This document shows, in pieces, positions 1-64,000 of a DNA stretch of 64,000 bases. Source of the DNA: Microbacterium sp. (GTDB lineage: Bacteria > Actinomycetota > Actinomycetes > Actinomycetales > Microbacteriaceae); the NCBI GenBank assembly GCA_013823625.1, contig PNMM01000001.1, positions 310,001 through 374,000 of the forward strand. The letters are read 5' to 3'. The translations under genes were made by a program, and so were the position numbers. Every line of letters starts with the position of its first letter. Positions within the stretch are counted from its first letter, which is position 1. The notes below the pieces were generated by a model, which did not search any database, was not told where the DNA came from, and saw only the letters and a list, made by a program, of their open reading frames with translations.

Positions 1-378
1 GTGCAGTTTGCGATCGACAACGGCATCGATATCGCCATCGTTGACACGGCCGGTCGCCTACAAACCAAGGCGGGCCTCATGGATGAGCTCGGCAAGGTCA
101 CGCGCGTCATCGAGAAGCTCACGCCCATCGCCGAAGTGCTGCTCGTGCTCGACGGCACGACGGGCCAAAACGGCCTCGCGCAAGCCGAGGCGTTCATCGA
201 AAGCGCGGGGGTCACCGGGCTCGTCGTCACAAAGCTCGACGGCTCGGCCAAGGGTGGCTTCGTGTTGCGCGTGCAACAGCAGACGGGCATCCCGATCAAG
301 CTCATTGGTCAGGGCGAAGACATTGGCGACCTCACGGGCTTCACGCCGCACGTCTTCGCCGCGAGTTTGGTGCCCTGA
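1..378 (+). CDS. ftsY: Signal recognition particle receptor FtsY, C-terminal part (5' end outside window)
   Basis: This is the last 125 codons of FtsY, the membrane-associated GTPase that receives ribosome/SRP complexes and docks with Ffh. The G domain motifs are visible: DTAGR (G3, residues about 16-20 of the fragment) and TKLDG (G4), followed by the family's GQGEDIGDL closing region and a normal C-terminus. The gene begins upstream of base 1, so the GTG at position 1 is not its start. Its SRP partner ffh lies about 0.6 kb downstream, with one minus-strand gene between. A tighter match to FtsY than Ffh comes from the ending right after the G domain, with no M domain. Confidence 0.96.
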   Translation: MQFAIDNGIDIAIVDTAGRLQTKAGLMDELGKVTRVIEKLTPIAEVLLVLDGTTGQNGLAQAEAFIESAGVTGLVVTKLDGSAKGGFVLRVQQQTGIPIKLIGQGEDIGDLTGFTPHVFAASLVP

Positions 379-404
379 CCAGGGCACTCAGCAGGCAGAG
401 CCCT
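370..404. terminator. Inverted repeats at the ftsY 3' end, possible terminator
   Basis: An 8-bp inverted repeat (GTGCCCTG / CAGGGCAC, 370-387) spans the ftsY stop codon, and its right arm could instead pair with AGCCCT ending at 404. The site lies between two convergent genes, where a bidirectional terminator would be expected. There is no T-tract, so this is a structural guess. Confidence 0.35.
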
Positions 405-916
405 TATGCCTCGAGCGCGGCGTGCTCGGCGGCGAGCATGAGGTACGTCTCGGCGTTGCGCCGATTTGCTGCCACTTCGTCGTCGGTCAATTCGCGGCGA
501 ACCTTAGCGGGCACGCCGGCGACGAGTGATCGCGGCGGCACGATTGTGCCCTCGAGCACAACAGCGCCCGCGGCAACGAGCGACTCGCGCCCGATGACGG
601 CACCGTTCAAGACCGTCGAGCTCATGCCGATGAGGCAGTCGTCTTCGACGACGCAACCGTGCAGCATCGCGTTGTGTCCCACGCTCACTCCGCGCCCGAC
701 GATCGTGGGTTTGCCGGGGTCGCCGTGCACGGTCACGTTGTCTTGCAGGTTGGAGCCTTCGCCGACCTCGATGAGGTCGCGGTCGCCGCGCAACACGGCA
801 CCGTAGAAGACCGAAGCGCGCGGGTGGATGCGCACCTGGCCGATGAGCGTCGCATTCGGGGCGACCCACGCGGCAGCATCCACCTGGGGTTCGTGGCCAA
901 AGATTGCGCGACGCAT
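404..916 (-). CDS. Gamma-class carbonic anhydrase / hexapeptide-repeat protein (YrdA/CaiE-like)
   Basis: A 170-residue left-handed beta-helix protein of the gamma-carbonic anhydrase family. Hexapeptide repeats run through most of it. Three histidines sit where the family binds metal: H64 in NVTVHGD, and H81 and H86 in GHNAMLHG, so metal binding is plausible; whether it hydrates CO2 is unknown, as many YrdA-like members have no shown activity. The ATG at 916 is preceded by GGGAGG at good spacing; the much longer open frame upstream is only antisense to ffh. It is convergent with ftsY and divergent from ffh, and has no functional link to SRP. Confidence 0.9.
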   Translation of the reverse strand: MRRAIFGHEPQVDAAAWVAPNATLIGQVRIHPRASVFYGAVLRGDRDLIEVGEGSNLQDNVTVHGDPGKPTIVGRGVSVGHNAMLHGCVVEDDCLIGMSSTVLNGAVIGRESLVAAGAVVLEGTIVPPRSLVAGVPAKVRRELTDDEVAANRRNAETYLMLAAEHAALEA

Positions 917-988
917 GGTGCCTCCCGAAGCGGTTGGGGTGTCTGCACGGCCAGTCAACCAGACCGCCCCGCCTAGAATGGGGCCACT

Positions 989-2581
989 ATGGCGACGTTC
1001 GGCACTCTCTCTGATCGGCTTACCGCGACCTTCAGCGCGCTGCGCACGAAGGGCAAGCTCAGCGCGGCCGATGTCGACGGCACGGTGCGCGAGATTCGCC
1101 GGGCCCTGCTCGACGCCGACGTTGCCCTGCCGGTGGTCAAAGACTTCACCGCAGCCGTGCGCGAGCGTGCGCTCGGCGACGAGGTCAACAAGGCCCTCAA
1201 CCCGGCCCAGCAGGTCGTGCAGATCGTCAACGACGAGCTCATCACGATTCTGGGCGGCCAGCAGCGTCGACTGCAGTTCGCCAAGAACCCGCCCACGGTC
1301 ATCATGCTCGCGGGTCTGCAGGGTGCCGGAAAGACCACGCTCGCGGGCAAGCTCGCAAAGTGGTTGAAGGCGGATGGCCACACTCCGCTGCTCGTCGCCG
1401 CCGACCTTCAGCGGCCCAACGCCGTGCAGCAGTTGCAGGTCGTCGCCGAGCAGGCCGGGGTTGCCGTGTTCGCGCCCGAGCCGGGCAATGGCAAGGGCGA
1501 CCCCGTGCGGGTCGCGAAAGACGCGCTCAAGCACGCCAAGACGAATCTGCACGATGTCGTGATCGTCGACACGGCCGGTCGCCTCGGTGTTGATGCCGAG
1601 CTCATGAAGCAGGCCGCCGACATTCGCAAGGCCGTCGACCCCGACGAAGTGCTCTTCGTCATCGACGCGATGATCGGTCAAGACGCCGTCACTACGGCCA
1701 AGGCCTTCCAAGACGGCGTCGACTTCACGGGCGTCGTGCTCTCGAAGCTCGACGGCGATGCGCGCGGTGGTGCCGCGTTGAGCGTCGCGAGCATCACGGG
1801 TCGTCCGATCATGTTCGCGTCGACGGGTGAAGGTCTCGACGACTTCGAGCCGTTCTACCCCGACCGTATGGCGAGCCGCATTCTCGACCTCGGCGACATC
1901 CTCACGCTCATCGAGCAGGCGCAGAAGACCTTCGACGAAGAAGACGCGCGCAAGACAGCCGAGAAGTTCGCGACCGACAGTTTCACGCTCGAAGACTTTC
2001 TTGCCCAGATGCAGCAGCTCAAGAACATGGGCTCGATCAAGAACATGCTCGGCATGTTGCCGGGCGCCCGCGGCATGCGCGAGCAACTCGACAACTTCGA
2101 CGAGAGTGAGCTCACGCGCACCGAGGCGATCATTCAGTCGATGACGCCCGCCGAGCGCCGCGTGCCCAAGCTGCTCAATGGCTCGCGCCGCGTGCGCATC
2201 GCGCGCGGCTCGGGCACGACCGTGACCGACGTCAACTCGCTCGTCACGCGCTTCGAGCAAGCCGCCAAGATGATGAAGACCGTCGCCAAGGGCGGGGTTC
2301 CCCAGGTTCCCGGGATGGGCCCGATGCCCGGCATGGGTGGGGGTGGCGGCGCCGCATCACTGCGCAAGGCACAGGCCAAGAAGAAGGGCAAGGGTGCCTC
2401 GAAGTCGGGCAACCCGGCCAAGCGTGCGGCCGAAGAGGCCGCTCGCGCGCAAGGGCTCAAGCCCGGCGCGAGTGCGGGCGCATCCGGTAGCGGATTCGGG
2501 CTCGGCGGGGGCGCGGCTGCGGGCGGCGCGCAGCCGAGTGCCGAAGACCTCGCGACGATCCAGAAGTTGCTCGGTCGCTAG
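989..2581 (+). CDS. ffh: Signal recognition particle protein Ffh (SRP54)
   Basis: The SRP GTPase that binds signal peptides of nascent membrane and secreted proteins and hands them to FtsY. All 530 residues are present: helical N domain (1-100), G domain with P-loop GLQGAGKTT (109-117), DTAGR near 193 and SKLDGDARGG, and a methionine-rich M domain (about 330-440) for 4.5S RNA and signal-peptide binding, with the conserved GSIKNMLGMLPG block. The tail is longer than the E. coli protein and has a MGPMPGMGGGGG stretch plus a Lys/Ala-rich linker, as is common in actinobacteria. ATG at 989 fits the family N-terminus. Confidence 0.97.
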   Translation: MATFGTLSDRLTATFSALRTKGKLSAADVDGTVREIRRALLDADVALPVVKDFTAAVRERALGDEVNKALNPAQQVVQIVNDELITILGGQQRRLQFAKNPPTVIMLAGLQGAGKTTLAGKLAKWLKADGHTPLLVAADLQRPNAVQQLQVVAEQAGVAVFAPEPGNGKGDPVRVAKDALKHAKTNLHDVVIVDTAGRLGVDAELMKQAADIRKAVDPDEVLFVIDAMIGQDAVTTAKAFQDGVDFTGVVLSKLDGDARGGAALSVASITGRPIMFASTGEGLDDFEPFYPDRMASRILDLGDILTLIEQAQKTFDEEDARKTAEKFATDSFTLEDFLAQMQQLKNMGSIKNMLGMLPGARGMREQLDNFDESELTRTEAIIQSMTPAERRVPKLLNGSRRVRIARGSGTTVTDVNSLVTRFEQAAKMMKTVAKGGVPQVPGMGPMPGMGGGGGAASLRKAQAKKKGKGASKSGNPAKRAAEEAARAQGLKPGASAGASGSGFGLGGGAAAGGAQPSAEDLATIQKLLGR

Positions 2582-2707
2582 CACTCCACGCGCGCTCTTT
2601 CCGGCGAATCTTCCTGACCTGACAGTCATTCGCTATCATGACGATTGCTGGCTTTCAGGGCCGCACGTACTCATCTCCCGTTGCTCACATCGAGAACCCG
2701 AGGCCTC

Positions 2708-4741
2708 ATGCGCGTTCGTTCTGCCCTAGCCCTGTCGACAATTCTTGGCCTGACGTTGGCCGGCCTGACGGCCGTTCCTGCGACGGCCGCGACGTTTACT
2801 GCCGCCACCGAGACCGAGCTTGTCACCGCAATCACGGATGCCAACAGCACGGCGGGTGCCGACACGATCACCCTGACGGGAACGGGGTTCGCCCTCACAA
2901 GCGATCTGCCCGGCATCACCGAGCGGGTAACCATTGCCGGCCCCGGGTCGGGCACGTTCACCCTTGATGCGAACGGGTTCCAAACCTTCAATGCGACCGG
3001 TTCAGTGACCAACACCACGTTCTCCCTCTCGGGCATCACGATCGTCGATGCTGGTTCACTTGCGGTGTCGACGTTTGACCTGGCAGCGACGCTCACTGAT
3101 CTCGTCGTCGACTCGGAGGTCGAGCACGTACAGGGCTCTCTCACGGTGACGGGCCTGACGGTCTCCGACTCGGGCGCTATCGGCTTGGACGTGACCATCG
3201 GCTCCAGCAACGTGGCCACCCTCACGAACGTCTTGGTCGAGTCGACGTTTGAGTTGGGGATCTACCTGGTGGCCACTGGCTCATCGACGGCGACCCTCAC
3301 GAATGTCACCGTGACGGACTCCGGGGCAGACGACTGGGCAGGTATCGAGATTGAGAGCCGGAACACCTCTCGGGTGACCGTTGTGTCGTCGACGTTCTCG
3401 AACAACGGCAACGACGGCCTGCTCGCCAATGCCTACGAAGACTCCGTCCTTGTGATTGACCGCGTGACGGCGAACGGGAACGACACGGACGGTATCGACG
3501 TCGACGCCGAATACGACAATCCGGGGGATAACTCGAGTGACATCACCGTGACCGCCTCGAGCGTCAACGCGAACGGCGACAGCGGGTTCGAGTCGACGAT
3601 TCGGGGTGGCGTGGCGGCGTTTTCGAGCCTGACCTCCACCAACAACGACGATCGTGGGTTCGACATGGCCGCCGAAGAAGATGGGAGCGTCACCATCACC
3701 ACGGCGGTCGCGCGTGGCAACGACAACGACGGTATCGAGCTCAGCACGTCATCTCCCGACGCGGAACTGACCGCGCAGCGGCTCACAAGTGAGACCAACG
3801 GACAGTACGGGCTCGACGCGTCAACCCTATTGGGCACCGTCGAGGTCGACGGAGCGACGATCCGCTCGAACGACCGCAGTGGCGTGCGCGCCAACTCCGA
3901 TGGAGGCGCGGTCACGGTGCGCAATGCCACGATCGCGAGCAATAACGCTGTTGACGTCGCGCTCGGGAGCGGGGGCGGCGTCGATGTTCTCACAGGTGAC
4001 GAGGGCGACGGGCCCGGGTCTGTTCTCGTCGAGAACTCAACGATCAACGGTAACCGCGCTCTGGAAGGTGGTGGGGTGCGGGCCGATGTGTCGAGCGGCG
4101 CAACATTCACTCTGCGAAACAGCACGGTGTCGGGCAACGAAGCGGAGCAAGGTGGCTCGCTCTGGGCACTCGGTGACGGCGATTCCGAGGTGGTGATCGA
4201 GCACTCGACCCTGACGCTCAACGACACAACCAATTCGGGAGGGGTGGCCGTTGAATCCCTGCCGGTTCCCGTTGTTGTGACGCACTCGATCATCGAGGGC
4301 AATACGGCACCGAGCGCCCCGGCTGACATTCGTGTCGATTCTCTGACGATCGACTACAGCCTGATTGGTTCGGCCGATGCCGTGTCGAATCTCGCCATCG
4401 CAGCGGGGGCGGGCAACATCGTGGGTGAGCCTTCTCTGCTCGGCCCGCTTGCCAACAACGGGGGGCCGACGCTGACCCACGTTCCCCTCAACGGTAGCCC
4501 CGCGTTCGGCGCCGGAAATGCCGCAATCTCGGGCGCGCCGTCTACCGACCAACGTGGCCAGGCGCGCGTCGTGGGCGTGATTGAGATTGGGGCCGTCGAG
4601 ATGCAGGCCCCCGAGCTCGCAGCTACGGGTGCCAACAGCAGCGCGTCGTTGATCGCAGGCAGCATCGCCTTGGCGTTGTTGGCGGCCGGTTCACTGCTGC
4701 TCATCGTGCGTCGCCGGGCAGGGTCGTCGATCGTTCGCTGA
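2708..4741 (+). CDS. Secreted beta-helix surface protein with LAXTG-type wall-sorting signal
   Basis: About 677 residues. The N-terminus is a signal peptide (MRVRSALALS followed by a hydrophobic core, cleavage after ATAA). The body is Thr/Ser/Asn/Val-rich with recurring 20-25 residue turns of the type xLxNVTVxxSG and xSTFSNNGNDG, typical of right-handed parallel beta-helix proteins. The C-terminus has LAATG, a hydrophobic helix and RRR: the class E sortase (LAXTG) sorting layout known in high-GC actinobacteria. It should be covalently wall-linked; ligand and function are unknown. ATG 2708 is chosen over an upstream in-frame codon at 2645 because it begins the signal peptide. It stands alone between ffh and an amidase gene. 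Confidence 0.85.
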   Translation: MRVRSALALSTILGLTLAGLTAVPATAATFTAATETELVTAITDANSTAGADTITLTGTGFALTSDLPGITERVTIAGPGSGTFTLDANGFQTFNATGSVTNTTFSLSGITIVDAGSLAVSTFDLAATLTDLVVDSEVEHVQGSLTVTGLTVSDSGAIGLDVTIGSSNVATLTNVLVESTFELGIYLVATGSSTATLTNVTVTDSGADDWAGIEIESRNTSRVTVVSSTFSNNGNDGLLANAYEDSVLVIDRVTANGNDTDGIDVDAEYDNPGDNSSDITVTASSVNANGDSGFESTIRGGVAAFSSLTSTNNDDRGFDMAAEEDGSVTITTAVARGNDNDGIELSTSSPDAELTAQRLTSETNGQYGLDASTLLGTVEVDGATIRSNDRSGVRANSDGGAVTVRNATIASNNAVDVALGSGGGVDVLTGDEGDGPGSVLVENSTINGNRALEGGGVRADVSSGATFTLRNSTVSGNEAEQGGSLWALGDGDSEVVIEHSTLTLNDTTNSGGVAVESLPVPVVVTHSIIEGNTAPSAPADIRVDSLTIDYSLIGSADAVSNLAIAAGAGNIVGEPSLLGPLANNGGPTLTHVPLNGSPAFGAGNAAISGAPSTDQRGQARVVGVIEIGAVEMQAPELAATGANSSASLIAGSIALALLAAGSLLLIVRRRAGSSIVR

Positions 4742-4777
4742 GAGGCAGTCAGGCGGTGCGCGACGTAGGGTGATTGC

Positions 4778-6151
4778 ATGACCCTCCTCACCGCTGCGGA
4801 GACTGTGGCCGCCGTGCGCGCCGGCTCGACGACCGCTGTTGCCGAGACCCAGGCCGCCCTCGACCGCATTGCCGCGCTCGACTCCAGCCTGGGGGCGTTT
4901 CAGATCGTGCGCGCCGAGAAAGCGCTCGCCGAAGCCGCCGCCGTGGATGCGCGCGTCGCTGCGGGAGAGCACCTGCCTCTGGCGGGTGTACCCATCGCGA
5001 TCAAAGACAACGTGCCCGTTGCGGGCGAGCCCATGCGCGAGGGCAGCGCGGCCACGAGTGCCGAGCCCCGCCCGACTGACCACGAGGTCGTCGCGCGGCT
5101 TCGCGCTGCGGGCGCCGTCGTCGTCGGCATCACCCGTGTGCCCGAACTCTGCGTCTTCGGCACGACCGACTCGGTCTATGGCACGACGCGTAACCCGCAC
5201 AACCCCGAACGCACCTCGGGCGGCTCGTCGGGCGGCTCGGCCGCGGCCGTCGCGAGCGGCATGGTCGCCGTAGCGCACGCCGCCGACGGCATGGGCTCGA
5301 TCCGCATCCCCGCCGCCAACTGCGGGCTCGTGGGCCTCAAGCCCGGCTCGGGCCTCGTGCCCGCCGACATGGGCGCGCACAGCTGGTTCGGAATGAGCGA
5401 GAACGGCCCGCTTGCGACCACGGTGACGGATGCCGCGCTCGTGCTCTCGGTCATGGCTGGCCGCCCGGCGCTCGCCGAGGTGTCGGCCCCGCGCGCGTTG
5501 CGCATCGGACTCGCGACGGGCATCCCGACCCCGCTCGCGAAGCTCGACCCCGAGTGGAAGGCTGCCGCCGATCGCGCTGCCGAGACCCTGCGGGCTGCCG
5601 GCCACGAGGTTGTCGAGCTGCGCATTCCGTACCCGGCTGACCCGCTGCCGGTGCTCGCGCGCTGGTTCGCGGGGGCCGCCGACGACGCCGCGCACTTTGG
5701 GCTCGCCGACCGCGATCTCGAGCCGCGTGTGCGCGCTCACGTGCGGGCGGGCCGCCGGTTGCGCCAATTGGGCGGTCTGCGCCCGGGCCCCGTCGACCGA
5801 ATGCGCGCACAGGTCGAGGCGGCGACGGCACACGTCGACGTCATTGTCACGCCGGGCCTCGCCCAGCCCGGGCCTGTGGCCGAGGGCTGGCACCGGCGCG
5901 GCTGGGTCGCCAACCTGCGCGCGAACATCGGCTACGCGCCCTACGCGGCCCTGTGGAACCTGCTCGGGTGGCCCGCCGCCGCGGTTCCGGCCGGGTGGCA
6001 CGCTGGCGCGCAGGTGCCGTTGAGTGTGCAGCTCGTGGCGCATCCGGCCGCCGATGGCGCGGGGGAGGCGCTGTTGCTGAGCGTTGCCGCACAACTCGAA
6101 GCAGCGAACCCCTGGGCTCGGGTCGCGACCAGCACCACGACCGTAGGCTGA
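4778..6151 (+). CDS. Amidase signature family hydrolase
   Basis: A 457-residue amidase signature enzyme, hydrolysing an unknown amide or carbamoyl substrate. The catalytic triad can be placed: Lys76 in AIKDN, cis-Ser150 in GGSSGGSA and nucleophile Ser174 in GMGSIRIPA, with the 24-residue Ser-Ser spacing of the family. It resembles GatA in fold, but no gatB or gatC is nearby, so it is more likely a stand-alone amidase. It begins 36 bases after the surface protein and ends 5 bases before the oxidoreductase gene, with which it is probably co-transcribed. Confidence 0.92.
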
Positions 6152-6156
6152 GCCGC

Positions 6157-6945
6157 ATGACCTCTCGACCAGTGCGCCTCGGCGTTCAGATTCGTCCCCA
6201 GCACACTTCGTACGAGCGCATTCGCGATGCGGCGGCCGAACTCGACGACCTCGGGGTCGACGTGATCTTCAACTGGGACCACTTCTACCCGCTCTACGGC
6301 GACCCGAATGGGCTGCACTTCGAATCATGGACGATGCTCGCGGCCATCGCCGAGCAGACCACGCACGCCGAGCTCGGCGCCCTCGTCAACTGCAACAGTT
6401 ACCGCAACGCCAACCTGCAGGCCGACATGGCCCGCACGATCGACCACATCAGCGCCAAGGGTGGCACGGGCCGCTTCATCTTTGGCACCGGTTCGGGCTG
6501 GTTCGAGCGCGACTACGACGAATACGGCTACGAGTTCGGCACGGTGGGCGGGCGACTGGATGCCCTGGCTGACTCGCTGCCGATCATCCGTGATCGCTGG
6601 TCGCGCCTCAATCCCGCCCCCACCCGCAACATCCCCATCTTGATCGGCGGAGGCGGCGAAAAGAAGACGTTGCGCATCGTTGCCCAACACGCCGACATTT
6701 GGCACTCGTTCGCTGACGTGCCCACGCTCGAGCACAAGCTCGGAGTGCTCGCTGAGCACGGTGCCGCGGTGGGCCGCGACGTGAGCGAGATCGAGGTCTC
6801 CGTCGAGATTCGCGAGCGCAGCATGGCGCAGGCCGATGAGCTGCACGCTGCGGGCGCGACGCTCTTTACCTACGGTTTCGAAGGCCCGACGTTCGACATG
6901 GGCCCCGTGCGCGAGTGGCTCAGCTGGCGCGACGACCACCGCTGA
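6157..6945 (+). CDS. LLM-class (luciferase-like) F420/flavin-dependent oxidoreductase
   Basis: A 262-residue luciferase-like TIM-barrel oxidoreductase. Family marks are the opening LGVQIRPQ, the FNWDHFYPL segment, [19 protein letters not shown], and [14 protein letters not shown] near the C-terminus. Actinobacterial members of this type usually bind F420 or FMN; the cofactor cannot be decided here. ATG 6157 follows the amidase stop by 5 bases, implying a small operon; the frame is open further upstream, but that part overlaps the amidase and is a shadow. The substrate is unknown. Confidence 0.9.
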
Positions 6946-7120
6946 GCTCTATCGCGCGGCGGCGGCGGCGCGGCCCGCGAAAATCTGCCAGAATGGGGGG
7001 TCGAATGCTCGCGGGCCCGACCCTCTAATCAGGCCGCGCGAGCATCCATCACGAGCTTTCGCGCCGAGTGTGCCCCACGCAGCCGGTTGCAACTCAACCC
7101 CTTCACCATTTTGGAGAAAC

Positions 7121-7663
7121 GTGGCTGTCAAGATTCGCCTCAAGCGCATGGGCAAGATCCGTGCGCCGTACTACCGCATCGTCGTCGCCGACTCGCGCAC
7201 CAAGCGCGACGGCCGTGCCATCGAAGAGATCGGCAAGTACCACCCGACGGAAGAGCCCTCGGTCATCGAGGTCAACTCTGAGCGTGCCCAGTACTGGCTG
7301 AGCGTCGGCGCACAGCCGAGCCCGCAGGTGCTCGCGCTGCTCAAGCTGACCGGCGACTGGGGCCAGTTCAAGGGCGACAAGAACGCCAAGAGCACCGTCA
7401 AGGTCGCCGAGCCCAAGGCTGCTTTTGCCATGGACGAGAAGAAGAAGCCCGTTCTCAAGCCCAAGGCTGAGAAGCCGGTTGCTGCCGAGAAGGCTCCTGC
7501 TGCCGAGGTCGCTGACGAGGCGCCCGCCGCCGAGGTCGTCGAGGAGGCCGTTGAGGCTGCCGTCGAGGCTCCTGCTGCCGAGGCCCCCGCTGAGGAAGCC
7601 GCTGCTGAGGCGCCTGCCGCTGACGAGGCCGCTGCTGAGAACACTGAGGCTGAGAAGGCCTAA
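7121..7663 (+). CDS. rpsP: 30S ribosomal protein S16 with long Ala/Glu-rich tail
   Basis: S16 binds 16S rRNA in the body of the small subunit. The first ~80 residues are a normal S16 ([20 protein letters not shown], then GKYHPT and LKLTGDW). The protein then continues for about 100 residues, ending in a low-complexity acidic tail of Ala, Glu, Pro and Val (AAE/APAAE units). Total length is 180 residues, about twice the bacterial norm. The GTG at 7121 follows GGAG by a few bases. It heads the rpsP-KH-rimM-trmD ribosome/tRNA maturation operon, and the next gene starts 5 bases after its stop. Confidence 0.96.
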
Positions 7664-7668
7664 CGACA

Positions 7669-7908
7669 GTGCTCGCTGACACGCTCGAACATCTCGTCAA
7701 GGGGATCGTCGATCACCCCGACGATGTTGCCGTTGTCGCGCAGAGCTCTGCTCGCGGCGAGGTCCTCGAGGTGCGTGTGCACCCCGAGGACCTCGGCCGC
7801 GTGATCGGTCGGGGTGGCCGCACCGCTAAAGCACTCCGTACGGTCATCTCGTCGCTCGCCGACGGCCGACGCGTGCGCGTCGACGTCGTCGACACCGACC
7901 AGCTTTGA
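7669..7908 (+). CDS. khpA: KH-domain RNA-binding protein (KhpA/YlqC family)
   Basis: A 79-residue single type-II KH domain with the RNA-contacting GxxG loop in GRVIGRGGRTAKALR (about residues 43-57). In Gram-positive bacteria KhpA pairs with KhpB and influences cell division and RNA metabolism; the same location between rpsP and rimM is conserved, which supports the identification. It starts with GTG 5 bases after rpsP and its stop overlaps the start of rimM (TTGA), so translation is probably coupled. Confidence 0.9.
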   Translation: MLADTLEHLVKGIVDHPDDVAVVAQSSARGEVLEVRVHPEDLGRVIGRGGRTAKALRTVISSLADGRRVRVDVVDTDQL

Positions 7909-8495
7909 GTACCCCGGCGCAGCAGCTGCGGGTCGGTCGGCTGACGAAAGCCCACGGCCTCAAGGGTGCACTCAAGCTCGAACTCTTTACCGACGACCCC
8001 GATAAGCGCTTTACGCCGGGGGCCGTCTTCACGCTGCAGGTGCCCACGAGTTCTCCGTGGCACGGCAAGACGCTGACGCTCGCCGAGTTGCGCTGGTACA
8101 ACGGTCAGCCCGTCGGCTTCTTCGAAGGAATCGCTGACCGCACGGGTGCCGAAAGCCTCGTCAAGGCGATTCTCTGGATCGACCAGCAGCCCGACGAGGC
8201 CGATGAACCCGACGCGTGGTACGACTTTCAGCTCGTGGGGCTGCGGGCCCTGCGCGATGACGTCGAGGTCGGCACGATCGTGCGCGTCGAGCACTTTCCG
8301 GCTCAAGACTTGCTTGTCATTGGCACGGGCGAGCGCGAGGTGCTCGTTCCCTTCGTGAACGCGATTGTGCCCGCCGTCGACATCGCCGCGGGCACCGTGA
8401 CGATCACACCGCCCGTCGGGCTGTTCGAAGACATCGCCGACGATGACATCCCGAACGGCGATGGCGCCGCGACCGACGACTCTGCCTCTGCCTAG
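7905..8495 (+). CDS. rimM: Ribosome maturation factor RimM
   Basis: RimM helps assemble the 30S head and interacts with S19. The 196-residue protein opens with [19 protein letters not shown], the RimM N-terminal beta-barrel signature, and has the PRC-barrel segment [11 protein letters not shown] (about 105-115), followed by [11 protein letters not shown]. The TTG start at 7905 overlaps the stop of the KH gene by four bases, and trmD starts 10 bases beyond. The C-terminus has a short acidic extension. Confidence 0.95.
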
Positions 8496-8505
8496 ACTGC
8501 ACACC

Positions 8506-9189
8506 GTGCGCCTCGACATCGTCACGATCTTTCCCGAGTTCTTCGGGGTGCTCGATGTGTCGCTGCTCGGTCGTGCTCGCGCGGCTGGAGTCATCGAGGT
8601 AGGAGTGCACGACCTGCGTGATCACACGCACGATCGGCACCGCACGGTTGATGACACTCCTTACGGCGGCGGCGCGGGCATGGTCATGAAGCCCGAGCCC
8701 TGGGGTGAGGCACTCGACGCACTCGTGACCCCGAACAGCGTGCTCATTGTGCCGAGCCCGGCCGGGCATCCGTTCACGCAAGCGATGGCTCGCGAGCTTG
8801 CTGAGCGCGAGCACCTCGTGTTTGCGTGCGGTCGCTACGAAGGCATCGACCAGCGGGTTGTCGAGCACTACTCTGGGCGCATAGACGTTCGTGTGGTGAG
8901 CATCGGCGACTATGTGCTGAACGGCGGGGAGGTGGCGACCATGGCAATGATTGAAGCGATCGGTCGCCTTGTGCCTGGAGTCATTGGTAATCCCGAAAGC
9001 CTGACCGAAGAGAGCCACGAAGACGGCCTGCTCGAATACCCGAGCTACACCAAGCCGCCGACCTGGCGTGACCTGACGGTGCCGCCCGTGCTGCTCAGCG
9101 GCAACCACGGTGCTGTTGCCGCATGGCGCCATGAGCAGCAACTCGAGCGCACGCGCGCCGTGCGGCCCGACCTCATCGAGGGACGATGA
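8506..9189 (+). CDS. trmD: tRNA (guanine-37 N1)-methyltransferase TrmD
   Basis: TrmD methylates G37 of tRNAs reading CNN codons and prevents +1 frameshifting. The 227-residue SPOUT protein opens with [12 protein letters not shown] and contains [29 protein letters not shown] and the knot loop [11 protein letters not shown], all TrmD-specific. The GTG at 8506 matches the family N-terminus; an earlier ATG would add residues not seen in the family. Its stop overlaps the start of a small membrane protein (ATGA). Confidence 0.96.
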
Positions 9190-9662
9190 TGGCGCGGCGC
9201 GAAGCGTTGACGGCCGGCGAACGCATCTGGGTGTGGTCGCAGCCGGCTCTCGCCGTTGTCGCCGCGCTCGCGGGTGCTGCCGCTTGGTACCTGCGACTGA
9301 CGGGCGACGTGAGTGCTCTGCCCACGTTGCAAGCCTTGATCACCGGAATGTTCGTCTTGCCCGGGCTCGCGCTCTCGCTCTCGATCAACCATGTCGCGGT
9401 CATGCTGCGCCGGCCCCCCATGCTCACGGTGGGCGAGAAGCTGCTGCTGATCATCGAGTTTGTTCTCGTTACCGCGGTTGTTGCGATCTCGCCGAGCGCT
9501 GACCTGCTGTTCTTGGGCTACCTGTTGTGGCCGTTGCTCATAGCGGCTGCGGCAACAGCCTTTGCGACCATGGTGTCGACGACCATTCGGTCTCGGCGCG
9601 CCGTGAGCCCTGATGTCGAGGCCGAGCGGTCGCTCGAGTCGGCGTCGGCCGGCGCCCTGTAG
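9186..9662 (+). CDS. Small membrane protein of unknown function
   Basis: A 158-residue protein with about four hydrophobic helices (residues ~20-37, ~50-65, ~84-100, ~107-127) and a charged C-terminal tail. I do not recognise a family. It overlaps the trmD stop by four bases (ATGA), so it is the last gene of the rpsP operon and translationally coupled to trmD. No catalytic motif is apparent. Confidence 0.75.
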
Positions 9663-9730
9663 CAACGCCCGGTTGCGACGGTCGGTAACGGCGCCCGGTA
9701 GCGACGCTCGGTAACGGTGCGTGCGAGCGG

Positions 9731-10498
9731 CTAGTCGCGCGCGGTCAACACAATCGGCCCGGCAGCGGTGATCGCCACCGTGTGTTCGGCGTGCGCTGCA
9801 CGGGTGCCGGTGCTGCTGCGCAGTGTCCAGCCGTCGTCATCGGTGTAGATCTCGTCGGTGTCGGGAATGAACCACGGCTCGATCGCAATCACGAGGCCTG
9901 CGCGTAGCTTGAGACCCCGGCCGGGCCGGCCATCGTTCGGAACATGCGGGTCGCCGTGCATCGTGCGACCCACTCCGTGGCCACCGAAGTCGAGATTGAC
10001 GGGGTAGCTGGCTTCGGCCGCCACGTCGCCAATCGCGGCAGAGATGTCTCCCATGCGCTTGCCGACGCGAGCCTGCTGGATGCCCGCCGCAAGTGCCCGT
10101 TCGGTCGCGGCGATGAGCGCAAGGTCGTCGGGTCGCGGCGTTCCCACGATGATCGTCGTGGCCGAGTCGCACACCCACCCGTTGACGGATGCAGCGAAGT
10201 CGAGTGACAGCATGTCTCCGTCACGCAGCACATAGTCGTGAGGAAGCCCGTGAAGGGCGGCGTCGTTGACCGAGGTGCAAATCACTTTGCCGAACGGTGA
10301 ACCACCGAACGAGGGGTGGTAGTCGATGTAGCAGCTCGTCGCACCCTCGGCGCGAATCATCTCGTGCGCGAGGGCATCGAGATCGAGCAGGTTCACGCCG
10401 ACGTCGGCCGCAGCACTCGTTGCGCTGATGACGCTCGCGACGAACCGGCCCGCCGGTCGCATCTGGTCGATTTCGGCGGGCGTGCGCAGTTCGATCAT
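9731..10498 (-). CDS. map: Methionine aminopeptidase, type I
   Basis: Removes the initiator methionine from new proteins. The 255-residue pita-bread fold is complete, with all five metal ligands in place: D100 and D111 (LSLDFAASVNGWVCDSA), H174 (GHGVGRTMHG), E207 (AIEPWF) and E238 (AEHT), plus the substrate histidine H83. Its start codon directly abuts the stop codon of the TetR gene, so the two form an operon. This is a secondary copy location: actinobacteria often keep another map in the secY-adk region, outside this window. Confidence 0.94.
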   Translation of the reverse strand: MIELRTPAEIDQMRPAGRFVASVISATSAAADVGVNLLDLDALAHEMIRAEGATSCYIDYHPSFGGSPFGKVICTSVNDAALHGLPHDYVLRDGDMLSLDFAASVNGWVCDSATTIIVGTPRPDDLALIAATERALAAGIQQARVGKRMGDISAAIGDVAAEASYPVNLDFGGHGVGRTMHGDPHVPNDGRPGRGLKLRAGLVIAIEPWFIPDTDEIYTDDDGWTLRSSTGTRAAHAEHTVAITAAGPIVLTARD

Positions 10499-11143
10499 TT
10501 ACGTCCTCGGCAGGGGAATGTGGGTGCGCAGGTATGTGCCGCACAAGTCGCGCGTCGCTTCGATGAAGCGAGCATCCCCATTCTTGTCGAGTTGGAACGC
10601 CCGCGTGAGCAGGCCGCTCGCAATCTCGATGGCGACCTCGAGGTGAAAGATCAGATCGTCATCGGGCGTGACGTCATACGTGCGCCCCACTTGGCCAGCA
10701 AACTCGCGCGCGAGAATGGCGTTGTTGCTGAGTTCAGGGTTGATGAAGCGCTGGTCGATGACATCGCCAAAGCGCAGGGCTCGAAAGCCCGGCTCGGAAC
10801 GCGTCATGTCGATGAAGGCGTCGAGCGTGCTGTCGAACGATGACCAGGCTTCAACGGGCGAATTCTCAATGCCGTGCCAGACCCGCTCGAGGTAACGCTC
10901 CATGTTGCGGGCCGCGAGAGCGCGCAACAGCGACTGAATGTTCGGAAAATACCGATAGACGACGCCCACCGATGAGCGCGATCGCAGGGCGACGGCGCTC
11001 GTCGTGACACCGTCAATTCCGGCATCATCGATAAGCGTTGCTGCCGCGTCGAGCAAGAGCGTGATGCGCTCTGAACTGCGCTGCTGCACCGGCTCGGTGC
11101 GCATCACGACACGATCGGTTGCGAGTGCGGTGTGTGCTGTCAT
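10499..11143 (-). CDS. TetR/AcrR-family transcriptional regulator
   Basis: A 214-residue TetR-family protein. The N-terminal helix-turn-helix covers about residues 25-70, with RITLLLDAAATLIDDAG, TTSAVALRSRSSVGVVYRYF and the usual YFPN at the end of the recognition helix; the rest is the helical ligand-binding domain. A strong G-rich ribosome site precedes the ATG. It is transcribed with map downstream and diverges from rplS. Ligand and targets are unknown; self-regulation from the 11144-11349 intergenic region is the default guess. Confidence 0.9.
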   Translation of the reverse strand: MTAHTALATDRVVMRTEPVQQRSSERITLLLDAAATLIDDAGIDGVTTSAVALRSRSSVGVVYRYFPNIQSLLRALAARNMERYLERVWHGIENSPVEAWSSFDSTLDAFIDMTRSEPGFRALRFGDVIDQRFINPELSNNAILAREFAGQVGRTYDVTPDDDLIFHLEVAIEIASGLLTRAFQLDKNGDARFIEATRDLCGTYLRTHIPLPRT

Positions 11144-11349
11144 GTGGAGCCCCCCCAGATCATCCTCTGACTGCTGCTGATTCTATGGTGCCACTGATTG
11201 GGTGAGCGGCGCACAATGTGGCATGATTTCTCTTTGTGCCTCGGCACGGCTCTGCCACAGGGGAGCCGTGAATCTGCGGGTGCCACGCAATTCTTCGAAT
11301 TTCCCCGAAGTCGCGATCGACCTGTGGCGGTTGCAGAGAGCGAATGACC

Positions 11350-11697
11350 ATGCACATCCTCGATCACGTCGACGCCGCCTCACTGCGCAGCGACATTCCC
11401 GACTTCCGCCCCGGCGACACCGTCAAGGTGCACGTCAACATCATCGAAGGCACGCGCTCGCGTATTCAGGTCTTCCAGGGCGTTGTCATTGGCCGCTCGA
11501 ACGAGGGCATTCGCGAGAGCTTCACGGTTCGCAAGGTCAGCTTCCAGGTCGGCGTCGAGCGCACCTTCCCCGTACACTCCCCGGTCATCGACCACATCGA
11601 GGTCGTGACTCGCGGTGACGTTCGCCGCGCCAAGCTCTACTACTTGCGCAACCTGCGCGGCAAGAAGGCCAAGATCAAGGAGAAGCGCGACGCGTAG
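11350..11697 (+). CDS. rplS: 50S ribosomal protein L19
   Basis: L19 lies at the interface between the two subunits. The sequence is a full L19 of about 115 residues: [61 protein letters not shown] and [18 protein letters not shown] use ATG 11350 (MHILDH), the usual family start, with GAGAG about ten bases upstream; an in-frame ATG at 11344 would add two residues. It is followed by a strong hairpin and is probably monocistronic. Confidence 0.95.
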
Positions 11698-11715
11698 TTC
11701 GCGTTCCGCACCTCT

Positions 11716-11749
11716 CGAGGGCCTCGTCGATTCGTCGGCGAGGCCCTCG
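11716..11749 (+). terminator. Hairpin terminator after rplS
   Basis: An 11-bp perfect inverted repeat (CGAGGGCCTCG / CGAGGCCCTCG) with a 12-base loop begins 19 bases after the rplS stop and lies before lepB. There is no long T-run, as is usual in high-GC actinobacteria. Confidence 0.65.
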
Positions 11750-11799
11750 GTCGTTCGCGCCCCGCGCGGCCTAGACTGGCGCTGAGCACTTGGGGAGTC

Positions 11800-12552
11800 A
11801 TGACTGAGCACACCACGCCCGCCGCGGGCGGAGCATCCACCGCGGCATCATCGGCCAGCGCATCGGCCAAACCGCCCGTCAGCCGTGGGCGCAGTGTTTT
11901 GCTCTTCTTGCGCGACGTCGTGGTCATCGTTGCCGCGGCCCTGGTCATCTCGTTTCTCATCAAGACCTTCTTGATTCGCTCGTTTTACATTCCGAGCGAA
12001 TCGATGATGGACACCCTGATCAAAGACGACCGCATCATCGTCAACCAGTTGGTTCCTGACGTGATTGGCATCGAGCGCGGAGACGTCGTGGTCTTCGCCG
12101 ACCCGGGCGGGTGGCTTCCTGAGGTCGTTGAGCCTCCGCAATCGCCGTTGGCCGCGGCGAGCGACTGGGTGCTGTCGCTCATTGGGCTGAGCGCCTCTGA
12201 CAGCGACGAGCACTTGGTCAAGCGCGTCATCGGCTTGCCAGGCGACCGCATCGTGTGTTGCAACGACCTCGGGCAGTTGAGCATCAACGGCATTCCGCTC
12301 GATGAGCCCTACGTGCTGCTGCCCGCTGGCACGATCGACGTGAGCGGCCAAGACTTTCAAGAAGATGTGCCCGAGGGCACGCTGTGGGTCATGGGCGACA
12401 ACCGCTACGACTCGGCCGACTCGCGCTTCAACGGCGTCGTACCCATCGACGATGTCGTGGGGCGGGCGTTCGTCATCAGTTGGCCGGTCGACCGCTGGCG
12501 CTGGATCGACAGCTACCCCCTGGTCTTCGACGGGGTCGAGCGCGCCGAGTGA
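11800..12552 (+). CDS. lepB: Signal peptidase I
   Basis: Cleaves signal peptides from exported proteins at the outer face of the membrane. The 250-residue protein has a Ser/Ala-rich cytosolic N-terminus, one transmembrane helix (about 36-55), the nucleophile Ser68 in IPSESMMDTL and the general base Lys141 in LVKRVIGLPGDR, then GDNRYDSADSR (box E). The ATG at 11800 has a GGGGAG ribosome site. rnhB starts 11 bases after its stop, an arrangement conserved in actinobacteria. Confidence 0.95.
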   Translation: MTEHTTPAAGGASTAASSASASAKPPVSRGRSVLLFLRDVVVIVAAALVISFLIKTFLIRSFYIPSESMMDTLIKDDRIIVNQLVPDVIGIERGDVVVFADPGGWLPEVVEPPQSPLAAASDWVLSLIGLSASDSDEHLVKRVIGLPGDRIVCCNDLGQLSINGIPLDEPYVLLPAGTIDVSGQDFQEDVPEGTLWVMGDNRYDSADSRFNGVVPIDDVVGRAFVISWPVDRWRWIDSYPLVFDGVERAE

Positions 12553-12562
12553 GCAACCGGGC

Positions 12563-13222
12563 GTGAGTGTTGCCCCCACTCTCGAGGTCGAGAAGTCGTT
12601 CTTCGATGAGGGTGCCCCCGTCGTCATCGGCGTCGATGAGGTCGGCCGCGGCGCGATTGCCGGTGTTGTCGCGGTGGGCGTCTGCGCGATTCTTCCCTCG
12701 GTGGATGCTCCACCCGTGCACTTGCGCGACAGTAAGCTGCTGAGCCCCGCCCGGCGCGCCGAGGTCGAGCCCCTCGTGCATGCCTGGGCCGCCGCTGTCG
12801 CGGTGGGCGAAGCAGAGCCCGCCGAGATTGACGCGCACGGAATCATCGCGGCGCTCGGTATGGCGGCGCGGCGCGGGCTCATCTCCCTGCACGAGGCCGG
12901 CGTTGACGTCGCGCGCGCGACAGTGCTGCTCGACGGGAGCCACGATTGGCTGACGGGTGCGTTGAGCTCGCCGCCGCGGATCGTCACCCGCGTGAAAGCT
13001 GACCGCGATTGTGCGAGCGTGGCGGGAGCATCCGTCGTCGCGAAGCAGCACCGCGACGCGCTCATGGTGGCCGACCACGAACGCTGGCCGGTGTATGGCT
13101 GGAGCGGCAACAAGGGATACGGCAGCCCCGATCACCTCGCCGCGGTCGCCGCACACGGGCCATCACTCCGTCACCGCGTCACCTGGCTGCGGGAGCCCAC
13201 GCTGCTCGACGGTCTAGACTGA
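12563..13222 (+). CDS. rnhB: Ribonuclease HII
   Basis: Cuts RNA-DNA hybrids, including single ribonucleotides left in DNA. The 219-residue protein shows the RNase HII motifs: GVDEVGRGAIAG (catalytic D25, E26), RDSKLLSPARR, the DGSHDW region with D124, and KADRDCASVAGASVVAK with D147. GTG 12563 is the only in-frame start between the lepB stop and the conserved motif, and gives a short leader. DUF2469 follows after 7 bases. Confidence 0.94.
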   Translation: MSVAPTLEVEKSFFDEGAPVVIGVDEVGRGAIAGVVAVGVCAILPSVDAPPVHLRDSKLLSPARRAEVEPLVHAWAAAVAVGEAEPAEIDAHGIIAALGMAARRGLISLHEAGVDVARATVLLDGSHDWLTGALSSPPRIVTRVKADRDCASVAGASVVAKQHRDALMVADHERWPVYGWSGNKGYGSPDHLAAVAAHGPSLRHRVTWLREPTLLDGLD

Positions 13223-13229
13223 GCGCGCC

Positions 13230-13553
13230 ATGGACGACGAAGAATTCGACGACTACGACCGCGAGGTTGAACTCGCGCTCTACCGCGAGTATCGCGATGT
13301 CGTCTCGCAGTTTCAGTACGTGGTCGAGACCGAGCGGCGCTTCTACCTCGCCAACGAGGTCGAGCAGGTCGTGCGCGATATGGGCGGCGACTTCTACTTC
13401 GAACTCACCCTCAGCGACGTCTGGGTCTGGGATGTCTACCGCGCTGACCGCTTCGTCAAGAGCGTGAAGGTGCTCACCTTCAAAGACGTCAACGTCGAAG
13501 AGCTCGGCAAAAAAGAGCTCAAGCTGCCGAAAGAGCTGGCGCTCGACGAATAG
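13230..13553 (+). CDS. DUF2469 family protein
   Basis: A 107-residue actinobacterial protein of unknown function, with the family's acidic start (DDEEFDDYDREVELALYREY), the YVVETERRFYLANEVE core and the FKDVNVEELGKKELKLPKE ending. It is nearly always found directly after rnhB in actinobacteria, as here, which is the main guide to identity. No catalytic motif is visible. Confidence 0.93.
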   Translation: MDDEEFDDYDREVELALYREYRDVVSQFQYVVETERRFYLANEVEQVVRDMGGDFYFELTLSDVWVWDVYRADRFVKSVKVLTFKDVNVEELGKKELKLPKELALDE

Positions 13554-13654
13554 CGATTCGTCACGCTATTCGTCATACGAACGAAACGTTCTCGGGTTAT
13601 CCTGACTGCCATTCGGCGCTAGACAGATTGCGCCCCGTTTCGAGGCAGATATTC

Positions 13655-16600
13655 ATGACGGCTCCCGCTCGCCGAGTTCGCCGCGCTCTTTCCGTCGTTC
13701 TGATCGCATCTCTCGCTGGTTTCGGGGCGATTGCCGCCACCTCCGCTGCTCAGGCGGTGCCCGCGGCTCCGATCATTCAAGGCCCGCTCGACGACACCCA
13801 GGGGTTCTTCTCGATCTCGGTCGAGCCCGCTCCTCATCCTCTTGAGCAGACCGTCAACGTCTACTACCGGAATGTCGCTGTCGGAGTTGACACCCTTGGG
13901 TGCACCGTCGTTGTGCCGGCGAACACGCCGGCTGGCGACATCTTCCCGTGCGACGTCACGGTGCCGCCGGGAGCCTACGGGTTCTATAGCGCGTTCGCGA
14001 TCGCGACCGACACCGATGGCGATAGTGCTCCCAGCAACACTCTCTCTTCCCTCCGGTACGGCGGTGCGGCAGACCCCGGCTCAATCGTTCTCGCAACTCC
14101 TCTGAACGGCCCCGGCGACCCGATCGATTACTTTTCTGAGGGCGGTGCGGTCACGGTCACCGGCCAAGGGCCCGCCCTCAGCAGCATTGAGCTTTATGGT
14201 TACCCTCTCTCTCTCGGACCGGGAGCGGAACAGTATTTGGGGGGCTCGAGCGTCGACCTCTCCGGCAACTTCTCGATCCCGGCGAGCGTGCCGACCTTCG
14301 GTGATTGGGAAGTCCGCGTTTTGGCCACCGACATCGAAGGCACGTCGATCGACGAGCCGCTTGGCGGCACGTACATCAGTCTTCGTGTTTTCCCTGCCAC
14401 CCCCACCGTTGCTGTCACCCCGCTCGAGGGTGCACTGGAGGTGTCGGTCACCGGTGTCTCCCCGCTCACCGTTGGTGCGGCGCTCACGATTGATGCATAC
14501 ACGGGAGGCATGGATGTCAGGCCGTGCCCCGCATCGTGGGATGGCACTCTGGGGAGTCCTTCCGCCGTTGGACCCGTGGCGACGTGCACGTTGACGAGCA
14601 TCCCGCCGGGTGTTCACCAGCTTGACGCGGTGCATTGGGCCGGTGCAGTTGCCGGGCCGATTCGCGAGGCAGCCGTCTACATTCCGGGCACTCCGACGTT
14701 GACCGTCGACGTCATTCCGGGTGGCGCGATCTACAGCGGCACATTCGATCGCTTTACGACTGCGCTTACCGCGTCAGGCACACAAATTCTCGAGAACCAG
14801 ATTGAAGTGCTCGATTCAATTGGCGATATCCGATGCTTTTCGGCGGTGGACCCCGTCACCGGCGCGTGGTCGTGCTGGACGCCTGAGCCCGCGGGCGACG
14901 AAACGTTCGTCGCGGTCGCGCGCTCGAACGGATTCGCCGATGATCCGAACACTGTGGGCTCGCTCGATGCCTACTACGGAGGGGTGTCGGCGCAATCGGT
15001 GCCTGCCCTCGTGACGATTCCCGCGAGCATTGTTCCGCAGCCGCCCACCATGACCTATCGCTTGGGCGCGGCTTCGATCGACGTTGAAGCCTCCGGCTTG
15101 CCGAACAGTGCCGTCGCAGTGCGGCTCTACCAGGTCGAAGACATCCCCGGCGAGCCCTATCAATATGGCTCTCCGGTCGACGAGTGCGGTCTTCCTGAAC
15201 CCGTCGATGGAGTCGGTTTTCCTCTTGGCCTCGCGCCTACCGCGCCGTCATTCGTCGACAACTGCAGCTTCACGGGCCTCGCGCCCGGAATCTGGAATGT
15301 CTTCTCCTCGCAGTACCTCTACTTCGAGGCCAGCGACAATCGCGATCACTATGTCTTGATTCCGAACGCACCGACCCTGAACGCAACCGTCGCCGACAAC
15401 CGCCGCATTGCCGCGAGCGGTCAAGGCACGCCGGGCTATCGCGTTCTTGTGCGCGAGGTCGGAGGGTCAGCGGGATGCACGGCCACGGTCGCGAGCAGCG
15501 GGGCGTGGAGCTGCTCGGTGACAGCCGCTCCGGGCCAGGTCTCCCTGCGCGCACAGCAGCAGTCTCAAGGCTTCATGGCGACACCACCTATGGGCTTCGG
15601 CTCGGTCGAGTCGTTCGACGGGTATTCGGCCTTCACCGCCCCGGCGGCAGTGGTTGTTCCCCCTCGACCTGCGACGACCCCTGAACCATTGACCTGGACT
15701 CTCAACGGCTACAACGGTGAGCCGCTCACGCCTGGCCAAGTGCTCGACCTCAGTGCCGAAGGCTTGCCTCCGCAGACAGTTGTCGACGTGGAGATTCAAT
15801 CGACCCCTCAGTTTCTGGGGTCGACGACCGCCGATGACCTGGGCGCGATGGCGCTCTCGGTGACGATTCCGCTCGACCTCACCCCGGGCGACCACACTCT
15901 CGTGGCCACCGCAACCCCGCCCGGAAGTGAACCCTCAGTGGTCTCGATTCCTGTCGAGGTCGTGAGCGAGGCTCCCGACAGCGCGCCGGAGCCGGAGGCC
16001 ACGCAACAAGACGGTGCTGATGGCCTTGCGGCGTCGGGGGCAGGGTCAGGGGCGACCGACCGCTCTGATCCCGCTGCTCCGTCGATTCTGACCGACAGCA
16101 TCCCGACCATTCAGCGTGTCTTGAGCGAGCCGTGGGTGGCCGCGGCATCGGGTGGGCTTGCGCTCGCGATTCTGCTGCTCGTGGCGTTTCCCGCTGAGCT
16201 GCTCAACAGCACGCTTTCACGCAACACGGGTCGCCTCGGCCGCTGGGTGGTCGCTCTCGAAGACCGGGCCGATCGCGTGACCGAATGGTTTGCGAGAGTC
16301 TCGCGCACGCGTGCCCTCGCCGCCGCTTTGCTGGTGGGAGTGACCTCGCTCATCTTCGGGTTCGTCGACCCGCAGTATGGCCTTGACCCGGTCTCAGCAC
16401 GCTCAACGCTCTCGCTCGCGATCGGCCTCTTTGCGATCACCTACGTCGCGGCATGGATCACGGGAGCGATCGCGTCGCGAGTGTGGAACGTCGAGACCAA
16501 GATCAGTCTTGAGCCCGTCGCTCTGTTGTTCGCGATTGTCGGTGTCATCGTCGCGCGACTGCTCGAGTTCTCACCGGGCTTCCTCATCGGATTGGTGATT

Positions 16601-17089
16601 GGCCTCGATCTCGTCAGCCGCGTGGGATCGGCGGTGCGTGCTCGCGTCGTGGTGCTCAACACCGGCGTCGTCGTATCTCTTGCTCTCGGCGCGTGGGTTG
16701 GCTACTCCGCTCTCAGCGCGGGATCGACGAGCGAGACTGGCTGGTTCGAGTTGTTGATTCACGACGCGCTGGTGGCGACCACGGCAGAAGGCTTGACCGC
16801 CGCGCTCGCATCGTTGCTTCCGTTGGGCTTCCTCGCTGGCCACGACGTGTTCCGGCACTCGAAGCCGCTCTGGGGCGGAACGTTTATCGTCGTCGCCGCG
16901 CTGTTCTCGTTGATCGTGCTTCCGACGGCCCAGGGCGCCACGGCGAGCGTGGAAGACATGACCTTCTGGATCATCGTTATGGCTGGCTTCGCGGTCGTGA
17001 CACTCGCGATTTGGGCGGTCTTGCACTTCACCGGTCAGCGTGAGTCTGACGATGAGGCGGCCGAACAGCCCCTCGAGACCGTGCGCTAG
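13655..17089 (+). CDS. Large secreted protein with Ig-like repeats and C-terminal polytopic membrane domain
   Basis: A protein of about 1144 residues. A signal peptide (MTAPARRVRRALSVVLI, cleavage near AQA-VPA) is followed by some 750 residues of Pro/Gly/Val/Thr-rich beta modules, at least four ending in a W-x-C / C-x-F signature of Ig-like domains. A low-complexity linker leads to a C-terminal domain with about eight hydrophobic helices (from roughly residue 830), containing LLPLGFLAGHDVF. This resembles actinobacterial FGLLP-motif membrane proteins, though I hold that only loosely. The extracellular part would face outward. ATG 13655 is preferred to a TTG at 13628 because it starts the signal peptide. 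Function unknown. Confidence 0.8.
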   Translation: MTAPARRVRRALSVVLIASLAGFGAIAATSAAQAVPAAPIIQGPLDDTQGFFSISVEPAPHPLEQTVNVYYRNVAVGVDTLGCTVVVPANTPAGDIFPCDVTVPPGAYGFYSAFAIATDTDGDSAPSNTLSSLRYGGAADPGSIVLATPLNGPGDPIDYFSEGGAVTVTGQGPALSSIELYGYPLSLGPGAEQYLGGSSVDLSGNFSIPASVPTFGDWEVRVLATDIEGTSIDEPLGGTYISLRVFPATPTVAVTPLEGALEVSVTGVSPLTVGAALTIDAYTGGMDVRPCPASWDGTLGSPSAVGPVATCTLTSIPPGVHQLDAVHWAGAVAGPIREAAVYIPGTPTLTVDVIPGGAIYSGTFDRFTTALTASGTQILENQIEVLDSIGDIRCFSAVDPVTGAWSCWTPEPAGDETFVAVARSNGFADDPNTVGSLDAYYGGVSAQSVPALVTIPASIVPQPPTMTYRLGAASIDVEASGLPNSAVAVRLYQVEDIPGEPYQYGSPVDECGLPEPVDGVGFPLGLAPTAPSFVDNCSFTGLAPGIWNVFSSQYLYFEASDNRDHYVLIPNAPTLNATVADNRRIAASGQGTPGYRVLVREVGGSAGCTATVASSGAWSCSVTAAPGQVSLRAQQQSQGFMATPPMGFGSVESFDGYSAFTAPAAVVVPPRPATTPEPLTWTLNGYNGEPLTPGQVLDLSAEGLPPQTVVDVEIQSTPQFLGSTTADDLGAMALSVTIPLDLTPGDHTLVATATPPGSEPSVVSIPVEVVSEAPDSAPEPEATQQDGADGLAASGAGSGATDRSDPAAPSILTDSIPTIQRVLSEPWVAAASGGLALAILLLVAFPAELLNSTLSRNTGRLGRWVVALEDRADRVTEWFARVSRTRALAAALLVGVTSLIFGFVDPQYGLDPVSARSTLSLAIGLFAITYVAAWITGAIASRVWNVETKISLEPVALLFAIVGVIVARLLEFSPGFLIGLVIGLDLVSRVGSAVRARVVVLNTGVVVSLALGAWVGYSALSAGSTSETGWFELLIHDALVATTAEGLTAALASLLPLGFLAGHDVFRHSKPLWGGTFIVVAALFSLIVLPTAQGATASVEDMTFWIIVMAGFAVVTLAIWAVLHFTGQRESDDEAAEQPLETVR

Positions 17090-17110
17090 CGGCCTCTCCT
17101 TCACACCAGG

Positions 17111-17151
17111 GCCGGTTCGGTCGCCACCGCAGAGTGAGCGACCGGGCCGGC
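17111..17151 (+). terminator. Hairpin terminator after the large membrane protein
   Basis: A 14-bp inverted repeat (GCCGGTTCGGTCGC with GCGACCGGGCCGGC, two G-T pairs in the stem) lies 22 bases after the stop codon of the 1144-residue protein and before yraN, in the position of a rho-independent terminator without a T-run. Confidence 0.6.
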
Positions 17152-17195
17152 TCTCGTGCTTGCTCCGTGCGGCACCCTGCTCGGCAGGAGGCACC

Positions 17196-17549
17196 ATGGC
17201 ACGCAAAGACGAACTCGGCCGCAGGGGCGAGCAACTCGCGGTTGATCACCTCACCGCGCAGGGCTACACGATCATCGACCGCAATTGGCGGTGCGCGATC
17301 GGCGAGATCGACATCGTTGCGCGGCACGGCTCGACGGCCGTTGTCGTGGAGGTCAAGACCCGGTCGGGAACGGGGTTTGGGCATCCTCTTGATGCCGTCA
17401 CGCCTCGCAAGCTCGCGCGCCTGCGCCGCCTTGCCGGAGCGTGGTGCGAAGCGCATCCGGCCGAGAGCAGCGGGCTACGCATTGACGTCATTGGCGTGAT
17501 CGCCCAGGGCGGCGACGTCACGATCGACCACGTGCGGCAGGCCTGCTGA
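17196..17549 (+). CDS. yraN: YraN/UPF0102 family nuclease-fold protein
   Basis: A 117-residue protein of the UPF0102 family, which has a restriction-endonuclease-like (PD-D/ExK) fold. The family core is clear: LGRRGEQLAVDHL, NWRCAIGEIDIVA (the acidic residue of the site) and VVVEVKTRSG (ExK). The function is not firmly known; linkage to comM and dprA, as here, suggests a DNA-handling role. ATG 17196 has a strong AGGAGG site. Its stop overlaps the comM start (TGATG). Confidence 0.92.
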   Translation: MARKDELGRRGEQLAVDHLTAQGYTIIDRNWRCAIGEIDIVARHGSTAVVVEVKTRSGTGFGHPLDAVTPRKLARLRRLAGAWCEAHPAESSGLRIDVIGVIAQGGDVTIDHVRQAC

Positions 17550-19069
17550 TGGCGGTCGCTCGCACGCTTGCCGTGGCGCTGCACGGTGTCGACGGCGCTC
17601 TCGTTGAGATCGAGGCTGACCTTGCCAACGGGCTGCCCGCCTTCTCGATCATCGGATTGCCCGATGCCGCACTCGGCGAAGCGAAAGACCGCGTGCGCTC
17701 TGCTGCCGTGAACTCAGGCTGTGACCTGCCGGCGCGCAAAGTCACCGTCAATCTCTCGCCAGCGTCGCTGCCCAAACATGGGTCGGGCTTCGACCTCGGT
17801 ATTGCCGTGGCCGCACTCGCCACCACGGGCGTCGTGAGCGCTGAGGCGATTGCCGCCGTGGTGCACGTGGGTGAGTTGTCGCTCGACGGGCGGCTGCGTC
17901 CGGTTGCGGGCGTTCTGCCCGCGGTACTTGCTGCGCGCCGAGCCGGTGCCCGAGCCGTCGTCGTGCCGAGCGGCAACGGCGATGAGGCTCGGCTGGTGCC
18001 GGGCATCCGTGTCATCGCGGCGGCCTCGTTGCGCGAAGTGCTCATCACGCACGGGGCGAGTCTCGACCCGATCGCCGTTGAGCCGCTCGTTGCGCCTGCG
18101 CGTGACGATTCGGTCATCGAAACGGGCGACCTCGCCGACGTCATCGGGCACCCCGAAGCGGTTGAGGCGCTTCAGGTTGCGGCGGCGGGCGGGCATCACA
18201 TGCTCATGCTCGGGCCGCCCGGTGCCGGAAAGACGTTGCTCGCATCGCGACTGCCCGGCCTCTTGCCTGATCTCGAACCGGATGCTGCGGTCGAGGTGTC
18301 GTCGATTCGCTCGCTCGCGGGCCTTCCGCTGGGGTCGTCGCTCGTGTCGCGGCCGCCGCTCGAGTCTCCGCATCACAGTGCCACGATGGCGGCACTCGTC
18401 GGCGGCGGCAGTGGCCTCGTGCGTCCCGGCGCCATCTCGCGCGCGGCACACGGGGTGCTCTTTCTTGACGAGGCCCCTGAGTTCTCGGGCGCTGTGCTCG
18501 ATGCCCTGCGGCAGCCACTTGAGACGGGCGAGATCACCATTCATCGAGCACGAACAACGGCACGCTTTCCCGCGCGATTTCAGCTGGTGCTGGCCGCCAA
18601 CCCGTGCCCGTGTGGTCAGGGGGGCGCGGACGACTGCACGTGCACGCCGATCATGCGCCGCCGTTACTTGGGGCGGCTGTCGGGCCCACTGCTCGACCGC
18701 ATCGACCTGCATCTCACGGTTCGGCGCGTGAGCGTTGCCCAGATGACCGAGGGGGGCAGTGGCGCGGTGACGACGGCGAGCGCTCGAGAACGAGTTGCCG
18801 CCGCGCGACGCCGAAGTCGCGAACGTTGGGGCGCACACGGCTGGGGTCTGACGGCGCAGGTTCCCGGCTCCGTTCTGAGGTCGTCGCCGTGGCGATTGAC
18901 CGCGGGTGATCGCGCGCCGCTCGATCGCGCCCTCGAGCGCGGGGCACTGACCATGCGGGGGTATGACCGTGTGCTGCGCGTTGCGTGGACGCTCGCCGAC
19001 CTTGACGGCGGTGATCGGCCAACGGCCGATCACGTGGGCCGCGCACTGTTCTTGAGAAAGGGAATCTAA
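17549..19069 (+). CDS. comM: ComM/YifB family AAA+ ATPase (Mg-chelatase-like)
   Basis: ComM is a hexameric helicase that promotes branch migration in natural transformation. The 506-residue protein is complete: an N-terminal Lon-like domain (PAFSIIGLPDAALGEAKDRVR, VTVNLSPASLPKHG), the AAA+ core with Walker A GPPGAGKTLLA from residue 221 and Walker B VLFLDEAPEF, NPCPCG, and a C-terminal magnesium-chelatase-like domain ending GRALFLRKGI. It overlaps yraN by one base and its stop touches the dprA start, so yraN-comM-dprA form one operon. Unlike dprA, it is intact. Confidence 0.95.
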   Translation: MAVARTLAVALHGVDGALVEIEADLANGLPAFSIIGLPDAALGEAKDRVRSAAVNSGCDLPARKVTVNLSPASLPKHGSGFDLGIAVAALATTGVVSAEAIAAVVHVGELSLDGRLRPVAGVLPAVLAARRAGARAVVVPSGNGDEARLVPGIRVIAAASLREVLITHGASLDPIAVEPLVAPARDDSVIETGDLADVIGHPEAVEALQVAAAGGHHMLMLGPPGAGKTLLASRLPGLLPDLEPDAAVEVSSIRSLAGLPLGSSLVSRPPLESPHHSATMAALVGGGSGLVRPGAISRAAHGVLFLDEAPEFSGAVLDALRQPLETGEITIHRARTTARFPARFQLVLAANPCPCGQGGADDCTCTPIMRRRYLGRLSGPLLDRIDLHLTVRRVSVAQMTEGGSGAVTTASARERVAAARRRSRERWGAHGWGLTAQVPGSVLRSSPWRLTAGDRAPLDRALERGALTMRGYDRVLRVAWTLADLDGGDRPTADHVGRALFLRKGI

Positions 19070-19609
19070 GTGAGTCGGTGGGGAATCGATGACAATCGCA
19101 TCGCGGCGGCGCTCGCCGCCGTGCGACCGGATGGCGTTGGTGAGCGGTCGCTAGACGTTGATGACCGCGATGACCGCATCGATGATGAGCCGCGCGTGAT
19201 CGATGACCTCTTCGCGCGCGCAATCTGGTCGGTGCTCGTCGAGCCGGGCGATAGCACCGCGGGGGCTCTCATTGCGGCGGTGGGTGCGGTGACGGCCGCT
19301 CGCCTCGTGATCGACCGGGCGCCCGCGCAGACGATCAGCGACGCGACGCGCGGTGAGGTCACGACAGACGCGGCGACCAGCGGAGTGGCGCGGTGGATCG
19401 AGCGGCTACGCGCTAACGACGTGATGCGCAGCCTCGAGAGCGCTGCTCGATGTCGTGCGGTGATGGTTGTACCGGGCGATGCGCACTGGCCCGAGAGCCT
19501 CGATGCTCTGGGCGATAGTCCGCCCGTTCTGCTGTGGGCCCGGGGTGACACCGCGTTGCTTAGGCGGCCTGGGGATTGGCATAGCGCGGAGTTGAAGTGG
19601 GCGCTATAG
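19070..19609 (+). pseudogene. dprA: dprA, 5' fragment, interrupted by the inserted element
   Basis: The first ~165 codons of the DNA-processing protein DprA, starting with GTG immediately after comM. They hold the helical N-terminal domain and the lead-in to the Rossmann fold (VVPGDAHWPESLDALGDSPPVLLWARGDTALL). The homology stops at about base 19562, where VALVGARA-type sequence should follow; instead the frame runs into foreign sequence and ends at 19609. The missing part resumes, in the same orientation, at about 29214. A protein made from this fragment would lack the whole ssDNA- and RecA-binding core. Confidence 0.9.
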
Positions 19610-19846
19610 GAGTGACTCTTGGGCGGGTTCACCGTCCTTGGTCTAGGAGCCTGGTTGTTGCTCTTGAACAGGTGCGAAGTCGCTGATCATGCGCTGGGTG
19701 CGCGTTTGGAGGCCAGGTCTGTCTCGTCACTTACAAACCGGCGCAAATAGGTCTGCAATTACCAGCGGTCGCGGCCAGCCTGGAGGCGCGGGTCGATGTG
19801 GGAGTACGCCAATAGTGCGTTGGGATTTATCCGCAAGAATGAAGAC

Positions 19847-20914
19847 ATGAAAAACAAGACCGATCGGGAAGCCACCGGGAAGACTATTGGCTCGATGGTT
19901 GGGGCCGTGACCTTCGGCACGGTGATTGGCACTCTCGGCAATTCGTTTCAATTGAGCGCGAACGTCGTTGTCTCAATCGCGGCGGTTCTAGCGGTCGGCG
20001 CCGCTTTCTCTTCTTTTGTGACACCCGGTGGTTTCCTGCGTCGGCACCGCCGGCGAAACTGGCTGGCGCTGTCCTCATTGCTGATCTCATTCCTGCTTCC
20101 CTTGGCGGTGGCACTGACGTTCGGCGCGAGCGATGTCCTGCAGGTCCTCTTGCTTTCCGCAACTGCGGCAGTTGTGGTCGCTGTGCTACTGGTTGCGGGC
20201 TTTGGCACCGATTGGCCTTCGGCAGCACTAACTGCTGCAGTTACGGGGTTCGGCGTCGCGGTCTTGCTGCTCGGTGTCGCGTTCTTGGTGGACGGGCGGG
20301 TGCTGGGCGGTGTCGCGTTATTGCTGCTCGGTGTCGCGCTCTTGCTGCTCGGTGTCGCGTTCTTGGTGGACGGGCGGGTGCTGGGCGGTGTCGCGGTATT
20401 GCTGCTCGGTGTCGCGATATTGCTGGGCGGTGTCGCGTTCTTGGTGGACGGGCGGGTGCTGGGCGGTGTCGCGGTCTTGCTGCTCGGTGTCGCAGTCTTG
20501 CTGCTCGGTGTCGCGTTCTTGGTGGACGGGCAGGTGCTGTTCGGTGTCGCGTTCTTGCTGCAGGGTGTCGCGGCCTTGCTACTCGGTGTCGCGTTCTTGG
20601 TGGAAGGGCAGGTACTGGGCGGTGTCGCGGTCTTGCTGGGCGGTGTCGCGGTCTTGCTGCTCGGTGTCGCGGCCTTGGTGGACGGGCGAGTGCTGGGCGG
20701 TGTCGCGCTCTTGCTGGGCGGTGTCGCGTTTCTTTTGCTCGCTCTCACGGGCCTCTTGGGAGGACAGGTGGTCTTAGGTATCGCAGGCCTACTCGCCGGG
20801 GTTGCGTTCCTTCTGTTCGGTGTCGTGTTGCTGCAGGGAGAAGACGCTGGCGGGCACCGCCTCATTCGATCCGTGTTGTCGTACTTGGGGCGCCGACGCC
20901 CGTCAGCCAGTTAG
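19847..20914 (+). CDS. Membrane protein with six 26-residue GVAxLLL repeats
   Basis: About 355 residues. After a short charged N-terminus (MKNKTDREATGKT) there are hydrophobic helices near residues 15-60 and 75-125, a charged break (RRHRRR), and then a region of six near-identical 26-residue units, each GVAFLVD-GRVLG-GVAVLLL-GVAILLG in form. The units are built of heptads GVAxLLx, so the array may be very hydrophobic membrane-embedded helices. ATG 19847 is preferred; an in-frame GTG at 19796 is possible. It is the leftmost gene of the element. I recognise no function, and the near-identity of the repeats suggests recent duplication. Confidence 0.65.
   Translation: MKNKTDREATGKTIGSMVGAVTFGTVIGTLGNSFQLSANVVVSIAAVLAVGAAFSSFVTPGGFLRRHRRRNWLALSSLLISFLLPLAVALTFGASDVLQVLLLSATAAVVVAVLLVAGFGTDWPSAALTAAVTGFGVAVLLLGVAFLVDGRVLGGVALLLLGVALLLLGVAFLVDGRVLGGVAVLLLGVAILLGGVAFLVDGRVLGGVAVLLLGVAVLLLGVAFLVDGQVLFGVAFLLQGVAALLLGVAFLVEGQVLGGVAVLLGGVAVLLLGVAALVDGRVLGGVALLLGGVAFLLLALTGLLGGQVVLGIAGLLAGVAFLLFGVVLLQGEDAGGHRLIRSVLSYLGRRRPSAS
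20251..20745 (+). repeat. Six tandem copies of a 78-bp coding repeat
   Basis: The 26-residue protein units correspond to a 78-bp DNA period built on GGTGTCGCG-N-TTGCTG modules of 21 bp. Copies differ by few bases. Because 78 is divisible by three, two plus-strand frames stay open across the array. Confidence 0.9.
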
Positions 20915-21024
20915 GCGTAAATAACACAGCTACCATCGGCGCTGCGAGTCCAAGGCGAGGAATCACAGGGGTAGCTTTGGTGTTGGAGCTTGAGCCACGT
21001 CAAGCCTGGGGAGGACCTTCCGCA

Positions 21025-22137
21025 ATGGATCAACAGACCAATCACTCTGAAGTGATGGCCTTGAACGAAAAGGGTGTCTATACCTTCCGCATGGGGGAAC
21101 TCTTCTCGGGTCCCGGAGGTCTGGCAATTGGCGCGAGCTTGGCTTCAACTCAGGCTGGTCGGATCGTTCATCAGTGGGCGACTGACTACGACATGGACAC
21201 TTGTCGCACCTATGCCCTGAATGTGGCCGGCGACGAGAATGCTCCATCGGTCGTTCACGGCGACATTCGAACTCTTGACTATGAGGTGCTTGCGGCGTTG
21301 GGTCATATCGACGGGCTCTCGTTTGGTTTCCCCTGCAACGATTTCAGTGCTGTCGGAGAGCGGAAGGGATTCGATGGCGAATTCGGTCCGCTCTACACGT
21401 ATGGAGTTAAGGCCCTGAAACGATTTCGACCCTCTTGGTTCTTGGCCGAGAACGTTGGCGGAATTCGCGCTGACGGAGGTGCCACCCTGCGCCAGATTTT
21501 TGGAGACATGATCGCGGCGGGATACCGGATTTATCCGCACTACTACAAATTTGAAAAGTACGGCGTCCCGCAAGCGCGACACCGCATGATTGTGATCGGC
21601 GTGAGAGATGACTTGGATGTCGAGTACAAGGTTCCGAGCCCGGCGCCGTACTCGGACATCGACGTCAGTGCAGGGAGGGCGCTCGACGGGATCCCCGCTT
21701 GGGCGGCCAACCAGGAGTTCACACGTCAATCTTCAACAGTGATTGAGAGACTTGAGCACATACCGATGGGTGGTAACGCTTGGGTTGACTCAATGCCTGA
21801 GCACCTGCGAATCAACACCCAAACAAAGCTTTCGTCCATCTATCGTCGGCTCGATCCGAAGAAGCCCGCCTACACCGTGACAGGGTCAGGCGGAGGAGGG
21901 ACACACATCTATCACTGGACGGAGCCGCGAGCGCTTACCAACCGTGAACGAGCTCGCCTCCAAACTTTCCCAGACGACTTCGTCTTCAAGGGCACCAAGG
22001 AATCGGTTCGTAAACAGATTGGCATGGCAGTCCCACCCAAGGGCGCGAAGGTGATCTTCGAAGCGATCTTGAATAGCTTCGCTGGTGTCGGATACGAATC
22101 AGTGGAGCCGTCGCTCAACAACTACATTCCGAAGTAA
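21025..22137 (+). CDS. C5-cytosine DNA methyltransferase (Dcm family), modification subunit
   Basis: A 370-residue DNA cytosine-5 methyltransferase. Motif I GELFSGPGGLAIG (24-36) binds AdoMet, motif IV has the catalytic Cys104 in GFPCNDFSAVGER, motif VI is AENVGGIR (141-148), motif VIII QARHRMIVIGVR, and motifs IX-X are LTNRERARLQTFPDDF and GMAVPPKGAKVI. It should protect host DNA from the endonuclease encoded 32 bases downstream. ATG 21025 has a GGAGGA site eight or so bases upstream. The frame is open back through the repeat array to 20212, but that is an accident of the 78-bp repeats, not a fusion. Confidence 0.93.
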   Translation: MDQQTNHSEVMALNEKGVYTFRMGELFSGPGGLAIGASLASTQAGRIVHQWATDYDMDTCRTYALNVAGDENAPSVVHGDIRTLDYEVLAALGHIDGLSFGFPCNDFSAVGERKGFDGEFGPLYTYGVKALKRFRPSWFLAENVGGIRADGGATLRQIFGDMIAAGYRIYPHYYKFEKYGVPQARHRMIVIGVRDDLDVEYKVPSPAPYSDIDVSAGRALDGIPAWAANQEFTRQSSTVIERLEHIPMGGNAWVDSMPEHLRINTQTKLSSIYRRLDPKKPAYTVTGSGGGGTHIYHWTEPRALTNRERARLQTFPDDFVFKGTKESVRKQIGMAVPPKGAKVIFEAILNSFAGVGYESVEPSLNNYIPK

Positions 22138-22169
22138 CCAGACTGCGGACGTGAGGCTATCTTGAAGAG

Positions 22170-23735
22170 ATGGCCGCAACGAAGAACTACTGGATGGTCT
22201 CCAGACCACAGCGAAAGCTGTACCGATTGCCGCTGACAGTAGCGGCGTTGAATGAGGCAGCTGGTGAGGAACTTTGGAGTGGTAGCCGAGGTCGCCACAT
22301 TGCCTTCGAAGAGATTCTGGAACGTGAAGGAATCAAGCGTCGTGGTCGGAGGCGAGATGGAACCGGATCGGGTGGCAGGACGCATGCTGCCCTGGTCAGG
22401 AGTCTTGGATTCGCCTTCGATAGCGAAGAGACCGGAAAGCTCGAGCTGACACTTGCGGGACTCGCACTAGCAGAAGGCGATCGACCGATGGACCTGCTTC
22501 GGCATCAGGTCATGCGCTTTCAGTATCCGTCGCCCTACTCGCAATCGCAACAGGTGAAGATCGATCCAAAGTTCAAGGTTCGACCATTTGTATTGCTGCT
22601 TAGATTGCTCCTCGACCCAGATTTGGAGCGGAAGCTCACCCACGATGACGTAGCTCTGATTGTCATCTTTCATGGGACCGGCGACTCGGCCGCCGATGCG
22701 GTTAGGGTCGCCACCTTGATCAAGGAGTTCCGCTCGTCGGGAATCGATGAGGCGCAGTTTCTTGCAGACCACTGTAAGGAATCCGACACCTTCGCGAAGG
22801 CCCGTGCCAGGTTCAAGGACATCGCGAACACAGTGTTTAACTGGCTCGAAGTCACGGGAGTAGTAGAACGAGAGAAAGGCGCGGTGTTCGTTTCTGAGGG
22901 CGGTGCGGCTACGGCTCAGGCGCTCCTCGACCAGTACTCGAGCCTGCCACTGCTGAGGAACGCTGAGGAAACTGAGCGATTCCAGCGGTCCTATGGCCTT
23001 CCGCCTTGGAAGCAGAAAGACACTCGAAACCTAGCGGCCACACCATCGTTGTCACGCGCGGAGTTCGTCTTTAGGCAGGTCAACACAGTTATCACACGGT
23101 GGGCTCAGTCTGAGCTCTTGATTGAAGGTGCGACGCCCGAGATCGTCGCCCGTCTGGTCACGGAAACCCAGTTTGAACACCAAGAGGTGGAGACCGCGGC
23201 CAAGCAAATCCTAGGCACTGATCGGACCCTCGAGACCTATCTCTACAACTATCAGGCTCTTGTCTATTCGCAGAAGAGAGACGCGCCACGCGTCTTCGAA
23301 CAAGCCACGGCAGAGATCCTTAGGCAGGTCTTTGGGCTTGAAGCGGTGTGTGTTGGACAGTCGGGTCGTGAACCTGACGTGGTTGTCACTCAGCCCAATG
23401 AATGGCGGGGCATCATTGACACGAAGGCTTACAGCGGTGAGTACACACTCCCGTCGTCGCACGATCGAGCCATGCGAGAGTACGTGGAGCGATACTCGGC
23501 TACCCCTGGCGAAACCTTGCGTTTTTGGGCGTTCATCGCTGGTGCGATTTCCCGGGGGGCGGGCGCCAAAGCAACGTCGCTTTCCAGTCAGACCGGGATA
23601 CCGGGGGTTGTCGTTGGCATGCTTGCCTGGCTCCAGCTCATTCGCTTGGGTCAAGAGAAGAGAGTCGACGGCGAGCAATTGGCAGATTATCTGAGCAAAG
23701 GGGGCGAGCTGACCGTCGCCGACCTGAGCCAGTAA
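22170..23735 (+). CDS. Probable type II restriction endonuclease, AlwI/FokI-like cleavage domain
   Basis: A 521-residue protein. The C-terminal third has a PD-(D/E)xK site: REPDVVV (D403) and IIDTKAYSGEY (D417, K419), followed by a helix with MREYVERY. This is very close in wording to the FokI and AlwI cleavage domains (DTKAYSGGY, then a tyrosine-valine-glutamate helix). The N-terminal two thirds is charged and helical, with winged-helix-like stretches (residues ~60-240), as expected for site recognition. It begins 32 bases after the methyltransferase stop, forming a restriction-modification pair. Enzymes of this group are type IIS and cut outside asymmetric sites. The recognition sequence cannot be read from the protein. 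Confidence 0.82.
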   Translation: MAATKNYWMVSRPQRKLYRLPLTVAALNEAAGEELWSGSRGRHIAFEEILEREGIKRRGRRRDGTGSGGRTHAALVRSLGFAFDSEETGKLELTLAGLALAEGDRPMDLLRHQVMRFQYPSPYSQSQQVKIDPKFKVRPFVLLLRLLLDPDLERKLTHDDVALIVIFHGTGDSAADAVRVATLIKEFRSSGIDEAQFLADHCKESDTFAKARARFKDIANTVFNWLEVTGVVEREKGAVFVSEGGAATAQALLDQYSSLPLLRNAEETERFQRSYGLPPWKQKDTRNLAATPSLSRAEFVFRQVNTVITRWAQSELLIEGATPEIVARLVTETQFEHQEVETAAKQILGTDRTLETYLYNYQALVYSQKRDAPRVFEQATAEILRQVFGLEAVCVGQSGREPDVVVTQPNEWRGIIDTKAYSGEYTLPSSHDRAMREYVERYSATPGETLRFWAFIAGAISRGAGAKATSLSSQTGIPGVVVGMLAWLQLIRLGQEKRVDGEQLADYLSKGGELTVADLSQ

Positions 23736-23839
23736 GGTCGGCACCGCCGGGTCTGGAATCGACTCTTGCTCCGCAATGCCCACACATCTTTGGGCCAATT
23801 CAGGAGTCGAGTGTGTGGGCAGCGGGCGAAAGGCAAGCG

Positions 23840-23992
23840 CTAGCGCGTTGCCGAGATGGTCGACCCGTGCGGACCAGCGATTACGAGCACGTAGCATCGT
23901 CGGCACCACCACGCGGCGCCACGGGGGGCGCAACGGGTTAGGCAATTAGGACAGTTCGGGTCCGTCTCAAGGTATTGCAAGTCATCGTCCAT
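23840..23992 (-). CDS. Small zinc-ribbon protein, hypothetical
   Basis: A predicted 50-residue protein, opposite in direction to the endonuclease gene. It starts MDDDLQYLETDPN and has one Cys4 zinc ribbon, CPNCLTRC...WWCRRCY, a good match in layout to the modules of the large zinc-ribbon protein of the same element. An upstream in-frame start at 24058 is possible. It is short and unsupported by any recognised family, so it may not be a gene. Confidence 0.4.
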   Translation of the reverse strand: MDDDLQYLETDPNCPNCLTRCAPRGAAWWCRRCYVLVIAGPHGSTISATR

Positions 23993-24185
23993 AGGGCCAT
24001 GATCACCCTTTGCTTGCCATTGCTCCCTCAAACATCCACAGTCGACACCCAGTGTCACGACCTGCGATCAGTCAGTGACTTTCGAGCGCGAGGGGTTCGT
24101 CCCGGGCTCTATCTGTGCTTCCGGCTGGCCGATATCGGGCTTGCGCTTCAGTGGCCTCAACTGTGTTCTTGCCCAAGGCAGACGC

Positions 24186-24485
24186 CTAAGGGGAACGTTG
24201 CTTCTTCACTGTTCTTCGAAAGCTCGGCCCGGTCGAGAGTGACCTCGGTGAGCGGCTCCAGCTGAGCCACCCGAGTCGTCTCCAATGCACCGCCAGATGG
24301 TGGTGGAATGAGTAGGTCAAACGCTTGTCCGCAGTCCAGTCGATCGAAGTCTCTGCGAGGAGTGGTTCGAACAACTCCACGAAAGTCGGACCTCGTCCAT
24401 TCCGCTTACGAAATCGCGCGACCAGTATCGCGGCTTGCAAGGCAACTTCGGGCCCGTTAGTTAACTGCTCAAAGAGTGCCTTCAT
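24186..24485 (-). CDS. Small hypothetical protein of the element
   Basis: A predicted 99-residue basic protein starting MKALFEQLTNGPEVALQAAILVA-type sequence, then FRKRNGRGPTFVELFEPLL and a histidine-rich HHHLAVHWRRLGWLSWSRSPRSL stretch. The pattern of helix, short turn and W/R-rich segment looks like a small winged-helix DNA-binding protein, but I know no family. It sits between the restriction pair and the XRE regulator, on the minus strand. The longer frame to 24620 adds sequence that looks non-coding. Confidence 0.5.
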   Translation of the reverse strand: MKALFEQLTNGPEVALQAAILVARFRKRNGRGPTFVELFEPLLAETSIDWTADKRLTYSFHHHLAVHWRRLGWLSWSRSPRSLSTGPSFRRTVKKQRSP

Positions 24486-24712
24486 GTCGGGCGGAAAGCC
24501 CGAAACGTTGGCAACTTTGCCGCGACGACTTCCGATACTGGGCACGCGATTCCGTCTCGCAGTCTCTCTCGAGTCCGAACAAGAGTCGGCAACACGTGCG
24601 CCTCCGGCATTGAGTGCCACGGAGTGGGGGACTGAATCGTTGCGTATAGCCGTTGCGATTATGCCATACCAAATAGGCCACTTATTGATGACAAGTAGCT
24701 CAGGTTTGAGGG

Positions 24713-24991
24713 GTGTCTCGCAACGCGATCTCCGCTGAGGACTGGGCTAGCTATGCAGCCGAGCTTGGTCAGCGCCTGAATCGTGCCCGTGTGGCAGGTG
24801 GTTTGAGCCAGGAGGATGTCGCCTACGGCGCCGGTTTGAGCCGATACACCTACCAAAAGTTTGAGAAGGGCGAGTCGAGGCCAGGAACACCATCGAACCC
24901 GCATTTGCGGACTCTTCTTGCGATCGCTGGCGCCCTGGGCATCCCGCCGAGCGAGCTGCTTCCAGAGTGGAATCCGCCAGTTAAGCCGTGA
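24713..24991 (+). CDS. XRE-family helix-turn-helix regulator
   Basis: A 92-residue Cro/CI-type DNA-binding protein. The HTH lies about residues 18-60: LGQRLNRARVAGGLSQEDVAYGAGLSRYTYQKFEKGESRPG, followed by LRTLLAIAGALGIPPSELL, the usual dimer helix. Small XRE proteins next to restriction-modification genes often act as controller proteins that delay endonuclease expression; its position about 1 kb downstream of the endonuclease, same strand, fits only in part. GTG 24713 is the start. Confidence 0.82.
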   Translation: MSRNAISAEDWASYAAELGQRLNRARVAGGLSQEDVAYGAGLSRYTYQKFEKGESRPGTPSNPHLRTLLAIAGALGIPPSELLPEWNPPVKP

Positions 24992-25035
24992 TGGTGGGGG
25001 CCCTGCCCCTCGGTTGTTTCCGGCAGAGCGGGCGG

Positions 25036-27612
25036 CTAGGTTTCGAAGGATCCGTTCTCGCGCAACGCGCGACTGTACCTAGCGGGACTCGTACCAGCGG
25101 CCTCCGCCCACTTGCTTGCGGTGACCGCATCGATACCAGTGAGACGCGCAATCACTGGAGCCGGCAATTGTTGCGCGAGGTCAAGGAGCGCACCTGTGCG
25201 GTTCGGACGCGCATGTACCCCTAGTGTCCTCAATCGATCCGTGAGCGCGTCGGTTGAAATCGCTTCGTTGTGGCGTTGTCCTGGGAACAACCAGTAGCGC
25301 TCCGGTTCATCTGACAGGAACCGGGGCGCGTCTCTATGGGCTCGTGCGACCAAGGCGAGCTGACCAATGTCGCCGTCGAGCTCCAGTGGATCCGAACCCA
25401 GCCGAACAGTTACCTGACCGTCTTCCACATCGATGTCTGAGACGCGCAGGGTCCTTATTCGATGTACTCGAATGCCGTACAGCACTACTAGCACGCCGGC
25501 GAGTCGAGTTCGCGGATCTGTTTCTTTTTGGGCAAGCAGATGCCTGAGGAGCTCCCACCTGTCGTCTGCCGTTGAAGCTTGAAGCGACCATGTCCGCGTT
25601 GGTGTAGGCCTGATGCTTACACGAGCACAGTGCTGGCTGCTTGACGCCCACCTAAGGAAACCTGCGATGTTGCGCCTTTGCGGCAGTCCCTCCTCAAGCC
25701 ACCTGTCGACGAGGCTTTGGTCGAGAGTTGAAAAGCTTCTCGAGTTCAATGAGAGCCAATTCATTAGGTCGATGACGTTTCGTAACTCGCTGCGGCGCCA
25801 GGCGCATTGACTCAGAGTGACGGGTCGCCCAAGCTCCCTTAGTTCGCGGAGGGGGCGCCAGCGGGTGTACAAACCGAATACTCGGCGGTGGGTCGGATCG
25901 CTGATTGACTCGGCGGCCTCCGCACACCAACGTTCAAAGCGGACCAAGTTTTCGTCTCTGTCCGGCAACAGCCCGTGCGCGACCAGCAGAGACCTTACGG
26001 GCCCAACTTCTGCGTCGGTGCCGATTTCGTCGAGCATGTTATGGCTAAGTGGTCGGGGCGCGCCAAGCAATAGATTCAGCCGCGCGACAGTGCTCTTCCG
26101 CCGAAATGCTTGAAGCGTTCGACGTGCATCTGATGCGAGCCAACTTTCACGGAATCGCATGAGCGAATCGTCTTGCGTGACGGCATCGTCCGGAAGTAGT
26201 TCCAAGATCTTCAGTCTTGCGTAACAGCGATCGCACCATTTGCGCCTGTGAAGAATTGACTGCGTCCCACACTCTCCACACGATTGCCACGCGAAAGGGC
26301 TCGAGCGGGAGCAGCGTTTGCACAGGGGGCCTTGGTCGGTTCGAAAGTGGACCCTGCTTGAACTGCCACAACTCACACAGGCTTCGATAACTGCCGGTGC
26401 GCACTTCCAGCAAACCTTCTCGGCCGTAGCCGCGTGTCTATTGAGGCGCGCTACTCGACCGCATTTCGGGCAACGCTCCTTACGAGTTGAGCAACTTGCG
26501 CATACAGCTTTGCCGGAACCGGCAAAGAGGCACTCCGATTCGAGACCGCAAATCGAACATGTGTCGATCCGACTTTGTGAGTAGCAGGCAAGGCAGATCG
26601 CGCTGTCAGATTCGGGAAACCGGCAGGTAGAAACAAGTCCGCACCTGCCGCAACGGTCCGTCCCGGTCGCTGATCGGCACCGCCCACACATGGGTCCATT
26701 CGCTGTATGGACGGCAATCAGCCTTCGCTTGTGGCATTGGAAGCAGTCGGCCCAGTAGCGGTCAAGTTTGTTAGTGCAGGACTGGCACAGTCTTGTTCCA
26801 TCTGGCTGACGAAGCTCAAGGCTCGCCATAGCGCCGCACCCATCACAGGTCTTCAAAGTGGCATCGCGGTAGCACATCCGGCAACACATCTGCCCGTGGA
26901 TGCGGTTAGTCAGTTTCTTCACTTGCCCGCATGGACCACAGGCAATCTCCGGCAGGGGCGCTCCACGTTCTCTAAGCGCCGTGTAGAGGCCCGCAAACAT
27001 TAGCGAGCTCTCGGCTGGGTTCTCGATCCACCGAGGGCCAAACAGTTCACACTCGAGTGAGAGTTTGAGACGGCGGCGGCCGTTCACCTGAAGTTCGGAG
27101 ATCACACTCCTCACCAGTTCGGGAGTGGAATCAGAAATGTGGGCTGAGATGAAGGCGGCAATGCGATTGTCAGATGTCGGGACCATCGCGCTCCAGCAAC
27201 TGCCGCAAAAGTCATGCTCGCCCACGGTCGCGGCCCGCGTCCGAATCTTGCGGCAACGCTGACAGGTGATCGAATTTGACCTCGACGCTAGAGCACAGCT
27301 AGCGCAGATGCGCATCTCGCCGGCTCTGCTTGGGAGTGAGACGACCCTACGACAGCGTCCGCACGCAGGGGCCTTCAAGGTGCACGCCCCTGCCGTCACA
27401 AGTGCGTACAGAATTCGTGCGAGCCCTGCGGACATTTCCGAAGTCCCACTTGTAAGCAGTCCGATGTCGCTCTCCAGCGCGGCGAGTATTCGGCGGCCTT
27501 GAGGTTCAAGGTTGACTACGCCCTCAACGGCTTCGTGAATCTTCTTCCTGCCCAGGCACGGCTCTACAACCTCGATTGCATCTACGACAAGCGCAATGAC
27601 GTCCTCACGCAT
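25036..27612 (-). CDS. Protein with ten tandem zinc ribbons and a degenerate tyrosine-recombinase-like C-terminal domain
   Basis: An 858-residue protein. Residues 84-463 hold ten consecutive CxxC...CxxC zinc ribbons (such as CGRC/CASC, CQRC/CGSC, CDGC/CQSC, CPKC/CWKC, CGEC/CDRC), with one non-ribbon block between the second and third. A helical region follows, then from about 700 a domain like the catalytic half of tyrosine recombinases: LVVLYGIRVHRIRTLRVSDID resembles the box I arginine segment. The later motifs are altered: ARPNRTGALLDLA where HxLRHTxAT is expected, and SKWAEAAG where the catalytic Tyr should be. I infer a non-catalytic, DNA- or protein-binding partner of the recombinase two genes upstream. 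ATG 27612 overlaps the end of the XRE gene by eight bases. Confidence 0.8.
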   Translation of the reverse strand: MREDVIALVVDAIEVVEPCLGRKKIHEAVEGVVNLEPQGRRILAALESDIGLLTSGTSEMSAGLARILYALVTAGACTLKAPACGRCRRVVSLPSRAGEMRICASCALASRSNSITCQRCRKIRTRAATVGEHDFCGSCWSAMVPTSDNRIAAFISAHISDSTPELVRSVISELQVNGRRRLKLSLECELFGPRWIENPAESSLMFAGLYTALRERGAPLPEIACGPCGQVKKLTNRIHGQMCCRMCYRDATLKTCDGCGAMASLELRQPDGTRLCQSCTNKLDRYWADCFQCHKRRLIAVHTANGPMCGRCRSATGTDRCGRCGLVSTCRFPESDSAICLACYSQSRIDTCSICGLESECLFAGSGKAVCASCSTRKERCPKCGRVARLNRHAATAEKVCWKCAPAVIEACVSCGSSSRVHFRTDQGPLCKRCSRSSPFAWQSCGECGTQSILHRRKWCDRCYARLKILELLPDDAVTQDDSLMRFRESWLASDARRTLQAFRRKSTVARLNLLLGAPRPLSHNMLDEIGTDAEVGPVRSLLVAHGLLPDRDENLVRFERWCAEAAESISDPTHRRVFGLYTRWRPLRELRELGRPVTLSQCAWRRSELRNVIDLMNWLSLNSRSFSTLDQSLVDRWLEEGLPQRRNIAGFLRWASSSQHCARVSIRPTPTRTWSLQASTADDRWELLRHLLAQKETDPRTRLAGVLVVLYGIRVHRIRTLRVSDIDVEDGQVTVRLGSDPLELDGDIGQLALVARAHRDAPRFLSDEPERYWLFPGQRHNEAISTDALTDRLRTLGVHARPNRTGALLDLAQQLPAPVIARLTGIDAVTASKWAEAAGTSPARYSRALRENGSFET

Positions 27613-27955
27613 CCGGCGAAATGACTCGCGCGCGTGGCGGCCGCAATCCCTTGTCACGTATGGCGGCGGTCCCGGTAATCGCCTTGTCGTCGCCACTTGT
27701 TCCGGTCGCTGCCACGGCCGCACCCAGGTTGACCTTGTGAATCAGGTCATCTGCGCTGCATTCGAAGATGTCCATGAGTGCAACTAGGACGTGCAAGTTG
27801 AGTCGTTCGGGCTTCTCAACAGCCAGGCGGTAAATCTGACTAGATGAGAGTTCAATACCGCGCTCTCTAAGCAGGGGCACCAACTTTGAAGTCGCGAAGA
27901 TTCCAGCTGACGCCATCACCTCGCGGAGCCTCCATTCGAACCCGATCGTCATCAT
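27605..27955 (-). CDS. Small XRE-type protein of the recombinase operon
   Basis: A 116-residue protein with a Cro/CI-like HTH in residues 1-75 (LREVMASAGIFATSKLVPLL, ELSSSQIYRLAVEKPERLNLHVLVALMDIFECSADDLIH), then a basic, disordered tail. The DDL ending of the HTH domain is typical of XRE proteins. It begins at the recombinase stop with a 4-base overlap (ATGA) and its stop overlaps the next start by eight bases (ATGCGTGA), so the three proteins are made from one transcript by coupled translation. It may control the operon or join a recombination complex. Confidence 0.85.
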   Translation of the reverse strand: MMTIGFEWRLREVMASAGIFATSKLVPLLRERGIELSSSQIYRLAVEKPERLNLHVLVALMDIFECSADDLIHKVNLGAAVAATGTSGDDKAITGTAAIRDKGLRPPRARVISPDA

Positions 27956-29073
27956 GTCTGCGGTTCCTTTCTGTCTGGGCTAAGCCGCGTAAGCGCATCC
28001 CGCAACATCTTGTTGGCGAAGTCTCCGGTGACGCTCGTGTAGATGGAAGTTGTGGAAGCGTGTCGGTGCCCCAACTGACTTTGCACGAACGTTGGATCGA
28101 CCCCTTCCTCGATCAAGTGCGTTGCATAGCTGTGGCGGAGCGCGTGCGGACTCAAGTTGCGGTCGAGGCCAAGTTCATCGCGGAAGTGAGCGAAGCGGTC
28201 GCTGAGCTCGCGAGATCTGAGACGGGTGCCGCGTTCCGAGTACCACATTGCGATTCCGTCTTTTGGGCTCATCAGCGGCCTTACGTTTGCCAAATAATCT
28301 TTGACGGCTTCCACGGCCCAGTCGCGCAAAGTCACAACAGAGCGCCGTTTGGGTGGGCCGCCTTTCGAGGCCTTGCCGTGTCGAACCTGAAGAATGCCGA
28401 ACTCACCGAACTCGGGGGCATGGGAGTTGCGATAGAAGTCAGACACATCTAGGTGGACTGCTTCGTTTGCGCGGAGACCCCAGGCGTAAACGACCCTCAA
28501 TAGAACGGCATCGCGATATGCGGGGAGCGCGCCTTTTCGTCCTTTTGCGATGCAGATGTCGACTTCCTGATCTGCCCGGTCAAACAGGAGTTGTAGCTCA
28601 TGTCTTGTTAAGGGACGGCGCCCGGGTCGGCCTTCGTAGTCTTGCAAGTGTCGAACGGTGTTCCAGGCATGACAGACCTGCACGGGATGAGTTCCGAATC
28701 TGCGTTCGCACTCTGAAACCCATCCGTAGTGCTCAGATGTCAGGTAATCCCCGAACAAGCGGATTGCCTGCTGGTAGCTACGGATCGTCGACGGGGCTAG
28801 ACGTCGAACTGAAACCAGGTCAAGCATCCACTCGTCGAACTGGGCCGCGGACCAGTTCCAAGGCCACTCTGCGCAGTGCTCTTGGAATTGCTTGACTGCT
28901 CGTAGACCTCCGCGAACGTATTCATCTCGCAGGTTGCGGCCACCCGTCTGCTGGGCGCGCCATCCCGCGAGCATCCCTTGGAAGACCGCTTCTTGCTCGT
29001 TCAGGAACGAGACGCCGGCGGCCAAGTAGAGCCCAGCGGCTCCATGTGGCACTGTCCTTGACCCCAAAAGCAT
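27952..29073 (-). CDS. Tyrosine recombinase/integrase of the element
   Basis: A 373-residue site-specific recombinase with every catalytic residue in place: R201 in GLRANEAVHLD, K234/K237 in RHGKASKGG, H310 and R313 in PHALRHSYATHL, H336 in LGHRHASTT and nucleophile Y345 in SIYTSV. An N-terminal SAM-like core-binding domain covers about residues 45-145. It should catalyse insertion and excision at the dprA target. ATG 29073 is chosen because upstream sequence to 29511 is antisense to dprA and to the attachment region. It is the promoter-proximal gene of the minus-strand trio and reads inwards from the right end. Confidence 0.92.
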   Translation of the reverse strand: MLLGSRTVPHGAAGLYLAAGVSFLNEQEAVFQGMLAGWRAQQTGGRNLRDEYVRGGLRAVKQFQEHCAEWPWNWSAAQFDEWMLDLVSVRRLAPSTIRSYQQAIRLFGDYLTSEHYGWVSECERRFGTHPVQVCHAWNTVRHLQDYEGRPGRRPLTRHELQLLFDRADQEVDICIAKGRKGALPAYRDAVLLRVVYAWGLRANEAVHLDVSDFYRNSHAPEFGEFGILQVRHGKASKGGPPKRRSVVTLRDWAVEAVKDYLANVRPLMSPKDGIAMWYSERGTRLRSRELSDRFAHFRDELGLDRNLSPHALRHSYATHLIEEGVDPTFVQSQLGHRHASTTSIYTSVTGDFANKMLRDALTRLSPDRKEPQT

Positions 29074-29078
29074 CCTCC

Positions 29079-29112
29079 CGTCAAATGCACATAATACGCG
29101 TTTAACGGGAAA
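29079..29112. other. Imperfect inverted repeat beside the recombinase gene, possible recombinase core site
   Basis: TCCCGTCAAATGC and GCGTTTAACGGGA face each other across an eight-base centre just upstream of the recombinase start. The size (about 13-bp arms, 6-8-bp centre) is that of tyrosine recombinase core sites. The right arm is repeated as ATCCGCGTTTAACGCGAAA at 29200-29218, at the boundary with dprA. It could equally be an operator of the recombinase promoter. Confidence 0.5.
29094..29112 (+). repeat. 19-bp imperfect direct repeat, inner copy
   Basis: ATACGCGTTTAACGGGAAA, matching the sequence at 29200-29218 at 17 of 19 positions. It lies 106 bp inside the right-hand boundary of the element. 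Confidence 0.7.
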
Positions 29113-29113
29113 A

Positions 29114-29139
29114 GTGGGTTTGGGGAGTCGGAAACCCAC
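29114..29139. other. Hairpin near the right end of the element
   Basis: An 8-bp inverted repeat GTGGGTTT / AAACCCAC with a ten-base loop lies between the two direct repeats. It may belong to the recombinase promoter region or attachment site. Confidence 0.4.
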
Positions 29140-29186
29140 CTGATCCCGCGATGGCCCCAGCAGCACTTCGTCCCTGATAATGAATA

Positions 29187-30050
29187 GTGACAAAACGCGA
29201 TCCGCGTTTAACGCGAAACAGCGCACTTGTCGCCATCGTGGGAGCCCGTGCGGCAACGGGATATGGCGAGCATGTGGCCATGGAGTTTGCTGCGGGCCTG
29301 TGTGCACGCGACGTCGTCGTGGTGTCGGGCGGCGCGTACGGCATCGACGGCATGGCACATCGCGCCGCGCTCGCGAGCGGCGGTGCCACCATCGCGGTGC
29401 TCGCCGGCGGCATCGATCGCATTTACCCGAGCGGCCACGAGGCGCTGTTGACGCGCGTTGCCGACCACGGCCTGCTGTTGTCGGAAATGCCCTGTGGAAC
29501 CGCGCCGACAAAGTGGCGTTTTCTTCAGCGCAATCGCCTGATTGCCGCGCTCGCGGCGGCGACGGTGGTTGTTGAGGCTGGGCGGCGTTCGGGCTCTCTC
29601 AACACCGCGGGGCACGCCATCACGATGGGTCGGCCCGTGGGTATCGTTCCCGGCCCGATCACGAGTGCGGCGAGCGCCGGGTGCCACGCGACCTTGCGCT
29701 CAGAGCCGGTCGAGTGTGTCACGAGCGTCGCCGAGATCATGCAGTTGGCGTTTGGAGCAGACGGGGTTCTCGAGATTCCTGATCCTCTCGAAGCCCAGCC
29801 GAGTCACGAGACCAACCCCGATGAGCCAGCCGCCGAGGTTGCTCTCGTGGTCGACCCCCTGCACCTCAGGGTGATCGATGCGCTGAGGCCCCGCCGGGGT
29901 CAGACTCCGGCCGAGGTAGCGCGGTCCGCGGGCGAAGCGGTTGACCGCATCCGCGGCGTGCTGGGGGTGCTCGAGCTCGAGGGCCATGCCACTCTCGGTG
30001 CTGACGGGCTCTGGCGGAGTGCGGGCTCCGCACCGAGATCGACGGGCTGA
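29187..30050 (+). pseudogene. dprA: dprA, 3' fragment with the Rossmann-fold core
   Basis: The rest of DprA in the original orientation. From about base 29217 it runs NSALVAIVGARAATGYGEHVA, GGAYGIDGMAHRAAL, GGIDRIYP, RNRLIAALAAATVVVEAG, SGSLNTAGHA and the C-terminal winged-helix DprA domain, to a normal stop. DprA needs this fold to bind single-stranded DNA and load RecA. A GTG at 29187, supplied by the insertion boundary, gives an open frame of 287 codons, so a separate product is possible but lacks the N-terminal domain and any clear ribosome site. Confidence 0.88.
29193..29218 (+). repeat. Outer direct repeat and inverted arms at the right dprA junction
   Basis: The outer copy of the 19-bp repeat (29200-29218) sits at the junction. 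It also contains two overlapping inverted pairs: AAACGCG-atc-CGCGTTT (29193-29209) and CGCGT-tta-ACGCG (29203-29215). The left dprA end carries the related ACCGCGTTGCTTA (19550-19562). These CGCGTT/AACGCG arms are the likely attachment-site arms. Confidence 0.55.
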
Positions 30051-30083
30051 GCGCGCTTCACCTCGCGAGAGTAGCCTGTGCTC

Positions 30084-31019
30084 ATGACGCAAATGGGCCA
30101 GTACCCTCCGGCGGGCCACGTGCTCGTCCACATTTCTGACACTCACTTGCTCGGACAAGGGCGAGCGCTCTACGGCAAGGTTCCTGTCGAAGAGCGCCTC
30201 GCCGCAGCACTCGCGCGACTCGAGGCCGGGCCCGTCAAGCCCGACGCGCTCGTGTTCACGGGTGACCTCGCCGACCTCGGTGAGCCCGACGCCTACGTGC
30301 GCTTGCGCGCCGCCGTCGAACCCGTCGCGGCGCGTCTCGGGGCCGAGGTCATCTGGGTCATGGGCAATCACGACGAGCGGGCGCCCTATGCGTCGCTGCT
30401 GTTTGATGAGCCCGAAACGGATGCCCCTCAAGATCGCGTGCACGACATTCGCGGGCTGCGCGTCATCTCACTCGACACCACCGTGCCGGGCTACCACCAC
30501 GGCGAGATCACGAAGGCTCAGCTCGACTGGCTCGCGGGCGTGCTCGCAGAACCCGCCGAGCACGGCAGCGTGCTCGCCGTGCACCACCCACCGGTGCCGA
30601 CGCCCCTCGAGGTCATGGCCGTGCTTGAGCTGCACGATCAACCGGCGCTCGCGGAGGTGCTCGCGGGCACCGACGTGCGCATGATTCTCGGCGGTCACTT
30701 GCACTATTCGACGCACAGTCTGTTCGCCGGCATTCCCGTGTCGGTCGCCGCCGCCACGTGCTACACGCTCGACCTGGGCGCTGACGCGGCACGCCTGCTG
30801 AGCGGAGTCGACGGCGGGCAGTCTTTTGACTTTGTGCACGTCTACGAGAACCAAATCGTGACCTCGACGATCCCGCTCGACGGCTTTCCGGAAGTGACCG
30901 GCTTCTCGTCGGAGTACCGGCCCATGATTGACCAGATGCCGGCGGATGTTCGGCTCGAGCAACTCTCGAGCAAGACCTCGCACCTCAACCTCAATGAGGC
31001 GGCCGCGAGCGACGTGTAG
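30084..31019 (+). CDS. Metallophosphoesterase, Icc/CpdA-like 3',5'-cyclic nucleotide phosphodiesterase
   Basis: A 311-residue calcineurin-like phosphoesterase. The bimetal motifs are HISDTHL, VFTGDLADLG, VMGNHDERAP, VHHPPVPTP and GGHLHYSTH. This is the set found in Icc/CpdA enzymes that hydrolyse cyclic nucleotides, and actinobacterial relatives (Rv0805-like) may have wider substrate range. ATG 30084 is used rather than the GTG two codons earlier. The gene starts 33 bases after the dprA 3' fragment and could once have been downstream in its operon. Confidence 0.9.
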   Translation: MTQMGQYPPAGHVLVHISDTHLLGQGRALYGKVPVEERLAAALARLEAGPVKPDALVFTGDLADLGEPDAYVRLRAAVEPVAARLGAEVIWVMGNHDERAPYASLLFDEPETDAPQDRVHDIRGLRVISLDTTVPGYHHGEITKAQLDWLAGVLAEPAEHGSVLAVHHPPVPTPLEVMAVLELHDQPALAEVLAGTDVRMILGGHLHYSTHSLFAGIPVSVAAATCYTLDLGADAARLLSGVDGGQSFDFVHVYENQIVTSTIPLDGFPEVTGFSSEYRPMIDQMPADVRLEQLSSKTSHLNLNEAAASDV

Positions 31020-31115
31020 CGACCGCGAGGTCTCGCGCCGGGCGACTACGGGGGCGGCGGGGCTCCTGGAGTGGGCGCGGCTACGGGCGGCGGCGGGGCG
31101 GCTCGAGGGGCGCGA

Positions 31116-31673
31116 TTACGCGCGCGGCGAGCCCTCGACGGTGGCGGCCGTGGTGCGGTCGTCGGGCGAGTCGGCTCGAGCATCCGCCCGCCACGATCGC
31201 GCGCGTGGTTCAACCGTGGTGTGCGTGCGATAGGTGGCGACGACGCTCTCGAGGTAGCGCGTGATGATGGCCTGTTCGGCATCGTCGAACGCGTGAATGG
31301 CCCGGTCGACCTCGGTCACCATGGGAACAATGCGGCCCATCGCGCGGCCGACGGATGCGGGCTCGGGCACCACGAGCGTGCCGCGTCGATCGCCCGGATT
31401 CGGCGTGCGGTGCACATGGCCGAGTGACTCGAGGCGGTCGATGACCGTCGTCACGGCGCCCGACGAGAGCCCGAGTCGCTCGGCCAACGCCGTAGGACTC
31501 AGCGGACCGGTGGCAATGAGGTGCTCCATGGCAGAGAGGTCGGTGGGGTTGACCGAGAGTTCGTTGCCGAGTGAGCGTTCAAAGTCGTTCGTCACGTCGA
31601 GAAACTCGCGCAGCAGCAGCGTGGCGGCGTGAGAATCGCCGAAGCTGGGAGTCTGCTGATGGGAGTCGTTCAC
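31116..31673 (-). CDS. MarR-family transcriptional regulator
   Basis: A 185-residue winged-helix regulator. The MarR core covers about residues 45-115: LSAMEHLIATGPLSPTALAERLGLSSGAVTTVIDRLESLGHVHRTPNPGDRRG includes the recognition helix and the wing DRRG. It is divergent from the MMPL transporter gene, with a perfect inverted repeat between them that is a natural operator. It probably represses both itself and the transporter. The C-terminus is an Arg/Ala-rich extension of about 30 residues. Confidence 0.92.
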   Translation of the reverse strand: MNDSHQQTPSFGDSHAATLLLREFLDVTNDFERSLGNELSVNPTDLSAMEHLIATGPLSPTALAERLGLSSGAVTTVIDRLESLGHVHRTPNPGDRRGTLVVPEPASVGRAMGRIVPMVTEVDRAIHAFDDAEQAIITRYLESVVATYRTHTTVEPRARSWRADARADSPDDRTTAATVEGSPRA

Positions 31674-31708
31674 GATGCCAGCCTACCGCTAGTTTCTTCG
31701 AGAGTCAT

Positions 31709-31729
31709 GTATCTCGATTATCGAGATAC
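31709..31729. promoter_or_regulatory. Palindromic MarR operator between marR and MMPL genes
   Basis: A perfect 10-bp inverted repeat GTATCTCGAT / ATCGAGATAC with a single-base centre, 35 bases upstream of the marR start and 52 bases upstream of the MMPL TTG. It stands out in a GC-rich genome and fits the size and symmetry of MarR-dimer operators. Confidence 0.8.
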
Positions 31730-31780
31730 ACTGAGCACAGCACTTCGACCACTGTCATCCCACCCTGTTCAGGAGTTCCC

Positions 31781-33916
31781 TTGATCGCGATCTCGCGCTT
31801 CATCACCGCAGCGAAGACATCGTGGATCGTGCTCGTCGTCGGCATTGCCGCGACGGCCGCGCTCTTCGTTGCCGCTGGTTATCAGTCGGCAGACTCGGCA
31901 CCCCCCGTGGGCTTGCCCGAGTCGGCCGAGTCGGTTCAGGCCGCTGCCCTGCAAGAGCAGTTCGCCGACGACGACGCCACGAGTGGTCTGCTCGTCTTCG
32001 GGCGCGAGAGCGGTGAACTGAGCGACGACGACATCGCCGCCATCACCGAGCGCACGGTCGAGCTCGCCGACATTTCGCTCGACGGCTTTGTGCCGCCGCC
32101 CACCATCTCCGACGATGGCACGACGGCGCTCGTGGTGCTTCCGCTCGCGATCGAAGACAGCGTCTCGGTGCAGTCGGAGCGCGCCGACGAGATTCGCACG
32201 ATCGCCGCCGACGGTCTGCCCGACGGTATTCAGGTGTGGTTCACGGGAGCCGAAGGCTTCTTGGTCGACATCTCTGCCGTGTTTGAGGGCGCCAACTTCG
32301 TTCTGCTCGGCGTGACCGCTCTCGTGGTCGCTCTGCTGCTCATCATCACCTACCGCAGCCCCGTGCTCTGGATCGTGCCGCTCGCCGTCGTGGGTGTTGC
32401 CGACTTCATCGCCGGCATCGTCGCGCGCCTGGTGGCGGATGCCGCGGGCATCACACTCGACGGCTCGGTCACAGGCATCCTTTCGGTGCTCGTCTTCGGT
32501 GCCGGTACCAACTACGCGTTGCTGCTCATCGCGCGATACCGCGACGAGTTGCGCTTGCACCAAGATCGCCGCGAGGCAATGGCGATCGCTCTGCGCGGCG
32601 CGGGCCCCGCGATCATCGCGAGTGGATCGACCGTGGCGCTGGCCCTCGCCACCCTGCTGTTTGGTGAACTCTCGGGCAACCGCTCGCTGGGCCTCGCGGG
32701 TGCCGTGGGCATCGTCGTCGCGATGGCATACGCACTCATCGTGCTGCCCGCCGCGCTCGTGGTGTTTGGCCGCTGGCTCTTCTGGCCGCTCGTTCCGCGC
32801 TACGGCTCGCCCGACGTGATCTCGCGCAGCCCGTGGGGCAAGCTCGGTCGTGCCGTGAGCAAGCGACCCATCGTCGTGGCGATTGCGGGCTTCGCCGTTC
32901 TCGGCATTCTCGCGTCAGGCATGACGACGCTCAACGTCGGGCTCTCGCAGAACGATCGCTTCATCGTCAAGCCCGAAGCGGTGCTCGGTCAAGAGCGCAT
33001 CGCCGAGGCGTTCTCGGCAGGCGCCACAGCGCCTGCGGCCGTGCTCATTCCCGTCGGCGATCTCGACGAGGTTCTCGAGGGAGTGCTCGACGTCGATGGC
33101 GTGGTTGAAGCACGACCCGGGCCGTCGAACGACGACATTGCGCAAGTCGACGTCGTGCTCGATGCTGACCCCGAAAGCCAGCGTGCGTTCGAGATCGTGG
33201 CCGACTTGCGCCTTGCTCTCGATGACTTGGGCGACGGAACGGGGCTCGTCGGCGGTATTGACGCCGAAGGTCTCGACTTGCGCGACGCGCAACAGCGCGA
33301 TCAAAACCTCGTGATTCCGCTGATTCTCATCCTCGTGCTGCTCGTGCTCATCGTGTTGCTGCGCGCCTTGCTTGCTCCCGTGCTCTTGCTCATCGCTGTT
33401 GTGGCGAGCTACTTCAGTGCGGTCGGCATTGGCGCCATCCTCTTCGCGACGGTGTTCGGGTTCCCGGGCGTCGACACGACCGTGTTGCTCTTCAGCTTCT
33501 TGTTCCTCGTCGCGCTGGGAGTCGATTACTCGATCTTCCTGGTGACGCGAGCCAAGGAAGAGGTCGCAACGCTCGGCACGACCGAGGGCATGGTGCGCGC
33601 ACTTGCCGCCACGGGTGGCGTGATCACGAGTGCCGGTATCTTGCTCGCCGCGGTGTTCGCGGTGCTCGGGGTGCTGCCGCTCATCACGCTCACGCAGATC
33701 GGCGTCATCGTCTGCATCGGTGTGCTCATCGACACCCTGCTCGTGCGCACCGTCATCGTGCCGGCCATGGCCTTCACGGCGAAAGACCGCTTCTGGTGGC
33801 CGCGCCGCCCCGAGCTCACCGACGCTGAAGCGGCGGCGCGTGGGGCCAACGGTCAGGCCGAACGGATGCCCGACGAGGCCCCCGCGGCCTCGAAAGAACC
33901 GGCGGCAGCTGTCTAG
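31781..33916 (+). CDS. MMPL-family RND transporter
   Basis: A 711-residue transporter of the MMPL/YdfJ class, which exports lipids, drugs or other hydrophobic compounds with proton motive force. The layout is two repeats, each with one transmembrane helix, a large outer loop and a group of five helices: residues ~10-30 and ~170-340 for the first half, ~365-385 and ~510-660 for the second, with FGAGTNYALLLIARYRDELR and ALGVDYSIFLVTRAKEEV as the matching helix 4 motifs. TTG 31781 has AGGAG six bases upstream. It is probably controlled by the divergent MarR protein. Confidence 0.92.
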   Translation: MIAISRFITAAKTSWIVLVVGIAATAALFVAAGYQSADSAPPVGLPESAESVQAAALQEQFADDDATSGLLVFGRESGELSDDDIAAITERTVELADISLDGFVPPPTISDDGTTALVVLPLAIEDSVSVQSERADEIRTIAADGLPDGIQVWFTGAEGFLVDISAVFEGANFVLLGVTALVVALLLIITYRSPVLWIVPLAVVGVADFIAGIVARLVADAAGITLDGSVTGILSVLVFGAGTNYALLLIARYRDELRLHQDRREAMAIALRGAGPAIIASGSTVALALATLLFGELSGNRSLGLAGAVGIVVAMAYALIVLPAALVVFGRWLFWPLVPRYGSPDVISRSPWGKLGRAVSKRPIVVAIAGFAVLGILASGMTTLNVGLSQNDRFIVKPEAVLGQERIAEAFSAGATAPAAVLIPVGDLDEVLEGVLDVDGVVEARPGPSNDDIAQVDVVLDADPESQRAFEIVADLRLALDDLGDGTGLVGGIDAEGLDLRDAQQRDQNLVIPLILILVLLVLIVLLRALLAPVLLLIAVVASYFSAVGIGAILFATVFGFPGVDTTVLLFSFLFLVALGVDYSIFLVTRAKEEVATLGTTEGMVRALAATGGVITSAGILLAAVFAVLGVLPLITLTQIGVIVCIGVLIDTLLVRTVIVPAMAFTAKDRFWWPRRPELTDAEAAARGANGQAERMPDEAPAASKEPAAAV

Positions 33917-33963
33917 AGCCGCACATCGGATCGCTCGCATGACGCGAGCATCCTGATCCCAAC

Positions 33964-34001
33964 CCTGTGCCCGCCCGGCTTGTCGCCGTGGCGGGCACAG
34001 G
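33964..34001 (+). terminator. Strong hairpin terminator after the MMPL gene
   Basis: A 12-bp perfect inverted repeat (CCTGTGCCCGCC / GGCGGGCACAGG) with a 14-base loop lies 48 bases past the MMPL stop and just before xerC. Confidence 0.65.
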
Positions 34002-34023
34002 CATGAGGGCGCATGCTGGGGGA

Positions 34024-34947
34024 GTGCTCGAACCAACCACCCCGCTGCGCGACGCGATCGCGCAGTATCTGCGCGCGGTTGAGCTTGAGCGTGGGGCGAG
34101 CGCGCACACCGTACGGGCCTATGCGGGCGACCTCGAGACGTTCGCGGCGTTCGTCGAGCAGCGTGGCGCCGAGCCTGATCCGGCTCTGATCGATCTCGAA
34201 CTGCTGCGGGAGTGGGTGTGGAGCCAGAGCGATTCGGGCCTGGCCGCGTCGAGCCTCGCGCGGCGAGCATCCACCATGCGAGGGTTCACGGCCTGGCTGG
34301 CACGCACGGGCCGCGCGCCGGCGGATGCGGCTGCTCGGTTGCGCGCCCCGCGACCCGACCGACACTTGCCGCGCGTGTTGTCGCGCCCGCAGGTAGACGC
34401 GTTGCTCGATGGTCTCGCGGCTCGGGCGGCGTCGCGCGATCCGCAGGCCCTGCGCGATCTCGCGATCGTCGAAGTGCTCTACGCGAGCGCTTTGCGCGTC
34501 AGCGAGCTCGTCGGGCTCGATCTCGGCGATGTCGACGCGGCGCGGCGCGTCGTGCGCGTGTTGGGTAAAGGGGCGAAAGAGCGCGTGGTGCCCTTCGGTG
34601 TGCCCGCCGCGCGTGCCCTGAGCAACTACGTCGACTACGGCCGGCCGCTACTCGCCACCGACCGCAGTGGTGCCGCGCTCTTTCTCGGCGCACGAGGAGC
34701 GCGCGAGTCGACCCGGGCGGTCTACGCACTCGTCGCGAGCTTGCTCTCCGACCAGCCGGGCAGCGGCCCCGCCGGACCGCACACGTTTCGACACACCGCA
34801 GCAACGCACTTGCTCGACGGCGGAGCCGACCTGCGCGCGGTGCAAGAGATCCTCGGGCACGCGAGCCTCGGCACCACGCAGATCTACACGCACGTGAGCG
34901 CCGAGCGGTTGGCCTCGGTCTATCGCACGGCACACCCGCGGGCCTAG
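34024..34947 (+). CDS. xerC: Tyrosine recombinase XerC
   Basis: XerC with XerD resolves chromosome dimers at dif. The 307-residue protein has the N-terminal core-binding domain (TVRAYAGDLETFAAFV) and the catalytic set R158 (SALRVSEL), K182 (GKGAKER), H253 and R256 (HTFRHTAATHL), H279 (LGHASLG) and Y288 (QIYTH). Its conserved place near dprA and rpsB supports xerC rather than a mobile-element integrase. GTG 34024 is preceded by GGGGGAG. It is convergent with the M23 peptidase gene and overlaps it by four bases at the stop codons. Confidence 0.93.
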   Translation: MLEPTTPLRDAIAQYLRAVELERGASAHTVRAYAGDLETFAAFVEQRGAEPDPALIDLELLREWVWSQSDSGLAASSLARRASTMRGFTAWLARTGRAPADAAARLRAPRPDRHLPRVLSRPQVDALLDGLAARAASRDPQALRDLAIVEVLYASALRVSELVGLDLGDVDAARRVVRVLGKGAKERVVPFGVPAARALSNYVDYGRPLLATDRSGAALFLGARGARESTRAVYALVASLLSDQPGSGPAGPHTFRHTAATHLLDGGADLRAVQEILGHASLGTTQIYTHVSAERLASVYRTAHPRA

Positions 34948-35444
34948 GCGCCGCCTCCGTCGATCGGCAGCAAGACCGCGCGCTGCAACCCACCGAGGTA
35001 AAGCAAGGGCGACACGTACTCACCCGCCAGCCGCACCCCGAGGTGCACGCACGGCCGAGAGCAGTGCCCGGGTTCGAGAGTGCCGATCACCTGGCCGGCG
35101 ACCACAACCTCGCCTTCGTCGACGAGAGCTGTGACGGGCTCGACGGTCGCGAGCACCTGACCCGTTCGAATCGTGATGACGGGCCGGTCGACGACGACTC
35201 CGGCGAAGTGCACGACCCCACTCGTGACGGCGACAACCTCGGCGCCGGCGGCGACTGCGGCGAGGTCAACACCGCGGTGGCCGACACCGTAGGGCGTGGG
35301 CGGCGCCAGGAAGGGCCGCACGACGACGCGAGGCCCCTCGACGGGCCACACCCATGAGGGGGCAGCGGGGGCAACGGAACCACTCAGGGCAACGGACCCA
35401 CTCAGGGCGACGGGCAGCAGCAGGGCGAGGGCGGCGAGACGCAT
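34944..35444 (-). CDS. M23-family peptidase (LytM domain), secreted
   Basis: A 166-residue exported protein: signal peptide MRLAALALLLPVALSGSVA, then a LytM/M23 domain with GHRGVDLAAVAAG (HxxxD zinc ligands), TSGVVHFAGVVVDRP, TALVDEGEVVVAGQVIG and HCSRPCVHLGVRL. M23 enzymes cut peptide cross-links of the cell wall. The final HxH motif reads VHLGVR, which has only one of the two usual histidines, as in many actinobacterial relatives of this operon, so activity is uncertain. The start at 35444 is the beginning of the signal peptide; upstream in-frame sequence is antisense to the rpsB leader. Confidence 0.87.
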   Translation of the reverse strand: MRLAALALLLPVALSGSVALSGSVAPAAPSWVWPVEGPRVVVRPFLAPPTPYGVGHRGVDLAAVAAGAEVVAVTSGVVHFAGVVVDRPVITIRTGQVLATVEPVTALVDEGEVVVAGQVIGTLEPGHCSRPCVHLGVRLAGEYVSPLLYLGGLQRAVLLPIDGGGA

Positions 35445-35620
35445 GCGGTGAGCATGGCCGTGAGCCGGGCATCCGTCGCCTGATCGGGGTAGGACGAGGA
35501 GAACACGACGCCCAACGAAGACGGTGGGGGAGCGGTGATATGCTGGGAGACGCAGTCGTGCGTGTCGCGGCTGACTTCGCGTGTCCATTTTGTGGCGCAC
35601 ATCCCCATCAGTCTTGCCGG

Positions 35621-35636
35621 TCCCGAGAAATCGGGA
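35621..35636 (+). promoter_or_regulatory. Tetraloop hairpin in the rpsB leader
   Basis: TCCCGA-GAAA-TCGGGA forms a six-bp stem closed by a GNRA tetraloop about 90 bases before rpsB. The 35445-35724 leader holds further G/C-rich self-complementary pieces (GGGCCCTTCCCG, CGGGCGGGGC). This may be an S2-binding autoregulatory leader; that is an inference from position. Confidence 0.35.
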
Positions 35637-35724
35637 GCACCACCGTGCGGGTCGGGGCCAGCGCCGGGCACCAGGGCCCTTCCCGTCGGGCGGGGCGACA
35701 ACTGAGAACAGAAGGAGTACGGCC

Positions 35725-36660
35725 ATGGCCGTCGTTACCATTCGCCAGCTGCTCGACAGCGGCGTGCACTTCGGGCACCAGACCCGCCGCTGGAACCCGA
35801 AAGTCAAGCGCTTTATCCTCACCGAGCGCAGCGGCATCCACATCATCGACCTGCAGCAGTCGCTCGCCTACATTGACAAGGCCTACGACTTCGTCACCGA
35901 GACGGTCGCCCACGGCGGCACGATTCTCTTCGTTGGCACCAAGAAGCAGGCGCAAGAGTCGATCGCCGAGCAGGCCACGCGCGTGGGCCAGCCCTACGTC
36001 AACCAGCGCTGGCTCGGTGGTCTGCTGACCAACTTCCAGACCGTGTCGAAGCGCCTCGCGCGCATGAAGGAGCTCGAAGAGCTCGACTTCGACGACACCA
36101 CCAAGGGCTTCACCAAGAAAGAGCTGCTGATCAAGAAGCGCGAGCTCGACAAGCTGCACAAGTCGCTCGGCGGTATCCGCAACCTCACGAAGACCCCGAG
36201 CGCCATGTGGGTCGTCGACCCCAAGCGCGAGCACCTCGCCATTGACGAGGCCAAGAAGCTCGGCATCCCCGTCATCGGCATCCTCGACACCAACGCCGAC
36301 CCCGACGAGCTGGCGTACCCGATCCCGGGCAACGACGACGCGATCCGTTCGGTGGCGCTGCTGACGCGCATCATCGCGGATGCTGCTGCCGAGGGTCTGA
36401 TCCGCAAGCACGCGAAGCCGGCCGCTGAGGGCAACGTCTCCGCCGTCGAGCCGCTCGCAGAGTGGGAGCGCGAACTGCTCGAGCAGGGCGCTGCTGCCGC
36501 TGAGGCTCCCGCCGCTGAGGCCCCCGTGGCCGAGGCTGCGGCCGAAGAGGCGCCCGCTGAGGCTGCTGCTGAGGTCGCCGCTGAAGAGCCCGCAAAGAAG
36601 GCCCCTGCCAAGAAGAAGCCCGCCGCCGAGGCTGACGCCCCGGCCGCTGAGACCGAGTAA
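35725..36660 (+). CDS. rpsB: 30S ribosomal protein S2 with Ala/Glu-rich tail
   Basis: S2 joins the 30S subunit late, near S1. The 311-residue protein has the S2 core: [63 protein letters not shown] and [15 protein letters not shown]. The last ~65 residues are an Ala/Glu/Pro-rich acidic extension ending in a Lys-rich patch ([10 protein letters not shown]), similar to the tail of S16 in this window. ATG 35725 has GAAGGAG upstream. tsf starts 10 bases downstream, the usual rpsB-tsf operon. Confidence 0.96.
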
Positions 36661-36670
36661 GGACACCTCT

Positions 36671-37498
36671 ATGGCGAACGTCAGCCTGGAAGACATCAAG
36701 ACCCTGCGCGAGCGCCTCGGCACCGGCATGGTCGACACGAAGAACGCCCTGGTCGAGGCCGAGGGTGACCTCGAGAAGGCCACCGAGATCTTGCGTCTCA
36801 AGGGTGCCAAGGGCAATGCGAAGCGCGCCGACCGCTCGACGAGCGAAGGCCTCATCGCCGCGCACGAGGGTGCCGACGCCACGACGATGATCGAGCTCGC
36901 GTGCGAGACCGACTTCGTTGCCAAGGGCGAGAAGTTCGTTGCGCTCGGCGAGCGCGTGCTGGCGGCTGTTGTTGCCGCGGGCGCCGACTCGGTCGAAGCG
37001 GCCCTGGCCGCTTCGGTCGACGGCTCGACCGTTGCCGCGATCATCGACGAAGAGGCCGCCATCATCGGCGAGAAGTTCGAGCTGCGTCGCGTTGCTCGCA
37101 TCGCCGGTGCGAACTTCGCCGTGTACCTGCACCGCACCAACAAAGACCTGCCCCCGCAGGTTGGCGTGGTCGTGGCGTACGAGGGTTCTGACGCCGAGAC
37201 GGCGCGCAGCATTGCGCAGCACATCTCGTTCGCCGACCCGCAGTACCTCACGCGCGACGAGGTTCCGGCCGAAGCGGTCGAGACCGAGCGTCGCATCGTC
37301 GAAGAGATCTCGCGCAACGAGGGCAAGCCTGAGGCCGCCCTGCCGAAGATCGTCGAGGGTCGCGTGGGTGCCTTCTTCAAGCAGGTTGCCCTGCTCGAGC
37401 AGGACTACGCGCGTGACAACAAGCTCACGGTCGCGACGGTTCTCAAGGATGCCGGTTTGACCGTGACGGGCTTCGCCCGCTTCAAGGTCGGCGCCTAG
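36671..37498 (+). CDS. tsf: Translation elongation factor Ts
   Basis: EF-Ts exchanges GDP for GTP on EF-Tu. The 275-residue protein has the signature LREMTGxGM-like TLRERLGTGMVDTKNALVEAEGDLEKA at the N-terminus, the RADRSTSEGLIAAH and ACETDFVAKGEKF segments, and the two-part core domain. It is the second gene of the rpsB-tsf operon and ends just before a strong hairpin. Confidence 0.96.
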   Translation: MANVSLEDIKTLRERLGTGMVDTKNALVEAEGDLEKATEILRLKGAKGNAKRADRSTSEGLIAAHEGADATTMIELACETDFVAKGEKFVALGERVLAAVVAAGADSVEAALAASVDGSTVAAIIDEEAAIIGEKFELRRVARIAGANFAVYLHRTNKDLPPQVGVVVAYEGSDAETARSIAQHISFADPQYLTRDEVPAEAVETERRIVEEISRNEGKPEAALPKIVEGRVGAFFKQVALLEQDYARDNKLTVATVLKDAGLTVTGFARFKVGA

Positions 37499-37509
37499 TT
37501 TCACTCGTT

Positions 37510-37546
37510 CGAACGCCCCGGGTCTGGTTCAGGCCCGGGGCGTTCG
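37510..37546 (+). terminator. Strong hairpin terminator after tsf
   Basis: A 13-bp perfect inverted repeat (CGAACGCCCCGGG / CCCGGGGCGTTCG) with an 11-base loop, 12 bases after the tsf stop. It lies between convergent genes and could serve both. Confidence 0.8.
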
Positions 37547-37604
37547 TCGTTGGTGGGGCGTGTGGCGCTCGCCGTCTGCGCGTGAGCTGGCGCGAGCGCG
37601 TCGC

Positions 37605-38750
37605 TTACTCCCAAATGGTCAGCATGCCGTTGGCAAGAGCATCAACGTCGAGGTCTGTGCTGTTGCACAACAGGCTCATGACGGTCGAGCGGTCGGCCGA
37701 TACCCAGAACAGCGTCACGAAGCCTGCCCAGCCGCCGCTGTGGCCGAGATTGCCCTCGGGGTCGATGCCGATTCCGGCGCCGTACTGCCCTCCCGCTCCG
37801 TCATCCGCAGCGCCGTCGGTCATGGCCTGCACCGCCGGGTCGCTCGTGTCGGCGTAGATCGTGCCCCACTGGGCCAACTCAGTGGCCGTCGCGACGACCG
37901 ACCCGTCGCCGATTTGCAGCCACTCCACGCGCGACTCAGAGCCGCCCTCATACGAGAGGGCCACGTCGTCGGCCGTCGAGGCCGGTTCGAGCCTCATCTC
38001 GGTGTCGGGATACACCTCGCGGGCAAGAATCGTGGCGAAATCGGTGCCGCTCGCTTCTTCGGCGATCGACGCGAGCAGCACGTAGTTCGAGTTTGAATAC
38101 GAGAACCGATCCCCCGGTTCAAACTCAAGCTCAGTGCCCTCGATGACGTCGAGCGCGTCGCCCTGGTCGCTCACGTCGTCGAGCTCAAACCCGGCGTCGA
38201 AGAGCAGGTCGGTGTAGTCAGGTATCCCGCTCGTGTGCTGCAGCAAGTCGGTGATCGTGACCTCGTCGGCCCACGACGCTTCGAACTCGAGAACGTCGGC
38301 AACCGAGTCACTTGTCGAGAACAGGCCTGCTTCAGCGAGCCGCAGCACCGCGAGCCCCGTGAATTGCTTCGAGACGGATGCGATGTCGAAGCGCGTGGTG
38401 GCGTCAATGGGGCGCCCCGCGTCGACATCGGCGAGACCGGCTTCTCCCGCCCACACGAGTTCGTCGTCGATCACGACGGCGCTCGCGCACCCGGGGCCAT
38501 CGCTCGCGATCACGCGCGTCAACAGGGCATCGGACTGCGCCGCGCCGTCGGCGAGCGACGTTCGCGGCGTCGTGCCGGCGTCGAGGGGTGCGCACGCCGC
38601 CAGCAGCGTCGACAGCAAAGCCGCGGCGGCTGCTGCCGTCGCCGAACGGCGCACGCGAGCCGAGCCGCGTGCGTTCTGAGCGCCGCCTCTGTTGTCCGCA
38701 CGGTCGCCCGTGCCCGAACGGCCCGTGCCGGCTGCGCCTCCCCGGCTCAT
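37605..38750 (-). CDS. Lipoprotein serine hydrolase, beta-lactamase class C/DD-peptidase fold
   Basis: A 381-residue protein with the three class C/PBP-like motifs: SVSK (S125, K128), YSNSNY (Tyr base) and HSGGW replacing KTG. The N-terminus has a hydrophobic stretch and the lipobox LLAAC, with Cys53 as the predicted lipid anchor, after an unusually long Arg/Gly-rich leader of about 35 residues. Such proteins act as esterases, D-aminopeptidases or carboxypeptidases on the outer membrane face; the substrate is unknown. The start at 38750 overlaps the stop of the Clp-N gene by four bases (ATGA), so the two are co-translated. Confidence 0.87.
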   Translation of the reverse strand: MSRGGAAGTGRSGTGDRADNRGGAQNARGSARVRRSATAAAAAALLSTLLAACAPLDAGTTPRTSLADGAAQSDALLTRVIASDGPGCASAVVIDDELVWAGEAGLADVDAGRPIDATTRFDIASVSKQFTGLAVLRLAEAGLFSTSDSVADVLEFEASWADEVTITDLLQHTSGIPDYTDLLFDAGFELDDVSDQGDALDVIEGTELEFEPGDRFSYSNSNYVLLASIAEEASGTDFATILAREVYPDTEMRLEPASTADDVALSYEGGSESRVEWLQIGDGSVVATATELAQWGTIYADTSDPAVQAMTDGAADDGAGGQYGAGIGIDPEGNLGHSGGWAGFVTLFWVSADRSTVMSLLCNSTDLDVDALANGMLTIWE

Positions 38751-39223
38751 CGGGCTGCCTCTGCAGTCGCGGCGGCGATGAGCGCCTCGCGCTCGACGCC
38801 GAGGTGCGTGAGCACTCGCGCAGCCGTGCCGTGCTCGCGCTCGGCAAGCGCAATGAGCACGTGGGCAGAACGGAGTCCGGTGGGCGACCGGCGGGCGAGT
38901 GACTTGGCGCGCCGAAAGACGTCGCGCGTGCTGACGCGGCTGCGGTAGAGGCCGCGTGCACGCGGCAACGGCGCGTCGCTCGCAGAGTCGACGACGGAGG
39001 CAGCGGAGAGTGCGTCGGCGTGCACGGCGCGCAGGGCATCCCGTGCCGCCGGGGCCTCGAAGCCGAGGGCCGTGCGCGCCGAAGCGTCGTCGAGCAGCAG
39101 TAACGCGATGAGCAAGTGCTCGGCGCCGGGTTCGGGGTCGCCGAGGGCACGAGCTTCGTTCTCGGCGGTCGTGAGTAGATCGGCGATGAGCCGAATGTCG
39201 TGGCGGGCGGTGGCGAGGGGCAT
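38747..39223 (-). CDS. Clp N-terminal-domain protein (no ATPase)
   Basis: A 158-residue protein made of the two ClpA/ClpC-type N-terminal repeats: AEHLLIALLLLDDASARTALGF and GLRSAHVLIALAEREHGTAARVLTHLGV are the paired HLLxxLL motifs. There is no AAA+ domain, so it cannot unfold proteins; it is more like an adaptor or sensor. The next gene (serine hydrolase) overlaps by four bases, and a small HTH gene lies just upstream on the same strand, a pairing often seen in actinobacteria. Confidence 0.87.
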   Translation of the reverse strand: MPLATARHDIRLIADLLTTAENEARALGDPEPGAEHLLIALLLLDDASARTALGFEAPAARDALRAVHADALSAASVVDSASDAPLPRARGLYRSRVSTRDVFRRAKSLARRSPTGLRSAHVLIALAEREHGTAARVLTHLGVEREALIAAATAEAAR

Positions 39224-39310
39224 GAGAGTCCTTTCGGGGATGCTCGGCGGTCGTGGATGCGCGGGATGCGCGGCTGCGGGCGCGGGTGATGCGCGTGTGG
39301 TCGGGGAAGG

Positions 39311-39526
39311 TCAGTACGTCGAGCGACGCGAGGGAGCGAGTCGCTTGTGCGCCGCTTGCGCGGTCATGTCGAGGGCGTGGCCGATTTCGACCCACGTCCA
39401 CTGCGCCGCGAGCGCTCGATCGACGGCTTCGCGCTCGAGCGACGCGGCGCGACGTCGAAGAGCGATGACCGCCGCGAAGGCTTCGGCAGGGTCGTCGGGG
39501 GAGGGAATGCGGATGGTTTCGGGCAT
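39311..39526 (-). CDS. Small helix-turn-helix DNA-binding protein
   Basis: A 71-residue basic protein with an HTH near its C-terminus: LAAQWTWVEIGHALDMTAQAAHKRLA, the last helix resembling sigma-70-like or AsnC-like recognition helices. Two palindromes cover its start region and the sequence just upstream, so self-repression is likely. It is the first gene of a minus-strand group with the Clp-N protein and the serine hydrolase, and is divergent from pyrH. Confidence 0.8.
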   Translation of the reverse strand: MPETIRIPSPDDPAEAFAAVIALRRRAASLEREAVDRALAAQWTWVEIGHALDMTAQAAHKRLAPSRRSTY

Positions 39527-39529
39527 GCC

Positions 39530-39545
39530 ATCAACTTAGGTTGAT
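39530..39545. promoter_or_regulatory. Palindrome 1, probable operator of the HTH gene
   Basis: ATCAACTTAGGTTGAT, an imperfect dyad three bases upstream of the start codon of the small HTH gene. Related in sequence to the perfect palindrome 27 bp further on (centre to centre). Confidence 0.65.
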
Positions 39546-39557
39546 ACGCGCGATCTG

Positions 39558-39571
39558 TCAACTTAAGTTGA
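39558..39571. promoter_or_regulatory. Palindrome 2, probable operator of the HTH gene
   Basis: TCAACTTAAGTTGA, a perfect 14-bp dyad in the space between the HTH gene and pyrH. It shares TCAACTTA with palindrome 1, so a protein dimer could bind both. Confidence 0.7.
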
Positions 39572-39641
39572 TGTGACTCGGCGCGCGGGCGTCACGAAAC
39601 GCCCTACGCTGGAGACACCGCTAGACCAGAAGGAGCTCGCT

Positions 39642-40352
39642 GTGGCTGACAAGAAACGACGCGTCATGTTGAAGCTCTCGGGTGAAGCCTTCGGAGGCGG
39701 TTCTCTCGGTGTGAACCCCGACATCGTCAGCGGCATCGCCCGCGAGATCGCCGACGCGGCGGCCGACGTCGAGGTGGCGATCGTCGTCGGTGGCGGCAAC
39801 TTCTTCCGCGGCGCCGAGCTCAGCCAGCGCGGCATGGACCGCGGCCGCGCCGACTACATGGGCATGCTCGGCACCGTCATGAACGCGCTCGCGCTGCAAG
39901 ACTTTCTCGAGCAGGCCGGCGCGCAAGTGCGCGTGCAGTCGGCGATTCAAATGACACAGGTGGCCGAGCCCTACATTCCCCTGCGTGCTGAGCGCCACCT
40001 CGAGAAGGGCCGCGTCGTCATCTTCGGTGCGGGTGCCGGGCTGCCCTACTTCTCGACCGACACGGTGGCCGCGCAGCGTGCGCTCGAGATCGGCGCACTC
40101 GAAGTGCTCGTCGCCAAGAACGGCGTCGACGGCGTCTATAGCGACGACCCGCGCCGCAACCCCGACGCCCGCAAGCTCGACAGCATCACGTACCAAGAGG
40201 CGCTCGTTAAGGGCCTCAAGGTCGTCGACTCGACGGCGTTCTCGCTGTGCATGGACAACAGCATGCCGATGGTCGTCTTTGGCATGGAGCCCGGGGGAAA
40301 CATTGCCCGGGCAATCCGCGGCGAGCACATTGGAACGCGCGTCTCGAACTGA
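39642..40352 (+). CDS. pyrH: Uridylate kinase
   Basis: Phosphorylates UMP to UDP. The 236-residue amino-acid-kinase fold has [13 protein letters not shown] at the start (phosphate loop), [48 protein letters not shown] and [16 protein letters not shown] 39642 has AAGGAG upstream. In most actinobacteria it sits directly between tsf and frr; here about 2 kb of hydrolase and Clp-N genes and then a 2.2-kb pair separate them. Confidence 0.96.
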
Positions 40353-40429
40353 GCGAGCCGTTCGCCGGTTAGGTATGATCTAAGGGACGCGATCGCGTCG
40401 CCCGCCGACGACCTGCCGGGAGAGCATCC

Positions 40430-41686
40430 ATGACCGACGCCGTCACCATCGCCACGGGAGTGCCCGGAATCAGCGTGCGGCTCACGCCGACCGAGCGCTT
40501 CACCTTCGGGAGCTTCGTCGACTGCAACATGGCGACGGCCTGGGTGGGCGACCGTTTTCGCATTTTTCCGGGTAAGTATGGCGAAGACCCCGTGTGGGGG
40601 CAGGCCAACGAACTCAAGCACGCCGACGGTGCAACGGTGACCGAGGCCTTCTCGCGGCGCCCCGATGAGTTCGTCGAGCCGACCATGCCGCCCAACACTC
40701 CGCCGGGCGAGCCGGGCCTGCACGGCGCCGTGTGGTTCGAGACGGTGTACCAAGACGCGTCTGACGCGAGCGGGCGCACGCTCTACGCGCTGTATCACAA
40801 CGAGAACTACCCCGAGACGCTGCCGTTCGACCCCGCAACGGGAGAGGGGCTGCGCGCCGACGACTGGCCTCCCGGGCTCACGGGGCCCGAGTCGGTGCAG
40901 GCCGTGCCGCGCATCGGCATCATGAAGTCGACCGACGGGGGCCTGAGCTGGGCCAACCACGGCATTCTGCTCGAAGACCGCGATGAACGGATGATCCGAC
41001 TCCCGGTCAACCGCAACAACTGTTTTCCGGGCGGGGTCGGCGACCCGAGCGCTGTCGCCTCCGGCGACCACCTCTACGTCTTCTACGGCGAATACGCCTA
41101 CCCCGAGGCGTGGAGCGCCGACACGTGGGATCGCGAGACCGAGGCCGCGGCGCAGTGCGTGAGTGTGGCGCGCGTGCCGCTCGCCGCGCTCGACACCCCG
41201 AACGGCGCCGCGCGGCGCTGGAGCGGCACGGCTTTCGATGCGCCGTGGGACGGCGTGGGGCAGCCGATCGCGAGCCTGCGCATCCCGACCGCCGAGGGCG
41301 GTGGCGCCGTCTCGCAAGGCGATGATCTCTACTACTGGGGCCCCTCGGTCAGTTGGAATGAGCACCTGGAGTGCTGGGTCATGCTGCTCGGCCGCGTTGA
41401 CGGCAGCTTCTGGGTGGGCGACAGCCTGTTTCTCTCGATCAACCCGAACCGCGATCTGGGCGAGGGCGACAACGCCCAGCAGTGGTCGACGCCCGTGCGT
41501 ATCGTGCATCGCCCCGGCCACACGCTCTGGTACCCCTCGCTGCAGCCCACTGACTCACCAGAAGATCTTGAAGCGAAGCGCACGTGTTTGCGGCTCGGTC
41601 GCGAGGCGCGATTGTTCTTCAAAGACATGGCGGGCGACGAGCACGTCTACATCAGCGACTTCCGTGTGGAGTTCGTGCGCGACTGA
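40430..41686 (+). CDS. Uncharacterised protein, probable beta-propeller glycoside-hydrolase-like fold
   Basis: A 418-residue protein without signal peptide. It has an Asp-box-like MKSTDGGLSW (about residues 160-170) and repeated W/F/Y-rich beta strands such as HLYVFYGEYAYPEAW, DDLYYWGPSVSW and GRVDGSFWVGDSLFL, in keeping with a five-bladed propeller of the GH43/DUF4185 sort. I do not recognise a named family. Acidic residues that could be catalytic are common in these strands, but none can be assigned. It starts 77 bases after pyrH, with GGGAGAG before the ATG. Confidence 0.7.
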   Translation: MTDAVTIATGVPGISVRLTPTERFTFGSFVDCNMATAWVGDRFRIFPGKYGEDPVWGQANELKHADGATVTEAFSRRPDEFVEPTMPPNTPPGEPGLHGAVWFETVYQDASDASGRTLYALYHNENYPETLPFDPATGEGLRADDWPPGLTGPESVQAVPRIGIMKSTDGGLSWANHGILLEDRDERMIRLPVNRNNCFPGGVGDPSAVASGDHLYVFYGEYAYPEAWSADTWDRETEAAAQCVSVARVPLAALDTPNGAARRWSGTAFDAPWDGVGQPIASLRIPTAEGGGAVSQGDDLYYWGPSVSWNEHLECWVMLLGRVDGSFWVGDSLFLSINPNRDLGEGDNAQQWSTPVRIVHRPGHTLWYPSLQPTDSPEDLEAKRTCLRLGREARLFFKDMAGDEHVYISDFRVEFVRD

Positions 41687-41728
41687 GTGCCCAGTGGCGC
41701 GCGTGCCCGTCGACCCTAGGCTGAGCGG

Positions 41729-42601
41729 GTGACCGCCGCCCTGCTCATCGCGCTCGCCGCGATTGCGCACACCACCTGGAACCTCGCGCTCAAGCGCGCG
41801 GGAGCCAGCGGGCCGGCGTTCATCGCGCTCACGCTCGCGGTCGGCGTCGTGGTCTTCGCGCCGTTCGGCGTGCCGGCGCTCATCGCCCAGCCGCTCGACC
41901 TCGGTCAGGCCGGCGTGCTCGTGGTCGGCAGTGCGCTGCTGCAGGTGGCCTACTTTCTCGTGCTGCAGCGGGCCTATCGTCTCGCCGATGTCGGGGTGGT
42001 CTACCCACTCGCTCGCGGAACCGGGCCACTGCTGAGCGTCGTGGGTGCCGTGCTGTTGCTCGGCGAACGACCCGGCCTCGTGACGCTTGCGGGTGCGGCG
42101 CTCGTCGTTGCGGGCGTGGTCGTCATCGGCACGGCCGGCGCGCGCGCGAGCGAGGGCGCGGCGGGGGATTCTGCGCGGCGGTGGCGGGGCATCCGCTACG
42201 GGGCGGCCGTCGGCGTCATCATCGCGGCATACACGCTGTGGGATGCGGCCGCCGTCACGCGCGCCAACCTTGAGCCCGTGGGCTACTACTGGGCGAGCAT
42301 GGTCGTGCAGCTGGCCGTGCTGCTGCCACTCGCGGCGCGCGAGCGCGGCGCGCTCGCGCAAACAGCGCGAGAGCATCCCGTGGCCATCGCCATCGTGGGC
42401 ATTCTGTCTCCGCTCGCCTACGTCGCGGTGCTCGCCGCCTACCAACTCGCCCCGGTCTCGGTCGTGGCGCCCGCGCGCGAAGTGAGCGTCGTGCTCATCG
42501 CCCTCGCGGGGTGGCTGCTGTTGCGCGAGCCGCACCCTGCGCGGCGCATTCTGGGCAGCGTCATCGTGCTCGCGGGCATCGCACTGCTCGCGCTCGGCTG
42601 A
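41729..42601 (+). CDS. EamA/DMT-superfamily permease
   Basis: A 290-residue membrane protein with ten hydrophobic helices in two EamA repeats, each ending in a P/A/R-rich patch (YPLARGTGPLLS about residue 92, and APAREVSVVLIALAGWLLL about residue 250). Members export metabolites or take up small compounds; the substrate is unknown. The GTG start at 41729 follows the propeller gene by 42 bases and frr begins 45 bases after the stop. Confidence 0.9.
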   Translation: MTAALLIALAAIAHTTWNLALKRAGASGPAFIALTLAVGVVVFAPFGVPALIAQPLDLGQAGVLVVGSALLQVAYFLVLQRAYRLADVGVVYPLARGTGPLLSVVGAVLLLGERPGLVTLAGAALVVAGVVVIGTAGARASEGAAGDSARRWRGIRYGAAVGVIIAAYTLWDAAAVTRANLEPVGYYWASMVVQLAVLLPLAARERGALAQTAREHPVAIAIVGILSPLAYVAVLAAYQLAPVSVVAPAREVSVVLIALAGWLLLREPHPARRILGSVIVLAGIALLALG

Positions 42602-42646
42602 GCCCGCGCCTACTAGACTCGTGGGCGACCCACTGAAGGAGCCGCT

Positions 42647-43201
42647 GTGATCGCCGACGTTCTGGCTGAAGCCACTGACAAGATGACCAAGGCCGTCGAG
42701 GTCGCGAAAGAAGACTTCGCGACCGTGCGCACGGGCCGGGCCAACCCGCAGCTTTTTCAGAAGATCTTGGTTGAGTACTACGGCACGCCCACGCCGCTCG
42801 CGCAGCTCGCGAGCCTGCAGAACCCCGAGGCGCGCACGATTCTCATCACGCCCTACGACAAGAGCGCGCTGAAAGAGATCGAGAAGGCGATCGTGAACTT
42901 TCCGAACCTCGGGGCGAGCCCCAACAACGACGGCGAGATCATTCGCGTCACGATGCCCGAGCTGACCGAAGACCGCCGCAAAGAGTACGTCAAGATCGTC
43001 AAGCAGAAGGCCGAAGACTGCAAGGTCGCGATTCGCAACATTCGTCGCAAGGCGAAAGAAGACCTCGACAAGCTCAAGACCGAGGTGGGCGATGACGAAG
43101 TTGCGCGCGCCGAGAAAGAGCTTGAGGCCATCACCAAGCGCGCAACCGACGCGGCCGAAGAGGCGTTGAAGAAGAAGGAAGCCGAGCTGCTCGAGGTCTA
43201 G
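42647..43201 (+). CDS. frr: Ribosome recycling factor
   Basis: Splits post-termination ribosomes with EF-G. The 184-residue protein shows the family marks [53 protein letters not shown] and a C-terminal helix rich in KxE. GTG 42647 has AAGGAG upstream. cdsA starts directly after the stop codon (42-bp spacing absent, 0 bases), so they are co-transcribed. Confidence 0.96.
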
Positions 43202-44209
43202 ATGCCCGAGACTCCTGAATCCGCATCGACCGCTCACGCGGCCGAACAGAAGCCTGCCCGCTCGGCGCGACGCTGGGGGCGTGGTGCTTCGGCGCGCGAT
43301 GAGGTTGAGGCGGCCATCCACGACATCGAAAACAAGGTGCACGACCTCGAGGCGAAAGCGCGCGAGATGGATGCCCGCATCGAGGCTCGCGCCGGTCGCA
43401 GTCTGACCAAGGCCATCTTCTTTGGCCTCGTGTTGGGGTTGGCGTTGCTGTTCAGCCTCATCGTGTTCAAACAGGTGTTCATGCTGTTTGCGGCTGCGCT
43501 CGTGGCGTTCACGGTCTACGAACTCGCGAGCGCGCTGCGGTTCGCGGGGCGTGACATTCCGCGCCTGCCCCTTGTCATCGCGTCAATCGGTGTTATTCCG
43601 CCGGCCTTCTACCTCGGGGCCCCCGGGCTCTGGTGGGCCTTCCTCGCGGGTGTCGCCTTCGTGAGCCTGTGGCGCATCATCGAGACCGTGCGGCCCGCCA
43701 TGCGGCAGCCAGGGGTTTCGCTGCGCACCGACCTCGCTGCGGGCATTTTCGTCTTGAGCTACGTGCCGCTGCTCGCCGGGTTCGCCGTCGTCATGACCGC
43801 GCAGCCGGGCGGCGAGTGGTGGGTGCTCGCGTACCTCATCGTCGTCATCGCGATCGACACGGGGGCCTACGCGTCGGGTGTGCTGTTCGGCAAGCACCCG
43901 ATGGCCCCGCGCATCAGCCCGAAGAAGACGTGGGAGGGCTTTGCGGGTTCAGTGGTAGCCGCAACCCTCGCGGCAATCTTGCTCGCTGTCTTCATGATCG
44001 GCACCGAGTGGTGGGTCGGGCTCATTCTCGCCCTCACGTTGGTCGGGGTCGCCACTCTCGGAGACTTGACCGAGTCGCTCATCAAGCGCGACCTGGGCAT
44101 CAAAGACATCTCGACCTGGCTTCCGGGTCACGGCGGGTTCCTCGATCGACTCGATTCGATGCTGCCGTCGACGATCGCCGCGTACGTCATTTTCACGTTT
44201 CTCGGCTGA
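43202..44209 (+). CDS. cdsA: Phosphatidate cytidylyltransferase
   Basis: Makes CDP-diacylglycerol, the precursor of membrane phospholipids. The 335-residue protein has a soluble N-terminal extension of about 70 residues (acidic and helical), then about eight transmembrane helices, and ends in the family signature GDLTESLIKRDLGIKDISTWLPGHGGFLDRLDSML. The start ATG follows the frr stop without a gap. Confidence 0.95.
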   Translation: MPETPESASTAHAAEQKPARSARRWGRGASARDEVEAAIHDIENKVHDLEAKAREMDARIEARAGRSLTKAIFFGLVLGLALLFSLIVFKQVFMLFAAALVAFTVYELASALRFAGRDIPRLPLVIASIGVIPPAFYLGAPGLWWAFLAGVAFVSLWRIIETVRPAMRQPGVSLRTDLAAGIFVLSYVPLLAGFAVVMTAQPGGEWWVLAYLIVVIAIDTGAYASGVLFGKHPMAPRISPKKTWEGFAGSVVAATLAAILLAVFMIGTEWWVGLILALTLVGVATLGDLTESLIKRDLGIKDISTWLPGHGGFLDRLDSMLPSTIAAYVIFTFLG

Positions 44210-44234
44210 GTTCTCGGCTGATTTCTCGGCCTGA
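44199..44234 (+). repeat. Three short tandem repeats at the cdsA 3' end
   Basis: TTCTCGGCTGA, TTCTCGGCTGA and TTCTCGGCCTGA occur at a 12-bp period over the stop codon of cdsA and the bases after it. Probably polymerase slippage. Confidence 0.7.
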
Positions 44235-44328
44235 CGGTGGAGCCGCGGGCTACCGACTGACGGCCAGTGCAGGGGCGTTGCTGCGCACCGTGGCGCCCGC
44301 CTCTCGGTGACTGCGGCAGAATGGTGCG

Positions 44329-44883
44329 GTGCCTTCGACTTTTCCTCTCGCCCGATCCGGCAAGCCTGGCTATGACGTCGACGAGGTCGATGCGTTTCTT
44401 GATCGTGCTCGCGAAGCCTTCTCGACCCCGGCCGGGGTCGACGCGAGTGTGACGAGCAACGAGATTCGTCACACCGCCTTTCGGGTCGTGCGCAAAGACG
44501 GCTATTCCGCTCGGCACGTCGATGCCGCCCTTGAGCGACTTGAAGAGGCCTTCGCCACGCGAGAGCGTGATCAGGCCATCGCACGGCAGGGTTCTGAGGC
44601 GTACTACGCCGAGGCGCGCGCGACGGCGCAAGAGATTCTCGACCGACTCGCTCGCCCTGAGGGCAAGAAGTTTCGCCGCGTGAGCCCGTTCACGCGGGGC
44701 TACCACCCCGCTGACGTCGACGCTTTCGCTGCGCGCGTTTCGCAGTATTTCGAGAGTGGTCGTGCCCTCCCGGTTGAATCGGTACGCACCATCGCATTTC
44801 GATCGCGCTATCGCGGGTACAACGAAACTCAGGTCGATCTGCTGCTCGATACCGTCGTCGGGCTCATGCTCGCGGTTCGCTAG
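44329..44883 (+). CDS. DivIVA-domain protein
   Basis: A 184-residue protein with four copies of the DivIVA-type GYDVDEVDxFL turn: SGKPGYDVDEVDAFLDRA, GYSARHVDAALERLEEAF, GYHPADVDAFAARV and YRGYNETQVDLLLDTVV, giving two pairs joined by a helical linker. DivIVA proteins bind curved membrane and other cell-pole proteins. It is a small, separate paralogue of Wag31. The GTG at 44329 is the only start. It sits after cdsA, about 120 bases on, where small DivIVA proteins are common in actinobacteria. Confidence 0.87.
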   Translation: MPSTFPLARSGKPGYDVDEVDAFLDRAREAFSTPAGVDASVTSNEIRHTAFRVVRKDGYSARHVDAALERLEEAFATRERDQAIARQGSEAYYAEARATAQEILDRLARPEGKKFRRVSPFTRGYHPADVDAFAARVSQYFESGRALPVESVRTIAFRSRYRGYNETQVDLLLDTVVGLMLAVR

Positions 44884-44935
44884 GCCAGTCGCCTCACGAC
44901 GGCCGTCGGGGGCCTTCGGGTAGGCTCTCTGAACT

Positions 44936-45589
44936 GTGGGACGGCATGAAGCGATCAACTCACGCCTCGGCGCCCCCGACGACCGTGCCACGCACGGCGG
45001 GGGAGGAGGCGACGATCGGCGTGCCATCGCTCCCCATCTTGAGCGTCACGTGCGTGCTCCCTGGTCGCTCCCCGTGTTTGCCTCCGCTGTCTCTCTCGCT
45101 TTCGTGCTCGCCGCCATCACTGATCAGTCGCCCGTGATGGCACTCGAAACCATCACACCGGCACCTGAGCAGGCGACACAGCAGTTCATTGCCACCGATG
45201 ATTACGTCAGCAGCATCGAGCCCATCGAATGGCTGACCTCTCGAGTCATCCCCTACGGCTCGGCTCCTGCCGCGGGCTCGCCCGGTGCCGGCACGGCCAT
45301 GGCGATCGCGTTCACGATGGTGACCGACAAAGGCTGGAGCATCGCCGAATACGACTGCCTCGTCGCCCTCTGGAACAAAGAATCGCGGTGGAACGTCTCG
45401 GCCGAGAATGCGAGCTCGGGCGCCTACGGAATTCCCCAAGCCCTGCCCGGCGACAAGATGGCATCAGCGGGCAGCGACTGGCAGACCAACCCGGCAACCC
45501 AGATCACGTGGGGCCTCGGCTACATTGCCGCGCGGTATGAGACGCCCTGCGGCGCGTGGGCGCATAGCCAGCGTGTGGGCTGGTACTAG
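44936..45589 (+). CDS. Secreted/membrane-anchored protein with lytic-transglycosylase-like (lysozyme) domain
   Basis: A 217-residue protein with a basic N-terminal cytoplasmic region, one hydrophobic segment (about residues 43-62), and a C-terminal domain that reads YDCLVALWNKESRWNVSAENASSGAYGIPQALPG. The ESRW glutamate is the expected catalytic residue of SLT-type lytic transglycosylases, and GLGYIAARYETPCGAWAH ends the domain. It probably cuts peptidoglycan glycan strands outside the membrane. GTG 44936 is used. Confidence 0.88.
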   Translation: MGRHEAINSRLGAPDDRATHGGGGGDDRRAIAPHLERHVRAPWSLPVFASAVSLAFVLAAITDQSPVMALETITPAPEQATQQFIATDDYVSSIEPIEWLTSRVIPYGSAPAAGSPGAGTAMAIAFTMVTDKGWSIAEYDCLVALWNKESRWNVSAENASSGAYGIPQALPGDKMASAGSDWQTNPATQITWGLGYIAARYETPCGAWAHSQRVGWY

Positions 45590-45601
45590 GCCTGAGCATC
45601 C

Positions 45602-45919
45602 ATGCCCCGCAGCAATCGTTCGCGCACTGACCGCCACAACAGCCGACGGCATCCTGACGAGACGGATGCCCCGCTCGACCTCGACCGCATTACCGCGGGT
45701 CTTCGGCGCTCGGTCGTCAAGCGCTCCGGAACCTGGAATGTGCAGCAGGTCTCGGCTGTTGCCGCGCAAAAGGTGTATCTGTGCCCCGGCTGCCGCCTTG
45801 AGGTGCCCGTTGGCCAGGCGCACATCGTCGCGTGGCGTGCCGACGGCCTCATGGGTGAGCAGGCTGACCTTGCCGATCGTCGACACTGGCACGCGCACTG
45901 CTGGAGGCTAGAACCATGA
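45602..45919 (+). CDS. Small conserved protein with CxxC...HxxHC motif
   Basis: A 105-residue basic protein. The second half holds YLCPGCRLEVPVGQAHIVAW, then RRHWHAHCWRL, that is a CxxC plus H...HxxC arrangement that could bind zinc, in the style of HNH-type folds but without the HNH core. Proteins of this sort are common in Microbacteriaceae with no known function. Its stop overlaps the start of the alpha/beta hydrolase (ATGA). Confidence 0.75.
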   Translation: MPRSNRSRTDRHNSRRHPDETDAPLDLDRITAGLRRSVVKRSGTWNVQQVSAVAAQKVYLCPGCRLEVPVGQAHIVAWRADGLMGEQADLADRRHWHAHCWRLEP

Positions 45920-46629
45920 GTGAACCCATTCGCAGTGCAACGGTGCTGCCGGCCGTGCGCACCGAGACCGAGCTGCACACGCCCGATGGGTTGACTCTCG
46001 TCGGCGAGCTCTCGGTGCCCGAGAGTCACGATCCGGTGGCGACGCTCGTGTGCTTGCACCCCCTGCCCACGGCGGGGGGATACATGGATTCGCACATCAT
46101 CCGCAAAGCTGCTGCCCGCCTGCCGGCTCTCGCCGACATCGCCGTGCTGCGCTTCAACTTTCGCGGCGTGAGCTCGCCGCGGGGTACGAGCGAGGGCTCG
46201 TTCGGGCATGGCGATGACGAGCGCCTTGATCTGGATGCAGCAATGGCCTTCGTCGCCGAGCGGGGCCTGCCTGACCCGTGGTTGCTCGGCTGGTCGTTCG
46301 GCACCGAGGTTGCTCTCAAGCACGGCCTCGAGCACGACGTTGTCGGGGCGATTCTGCTCTCACCGCCGTTGCATCGCACGACGGCTGCTGAAGTGGCCGC
46401 CTGGTCGGGCAGCGGCAAACGACTCGTGGTGGTTGTTCCCGAGTTAGACGACTATCTGCGCCCGCCCGAAGCGCTGGAACGTTTCGCGAGCGTGCCCGAG
46501 CGCGAGTTTGTGGCGGTCGACGGCGGCAAACACCTCTGGGTCGGCGAGAACCAAACCGTGCGCGTGCTCACCGAGATCGTGGCGCGACTGAACCCTGCTG
46601 TCTTGCCTTTGCCCGAAGAGTGGCCGTAA
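45916..46629 (+). CDS. Alpha/beta hydrolase
   Basis: A 237-residue hydrolase-fold protein. The nucleophile elbow GWSFGTEVAL gives Ser about residue 127, the oxyanion-hole part is VCLHPLPTAGGYMDSH, and FRGVSSPRGTSEG matches the CocE/YqjL-like alpha/beta hydrolases that carry an Asp then His in GKHLWVGE. Substrate unknown. It is translationally coupled to the small Cys/His protein and is convergent with, and directly abuts, the AI-2E permease gene. Confidence 0.9.
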   Translation: MSEPIRSATVLPAVRTETELHTPDGLTLVGELSVPESHDPVATLVCLHPLPTAGGYMDSHIIRKAAARLPALADIAVLRFNFRGVSSPRGTSEGSFGHGDDERLDLDAAMAFVAERGLPDPWLLGWSFGTEVALKHGLEHDVVGAILLSPPLHRTTAAEVAAWSGSGKRLVVVVPELDDYLRPPEALERFASVPEREFVAVDGGKHLWVGENQTVRVLTEIVARLNPAVLPLPEEWP

Positions 46630-47691
46630 CTACTTCTCTTCGAGCCTCGGCACGACGACCTGGTTGATCACGATGATGATCGACGCCGCCACCGGAATGG
46701 CGATCAGGGCGCCCAAGATGCCGAGCAGCGTTCCCCCGATGAGGGCCGCGATCACAACCACGACGCCGGGCACCTTGACCGCACGGTTCATGATGTTGGG
46801 GCTCAGCACGTACGCCTCGATCTGCATGTAGACGAGGTACCAAATGCCCGCGGCGATCACCGTGATGGTCGAGTCGGGGTTGACGAGCAACTGCGTCGCC
46901 ACGATGAGAATCGAGCCCGACAGGGTTCCGACGAGCGGCACGAGCGAAAACAAGAACGCAATGAAGGCAAACAACGCCGGATACGCGGCGCCAATGCTCG
47001 TCAAGAAGATGAAACTCGCGACACCGTTGATGAGGGCGAGCGACACCTGACCGACGACGTAGCGGCCGACGGCGTGCGAGACCTGCTCGGCAATGCCGAT
47101 GAACTTCTCACGACGTGAGCGCGGCACGAGGCGGTACAGCGAACGCTTGATCGAGCCCAACGAGGCCGTGAAGTAGAGCGTGAGAATCAAAATGATGAGA
47201 GCGCCGAAGATTCCCGTGGCGATCGACACGCTCACCGCGAGAACGCCCCCACCGATTTGCGTGAGGTTGTCAGGGTCAGTCAGGTAAGTGAGCAGGTCGT
47301 CTGCCGCCGCGCGCACGTCAAGCACCTCGACGGGGATGACGCTTTGAATCTGCCCGAGCAGTTGATCGAGCGACTCAGGGTTGGTCACATACTCCGTGAC
47401 TTGCGTGATGAGCTTGTTCGATTGCTCGATGACCACGGGAATGATGGCGAACACGAGGCCAGCGAACATGCCGAGTACGCCGACGAGAACCGTCAAGATC
47501 GCGGCCCAGCGAGGCCACTTTCGCGACTCGAGCCATGAAATCAGTGGGTCAAGGCCCAGCGCGATGAAGATGGCCGCACCGATGTAGGTGAGGATCGTCG
47601 CGAGTGACGCGAAGGCACCGCCGATGAGCAAGGCGATAAGCACGCCGAGCCCTCCGAAAATGCCGAGCCGGAATGCGTTGTGAATCTTCAC
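46630..47691 (-). CDS. AI-2E (TqsA/PerM) family transporter
   Basis: A 353-residue permease of the AI-2 exporter family (PF01594 type). It has about eight hydrophobic helices, a first pair at residues 8-45 and 60-90, a long soluble part (about 95-150) and GVASFIFLTSIGAAYPALFAFIAFLFSLVPLVGT near residue 225, with the final GGTLLGILGALIAIPVAA motif. Some members act in quorum signal export, others in Na+/H+ exchange or osmotic stress; this one's role is not shown. The next gene on the strand, to the right, starts beyond position 47722. Confidence 0.9.
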   Translation of the reverse strand: MKIHNAFRLGIFGGLGVLIALLIGGAFASLATILTYIGAAIFIALGLDPLISWLESRKWPRWAAILTVLVGVLGMFAGLVFAIIPVVIEQSNKLITQVTEYVTNPESLDQLLGQIQSVIPVEVLDVRAAADDLLTYLTDPDNLTQIGGGVLAVSVSIATGIFGALIILILTLYFTASLGSIKRSLYRLVPRSRREKFIGIAEQVSHAVGRYVVGQVSLALINGVASFIFLTSIGAAYPALFAFIAFLFSLVPLVGTLSGSILIVATQLLVNPDSTITVIAAGIWYLVYMQIEAYVLSPNIMNRAVKVPGVVVVIAALIGGTLLGILGALIAIPVAASIIIVINQVVVPRLEEK

Positions 47692-47721
47692 CGAATGTCC
47701 TCCGGGTCGTTCGATCGGCGC

Positions 47722-49380
47722 TTATTCGTCGCGGATCGCAAGGGTCTCTGCCTGCGACAGTACCCCGCGCAGTCCTTCGAAGTAGCCGGCTACCGCGTCA
47801 CGTTCAACACGGATGCGCGCGAGCCGGTCTTCGGCCTCGGCCACCATGGCGGTAGTGCGTTCTTCTGCGTCGCGCAGAAGTGCGGCGGCGCGGGTTTCGG
47901 CATTGTCGAGCACCGACCGTGCGGTTGTGTCGGCCTGAGCGCGAACGGCCTCAGCTTGGTCTTTCGACGCGCGATCAAGAGCCTCAGCTTCGGCCCGCGC
48001 AGTGCTTGCTCGCTCTTGCGCCGTCGCCAGCTGCGCGGTCGCTTCGTCGAGGTAGCGCTGCGTTTGCACGACGGCCTCTTGCTGGCGAGCCAGGTATTCA
48101 CGTTCTGCTTCGTCGCGTCGTGCGGTGAGCTCCACGTCGAGGTCGACGCGTGCTTGCTCGGACTCGCGGGCCAGCCGGGCACGGTGTTCGTCGTTTTCGT
48201 GCTGCAACTGAGCGCGCACGGCGATTGCCTCATCCGTCAGGATGCGGCGCTGACGTTCGCCGTCGCGCTCGAGCGCCGTGCGCTGAGTGGCGGCCTTCTC
48301 GTCGTGAGCAGCCCGCTGTGCCGCGATCTCGCGCTCGGCAGCGGTGCGTGCTTCGGCAATCTCGCGTTCGGCCGTTGAGCGGGCATCGGCGACCTCGTGT
48401 TGCACGGCCGTGCGCGCACTCGCGAGTTCTTCGGCCAGTGCCGTGCGGGCAGCCTCGAGCTCGAGTTCGAGCGAGGCGCGACCGGCGGCAAGGTGCTGTT
48501 CGAGTGCCGTGCGGCTGCGGGTTTCGAGCTGCTCAACCTCAGCGCGGCGGCGTCGCTCTTCGGCATCCCACTCCGACGAGCGGCGCGCGAGTTCGCTCTC
48601 GACCGATTCGCGCGTTGCCGCGAGCTCGGCCGCGAGGTCTGCCCGCGCGGCCTCAATGTCGGCGTCGAGCTGCGCACGGCGCGTGGCGTCGTCGCTCTCA
48701 AACGTGGTGCGAGCCTGCTCGGTGTCGCGCGCGAGGGCTCCGGCGGCCTCGCGGGCTTCGGCCACCTCGCGGTCGGCGACGACGCGAAGCTCGGCCAACT
48801 CACGCTCGGTCTCGGCCCGCAGAGCGGCGGCCTCTCGCTTGGCCGTCGCGCGCGCCTCGGCTGCTTCCGTGGCGACAGCACCGCGAATGGCGGCGGCCTC
48901 ACGCACAGCCTCTTGCACGAGGGCGTCGGCGTCGGCGCGAGCCCGCGTGATGGTCTCTTCTGCCTGACGGCTTGCGGCATCCGTCAGTTGGTTCGATCGT
49001 GCGGCGGCATCGGCGACCATGCGCTCGGTGCGTTCGGCGGTCTCTGACTGCAGACGTTGCGCCTCGGTCTGGGCGGCAGCCCGCAGCTTCTCGGCGTCGA
49101 TGTCGGCCTGGCTAATGAGGCGCGTCGACTGCTCTTCGGCCACGCGCAGGGTCTGCTCAAGCTTCGAACCGAGACCTGCGTAGGTCGGGCGACCGACCTC
49201 GTCGAGTTCGGCCTGCAGATCGTCGATGACCGCTTGCAGCCGACCAACCTCTTTCGCGCTGTCGGCGCGATCGGTGTTCGACTTGATGAGCTCACGGCGA
49301 ATCTCTTGCAGGGCGCGATCGACCTCTTCGCGCTTGTAGCCGCGCATTTCGCTGCCGAAGTCGTACTCAGTGTCTGCCAC
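47722..49380 (-). CDS. Large coiled-coil DivIVA-type polarity protein
   Basis: A 552-residue protein with an N-terminal DivIVA-like module (YDFGSEMRGYKREEVDRALQEIRRELIKS), then about 430 residues of nearly uninterrupted coiled coil, rich in EAR, AAE and TEAQ heptads, and a globular last 60 residues ending GVLSQAETLAIRDE. It has the look of Streptomyces Scy/FilP-like polar scaffold proteins. GTG 49380 is preceded by GGGAG; the longer frame to 49647 lacks a plausible start. It is divergent from the next gene, with a 305-base intergenic region. Confidence 0.83.
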   Translation of the reverse strand: MADTEYDFGSEMRGYKREEVDRALQEIRRELIKSNTDRADSAKEVGRLQAVIDDLQAELDEVGRPTYAGLGSKLEQTLRVAEEQSTRLISQADIDAEKLRAAAQTEAQRLQSETAERTERMVADAAARSNQLTDAASRQAEETITRARADADALVQEAVREAAAIRGAVATEAAEARATAKREAAALRAETERELAELRVVADREVAEAREAAGALARDTEQARTTFESDDATRRAQLDADIEAARADLAAELAATRESVESELARRSSEWDAEERRRRAEVEQLETRSRTALEQHLAAGRASLELELEAARTALAEELASARTAVQHEVADARSTAEREIAEARTAAEREIAAQRAAHDEKAATQRTALERDGERQRRILTDEAIAVRAQLQHENDEHRARLARESEQARVDLDVELTARRDEAEREYLARQQEAVVQTQRYLDEATAQLATAQERASTARAEAEALDRASKDQAEAVRAQADTTARSVLDNAETRAAALLRDAEERTTAMVAEAEDRLARIRVERDAVAGYFEGLRGVLSQAETLAIRDE

Positions 49381-49685
49381 GTGCCGTCTCCCGGTATTGG
49401 GTGGGGTGAACGCGTTCGAGTGTAGTCGTCGGCTGGCCTGTGGCGGCGCGAGACCTCGCCTCATGGGCACTCTCAATCGTCGGTCGAATCGGCCATCGCG
49501 CGAGAGTCGGCTATTCTGGAATGTCTTTGTTCTGCTGGACGCCCGTCTTCCGAAGACGGAACTCGCCCGATGTCGAGCGCAGGTGGATCGATGCGAACCG
49601 CATCGAAGGTTGGTTTCCACCGTCAAACGTTCTTGGGCCGCGATCATTCCTGACCGCGATGCGCCAGCACGAGAGGAGTAGACCC
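49381..49685. other. 305-base divergent intergenic region with two small palindromes
   Basis: No gene is seen. It contains a 17-base near-palindrome CCGTCTTCCGAAGACGG (49543-49559) and a TCGATGCG-aac-CGCATCGA hairpin (49588-49606). Either could be an operator or an RNA structure in the leader of the gene starting at 49686. Confidence 0.5.
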
Positions 49686-51551
49686 GTGCGATTTGTCGCA
49701 GCGATCGTGTTCTTTGTCGTCGCCGTTGTCGGTGTTGGTTTGGGTGTTGCCCAGCGCACGGTGTGGGCGCCGCCCGACCGCGTGACCGCTGAACTGCAGC
49801 TCGATTCCACGGCCACGGTCACCGTGATCGACGGCACCGCACTCAATGCCTACGATGGACGCCAGACCCTCGAAATCGTCGGCGGCGTCGTTGCCCCTCC
49901 CGTTGACGAAACGGTGTCGACAGATACCCCCGAGGTGGGGGACACTCCCGCTCCGACGGTAGACCCTGAGGCGCCGACCGAGACTGAGGCGATCGTGGCG
50001 GCCTACGGCCGCACGAGCGATGTGCTCGCATGGGTCGGCTCAGCGACCTACAACCTCGTGACGTTCGATGACACGACCGGTTCTCTCGTGAGCGAGCGAA
50101 TCGCGGGCTCTGAAATGGTCGTTCCGAACCCGGCCGGAAGCGACTTGTGGTTCGGCGACCTCGAGGGTGAGGGTGAGCTCGGCCTCACGGTCAATGTTCC
50201 CGATGAGGTTTCGATGCTCGTGGTGTCTGATGGCACCCTGCCGGCACCACAAGCGATGTCGATCACGTGGCCGCTCGACAACAGCACGCCGTTCTCGACC
50301 GTGCTCATCCTTGGCGGTGTCGGAGCACTGGTCGTCGGACTGCTCTTCTTGCTCTGGGCTCTCTTGCACATGCGTCGTCAGCGCGGGCCTCGGCGCAAGA
50401 CACCGAAGATGCCCAAGGTGCCGCGGCCCTCGCGGTATCGCCCCGCATCAACCCGCATGCGCCCCGGTCGGCCCAAGGGTCGTCGTGCCGCGCAGCGCGT
50501 CGCACTCCTTCCCGTTCTCGCCTTCGGCGCTGTGGTGCTCACCGCGTGCACGGGCGGCGGCTCGACCACCGTCGCGACGCCGACCCCCGAAGTAACCGAC
50601 GTTGCCGAGACCCCTGAGGTCGCCGTGACCGAGAACCAACTCGAACGCATCATCGCGCGCGTGGGTGCCACTCTCGAGCAGGCCGATGCCGAGGCCGATG
50701 CCGCGCTCGCCGAAACGCGTCTCGCCGGAGCCGCGCTGGAGTTGCGCCAGTCGAGCTACTCGATCAAGGCCAAAGTGGCTGACTTCACGATCGCGCCCGT
50801 GTTTCCGGCAGGCGACGTGCGGCTCACGCTGCCCGAGCGTTTGCCCGAAGAAGGCGACGTGTGGCCGCGCCGCGTGTTTGCGATCGTGCAAGCACCGGCC
50901 ACCGAGAACGACGCGGGCGAAGAGGTACGCACACCTCCGCTTGCCGTGTTGCTCGTGCAAGACGACCCGCGCAGTCAGTACAAGGTTCACTACGCCATCA
51001 CCGTGACGCTGCCCGAAGACGCCGAACAGCCCAAGGTTGCCCCCGCCGAGCTGGGAGCACCGCTGTTGCCCAGTACGACGCCGCTCTTGTCGGTATCGCC
51101 TGACGACGTCGCTCTCGGGTACGCCGACGTGCTGTTGCGGGGTGAAGAGAGTGAGTCGTTCGCGCTCTTTCAGGTAGAGGGTGACCCCCTCATCGAGCAG
51201 ATCGGCGCGGCCGCCAAGGCCGCGCGGCGAGCGGCGTTGCCGTCGACGGCGGCCATCGACTTCTCAAACGCCGTAGGCCCGCACGAGATCTTCTCGTTCG
51301 TCACGAATGACGGTGGCGCGCTCGTGATGCTCTCGCTCACCGAGACCGAGCGCGTGACGCCCACCGAAGCCGGTGCAGCGATCAACGCGCCGGCCGCTGT
51401 GGCCGCGCTCGTCGGCCGCGCCCAAAGCACAACGGGCGTTGAGGCGACCTACGGGCTGCAGATGCTGTTCTCAGTGCCTCCCGTCGGTAGCGACGCTCCC
51501 GTCGTGCTGCTCGGGTACACGCAAGGACTCATCTCTGCGAGGGAGATCTAG
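49686..51551 (+). CDS. Unusual fusion: N-terminal membrane protein joined to a lipoprotein-like domain
   Basis: A 621-residue protein. Residues 1-20 are a signal anchor (MRFVAAIVFFVVAVVGVGLGV). A Thr/Pro/Glu-rich and beta-rich outer domain follows, then a transmembrane helix at about 200-222, then a long basic Pro/Arg/Lys segment (RRQRGPRRKTPKMPKVPRPSRYR), a second hydrophobic stretch VALLPVLAFGAVVLTAC and a soluble domain of about 330 residues. LTAC reads as a lipobox, so the second part looks like a lipoprotein with its signal peptide stuck in mid-protein. An internal ATG at 50457 could start it. No family recognised. The downstream thioredoxin-fold gene overlaps the stop by one base. Confidence 0.7.
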   Translation: MRFVAAIVFFVVAVVGVGLGVAQRTVWAPPDRVTAELQLDSTATVTVIDGTALNAYDGRQTLEIVGGVVAPPVDETVSTDTPEVGDTPAPTVDPEAPTETEAIVAAYGRTSDVLAWVGSATYNLVTFDDTTGSLVSERIAGSEMVVPNPAGSDLWFGDLEGEGELGLTVNVPDEVSMLVVSDGTLPAPQAMSITWPLDNSTPFSTVLILGGVGALVVGLLFLLWALLHMRRQRGPRRKTPKMPKVPRPSRYRPASTRMRPGRPKGRRAAQRVALLPVLAFGAVVLTACTGGGSTTVATPTPEVTDVAETPEVAVTENQLERIIARVGATLEQADAEADAALAETRLAGAALELRQSSYSIKAKVADFTIAPVFPAGDVRLTLPERLPEEGDVWPRRVFAIVQAPATENDAGEEVRTPPLAVLLVQDDPRSQYKVHYAITVTLPEDAEQPKVAPAELGAPLLPSTTPLLSVSPDDVALGYADVLLRGEESESFALFQVEGDPLIEQIGAAAKAARRAALPSTAAIDFSNAVGPHEIFSFVTNDGGALVMLSLTETERVTPTEAGAAINAPAAVAALVGRAQSTTGVEATYGLQMLFSVPPVGSDAPVVLLGYTQGLISAREI

Positions 51552-52471
51552 TGGCTGACCCCATCCTCTCGGGCTCGGCTCTGCGCGGGGCCGTTGACCT
51601 GTCGGGGCTCGTTCGCGCGGCTCAGACGCCGACACCCGCACCGCGAAGCGACGGCGCGCCAGTATCGAGCGCGATCGTGCGCGATGTCGACGAAGCGAGC
51701 TTCGGCGACATCGTCGAGCTCTCGCGCACCGTGCCCGTCATCGTCGAGTTCTACGCCGACGGCATTGCCCCGGTGCTCGGCCCTGTCGTTGCCTCGTACG
51801 GCGGCCGCCTGGCCCTCGCCACCGTCGATGGCAATGGGAGCCCTCAGGTTGCCCAGGCCTTCCAGATTCAGCAGGTGCCCGCTGTCGTCGCGCTCGTCGG
51901 TGGTCGGCCGTTGCCGCTTTTCGTCGGCATGCCGAGCGAAGCCGAGGTGCGCCAGGTTCTCGACCAGGTGCTCGAGCTGGCTGAGCAGAACGGCATTGTC
52001 GGCGTGATCCCGGCTGGCGAGGGCGAGCCGGTCGAGGCAGAGGTCGCCGAGCCCCCGTTGCCGCCCCTGCACCAAGAGGCCTACGACGCCATTAGCGACG
52101 GCGATTACGCGGCTGCAGCATCCGCCTATCGCACGGCGATCGCGCAGAACCCGCGTGACCAGCTCGCGGTGGCGGGGCTCGCCCAGGTCTCGTTGTTGCA
52201 GCGACTCGAAGGTCTCGTGGCCGCCGAGGTGCGCGCTGCTGCCGCGGCCGCCCCCGATGACCGGGATGCTCAACTCGCGGTCGCCGACCTCGACCTCAGC
52301 GGTGGTCACGTCGACGACGCGTTCGCGCGCTTGTTGCGCGTCTTCCCGAGCCACGATGCCGAGGGCAAGGCCGCGATTCGCACGCGCTTGCTCGACTACT
52401 TCGAGATCGTCGGCACCGACGACCCGCGCACGGTCGCCGCGCGCCGCGCGCTCACGACGCTGCTCTACTGA
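51551..52471 (+). CDS. Thioredoxin-fold protein with TPR-like C-terminus (YbbN-type), lacking the CxxC
   Basis: A 306-residue protein. Residues about 45-145 form a thioredoxin fold (VPVIVEFYADGIAPVLGPVV, QIQQVPAVVALVGGRPLPLFVG), but the active-site CxxC is replaced by DGIAP, so it cannot do disulfide chemistry. The rest is a TPR-like helical repeat (residues about 180-300), as in the co-chaperone YbbN, which helps GroEL and DNA polymerase loading. GTG 51551 overlaps the stop of the preceding gene (TAGTG), implying a link between the two. Confidence 0.85.
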   Translation: MADPILSGSALRGAVDLSGLVRAAQTPTPAPRSDGAPVSSAIVRDVDEASFGDIVELSRTVPVIVEFYADGIAPVLGPVVASYGGRLALATVDGNGSPQVAQAFQIQQVPAVVALVGGRPLPLFVGMPSEAEVRQVLDQVLELAEQNGIVGVIPAGEGEPVEAEVAEPPLPPLHQEAYDAISDGDYAAAASAYRTAIAQNPRDQLAVAGLAQVSLLQRLEGLVAAEVRAAAAAAPDDRDAQLAVADLDLSGGHVDDAFARLLRVFPSHDAEGKAAIRTRLLDYFEIVGTDDPRTVAARRALTTLLY

Positions 52472-52546
52472 GCCCGCCGCGCACCGACGCCGCTGCACTA
52501 CTCACCGCGACGCGCCCTGACGAGGTGCCCTGCTGAGCCCGCCGCG

Positions 52547-54750
<2,204 letters not shown>

Positions 54751-54751
<1 letters not shown>

Positions 54752-56772
54752 CACGTGCCCTTCGGGTAGTCGATGCGCAGAATGTGCACGGGCTCGACAA
54801 AGGCGTCGAGGCGCACGTAGTTGTCGGCTCCCCAGCGGAACCGGTCGCCGGTGATGAGGTCTTTCACGTCGAACGTCGTGCCGGGCGTCAGCCCGAGGGC
54901 GGCAAGGTCGAGGTGCACCGTCGTGGCTCGCGCCGAGTGCGGGTCAACGTTCGCGACTACGATGATGCCGTCGCTACGGCCACTGCGCACGAACCGACCG
55001 GGAAGCACTTTCGAGTACACGAGAATCGCCTCGTCGTCACTCGAGTGCACGTGCAGGTTGCGCAGCTGGCGCAGTGCGGGGTGCTCGGCACGAATGCGAT
55101 TGAGAGTCGTGAGGTAGGGCGCGATTGACTTGCCCGCTGCTTCGGCGGCAGCCCAATCGCGCGGCTTGAACTCGTACTTCTCGTTGTCGATGTTCTCTTC
55201 GCTGCCGGGGCGCGCGACGTTTTCGATGAGTTCGTATCCGCTGTAGACGCCCCACGTCGGGCTCGCCGTCGCGCCGATCGCCGCGCGAACCTTGTAGGCC
55301 GGAACCCCGCCGAACTGCAGGTACTCGGTGAGGATGTCGTGGGTATTCACGAAGACGTTCGGCCGCAGAAAGGCACTCGTTTCGTGGCTGAGTTCGCTCA
55401 AGTACTGCTCGAGCTCACTCTTCGTGTTTCGCCAGGTGAAGTACGTGTACGACTGATGAAAGCCAACGGCGGCAAGGCTCTGCATCATCGCCGGGCGCGT
55501 GAATGCTTCGGCGAGGAAAACGACGTCGGGGTACTGGATGCGCACCTCACGAAGCATCCACTCCCAGAAGTGCAAGGGCTTGGTGTGCGGGTTGTCCACC
55601 CGGAAGATCCGCACTCCCCGCTCAATCCACAGCAGGACAATGCGGAGAATCTCGCGACTGATGCCCTCGTAGTCGTTGTCGAAGTTGAGCGGGTAGATGT
55701 CTTGGTACTTCTTCGGGGGGTTCTCGGCATACCGAATGGAGCCATCGGGCAGCGTCGTGAACCACTCGGGGTGCTCCGTCACCCAGGGGTGATCGGGCGC
55801 ACACTGCAACGCGAGATCGAGGGCGAGCTCGAGACCATTCTTTGCCGCCGTGCGAACGAACTCGACAAAGTCGTCGACCGTGCCCAGCTCGGGGTGAACG
55901 GCGTCGTGCCCACCGTCAGCTGAACCGATCGCGTAAGGGCTACCGGGATCATTCGGCCCCGCCGTGAGGGTGTTGTTGGGCCCCTTGCGATTGGTGAGCC
56001 CGATCGGGTGCACCGGAGGGATGTACACGACATCGAAACCCATTGCCGCGATCGCGGGGAGGCGCTTCGTCGCCGTAGCAAACGTGCCGCTCTGCCACGA
56101 GCCGTCTTTGCGTTGCTTGGCACCTTCGGAGCGCGGAAAGAATTCGTACCAGCTGCCCACGGCGGCCCGGGTGCGATCAACCCGCAGCACGAGCTGCTCG
56201 CTGCGCGTGAGCAAGCTGCGCAGCGGGTGAGCAGTGAGCGCCGCCACGACGCGCGCGTCGTGGGCGACCGCGAGTCGTGCGGCTGGAGTCAGCGTCATCT
56301 TGCGCATGACCGCGCGCGCGTCGGTGAGCACGGCTGCCGCAGGAGTGTCGGCCGCGAGCGTCGCCGCGCGCTCGAGCAACTGGGCGCCTTCGAGCAGCAT
56401 GAGCTCAGCATCCACGCCCGCCGCAATCTTGACCGAGGCGGCGTGCAGCCAGGTTTCCCAGTCGTCGGCAAAGGCCTCGACGTGCCAGTGGTGCGTGCCG
56501 GGCTGTAGCAGGGCAATGTCAACGTGCCAGCGATCGGTGCCGGGAGCGCCCTGTGCCAGAGGGTGACGTTCGACCGAGCCATCGGGGTTCGTGAGCACCA
56601 CCTCGGCGCCGAGCGCATCGTGCCCTTCTCGAAACACCGTGGCGGCAAAGGGCACCACTTCGCCCACGAATGCTGTGCTGGGCCAGCGATTCTCGGGCTG
56701 TTGAGGGCTCAAAAAACGAATCGGGATGCGCCCAATGCGGTGGGTGAAGGGCGGGGTCTGCGTCGATGCCAC
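54751..56772 (-). CDS. glgE: Alpha-1,4-glucan:maltose-1-phosphate maltosyltransferase
   Basis: GlgE (GH13_3) adds maltose units from maltose-1-phosphate to alpha-glucan chains, and is the defining enzyme of the GlgE pathway. The 673-residue protein has the family's N-terminal domains, GSWYEFFPRSEGA, GFDVVYIPPVHPIGLTNRKGPNNTL, catalytic RIFRVDNPHTKP and VFLAEAFTRPAMM. It is the first gene of the glgE-glgB operon and is divergent from glgP. No treS or maltokinase gene, which make the substrate, lies in the window. Confidence 0.95.
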
Positions 56773-56979
56773 CCTTTGACCCTACGCCGCGCCCGCATCC
56801 GATGTGCGGCAGCTGTGTGCACTCGGGCGTGCCGTTGGTCCTGCCCGGCGTGCAACCGGTGTCTCGGTGGGGGCACGGGTAGCCGAGGGGCGCGTTATGG
56901 AACCGGTTCCCTAGTGGTGTGCGGCTCGCCTAGAGTGGGGTGCTTGGGGTACCCCACCACGCCCCTACGCCGAGGAGTG

Positions 56980-59538
56980 ATGAGAGTGAAGGCGATTCGC
57001 CGGTTCACCGTTCGTACCGTTCTGCCCGAGTCGCTGGGTGCCGTTTCGGCGCTCGCCGCCAACCTGCGATGGTCGTGGCACGAGCCCACGAAGGCGCTGT
57101 TCGCGCGCATTGACCCCGAGCGGTGGGATGCCCTCGACCACGACCCGGTTGCTCTTCTGGGCGCCGTCGACCCCGAGCGGCTGCACGAGCTTGCGGCCGA
57201 TGAGTCGTTCATGGCCGAAGCCGAAGCTCTGCGTGCCGACCTCACGTCGTATCTCGAGCACCCGCGCTGGTACCAGTCGCTGCCGGATGCCCCCGCGCGC
57301 ATCGCGTACTTCTCGCCCGAGTTCGGCATCGCCTCGGCGATTCCGCAGTACTCGGGTGGCCTCGGCATTCTCGCCGGTGACCACCTCAAGAGCGCGAGCG
57401 ACCTGGGCCTGCCGCTCATTGGCGTCGGCTTGTTCTACCGTGCCGGCTACTTCCGCCAGGCGATCGACCGTGACGGCTGGCAGAAAGAGACCTACCCGCT
57501 CATCGACCCCGACGGGCTGCCGATGCAGGTGCTGCGTGAGCACGATGGCAGTGCCGTGCGCGTCACCTTGAGCCTGCCGGGCGGCGAAGCCCTGCACGCG
57601 CGCGTGTGGCAAATGCACGTCGGTCGCGTGGTCTTGCTGCTGCTCGACACCGACATCCACGACAACAATGACGAGCTGCGCGGCGTGACCGACCGCCTCT
57701 ATGGCGGGGGCGGCGAGCACCGCTTGCTGCAAGAGCTCTTGCTCGGCATCGGCGGAGTGCGCGCCATTAAGCGCTACGTCGACCTCAGCGGCACGGCGAC
57801 TCCTGAGGTGTTTCACACCAACGAGGGCCACGCCGGCTTCTTGGGCCTCGAGCGCATCAGCGACCTCATCGCCGAAGGGCTCTCGTTCACCGAGGCCCTG
57901 CAGGTCGTGCGCGCGGGCACCCTCTTCACGACGCACACGCCGGTGCCCGCGGGTATCGACCGCTTCGAGGGCGACATGATCGAGCGCTACTTCTCGACCG
58001 ACTTGCTGCCGGGGGTGGCGGCGTCTGACGTGCTGCCGCTCGGCACCGAAGACTACGAGGGCGGCGATCCCGCGGTCTTCAACATGGCGGTCATGGGTCT
58101 GCGGCTCGCTCAGCGCGCCAACGGTGTGAGCAAGCTGCACGGTGACGTGTCGCGCGGCATGTTCGGCGCCTTGTGGGAGGGCTTCGATCAGGATGACGTG
58201 CCCATCACCTCGGTGACCAACGGCGTGCACGCCCCCACGTGGACCGACCCGCTCATGGTCGCGCTCGCGCGCGAGAAGCTCGGCACCTACGAGACCTCGT
58301 CGTGCGACTGGAACTCCGAGGCCGTGACCGACGGCGACCTGTGGTCGGTGCGTCGCGCGATGCGCCAGCAACTCGTCACCGACGCGCGTCAGCGCGTCAC
58401 GGCGGCGTGGGCCGAGCAGAACCCCGGCGTCGCTGCGCCGAGCTGGATGGGCGAGATTCTCGACCCCGACGTGCTCACGATCGGCTTCGCGCGTCGCGTG
58501 CCGACCTACAAGCGCCTCACGCTCATGTTGCACGACCCCGACCGCTTGCGCGCCCTGCTGACGCACCCCGAGCGCCCCGTGCAGCTCGTGATCGCGGGCA
58601 AGTCGCACCCCGCCGACGACAGCGGCAAGGCGCTCATTCAGAAGCTCGTCCAGTTCGCGGCCGAGCCCGAGTTGCGTCGCCGCATCGTGTTCTTGCCCAA
58701 CTACGACATCGGAATGGCGCGGTTGCTCTACCCGGGCACCGACATCTGGTTGAACAACCCGCTGCGTCCGCTCGAGGCGTGCGGAACATCCGGAATGAAG
58801 GCTGCCCTCAACGGCTCGCTCAACCTGTCGATTCTCGACGGCTGGTGGAACGAGTACTACGACGCCGAGAACGGCTGGGCGATTCCGACGGCGGATGCCG
58901 CGGGCGACGGTGCCGAGCGCGACAAGCTCGAGGCCGAGGCCATGTACGACCTCATCGAGCACCAGATCGCGCCGCGGTTCTACGACCACGATGCCGAGGG
59001 TCTGCCGAAGCGCTGGCTGCAGAACATTCGCCACACCCTCGCGACGCTGTCGCCCGAGCTCTCGGCCGACCGCATGGTGCGCGAGTATGTCGAGCGGCTC
59101 TATGTGCCGGCCGCACACGCCCAGCGCACGATCACGGCCGACGGCAACCGCCCCGCGCGTGACCTGGCCGCCTGGAAGTCGCACGTGGCCGCCGAATGGC
59201 CGAATGTATCGGTCACGCACGTCGAGTCGGGTGGCGTGCAGTCGCCCCAGGTGGGCGATGAGCTCAACGTGCGTGCGCACGTGCAGCTCGCGGGCCTGTC
59301 GCCCGACGACGTGCTCGTCGAGGTCGCGTTCGGTCGCGCCCGCAACGGCGATGACCTCGTGGATGTTCACCGCCAGCCGCTCGAACTCGCCGAGCACGAG
59401 CTGGGCCAGCCCGCGACGTTCGTCGGCACGGTGCCGCTCGGGCGCTCAGGATCGTTCGGCTACAACGTGCGGGTTACTCCGCGCCACGCTTTGCTCGCCA
59501 ACCCGGCTGAGCTCGGTCTGGTCGCGGTGGCGCACTAG
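56980..59538 (+). CDS. glgP: Alpha-glucan phosphorylase (GT35, actinobacterial type)
   Basis: Releases glucose-1-phosphate from glycogen ends. The 852-residue protein has the short-form GT35 layout: AYFSPEFGIASAIPQYSGGLGILAGDHLKSASDLGLP, VTNGVHAPTW, RRVPTYKRL and EACGTSGMKAALNGSLNLSILDGWW, in which the GTSGMKA lysine bears pyridoxal phosphate. ATG 56980 is preceded by GAGGAG; open frame upstream to 56524 is antisense to glgE. It is divergent from glgE across 207 bases, so a shared promoter region is likely. Confidence 0.94.
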   Translation: MRVKAIRRFTVRTVLPESLGAVSALAANLRWSWHEPTKALFARIDPERWDALDHDPVALLGAVDPERLHELAADESFMAEAEALRADLTSYLEHPRWYQSLPDAPARIAYFSPEFGIASAIPQYSGGLGILAGDHLKSASDLGLPLIGVGLFYRAGYFRQAIDRDGWQKETYPLIDPDGLPMQVLREHDGSAVRVTLSLPGGEALHARVWQMHVGRVVLLLLDTDIHDNNDELRGVTDRLYGGGGEHRLLQELLLGIGGVRAIKRYVDLSGTATPEVFHTNEGHAGFLGLERISDLIAEGLSFTEALQVVRAGTLFTTHTPVPAGIDRFEGDMIERYFSTDLLPGVAASDVLPLGTEDYEGGDPAVFNMAVMGLRLAQRANGVSKLHGDVSRGMFGALWEGFDQDDVPITSVTNGVHAPTWTDPLMVALAREKLGTYETSSCDWNSEAVTDGDLWSVRRAMRQQLVTDARQRVTAAWAEQNPGVAAPSWMGEILDPDVLTIGFARRVPTYKRLTLMLHDPDRLRALLTHPERPVQLVIAGKSHPADDSGKALIQKLVQFAAEPELRRRIVFLPNYDIGMARLLYPGTDIWLNNPLRPLEACGTSGMKAALNGSLNLSILDGWWNEYYDAENGWAIPTADAAGDGAERDKLEAEAMYDLIEHQIAPRFYDHDAEGLPKRWLQNIRHTLATLSPELSADRMVREYVERLYVPAAHAQRTITADGNRPARDLAAWKSHVAAEWPNVSVTHVESGGVQSPQVGDELNVRAHVQLAGLSPDDVLVEVAFGRARNGDDLVDVHRQPLELAEHELGQPATFVGTVPLGRSGSFGYNVRVTPRHALLANPAELGLVAVAH

Positions 59539-59575
59539 GGGACGACGCACTCAGGGATCACGCACTCACGGGCGG

Positions 59576-60070
59576 TCAGCGGGCGATATCTGCCAGCTGA
59601 CCGTCCGTAATGCTGAGCAGGTCATCGGGCGCGAGCTCGATGTCAAAGCCGCGGCGCCCGCCCGAGACATAGATGGTCTCCCACAGCGCCGCGGTTTCGT
59701 CGAGCACCGTCGGCAGCGCCGTCTTTTGGCCGATGGGCGAGATGCCGCCCACGACGTATCCCGTTTTGCGCTCGGCCACGGCAGGGTCGGCCATGACGGC
59801 ACGTTTGGCTCCGACGGCGGCGGCGAGTTGCTTGAGGTCGAGCATCCCCGTCACGGGAACAATGCCCACGACGAGGCGCCCGTCTGCCTCGGCGAGCAGG
59901 GTCTTGAAGACGCGGTCGGGGTCAAGGTTCAGCGCCGTGGCCGCTTCGAGGCCGTAGTTGGTTGCCGCGGGGTCATGCACGTACGTGTGGGCGGTGAACG
60001 GGATGCCCGCCGCCACGAGTGCCACCGTGGCAGGAGTGCCCGGGCCCGACGCCGAACCGTGCTTGCTCAT
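59576..60070 (-). CDS. ybaK: Cys-tRNA(Pro)/aminoacyl-tRNA deacylase, YbaK family
   Basis: A 164-residue YbaK-type protein that removes wrongly attached amino acids from tRNA. Family features are the N-terminal GPGTPATVALVAAGIPF, RVFKTLLAE, VVGIVPVTGMLDLKQLAAAVGAKRAVMADP, GYVVGGISPIGQKTALPTVLDE and GGRRGFDIELAPDDLL. ATG 60070 is used, though the sequence just upstream is duplicated and a 22-codon reading frame ends on this start. It sits between glgP and glgX by chance; no glycogen role is apparent. Confidence 0.92.
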   Translation of the reverse strand: MSKHGSASGPGTPATVALVAAGIPFTAHTYVHDPAATNYGLEAATALNLDPDRVFKTLLAEADGRLVVGIVPVTGMLDLKQLAAAVGAKRAVMADPAVAERKTGYVVGGISPIGQKTALPTVLDETAALWETIYVSGGRRGFDIELAPDDLLSITDGQLADIAR

Positions 60071-60147
60071 CGTGCCGCGACCAGTGCTGTGCCGACCGGT
60101 GCTGTGCCGACCAGTGCTGCGCCGTGCGTGCTCATCGTGCCGCGACC
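60064..60147. repeat. 19-bp direct repeat enclosing three 15-bp tandem repeats
   Basis: TGCTCATCGTGCCGCGACC occurs at 60064-60082 and again at 60129-60147. Three copies of GACC(A/G)GTGCTGYGCC lie at 60079-60123. The repeated part covers the start of ybaK, so its first codons are present twice. Confidence 0.85.
60067..60135 (-). CDS. Possible 22-residue leader peptide upstream of ybaK
   Basis: The second copy of the ybaK start region gives MSTHGAALVGTAPVGTALV-type sequence of 22 codons whose TGA overlaps the ybaK ATG by four bases (ATGA), in a different frame from ybaK. It is probably a by-product of the duplication but could couple ybaK translation to a leader. Unsupported otherwise. Confidence 0.25.
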   Translation of the reverse strand: MSTHGAALVGTAPVGTALVAAR

Positions 60148-60149
60148 GC

Positions 60150-62198
<2,049 letters not shown>

Positions 62199-62319
62199 GC
62201 GTCTTAGGCTAGGACAACCGTGCGCGAGCCCCGTTCACGGTACGGTGCGAGCGTTCGTGCGGCGCGTACCCGACGACTCACGCGCGCGCAACGCGTTCAT
62301 GCTGCGAGAGGAGGCCGCT

Positions 62320-63609
62320 GTGATCTACCTCGATCACGCCGCCACCTCGCCCATGCCGCTCGAGGTGCGCGAGGCCTATGTCGAGGCCCTGCAGCTCGTC
62401 GGCAATCCCTCGTCGATTCACACGGCCGGGCAGCACGCGCGTGCCGTGCTCGATGATGCGCGTGTGCGCATTGCCGCGACGCTCGGCATCGACGCCATCG
62501 AGCTCACGTTCACTGGCGGGGGCACCGAGGCCGTCAACCTCGCCATCAAGGGCCTGTATTGGGCGCGCAATGCCGCCCCGTCGACGGATGCTCGGCCGCG
62601 CATTCTCGTACCCCGCACCGAGCACCACGCCGCGCTCGACACGGTCGAGTGGCTCGAGGCGCACGAGGGCGCAACGCTGACCTGGCTTGAGGTCGATGAG
62701 CTTGGTCGCCTGAGCCTCGACGGCCTGGAAGAAGCCCTCGGCGACGGCAGCGACGTGGCCCTCGTGACGATGCTGCACGCCAACAATGAGGTCGGCACGC
62801 TGCAACCCGTGGCCGAGGCGGCGGCGCTCGCCGCGGCCGTCGGCGTGCCCGTGCATGTCGACGCGATCGCGGCCTACGGGCAAGTACGGCTCGATCCACT
62901 GCCGCACGGGGTGTCGGCCGTCTCGATTTCGGCGCACAAGATCGGCGGCCCGGTCGGGGTCGGGGCACTCGCGCTGCGTCGCGGCTCTGAGGTTGTTCCG
63001 CTGCTGCACGGTGGCGGCCAGCAACGCGGGCGCTCGGGAACTATGGACGCCGCGGGCGCCGCAGCCTTCGCGATCGCCGCCGAACGGGCGCACGCTGAAC
63101 TCGACGACCGGGCTGCGAACAAACGGATGCTGCGCGAACGGCTTGCGGCGGGCATCCGTCAGACGGTGCCCACTGCGGTGCTGCGCGGAGCTGCGGGCGC
63201 GGCCGCGGTGGCGACCGAGCTCGCACATTCGGCGGCGGCCAGCGACCCGGCCCGGGCGGCGAGCCACTTGGCGCGGGCCGCTGAGCTCGACGCCCTCGCC
63301 TTACCCGGCACCCTGCACTTCACGGTTCCCGGCGCCGAGGGCGACTCGCTACTCATGCTGCTCGACGCGCGCGGCATCGCCGCATCGACCGGGTCGGCCT
63401 GCCAGGCGGGCGTGCCTGAACCCAGCCACGTGCTTCTCGCCATGGGCCTCAGCGAAGCGGATGCTCGCGGTGCCCTGCGCATCACCCTCGGCCCTGCGAC
63501 CACGGTCGACGAGATCGACGCCCTGCTCGTTGCGCTGCCCGAGGCAGTCGAGCGCGCGCAAGCGGCGGGGCTCGCGGGCCAGGTTCCCCGGTTGGGACGT
63601 TTACCCTAG
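62320..63609 (+). CDS. Cysteine desulfurase (NifS/IscS-like)
   Basis: A 429-residue PLP enzyme that takes sulfur from cysteine. It has the NifS marks: [37 protein letters not shown]103, the PLP lysine K207 in [10 protein letters not shown], and the catalytic cysteine in [14 protein letters not shown] 62320 has AGGAGG six bases upstream; an ATG at 62299 would add seven residues. mnmA follows within 5 bases, so it is likely the sulfur donor for tRNA thiolation. Confidence 0.92.
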
Positions 63610-63613
63610 ACAC

Positions 63614-64000
63614 ATGCGAGTTGTCGCGGCGATGAGTGGGGGCGTAGATAGCGCCGTCGCTGCCGCGCGCGCCGTCGACGCGGGCCACGAGGTCGTCGGC
63701 GTGCACTTGGCGCTCAGCCGCATGCCCGGCACGCTGCGCACCGGCAGCCGCGGCTGTTGCACGATCGAAGACAGCCTCGACGCGCGTCGCGCGGCCGAGA
63801 AGCTCGGCATTCCGTTCTACGTGTGGGATTTCAGCGAGCGCTTCCGGGCCGACGTCGTCGAGGACTTCGTCACGGAGTATTCGTCGGGCCGCACCCCCAA
63901 CCCGTGCATGCGGTGCAACGAGCGCATCAAGTTTGCGGCGGTGCTCGAGAAGGCCCTCGCCCTCGGCTTCGACGCCGTCGTCACGGGGCACTACGCGCAC
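63614..64000 (+). CDS. mnmA: tRNA-specific 2-thiouridylase MnmA (3' end outside window)
   Basis: The first 129 codons of MnmA, which puts sulfur on U34 of tRNAs for Lys, Glu and Gln. Visible are the PP-loop [11 protein letters not shown] (residues 8-18), [11 protein letters not shown], the actinobacterial [27 protein letters not shown] block, and [12 protein letters not shown] with the first catalytic cysteine. The start ATG is 4 bases after the cysteine desulfurase stop. The gene continues past base 64000. Confidence 0.95.

Follow-up and report, generated by a model that had tools for sequence, protein, structure and literature searches.

How does a mobile element come to lie in one codon of a conserved gene, and which of its proteins finds that codon? 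A stretch of Microbacterium sp. DNA of 64,000 nucleotides (contig PNMM01000001.1, positions 310,001 to 374,000; the window) raises this question. In the window the competence gene dprA is broken, and beside the break lies an operon of three overlapping genes, for a tyrosine recombinase (Int), an XRE protein and a zinc-ribbon protein (ZnR). With a probability of roughly three in four, we read this trio as the integration module of a Tsy-like transposon, in which Int would cut, the XRE protein would bind palindromes and a catalytically dead ZnR would select the target.

Table 1. Positions in the window of the element, its genes, its sequence signals and the two parts of dprA.
Feature	Position	Strand	Basis or detail
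dprA, 5' part	19070..19574	+	91.7% identity over 505 bases to the uninterrupted dprA of same-genus L036; alignment ends at 19574
Whole element, 9654 bp	19575..29228		Comparison with the empty site in L036; composition
ZnR-distal end	19575..19612	-	In int orientation closes ...TATGCCAAT(C)|CCCAGG
Cargo ORF, 372 aa, internal hydrophobic repeats (GVALLLLGVAFLVDGRVLG-like)	19796..20914	+	Translation
C5-cytosine DNA methyltransferase	21025..22137	+	PF00145 E 1.4e-62; PADLOC MTase_II 2.3e-102; start checked
Type II restriction endonuclease, FokI-like cleavage domain	22170..23735	+	PF09254 7.2e-8; PADLOC REase_II 2.5e-33
Small XRE protein, similar to restriction control protein	24713..24991	+	PF01381 3e-10; PADLOC Control_protein 8.9e-8
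ZnR protein, 858 aa from ATG at 27612	25036..27612	-	Helical N-terminus, ten Cys4 ribbons, predicted tyrosine-recombinase fold
XRE (Cro/C1-type) DNA-binding protein	27605..27955	-	PF13443 E 4.6e-9
Int, catalytically complete tyrosine recombinase, 373 aa	27952..29073	-	PF00589 E 3e-26; R-K-H-R-H-Y
Promoter-proximal palindrome TGCATTTGACGGG	29077..29089	-	
Second promoter palindrome CCCGTTAAACGCG	29097..29109	-	20 bp from the first
Int-side-end palindrome CGCGTTAAACGCG	29203..29215	-	One mismatch to the element's own promoter copy
dprA, 3' part	29229..30050	+	PF02481 E 1.4e-59; protein shares 95% identity with the one in genome G400

The insertion in dprA is a mobile element of about 9.65 kb, of which the trio forms part. 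The same-genus genome L036 carries an intact dprA with an empty site. Compared with it, the element splits the gene precisely, between the codons for ...RRPG and VAIVGAR. The 5' open reading frame continues to 19609, inside the element; native sequence stops at about 19574. When both junctions are compared with the empty site, no target duplication or shared core is found beyond one base, and the ends are uncertain by 1 bp because a G is common to both. A search of L036 for a relative of the ZnR protein found none. The GC content of the element is 0.586, against 0.66 and 0.672 in the flanks. Hence the suspicion of a mobile element in dprA, raised by the sequence-only reading, is borne out by the empty site and the precise ends. 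The int-side end consists of 155 bp upstream of the recombinase gene. The ZnR-distal end is, by eye, an imperfect inverted copy of it, with the ends of relatives also compared. By its Pfam and PADLOC matches the cargo includes a predicted restriction-modification pair, and the 372-aa cargo ORF, which has no Pfam match, probably encodes a membrane protein.

The three genes of the trio share one strand and overlap by 4 bases (ATGA, int/xre) and 8 bases (ATGCGTGA, xre/znr). They form one translation unit, as had been read from the letters. The first gene was also rightly called catalytically complete: R-K-H-R-H-Y is present, and it is retained in 16 of 16 aligned Ints. Judged by these residues, Int is the sole subunit with a complete active site, and it would cut and join DNA at both element ends.

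The trio is linked in other genomes too. Two outcomes would have told against the sequence-only reading, a trio unlinked elsewhere and a C-terminal domain with no structural likeness to recombinases; both were looked for, and neither turned up. The ZnR core is present at 27 of 31 loci selected by Int, counted under a relaxed distance rule (the strict rule missed partners whose stop-to-stop frame begins inside int). By profile, 67 of 78 Int ORFs have ZnR beside them and 59 have XRE. At 50 generic recombinase loci, neither an XRE match nor a cysteine-rich recombinase partner was seen. The family has matches in 69 of the 394 genomes sampled from the class, the source genome included, and 237 plasmid records among 72,556 match it as well. 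A scan of genome contigs with the ZnR protein as the single query gave no match. A phage origin was rejected, since 50,697 phage records gave no match. Of five loci on viral contigs, four are clearly related by their Int, and one of these four, L172, lies inside a recombinase gene. The neighbourhood of L084 looks CRISPR-like by eye, which the repeat finder did not confirm.

The second protein would act through palindromes. The promoter palindrome occurs at 57 of 85 Int hits, against 26 of 1700 shuffled windows; among the upstream stretches scanned, that of L175, where int lies at a contig edge, was mis-sliced. The palindrome at the element end co-varies with that of the element's own promoter, and none of 2000 shuffles comes as close; these shuffles take no account of relatedness among the elements. 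A scan of the int promoter for sigma-70 and terminator signals found nothing. The XRE protein probably binds the palindromes at promoter and end. On the promoter pair, 20 bp apart, it would regulate its own operon, and on the matching copy at the int-side end it would help to assemble the recombination complex.

The third protein is the unusual one. It contains 20 CxxC motifs, which make the ten consecutive ribbons first counted from the letters; 2000 composition shuffles have a mean of 2.7 motifs and a maximum of 9. Its C-terminal region matches PF00589 with E 5e-4, under Pfam's cut-off, and 8 of 28 relatives match the same family at E <= 0.1 (best 3.4e-6). In NCBIfam, at E <= 0.1, the protein matches only XerA (E 0.012). 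Sequence profiles fail to join the ZnR C-terminus to Int (hhalign, E 0.46, no match), and sequence searches of the PDB return no recombinase better than E 0.8. An AlphaFold2 model of residues 505-895 has a mean pLDDT of 84.8 and a pTM of 0.59. The 50 matches listed, of 100 in the PDB at E <= 10, are tyrosine recombinases only, the best listed being Cre (E 6.6e-5) and XerH (E 7.0e-5), with modest TM-scores of 0.25-0.46 by query length among the matches listed. The recombinase assignment thus draws on weak Pfam and PHROG matches and on a modelled fold with modest TM-scores.

The catalytic positions of ZnR were placed by eye against the recombinase consensus as it is generally known. Among 28 relatives the HxxR histidine is kept in one, and the second histidine, the tyrosine and the lysine in none. 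The tyrosine position is a tryptophan in 18 of 28, Arg I is kept in two and Arg II in 27. According to the model, ZnR is a tyrosine-recombinase fold without the catalytic tyrosine and both histidines, much as the sequence-only reading had described its C-terminus. That reading went on to propose a non-catalytic subunit that chooses the site. The dead fold with its ribbons stands, and DNA reading is the most economical role to propose for it; that the ribbons do the reading is what we infer. Ribbons, core-binding and catalytic-like domains together would recognise the target and bring the Int complex there, like TnsF in Tn6022 and Tsy.

Under our reading, the transposon would have jumped into a conserved dprA codon. 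Relatives in other actinobacteria insert in other DNA-handling genes. At least six kinds of target occur: the genes dprA and umuC, a ligase gene, dif, and two different sites within tyrosine recombinase genes. Different elements re-use the same codon, within a base or two (dprA 2/2, umuC 2/2). The umuC gene is split in pA8H1 and intact in pA2H2, with clean junctions. Two further loci, L034 and L089, were rejected as umuC insertions: both follow umuD, and the 222 residues of umuC visible in L089 show no break. A dif-like site lies within 400 bp upstream of int at 14 of 85 Int hits, with L175 counted as a miss, and in none of 75 control stretches. Target labels cluster on both trees: they need 11 changes for Int and 10 for ZnR, where the minimum is 10 and shuffled labels give 25.1 and 22.7. 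Against this, 35 of the 75 Int rows have no assigned target, the two dprA elements in the window's clade are ungrouped on both trees, and the two umuC elements, with one ZnR row between them, are ungrouped on the Int tree. The number of ribbons differs with the target: three for dif, eight for the catalytic-tyrosine codon of other recombinases and nine to ten for dprA and umuC. Ribbon number follows phylogeny, so that its agreement with target class is no independent evidence; the link between ribbons and target is inseparable from descent in this data set. It is possible, and we put it forward tentatively, that the array is a modular and evolvable DNA-reading head, in which ribbons are gained, lost or changed to retarget a constant single-recombinase transposon. 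If so, insertion would be protein-guided and free of duplications, and the target could be read from, and perhaps set by, the array.

Alternatively, ZnR could assist Int, as a structural partner or as a directionality factor, in the manner of Tfp of SE, GinC of GInt or TnpC of Tn554, with the core-binding domain of Int picking the target. We consider this rather unlikely. SE and GInt do have a recombinase-like subunit without RHRY (PMC10214605), and the clustering of target labels is nearly as tight for Int as for ZnR, although the row sets of the two trees differ (75 Int and 66 ZnR rows). Against a mere partner role, the target sites are, by eye, unlike the element ends, and TnsF, whose plan is the same, is described as binding directly to its target (PMC10293859). 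Furthermore, the seven elements that target recombinase-tyrosine codons group together on the ZnR tree and leave the transposase targeter L058 outside (100/96), whereas on the Int tree L058 falls inside them with weak support (93/91).

A rewired active site in ZnR is quite improbable. Arg740 (28/28), Arg842 (27/28) and Tyr883 (28/28) are conserved among the relatives, and on this reading ZnR would cut as well as Int. That would match ZooTsy, where the described experiments find both recombinase activities, that of TnsF included, essential (PMC10293859). Both histidine positions are lost in ZnR, however, and the model puts Tyr883 on the last helix, beyond the one that bears the nucleophile in known recombinases (helices assigned by eye). 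That another event broke dprA and the trio, passive or decayed, is no active module is hardly credible: partial relatives exist (L111, L118 and L119 with no ZnR seen; L061, L083, L102 and L114 with broken or split ZnR frames), but all three window genes are open, the termini are precise, the site is empty in a genome of the same genus, and two near-identical 4.1-kb copies of the trio alone lie, with clean junctions, in two recombinase genes on two contigs of one genome. The selecting, Tsy-like module remains our reading, and the element may still be able to move.

How does this module compare with known systems? The trio differs from RIT elements and Tn554, as was claimed from the outset. RIT combines three recombinases, all with the catalytic tyrosine, and Tn554, which inserts without target duplication, has two catalytic recombinases (TnpA, TnpB) plus TnpC; here Int alone keeps its active site, the second gene is XRE and the third lacks the tyrosine. 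The Gamma-mobile-trio (GMT) is likewise a mobile module of three genes, one of them for a tyrosine recombinase, and carries defence cargo. To its GmtY, Int shows just the likeness of a distant recombinase (E 4.4e-8, 32.8 bits vs a cut-off of 340). For GmtX and GmtZ, neither the ZnR protein nor P0002 matched a GMT model, and P0002 matched no NCBIfam family at E <= 0.1. Tn554 and the actinobacterial Tn554-like TBSSR pairs of Van Houdt (PMC3414803, as there outlined) resemble the trio as multi-protein recombinase transposons. We rejected these pairs as the same thing: Int matches are weak, and none of three carriers (pRHL2, pRHL3, FB24 plasmid 1) has a ZnR relative, an empty answer that alone shows little.

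SE and GInt, in the parts of their descriptions that concern the operon (PMC10214605, PMC5385486), share site specificity and an operon with a recombinase-like protein without RHRY (Tfp, GinC). SE also has imperfect inverted ends and retains native target bases at the int-proximal side (PMC10214605). Both SE (intA-tfp-intB-srap) and GInt (ginABCD) have two RHRY recombinases, whereas the window operon has one. The far-end 6 bp of SE are described as a footprint of the previous site (PMC10214605); such a footprint is rejected here because the far-end hexamer is identical in elements at different sites (by eye, CCGGTT in L047-L049, CCATTT in L055/L056).

The expectation of an undescribed system is not borne out. 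Romaniuk et al. 2018 (PMC6305408) noted the same trio as 'XER modules' in umuDC of plasmids from Antarctic Arthrobacter, and pA8H1 and pA2H2 carry the relatives L034, L087 and L089. The passages on these modules name the third protein XerC and say nothing of ribbons, of lost catalytic residues, of exact termini or of a wider spread. TnsF of the Tn7-like Tn6022 has, as ZnR does, several zinc fingers and an inactivated recombinase domain, and it is described as a target selector (PMC10293859). It works with Tn7-type proteins such as TniQ; among eight element ORFs, Pfam, NCBIfam and PADLOC gave no match to tnsA, tnsB, tnsC or tniQ/tnsD.

Tsy is the closest system. The parts of its description used here (Faure et al. 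2023, PMC10293859) give the same gene order: a tyrosine recombinase, a small HTH protein and TnsF, a protein with N-terminal zinc fingers followed by core-binding and catalytic-like recombinase domains. From this gene plan and description, ZnR appears to be a counterpart of TnsF, which binds and selects comM. Both systems target a conserved codon of a competence gene and carry cargo beyond the trio. Both have a long end upstream of the recombinase gene (135 bp in Tsy) and a short far end. The circle joint of Tsy, ...AATCCCAGTC|AAGTTCTGAT, resembles that expected of the window element, ...TATGCCAATC|AAGTGCGCTG, if it passes through a circle. A Pfam scan of eight element ORFs found no counterpart of the GIY-YIG nuclease gene of Tsy, which lies downstream and is reported as not essential and absent in some relatives. 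Unlike those of Tsy as described, the window element's ends show imperfect inverted similarity, its recombinase gene is adjoined by the 3' part of the target instead of the 5' part, and the hosts of the trio are actinobacterial; the main text of Faure et al. 2023 does not mention Actinobacteria. The selector of ZooTsy is active, whereas ZnR lacks the catalytic residues. With dprA, a second competence gene joins comM among those broken by mobile elements, here with restriction-modification cargo. In that account Tsy is known for the one target comM; the ZnR family follows the same plan, with a selector that is dead and targets of six or more kinds. We therefore see in the ZnR trio a widespread new variant of the Tsy-like plan that would select targets by its ribbons, and a natural set of selectors, each paired with its target, for working out protein-guided target choice.

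We read the trio of Int, XRE protein and ZnR protein as a Tsy-like transposon module in which a single recombinase is active and the target is selected by a dead zinc-ribbon protein. The element that carries it has inserted into dprA: the sequences flanking it join into a single dprA. Aligned with L036, a locus of the same genus whose genome (G400) has no match to the ZnR protein (P0001), native dprA runs to about 19574 and resumes at about 29229. This puts the length of the insertion at about 9654 bp. It is precise, with no target duplication beyond one shared base. dprA is matched just once in the genome of the window, and hence the host dprA is interrupted. The dprA frame is at least 414 aa in 23 of the 24 other genomes of the genus with a match, and the remaining one ends at a contig edge. 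Within the genus, P0001 has a match at E <= 0.001 in 6 of 26 genomes, the window's genome counted. The element has a GC content of 0.586, below that of its flanks (0.66 and 0.672). Its cargo includes genes for a C5 methyltransferase, a FokI-like endonuclease and an XRE protein that resembles control proteins. Internal repeats at 20290-20750 of the window encode GVALLLLGVAFLVDGRVLG-like units of a cargo protein, which is a probable membrane protein.

The sequence-only reading had proposed a three-gene operon with overlapping frames and ten zinc ribbons in the third protein. Both proposals are borne out: int and xre overlap by 4 bases, xre and znr by 8, and the ten ribbons amount to 20 CxxC motifs, compared to a mean of 2.7 in shuffled sequences.

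Genes of the trio in the window (handle G000:C1:310001-374000)
Product	Coordinates	Strand	State
Int, tyrosine recombinase, 373 aa	29073-27952	minus	open frame
XRE protein, 116 aa	27955-27605	minus	open frame
ZnR protein, 858 aa	27612-25036 (ATG at 27612)	minus	open frame

The third protein was also expected to end in a recombinase-like domain lacking the HxxR histidine and the tyrosine; for the fold, structure prediction agrees. The model of residues 505-895 (pLDDT 84.8) finds exclusively tyrosine recombinases among the 50 PDB matches listed, with modest TM-scores; of the viral matches listed, the named ones are integrases or proteins with a recombinase domain. For the full-length model (pLDDT 76.2, pTM 0.38) the matches are mostly recombinases, plus LIM domains at low probability. 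The Pfam integrase model matches the ZnR protein weakly (5e-4); among 28 relatives, 8 match it at E <= 0.1. Two results speak against the assignment: PDB sequence searches gave no convincing match, and a profile comparison of ZnR with Int gave none. All six catalytic residues are present in 16 of 16 Int relatives. At the standard positions the 28 ZnR relatives have neither the Tyr (0/28) nor the second His (0/28), and rarely the HxxR His (1/28) or Arg I (2/28). Arg842 is retained in 27 of them, and Arg740 and Tyr883 are invariant (28/28 each) in a protein whose standard catalytic set is gone.

The three genes travel together in other genomes, where the earlier reading had proposed to look for the trio. 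Among 44 loci selected by ZnR (40 from a genome survey and four from plasmids), tblastn finds the complete trio in 41; L065 and L086 have only ZnR, L077 only XRE and ZnR. Selection by Int from genome contigs yielded at least 80 loci, of which 31 (L092-L122) were counted as true relatives. A ZnR core lies downstream of int in 27 of these 31, among the matches listed; L111, L118 and L119 have none, and L092 ends within the contig. The other 49 loci and the viral locus L176 are generic recombinases. None of them has an XRE match; L134 has a weak ZnR-core match with no CxxC, and L139 a cysteine-containing, apparently unrelated ORF. Matches occur in 69 of 394 sampled genomes of the class and in 237 of 72,556 plasmid records, 47 of which span 80% of the query within a single stretch, and in 0 of 50,697 phage records. 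At L122:10436-12890 both XRE and ZnR profiles match one open frame, perhaps a fusion of natural origin; the adjoining Int frame is broken. An 11.3-kb stretch of a bog actinomycete MAG (L095) has three consecutive ZnR core matches within 11 kb, apparently tandem or nested elements.

Insertion sites recur. The window's element and L031, on a Pseudonocardia plasmid, split dprA at the same place, as L032 and L087 do umuC, for which plasmid pA2H2 (L089) provides a natural empty site. L033 lies directly against the C-terminal portion of a ligase of the ATP-dependent type. Recombinase genes are also hit, with positions judged by eye: at the HxxR helix in L047, L048 and L049, and directly 3' of the catalytic Tyr codon in L053, L055, L056, L090, L093, L172 and the inner element of L031. 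L058 lies, again by eye, inside an ISL3 transposase gene. Upstream ORFs of target loci had Pfam matches in 9 of 10 tested, the exception being L050. In L031:3353-11622, on plasmid pPA12743CP, the Int gene of one trio element is interrupted by a second, complete one immediately past the catalytic Tyr codon. Trio elements can thus disarm one another.

Other elements adjoin dif. Of the 85 Int hits, 14 have a dif-like site no more than 400 bp upstream of int (at most 6 mismatches to the consensus; 12 of the 14 at most 2), versus 0 of 75 control stretches, and by eye the site stands at the element end. L071 and L116 in this count belong to the same contig; L109, with two trios, is counted twice. 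On L109, a Nocardioides malaquae contig, the two Int genes point in opposite directions and both are preceded by a dif-like site; the stretch analysed cuts off the second trio. Peptidase genes precede some elements: M23 by Pfam in L061 and L099, NlpC/P60 in L052, and by likeness only in L050, L062, L064, L100 and L102. At L085:7650-9200 the int-side end adjoins CRISPR-like repeats (20 copies found, mostly at 61 bp spacing). Three Streptomyces loci (L097, L098, L120) share a motif near CCGATGTNCCTACCGNCGCC just before the int-side end, and Nocardia L111 has a looser version upstream of int.

We mapped targets onto trees of 75 Int and 66 ZnR rows, 35 of the Int rows carrying no target label. Labels change 11 times on the Int tree and 10 times on the ZnR tree (minimum 10; shuffled 25.1 and 22.7), so the target is mostly constant within a clade. 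The window's own clade is excepted: dprA, umuC, ligase and umuD-end targets are mixed there on both trees. Ribbon number tracks clade. The CxxC count is 16 in 7 of 7 elements targeting the recombinase Tyr, 5-6 in 10 of 10 distinct dif targeters having a counted array, and 17-20 in the window's clade (window and L032 20, L031 outer element and L034 18, L033 17). The three-ribbon group includes members without a dif site.

By eye, int-side ends start AAn or TTC, with a TTGCATCNGATGC-like palindrome about 12 nt inside, and far ends terminate CCAATC, CCTATA, CCGTTA, CCATTT or CCGGTT. The int promoter repeats the palindrome, within the last 75 bp of 57 of 85 hits versus 26 of 1700 shuffled windows. 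Of the 40 hits that have a site at the end as well as in the promoter, 20 show two in the promoter, spaced 20 bp apart in 19 of the 20. On average an end is closer to its own promoter (mean distance 2.35) than to those of others (3.54); 0 of 2000 shuffles, which ignore relatedness, were as low. A single protein, probably XRE, may bind both palindromes.

How does the trio compare with known systems? In SEs the far end carries a 6-bp footprint of the previous site (PMC10214605), whereas here elements at different sites keep one far-end hexamer. The closest plan is that of Tsy, as portrayed in the main text of Faure et al. 2023 (PMC10293859): a recombinase, an HTH protein and TnsF, which combines zinc fingers with a core-binding and a catalytic domain; the element inserts into comM. 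They report that TnsF binds comM, that removal of YRec, HTH or TnsF impairs transposition, and that in Tn6022 an inactivated TnsF selects comM. By analogy with TnsF, and from the target pattern, the ribbons would read the target. That main text makes no mention of Actinobacteria, dprA or umuC. Romaniuk et al. 2018 (PMC6305408) describe the same trio in umuDC as a possible integrative element of novel type; we recognised no other description of an actinobacterial Tsy-like family in the open-licence literature, covered mostly by titles and abstract openings. The trio has the Tsy gene plan but lacks three of the Tsy features tested, namely an active selector, the comM target and GIY-YIG, and so we keep it apart from Tsy proper. 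The family of the window's trio is Tsy-like, widespread and broader in its targets.
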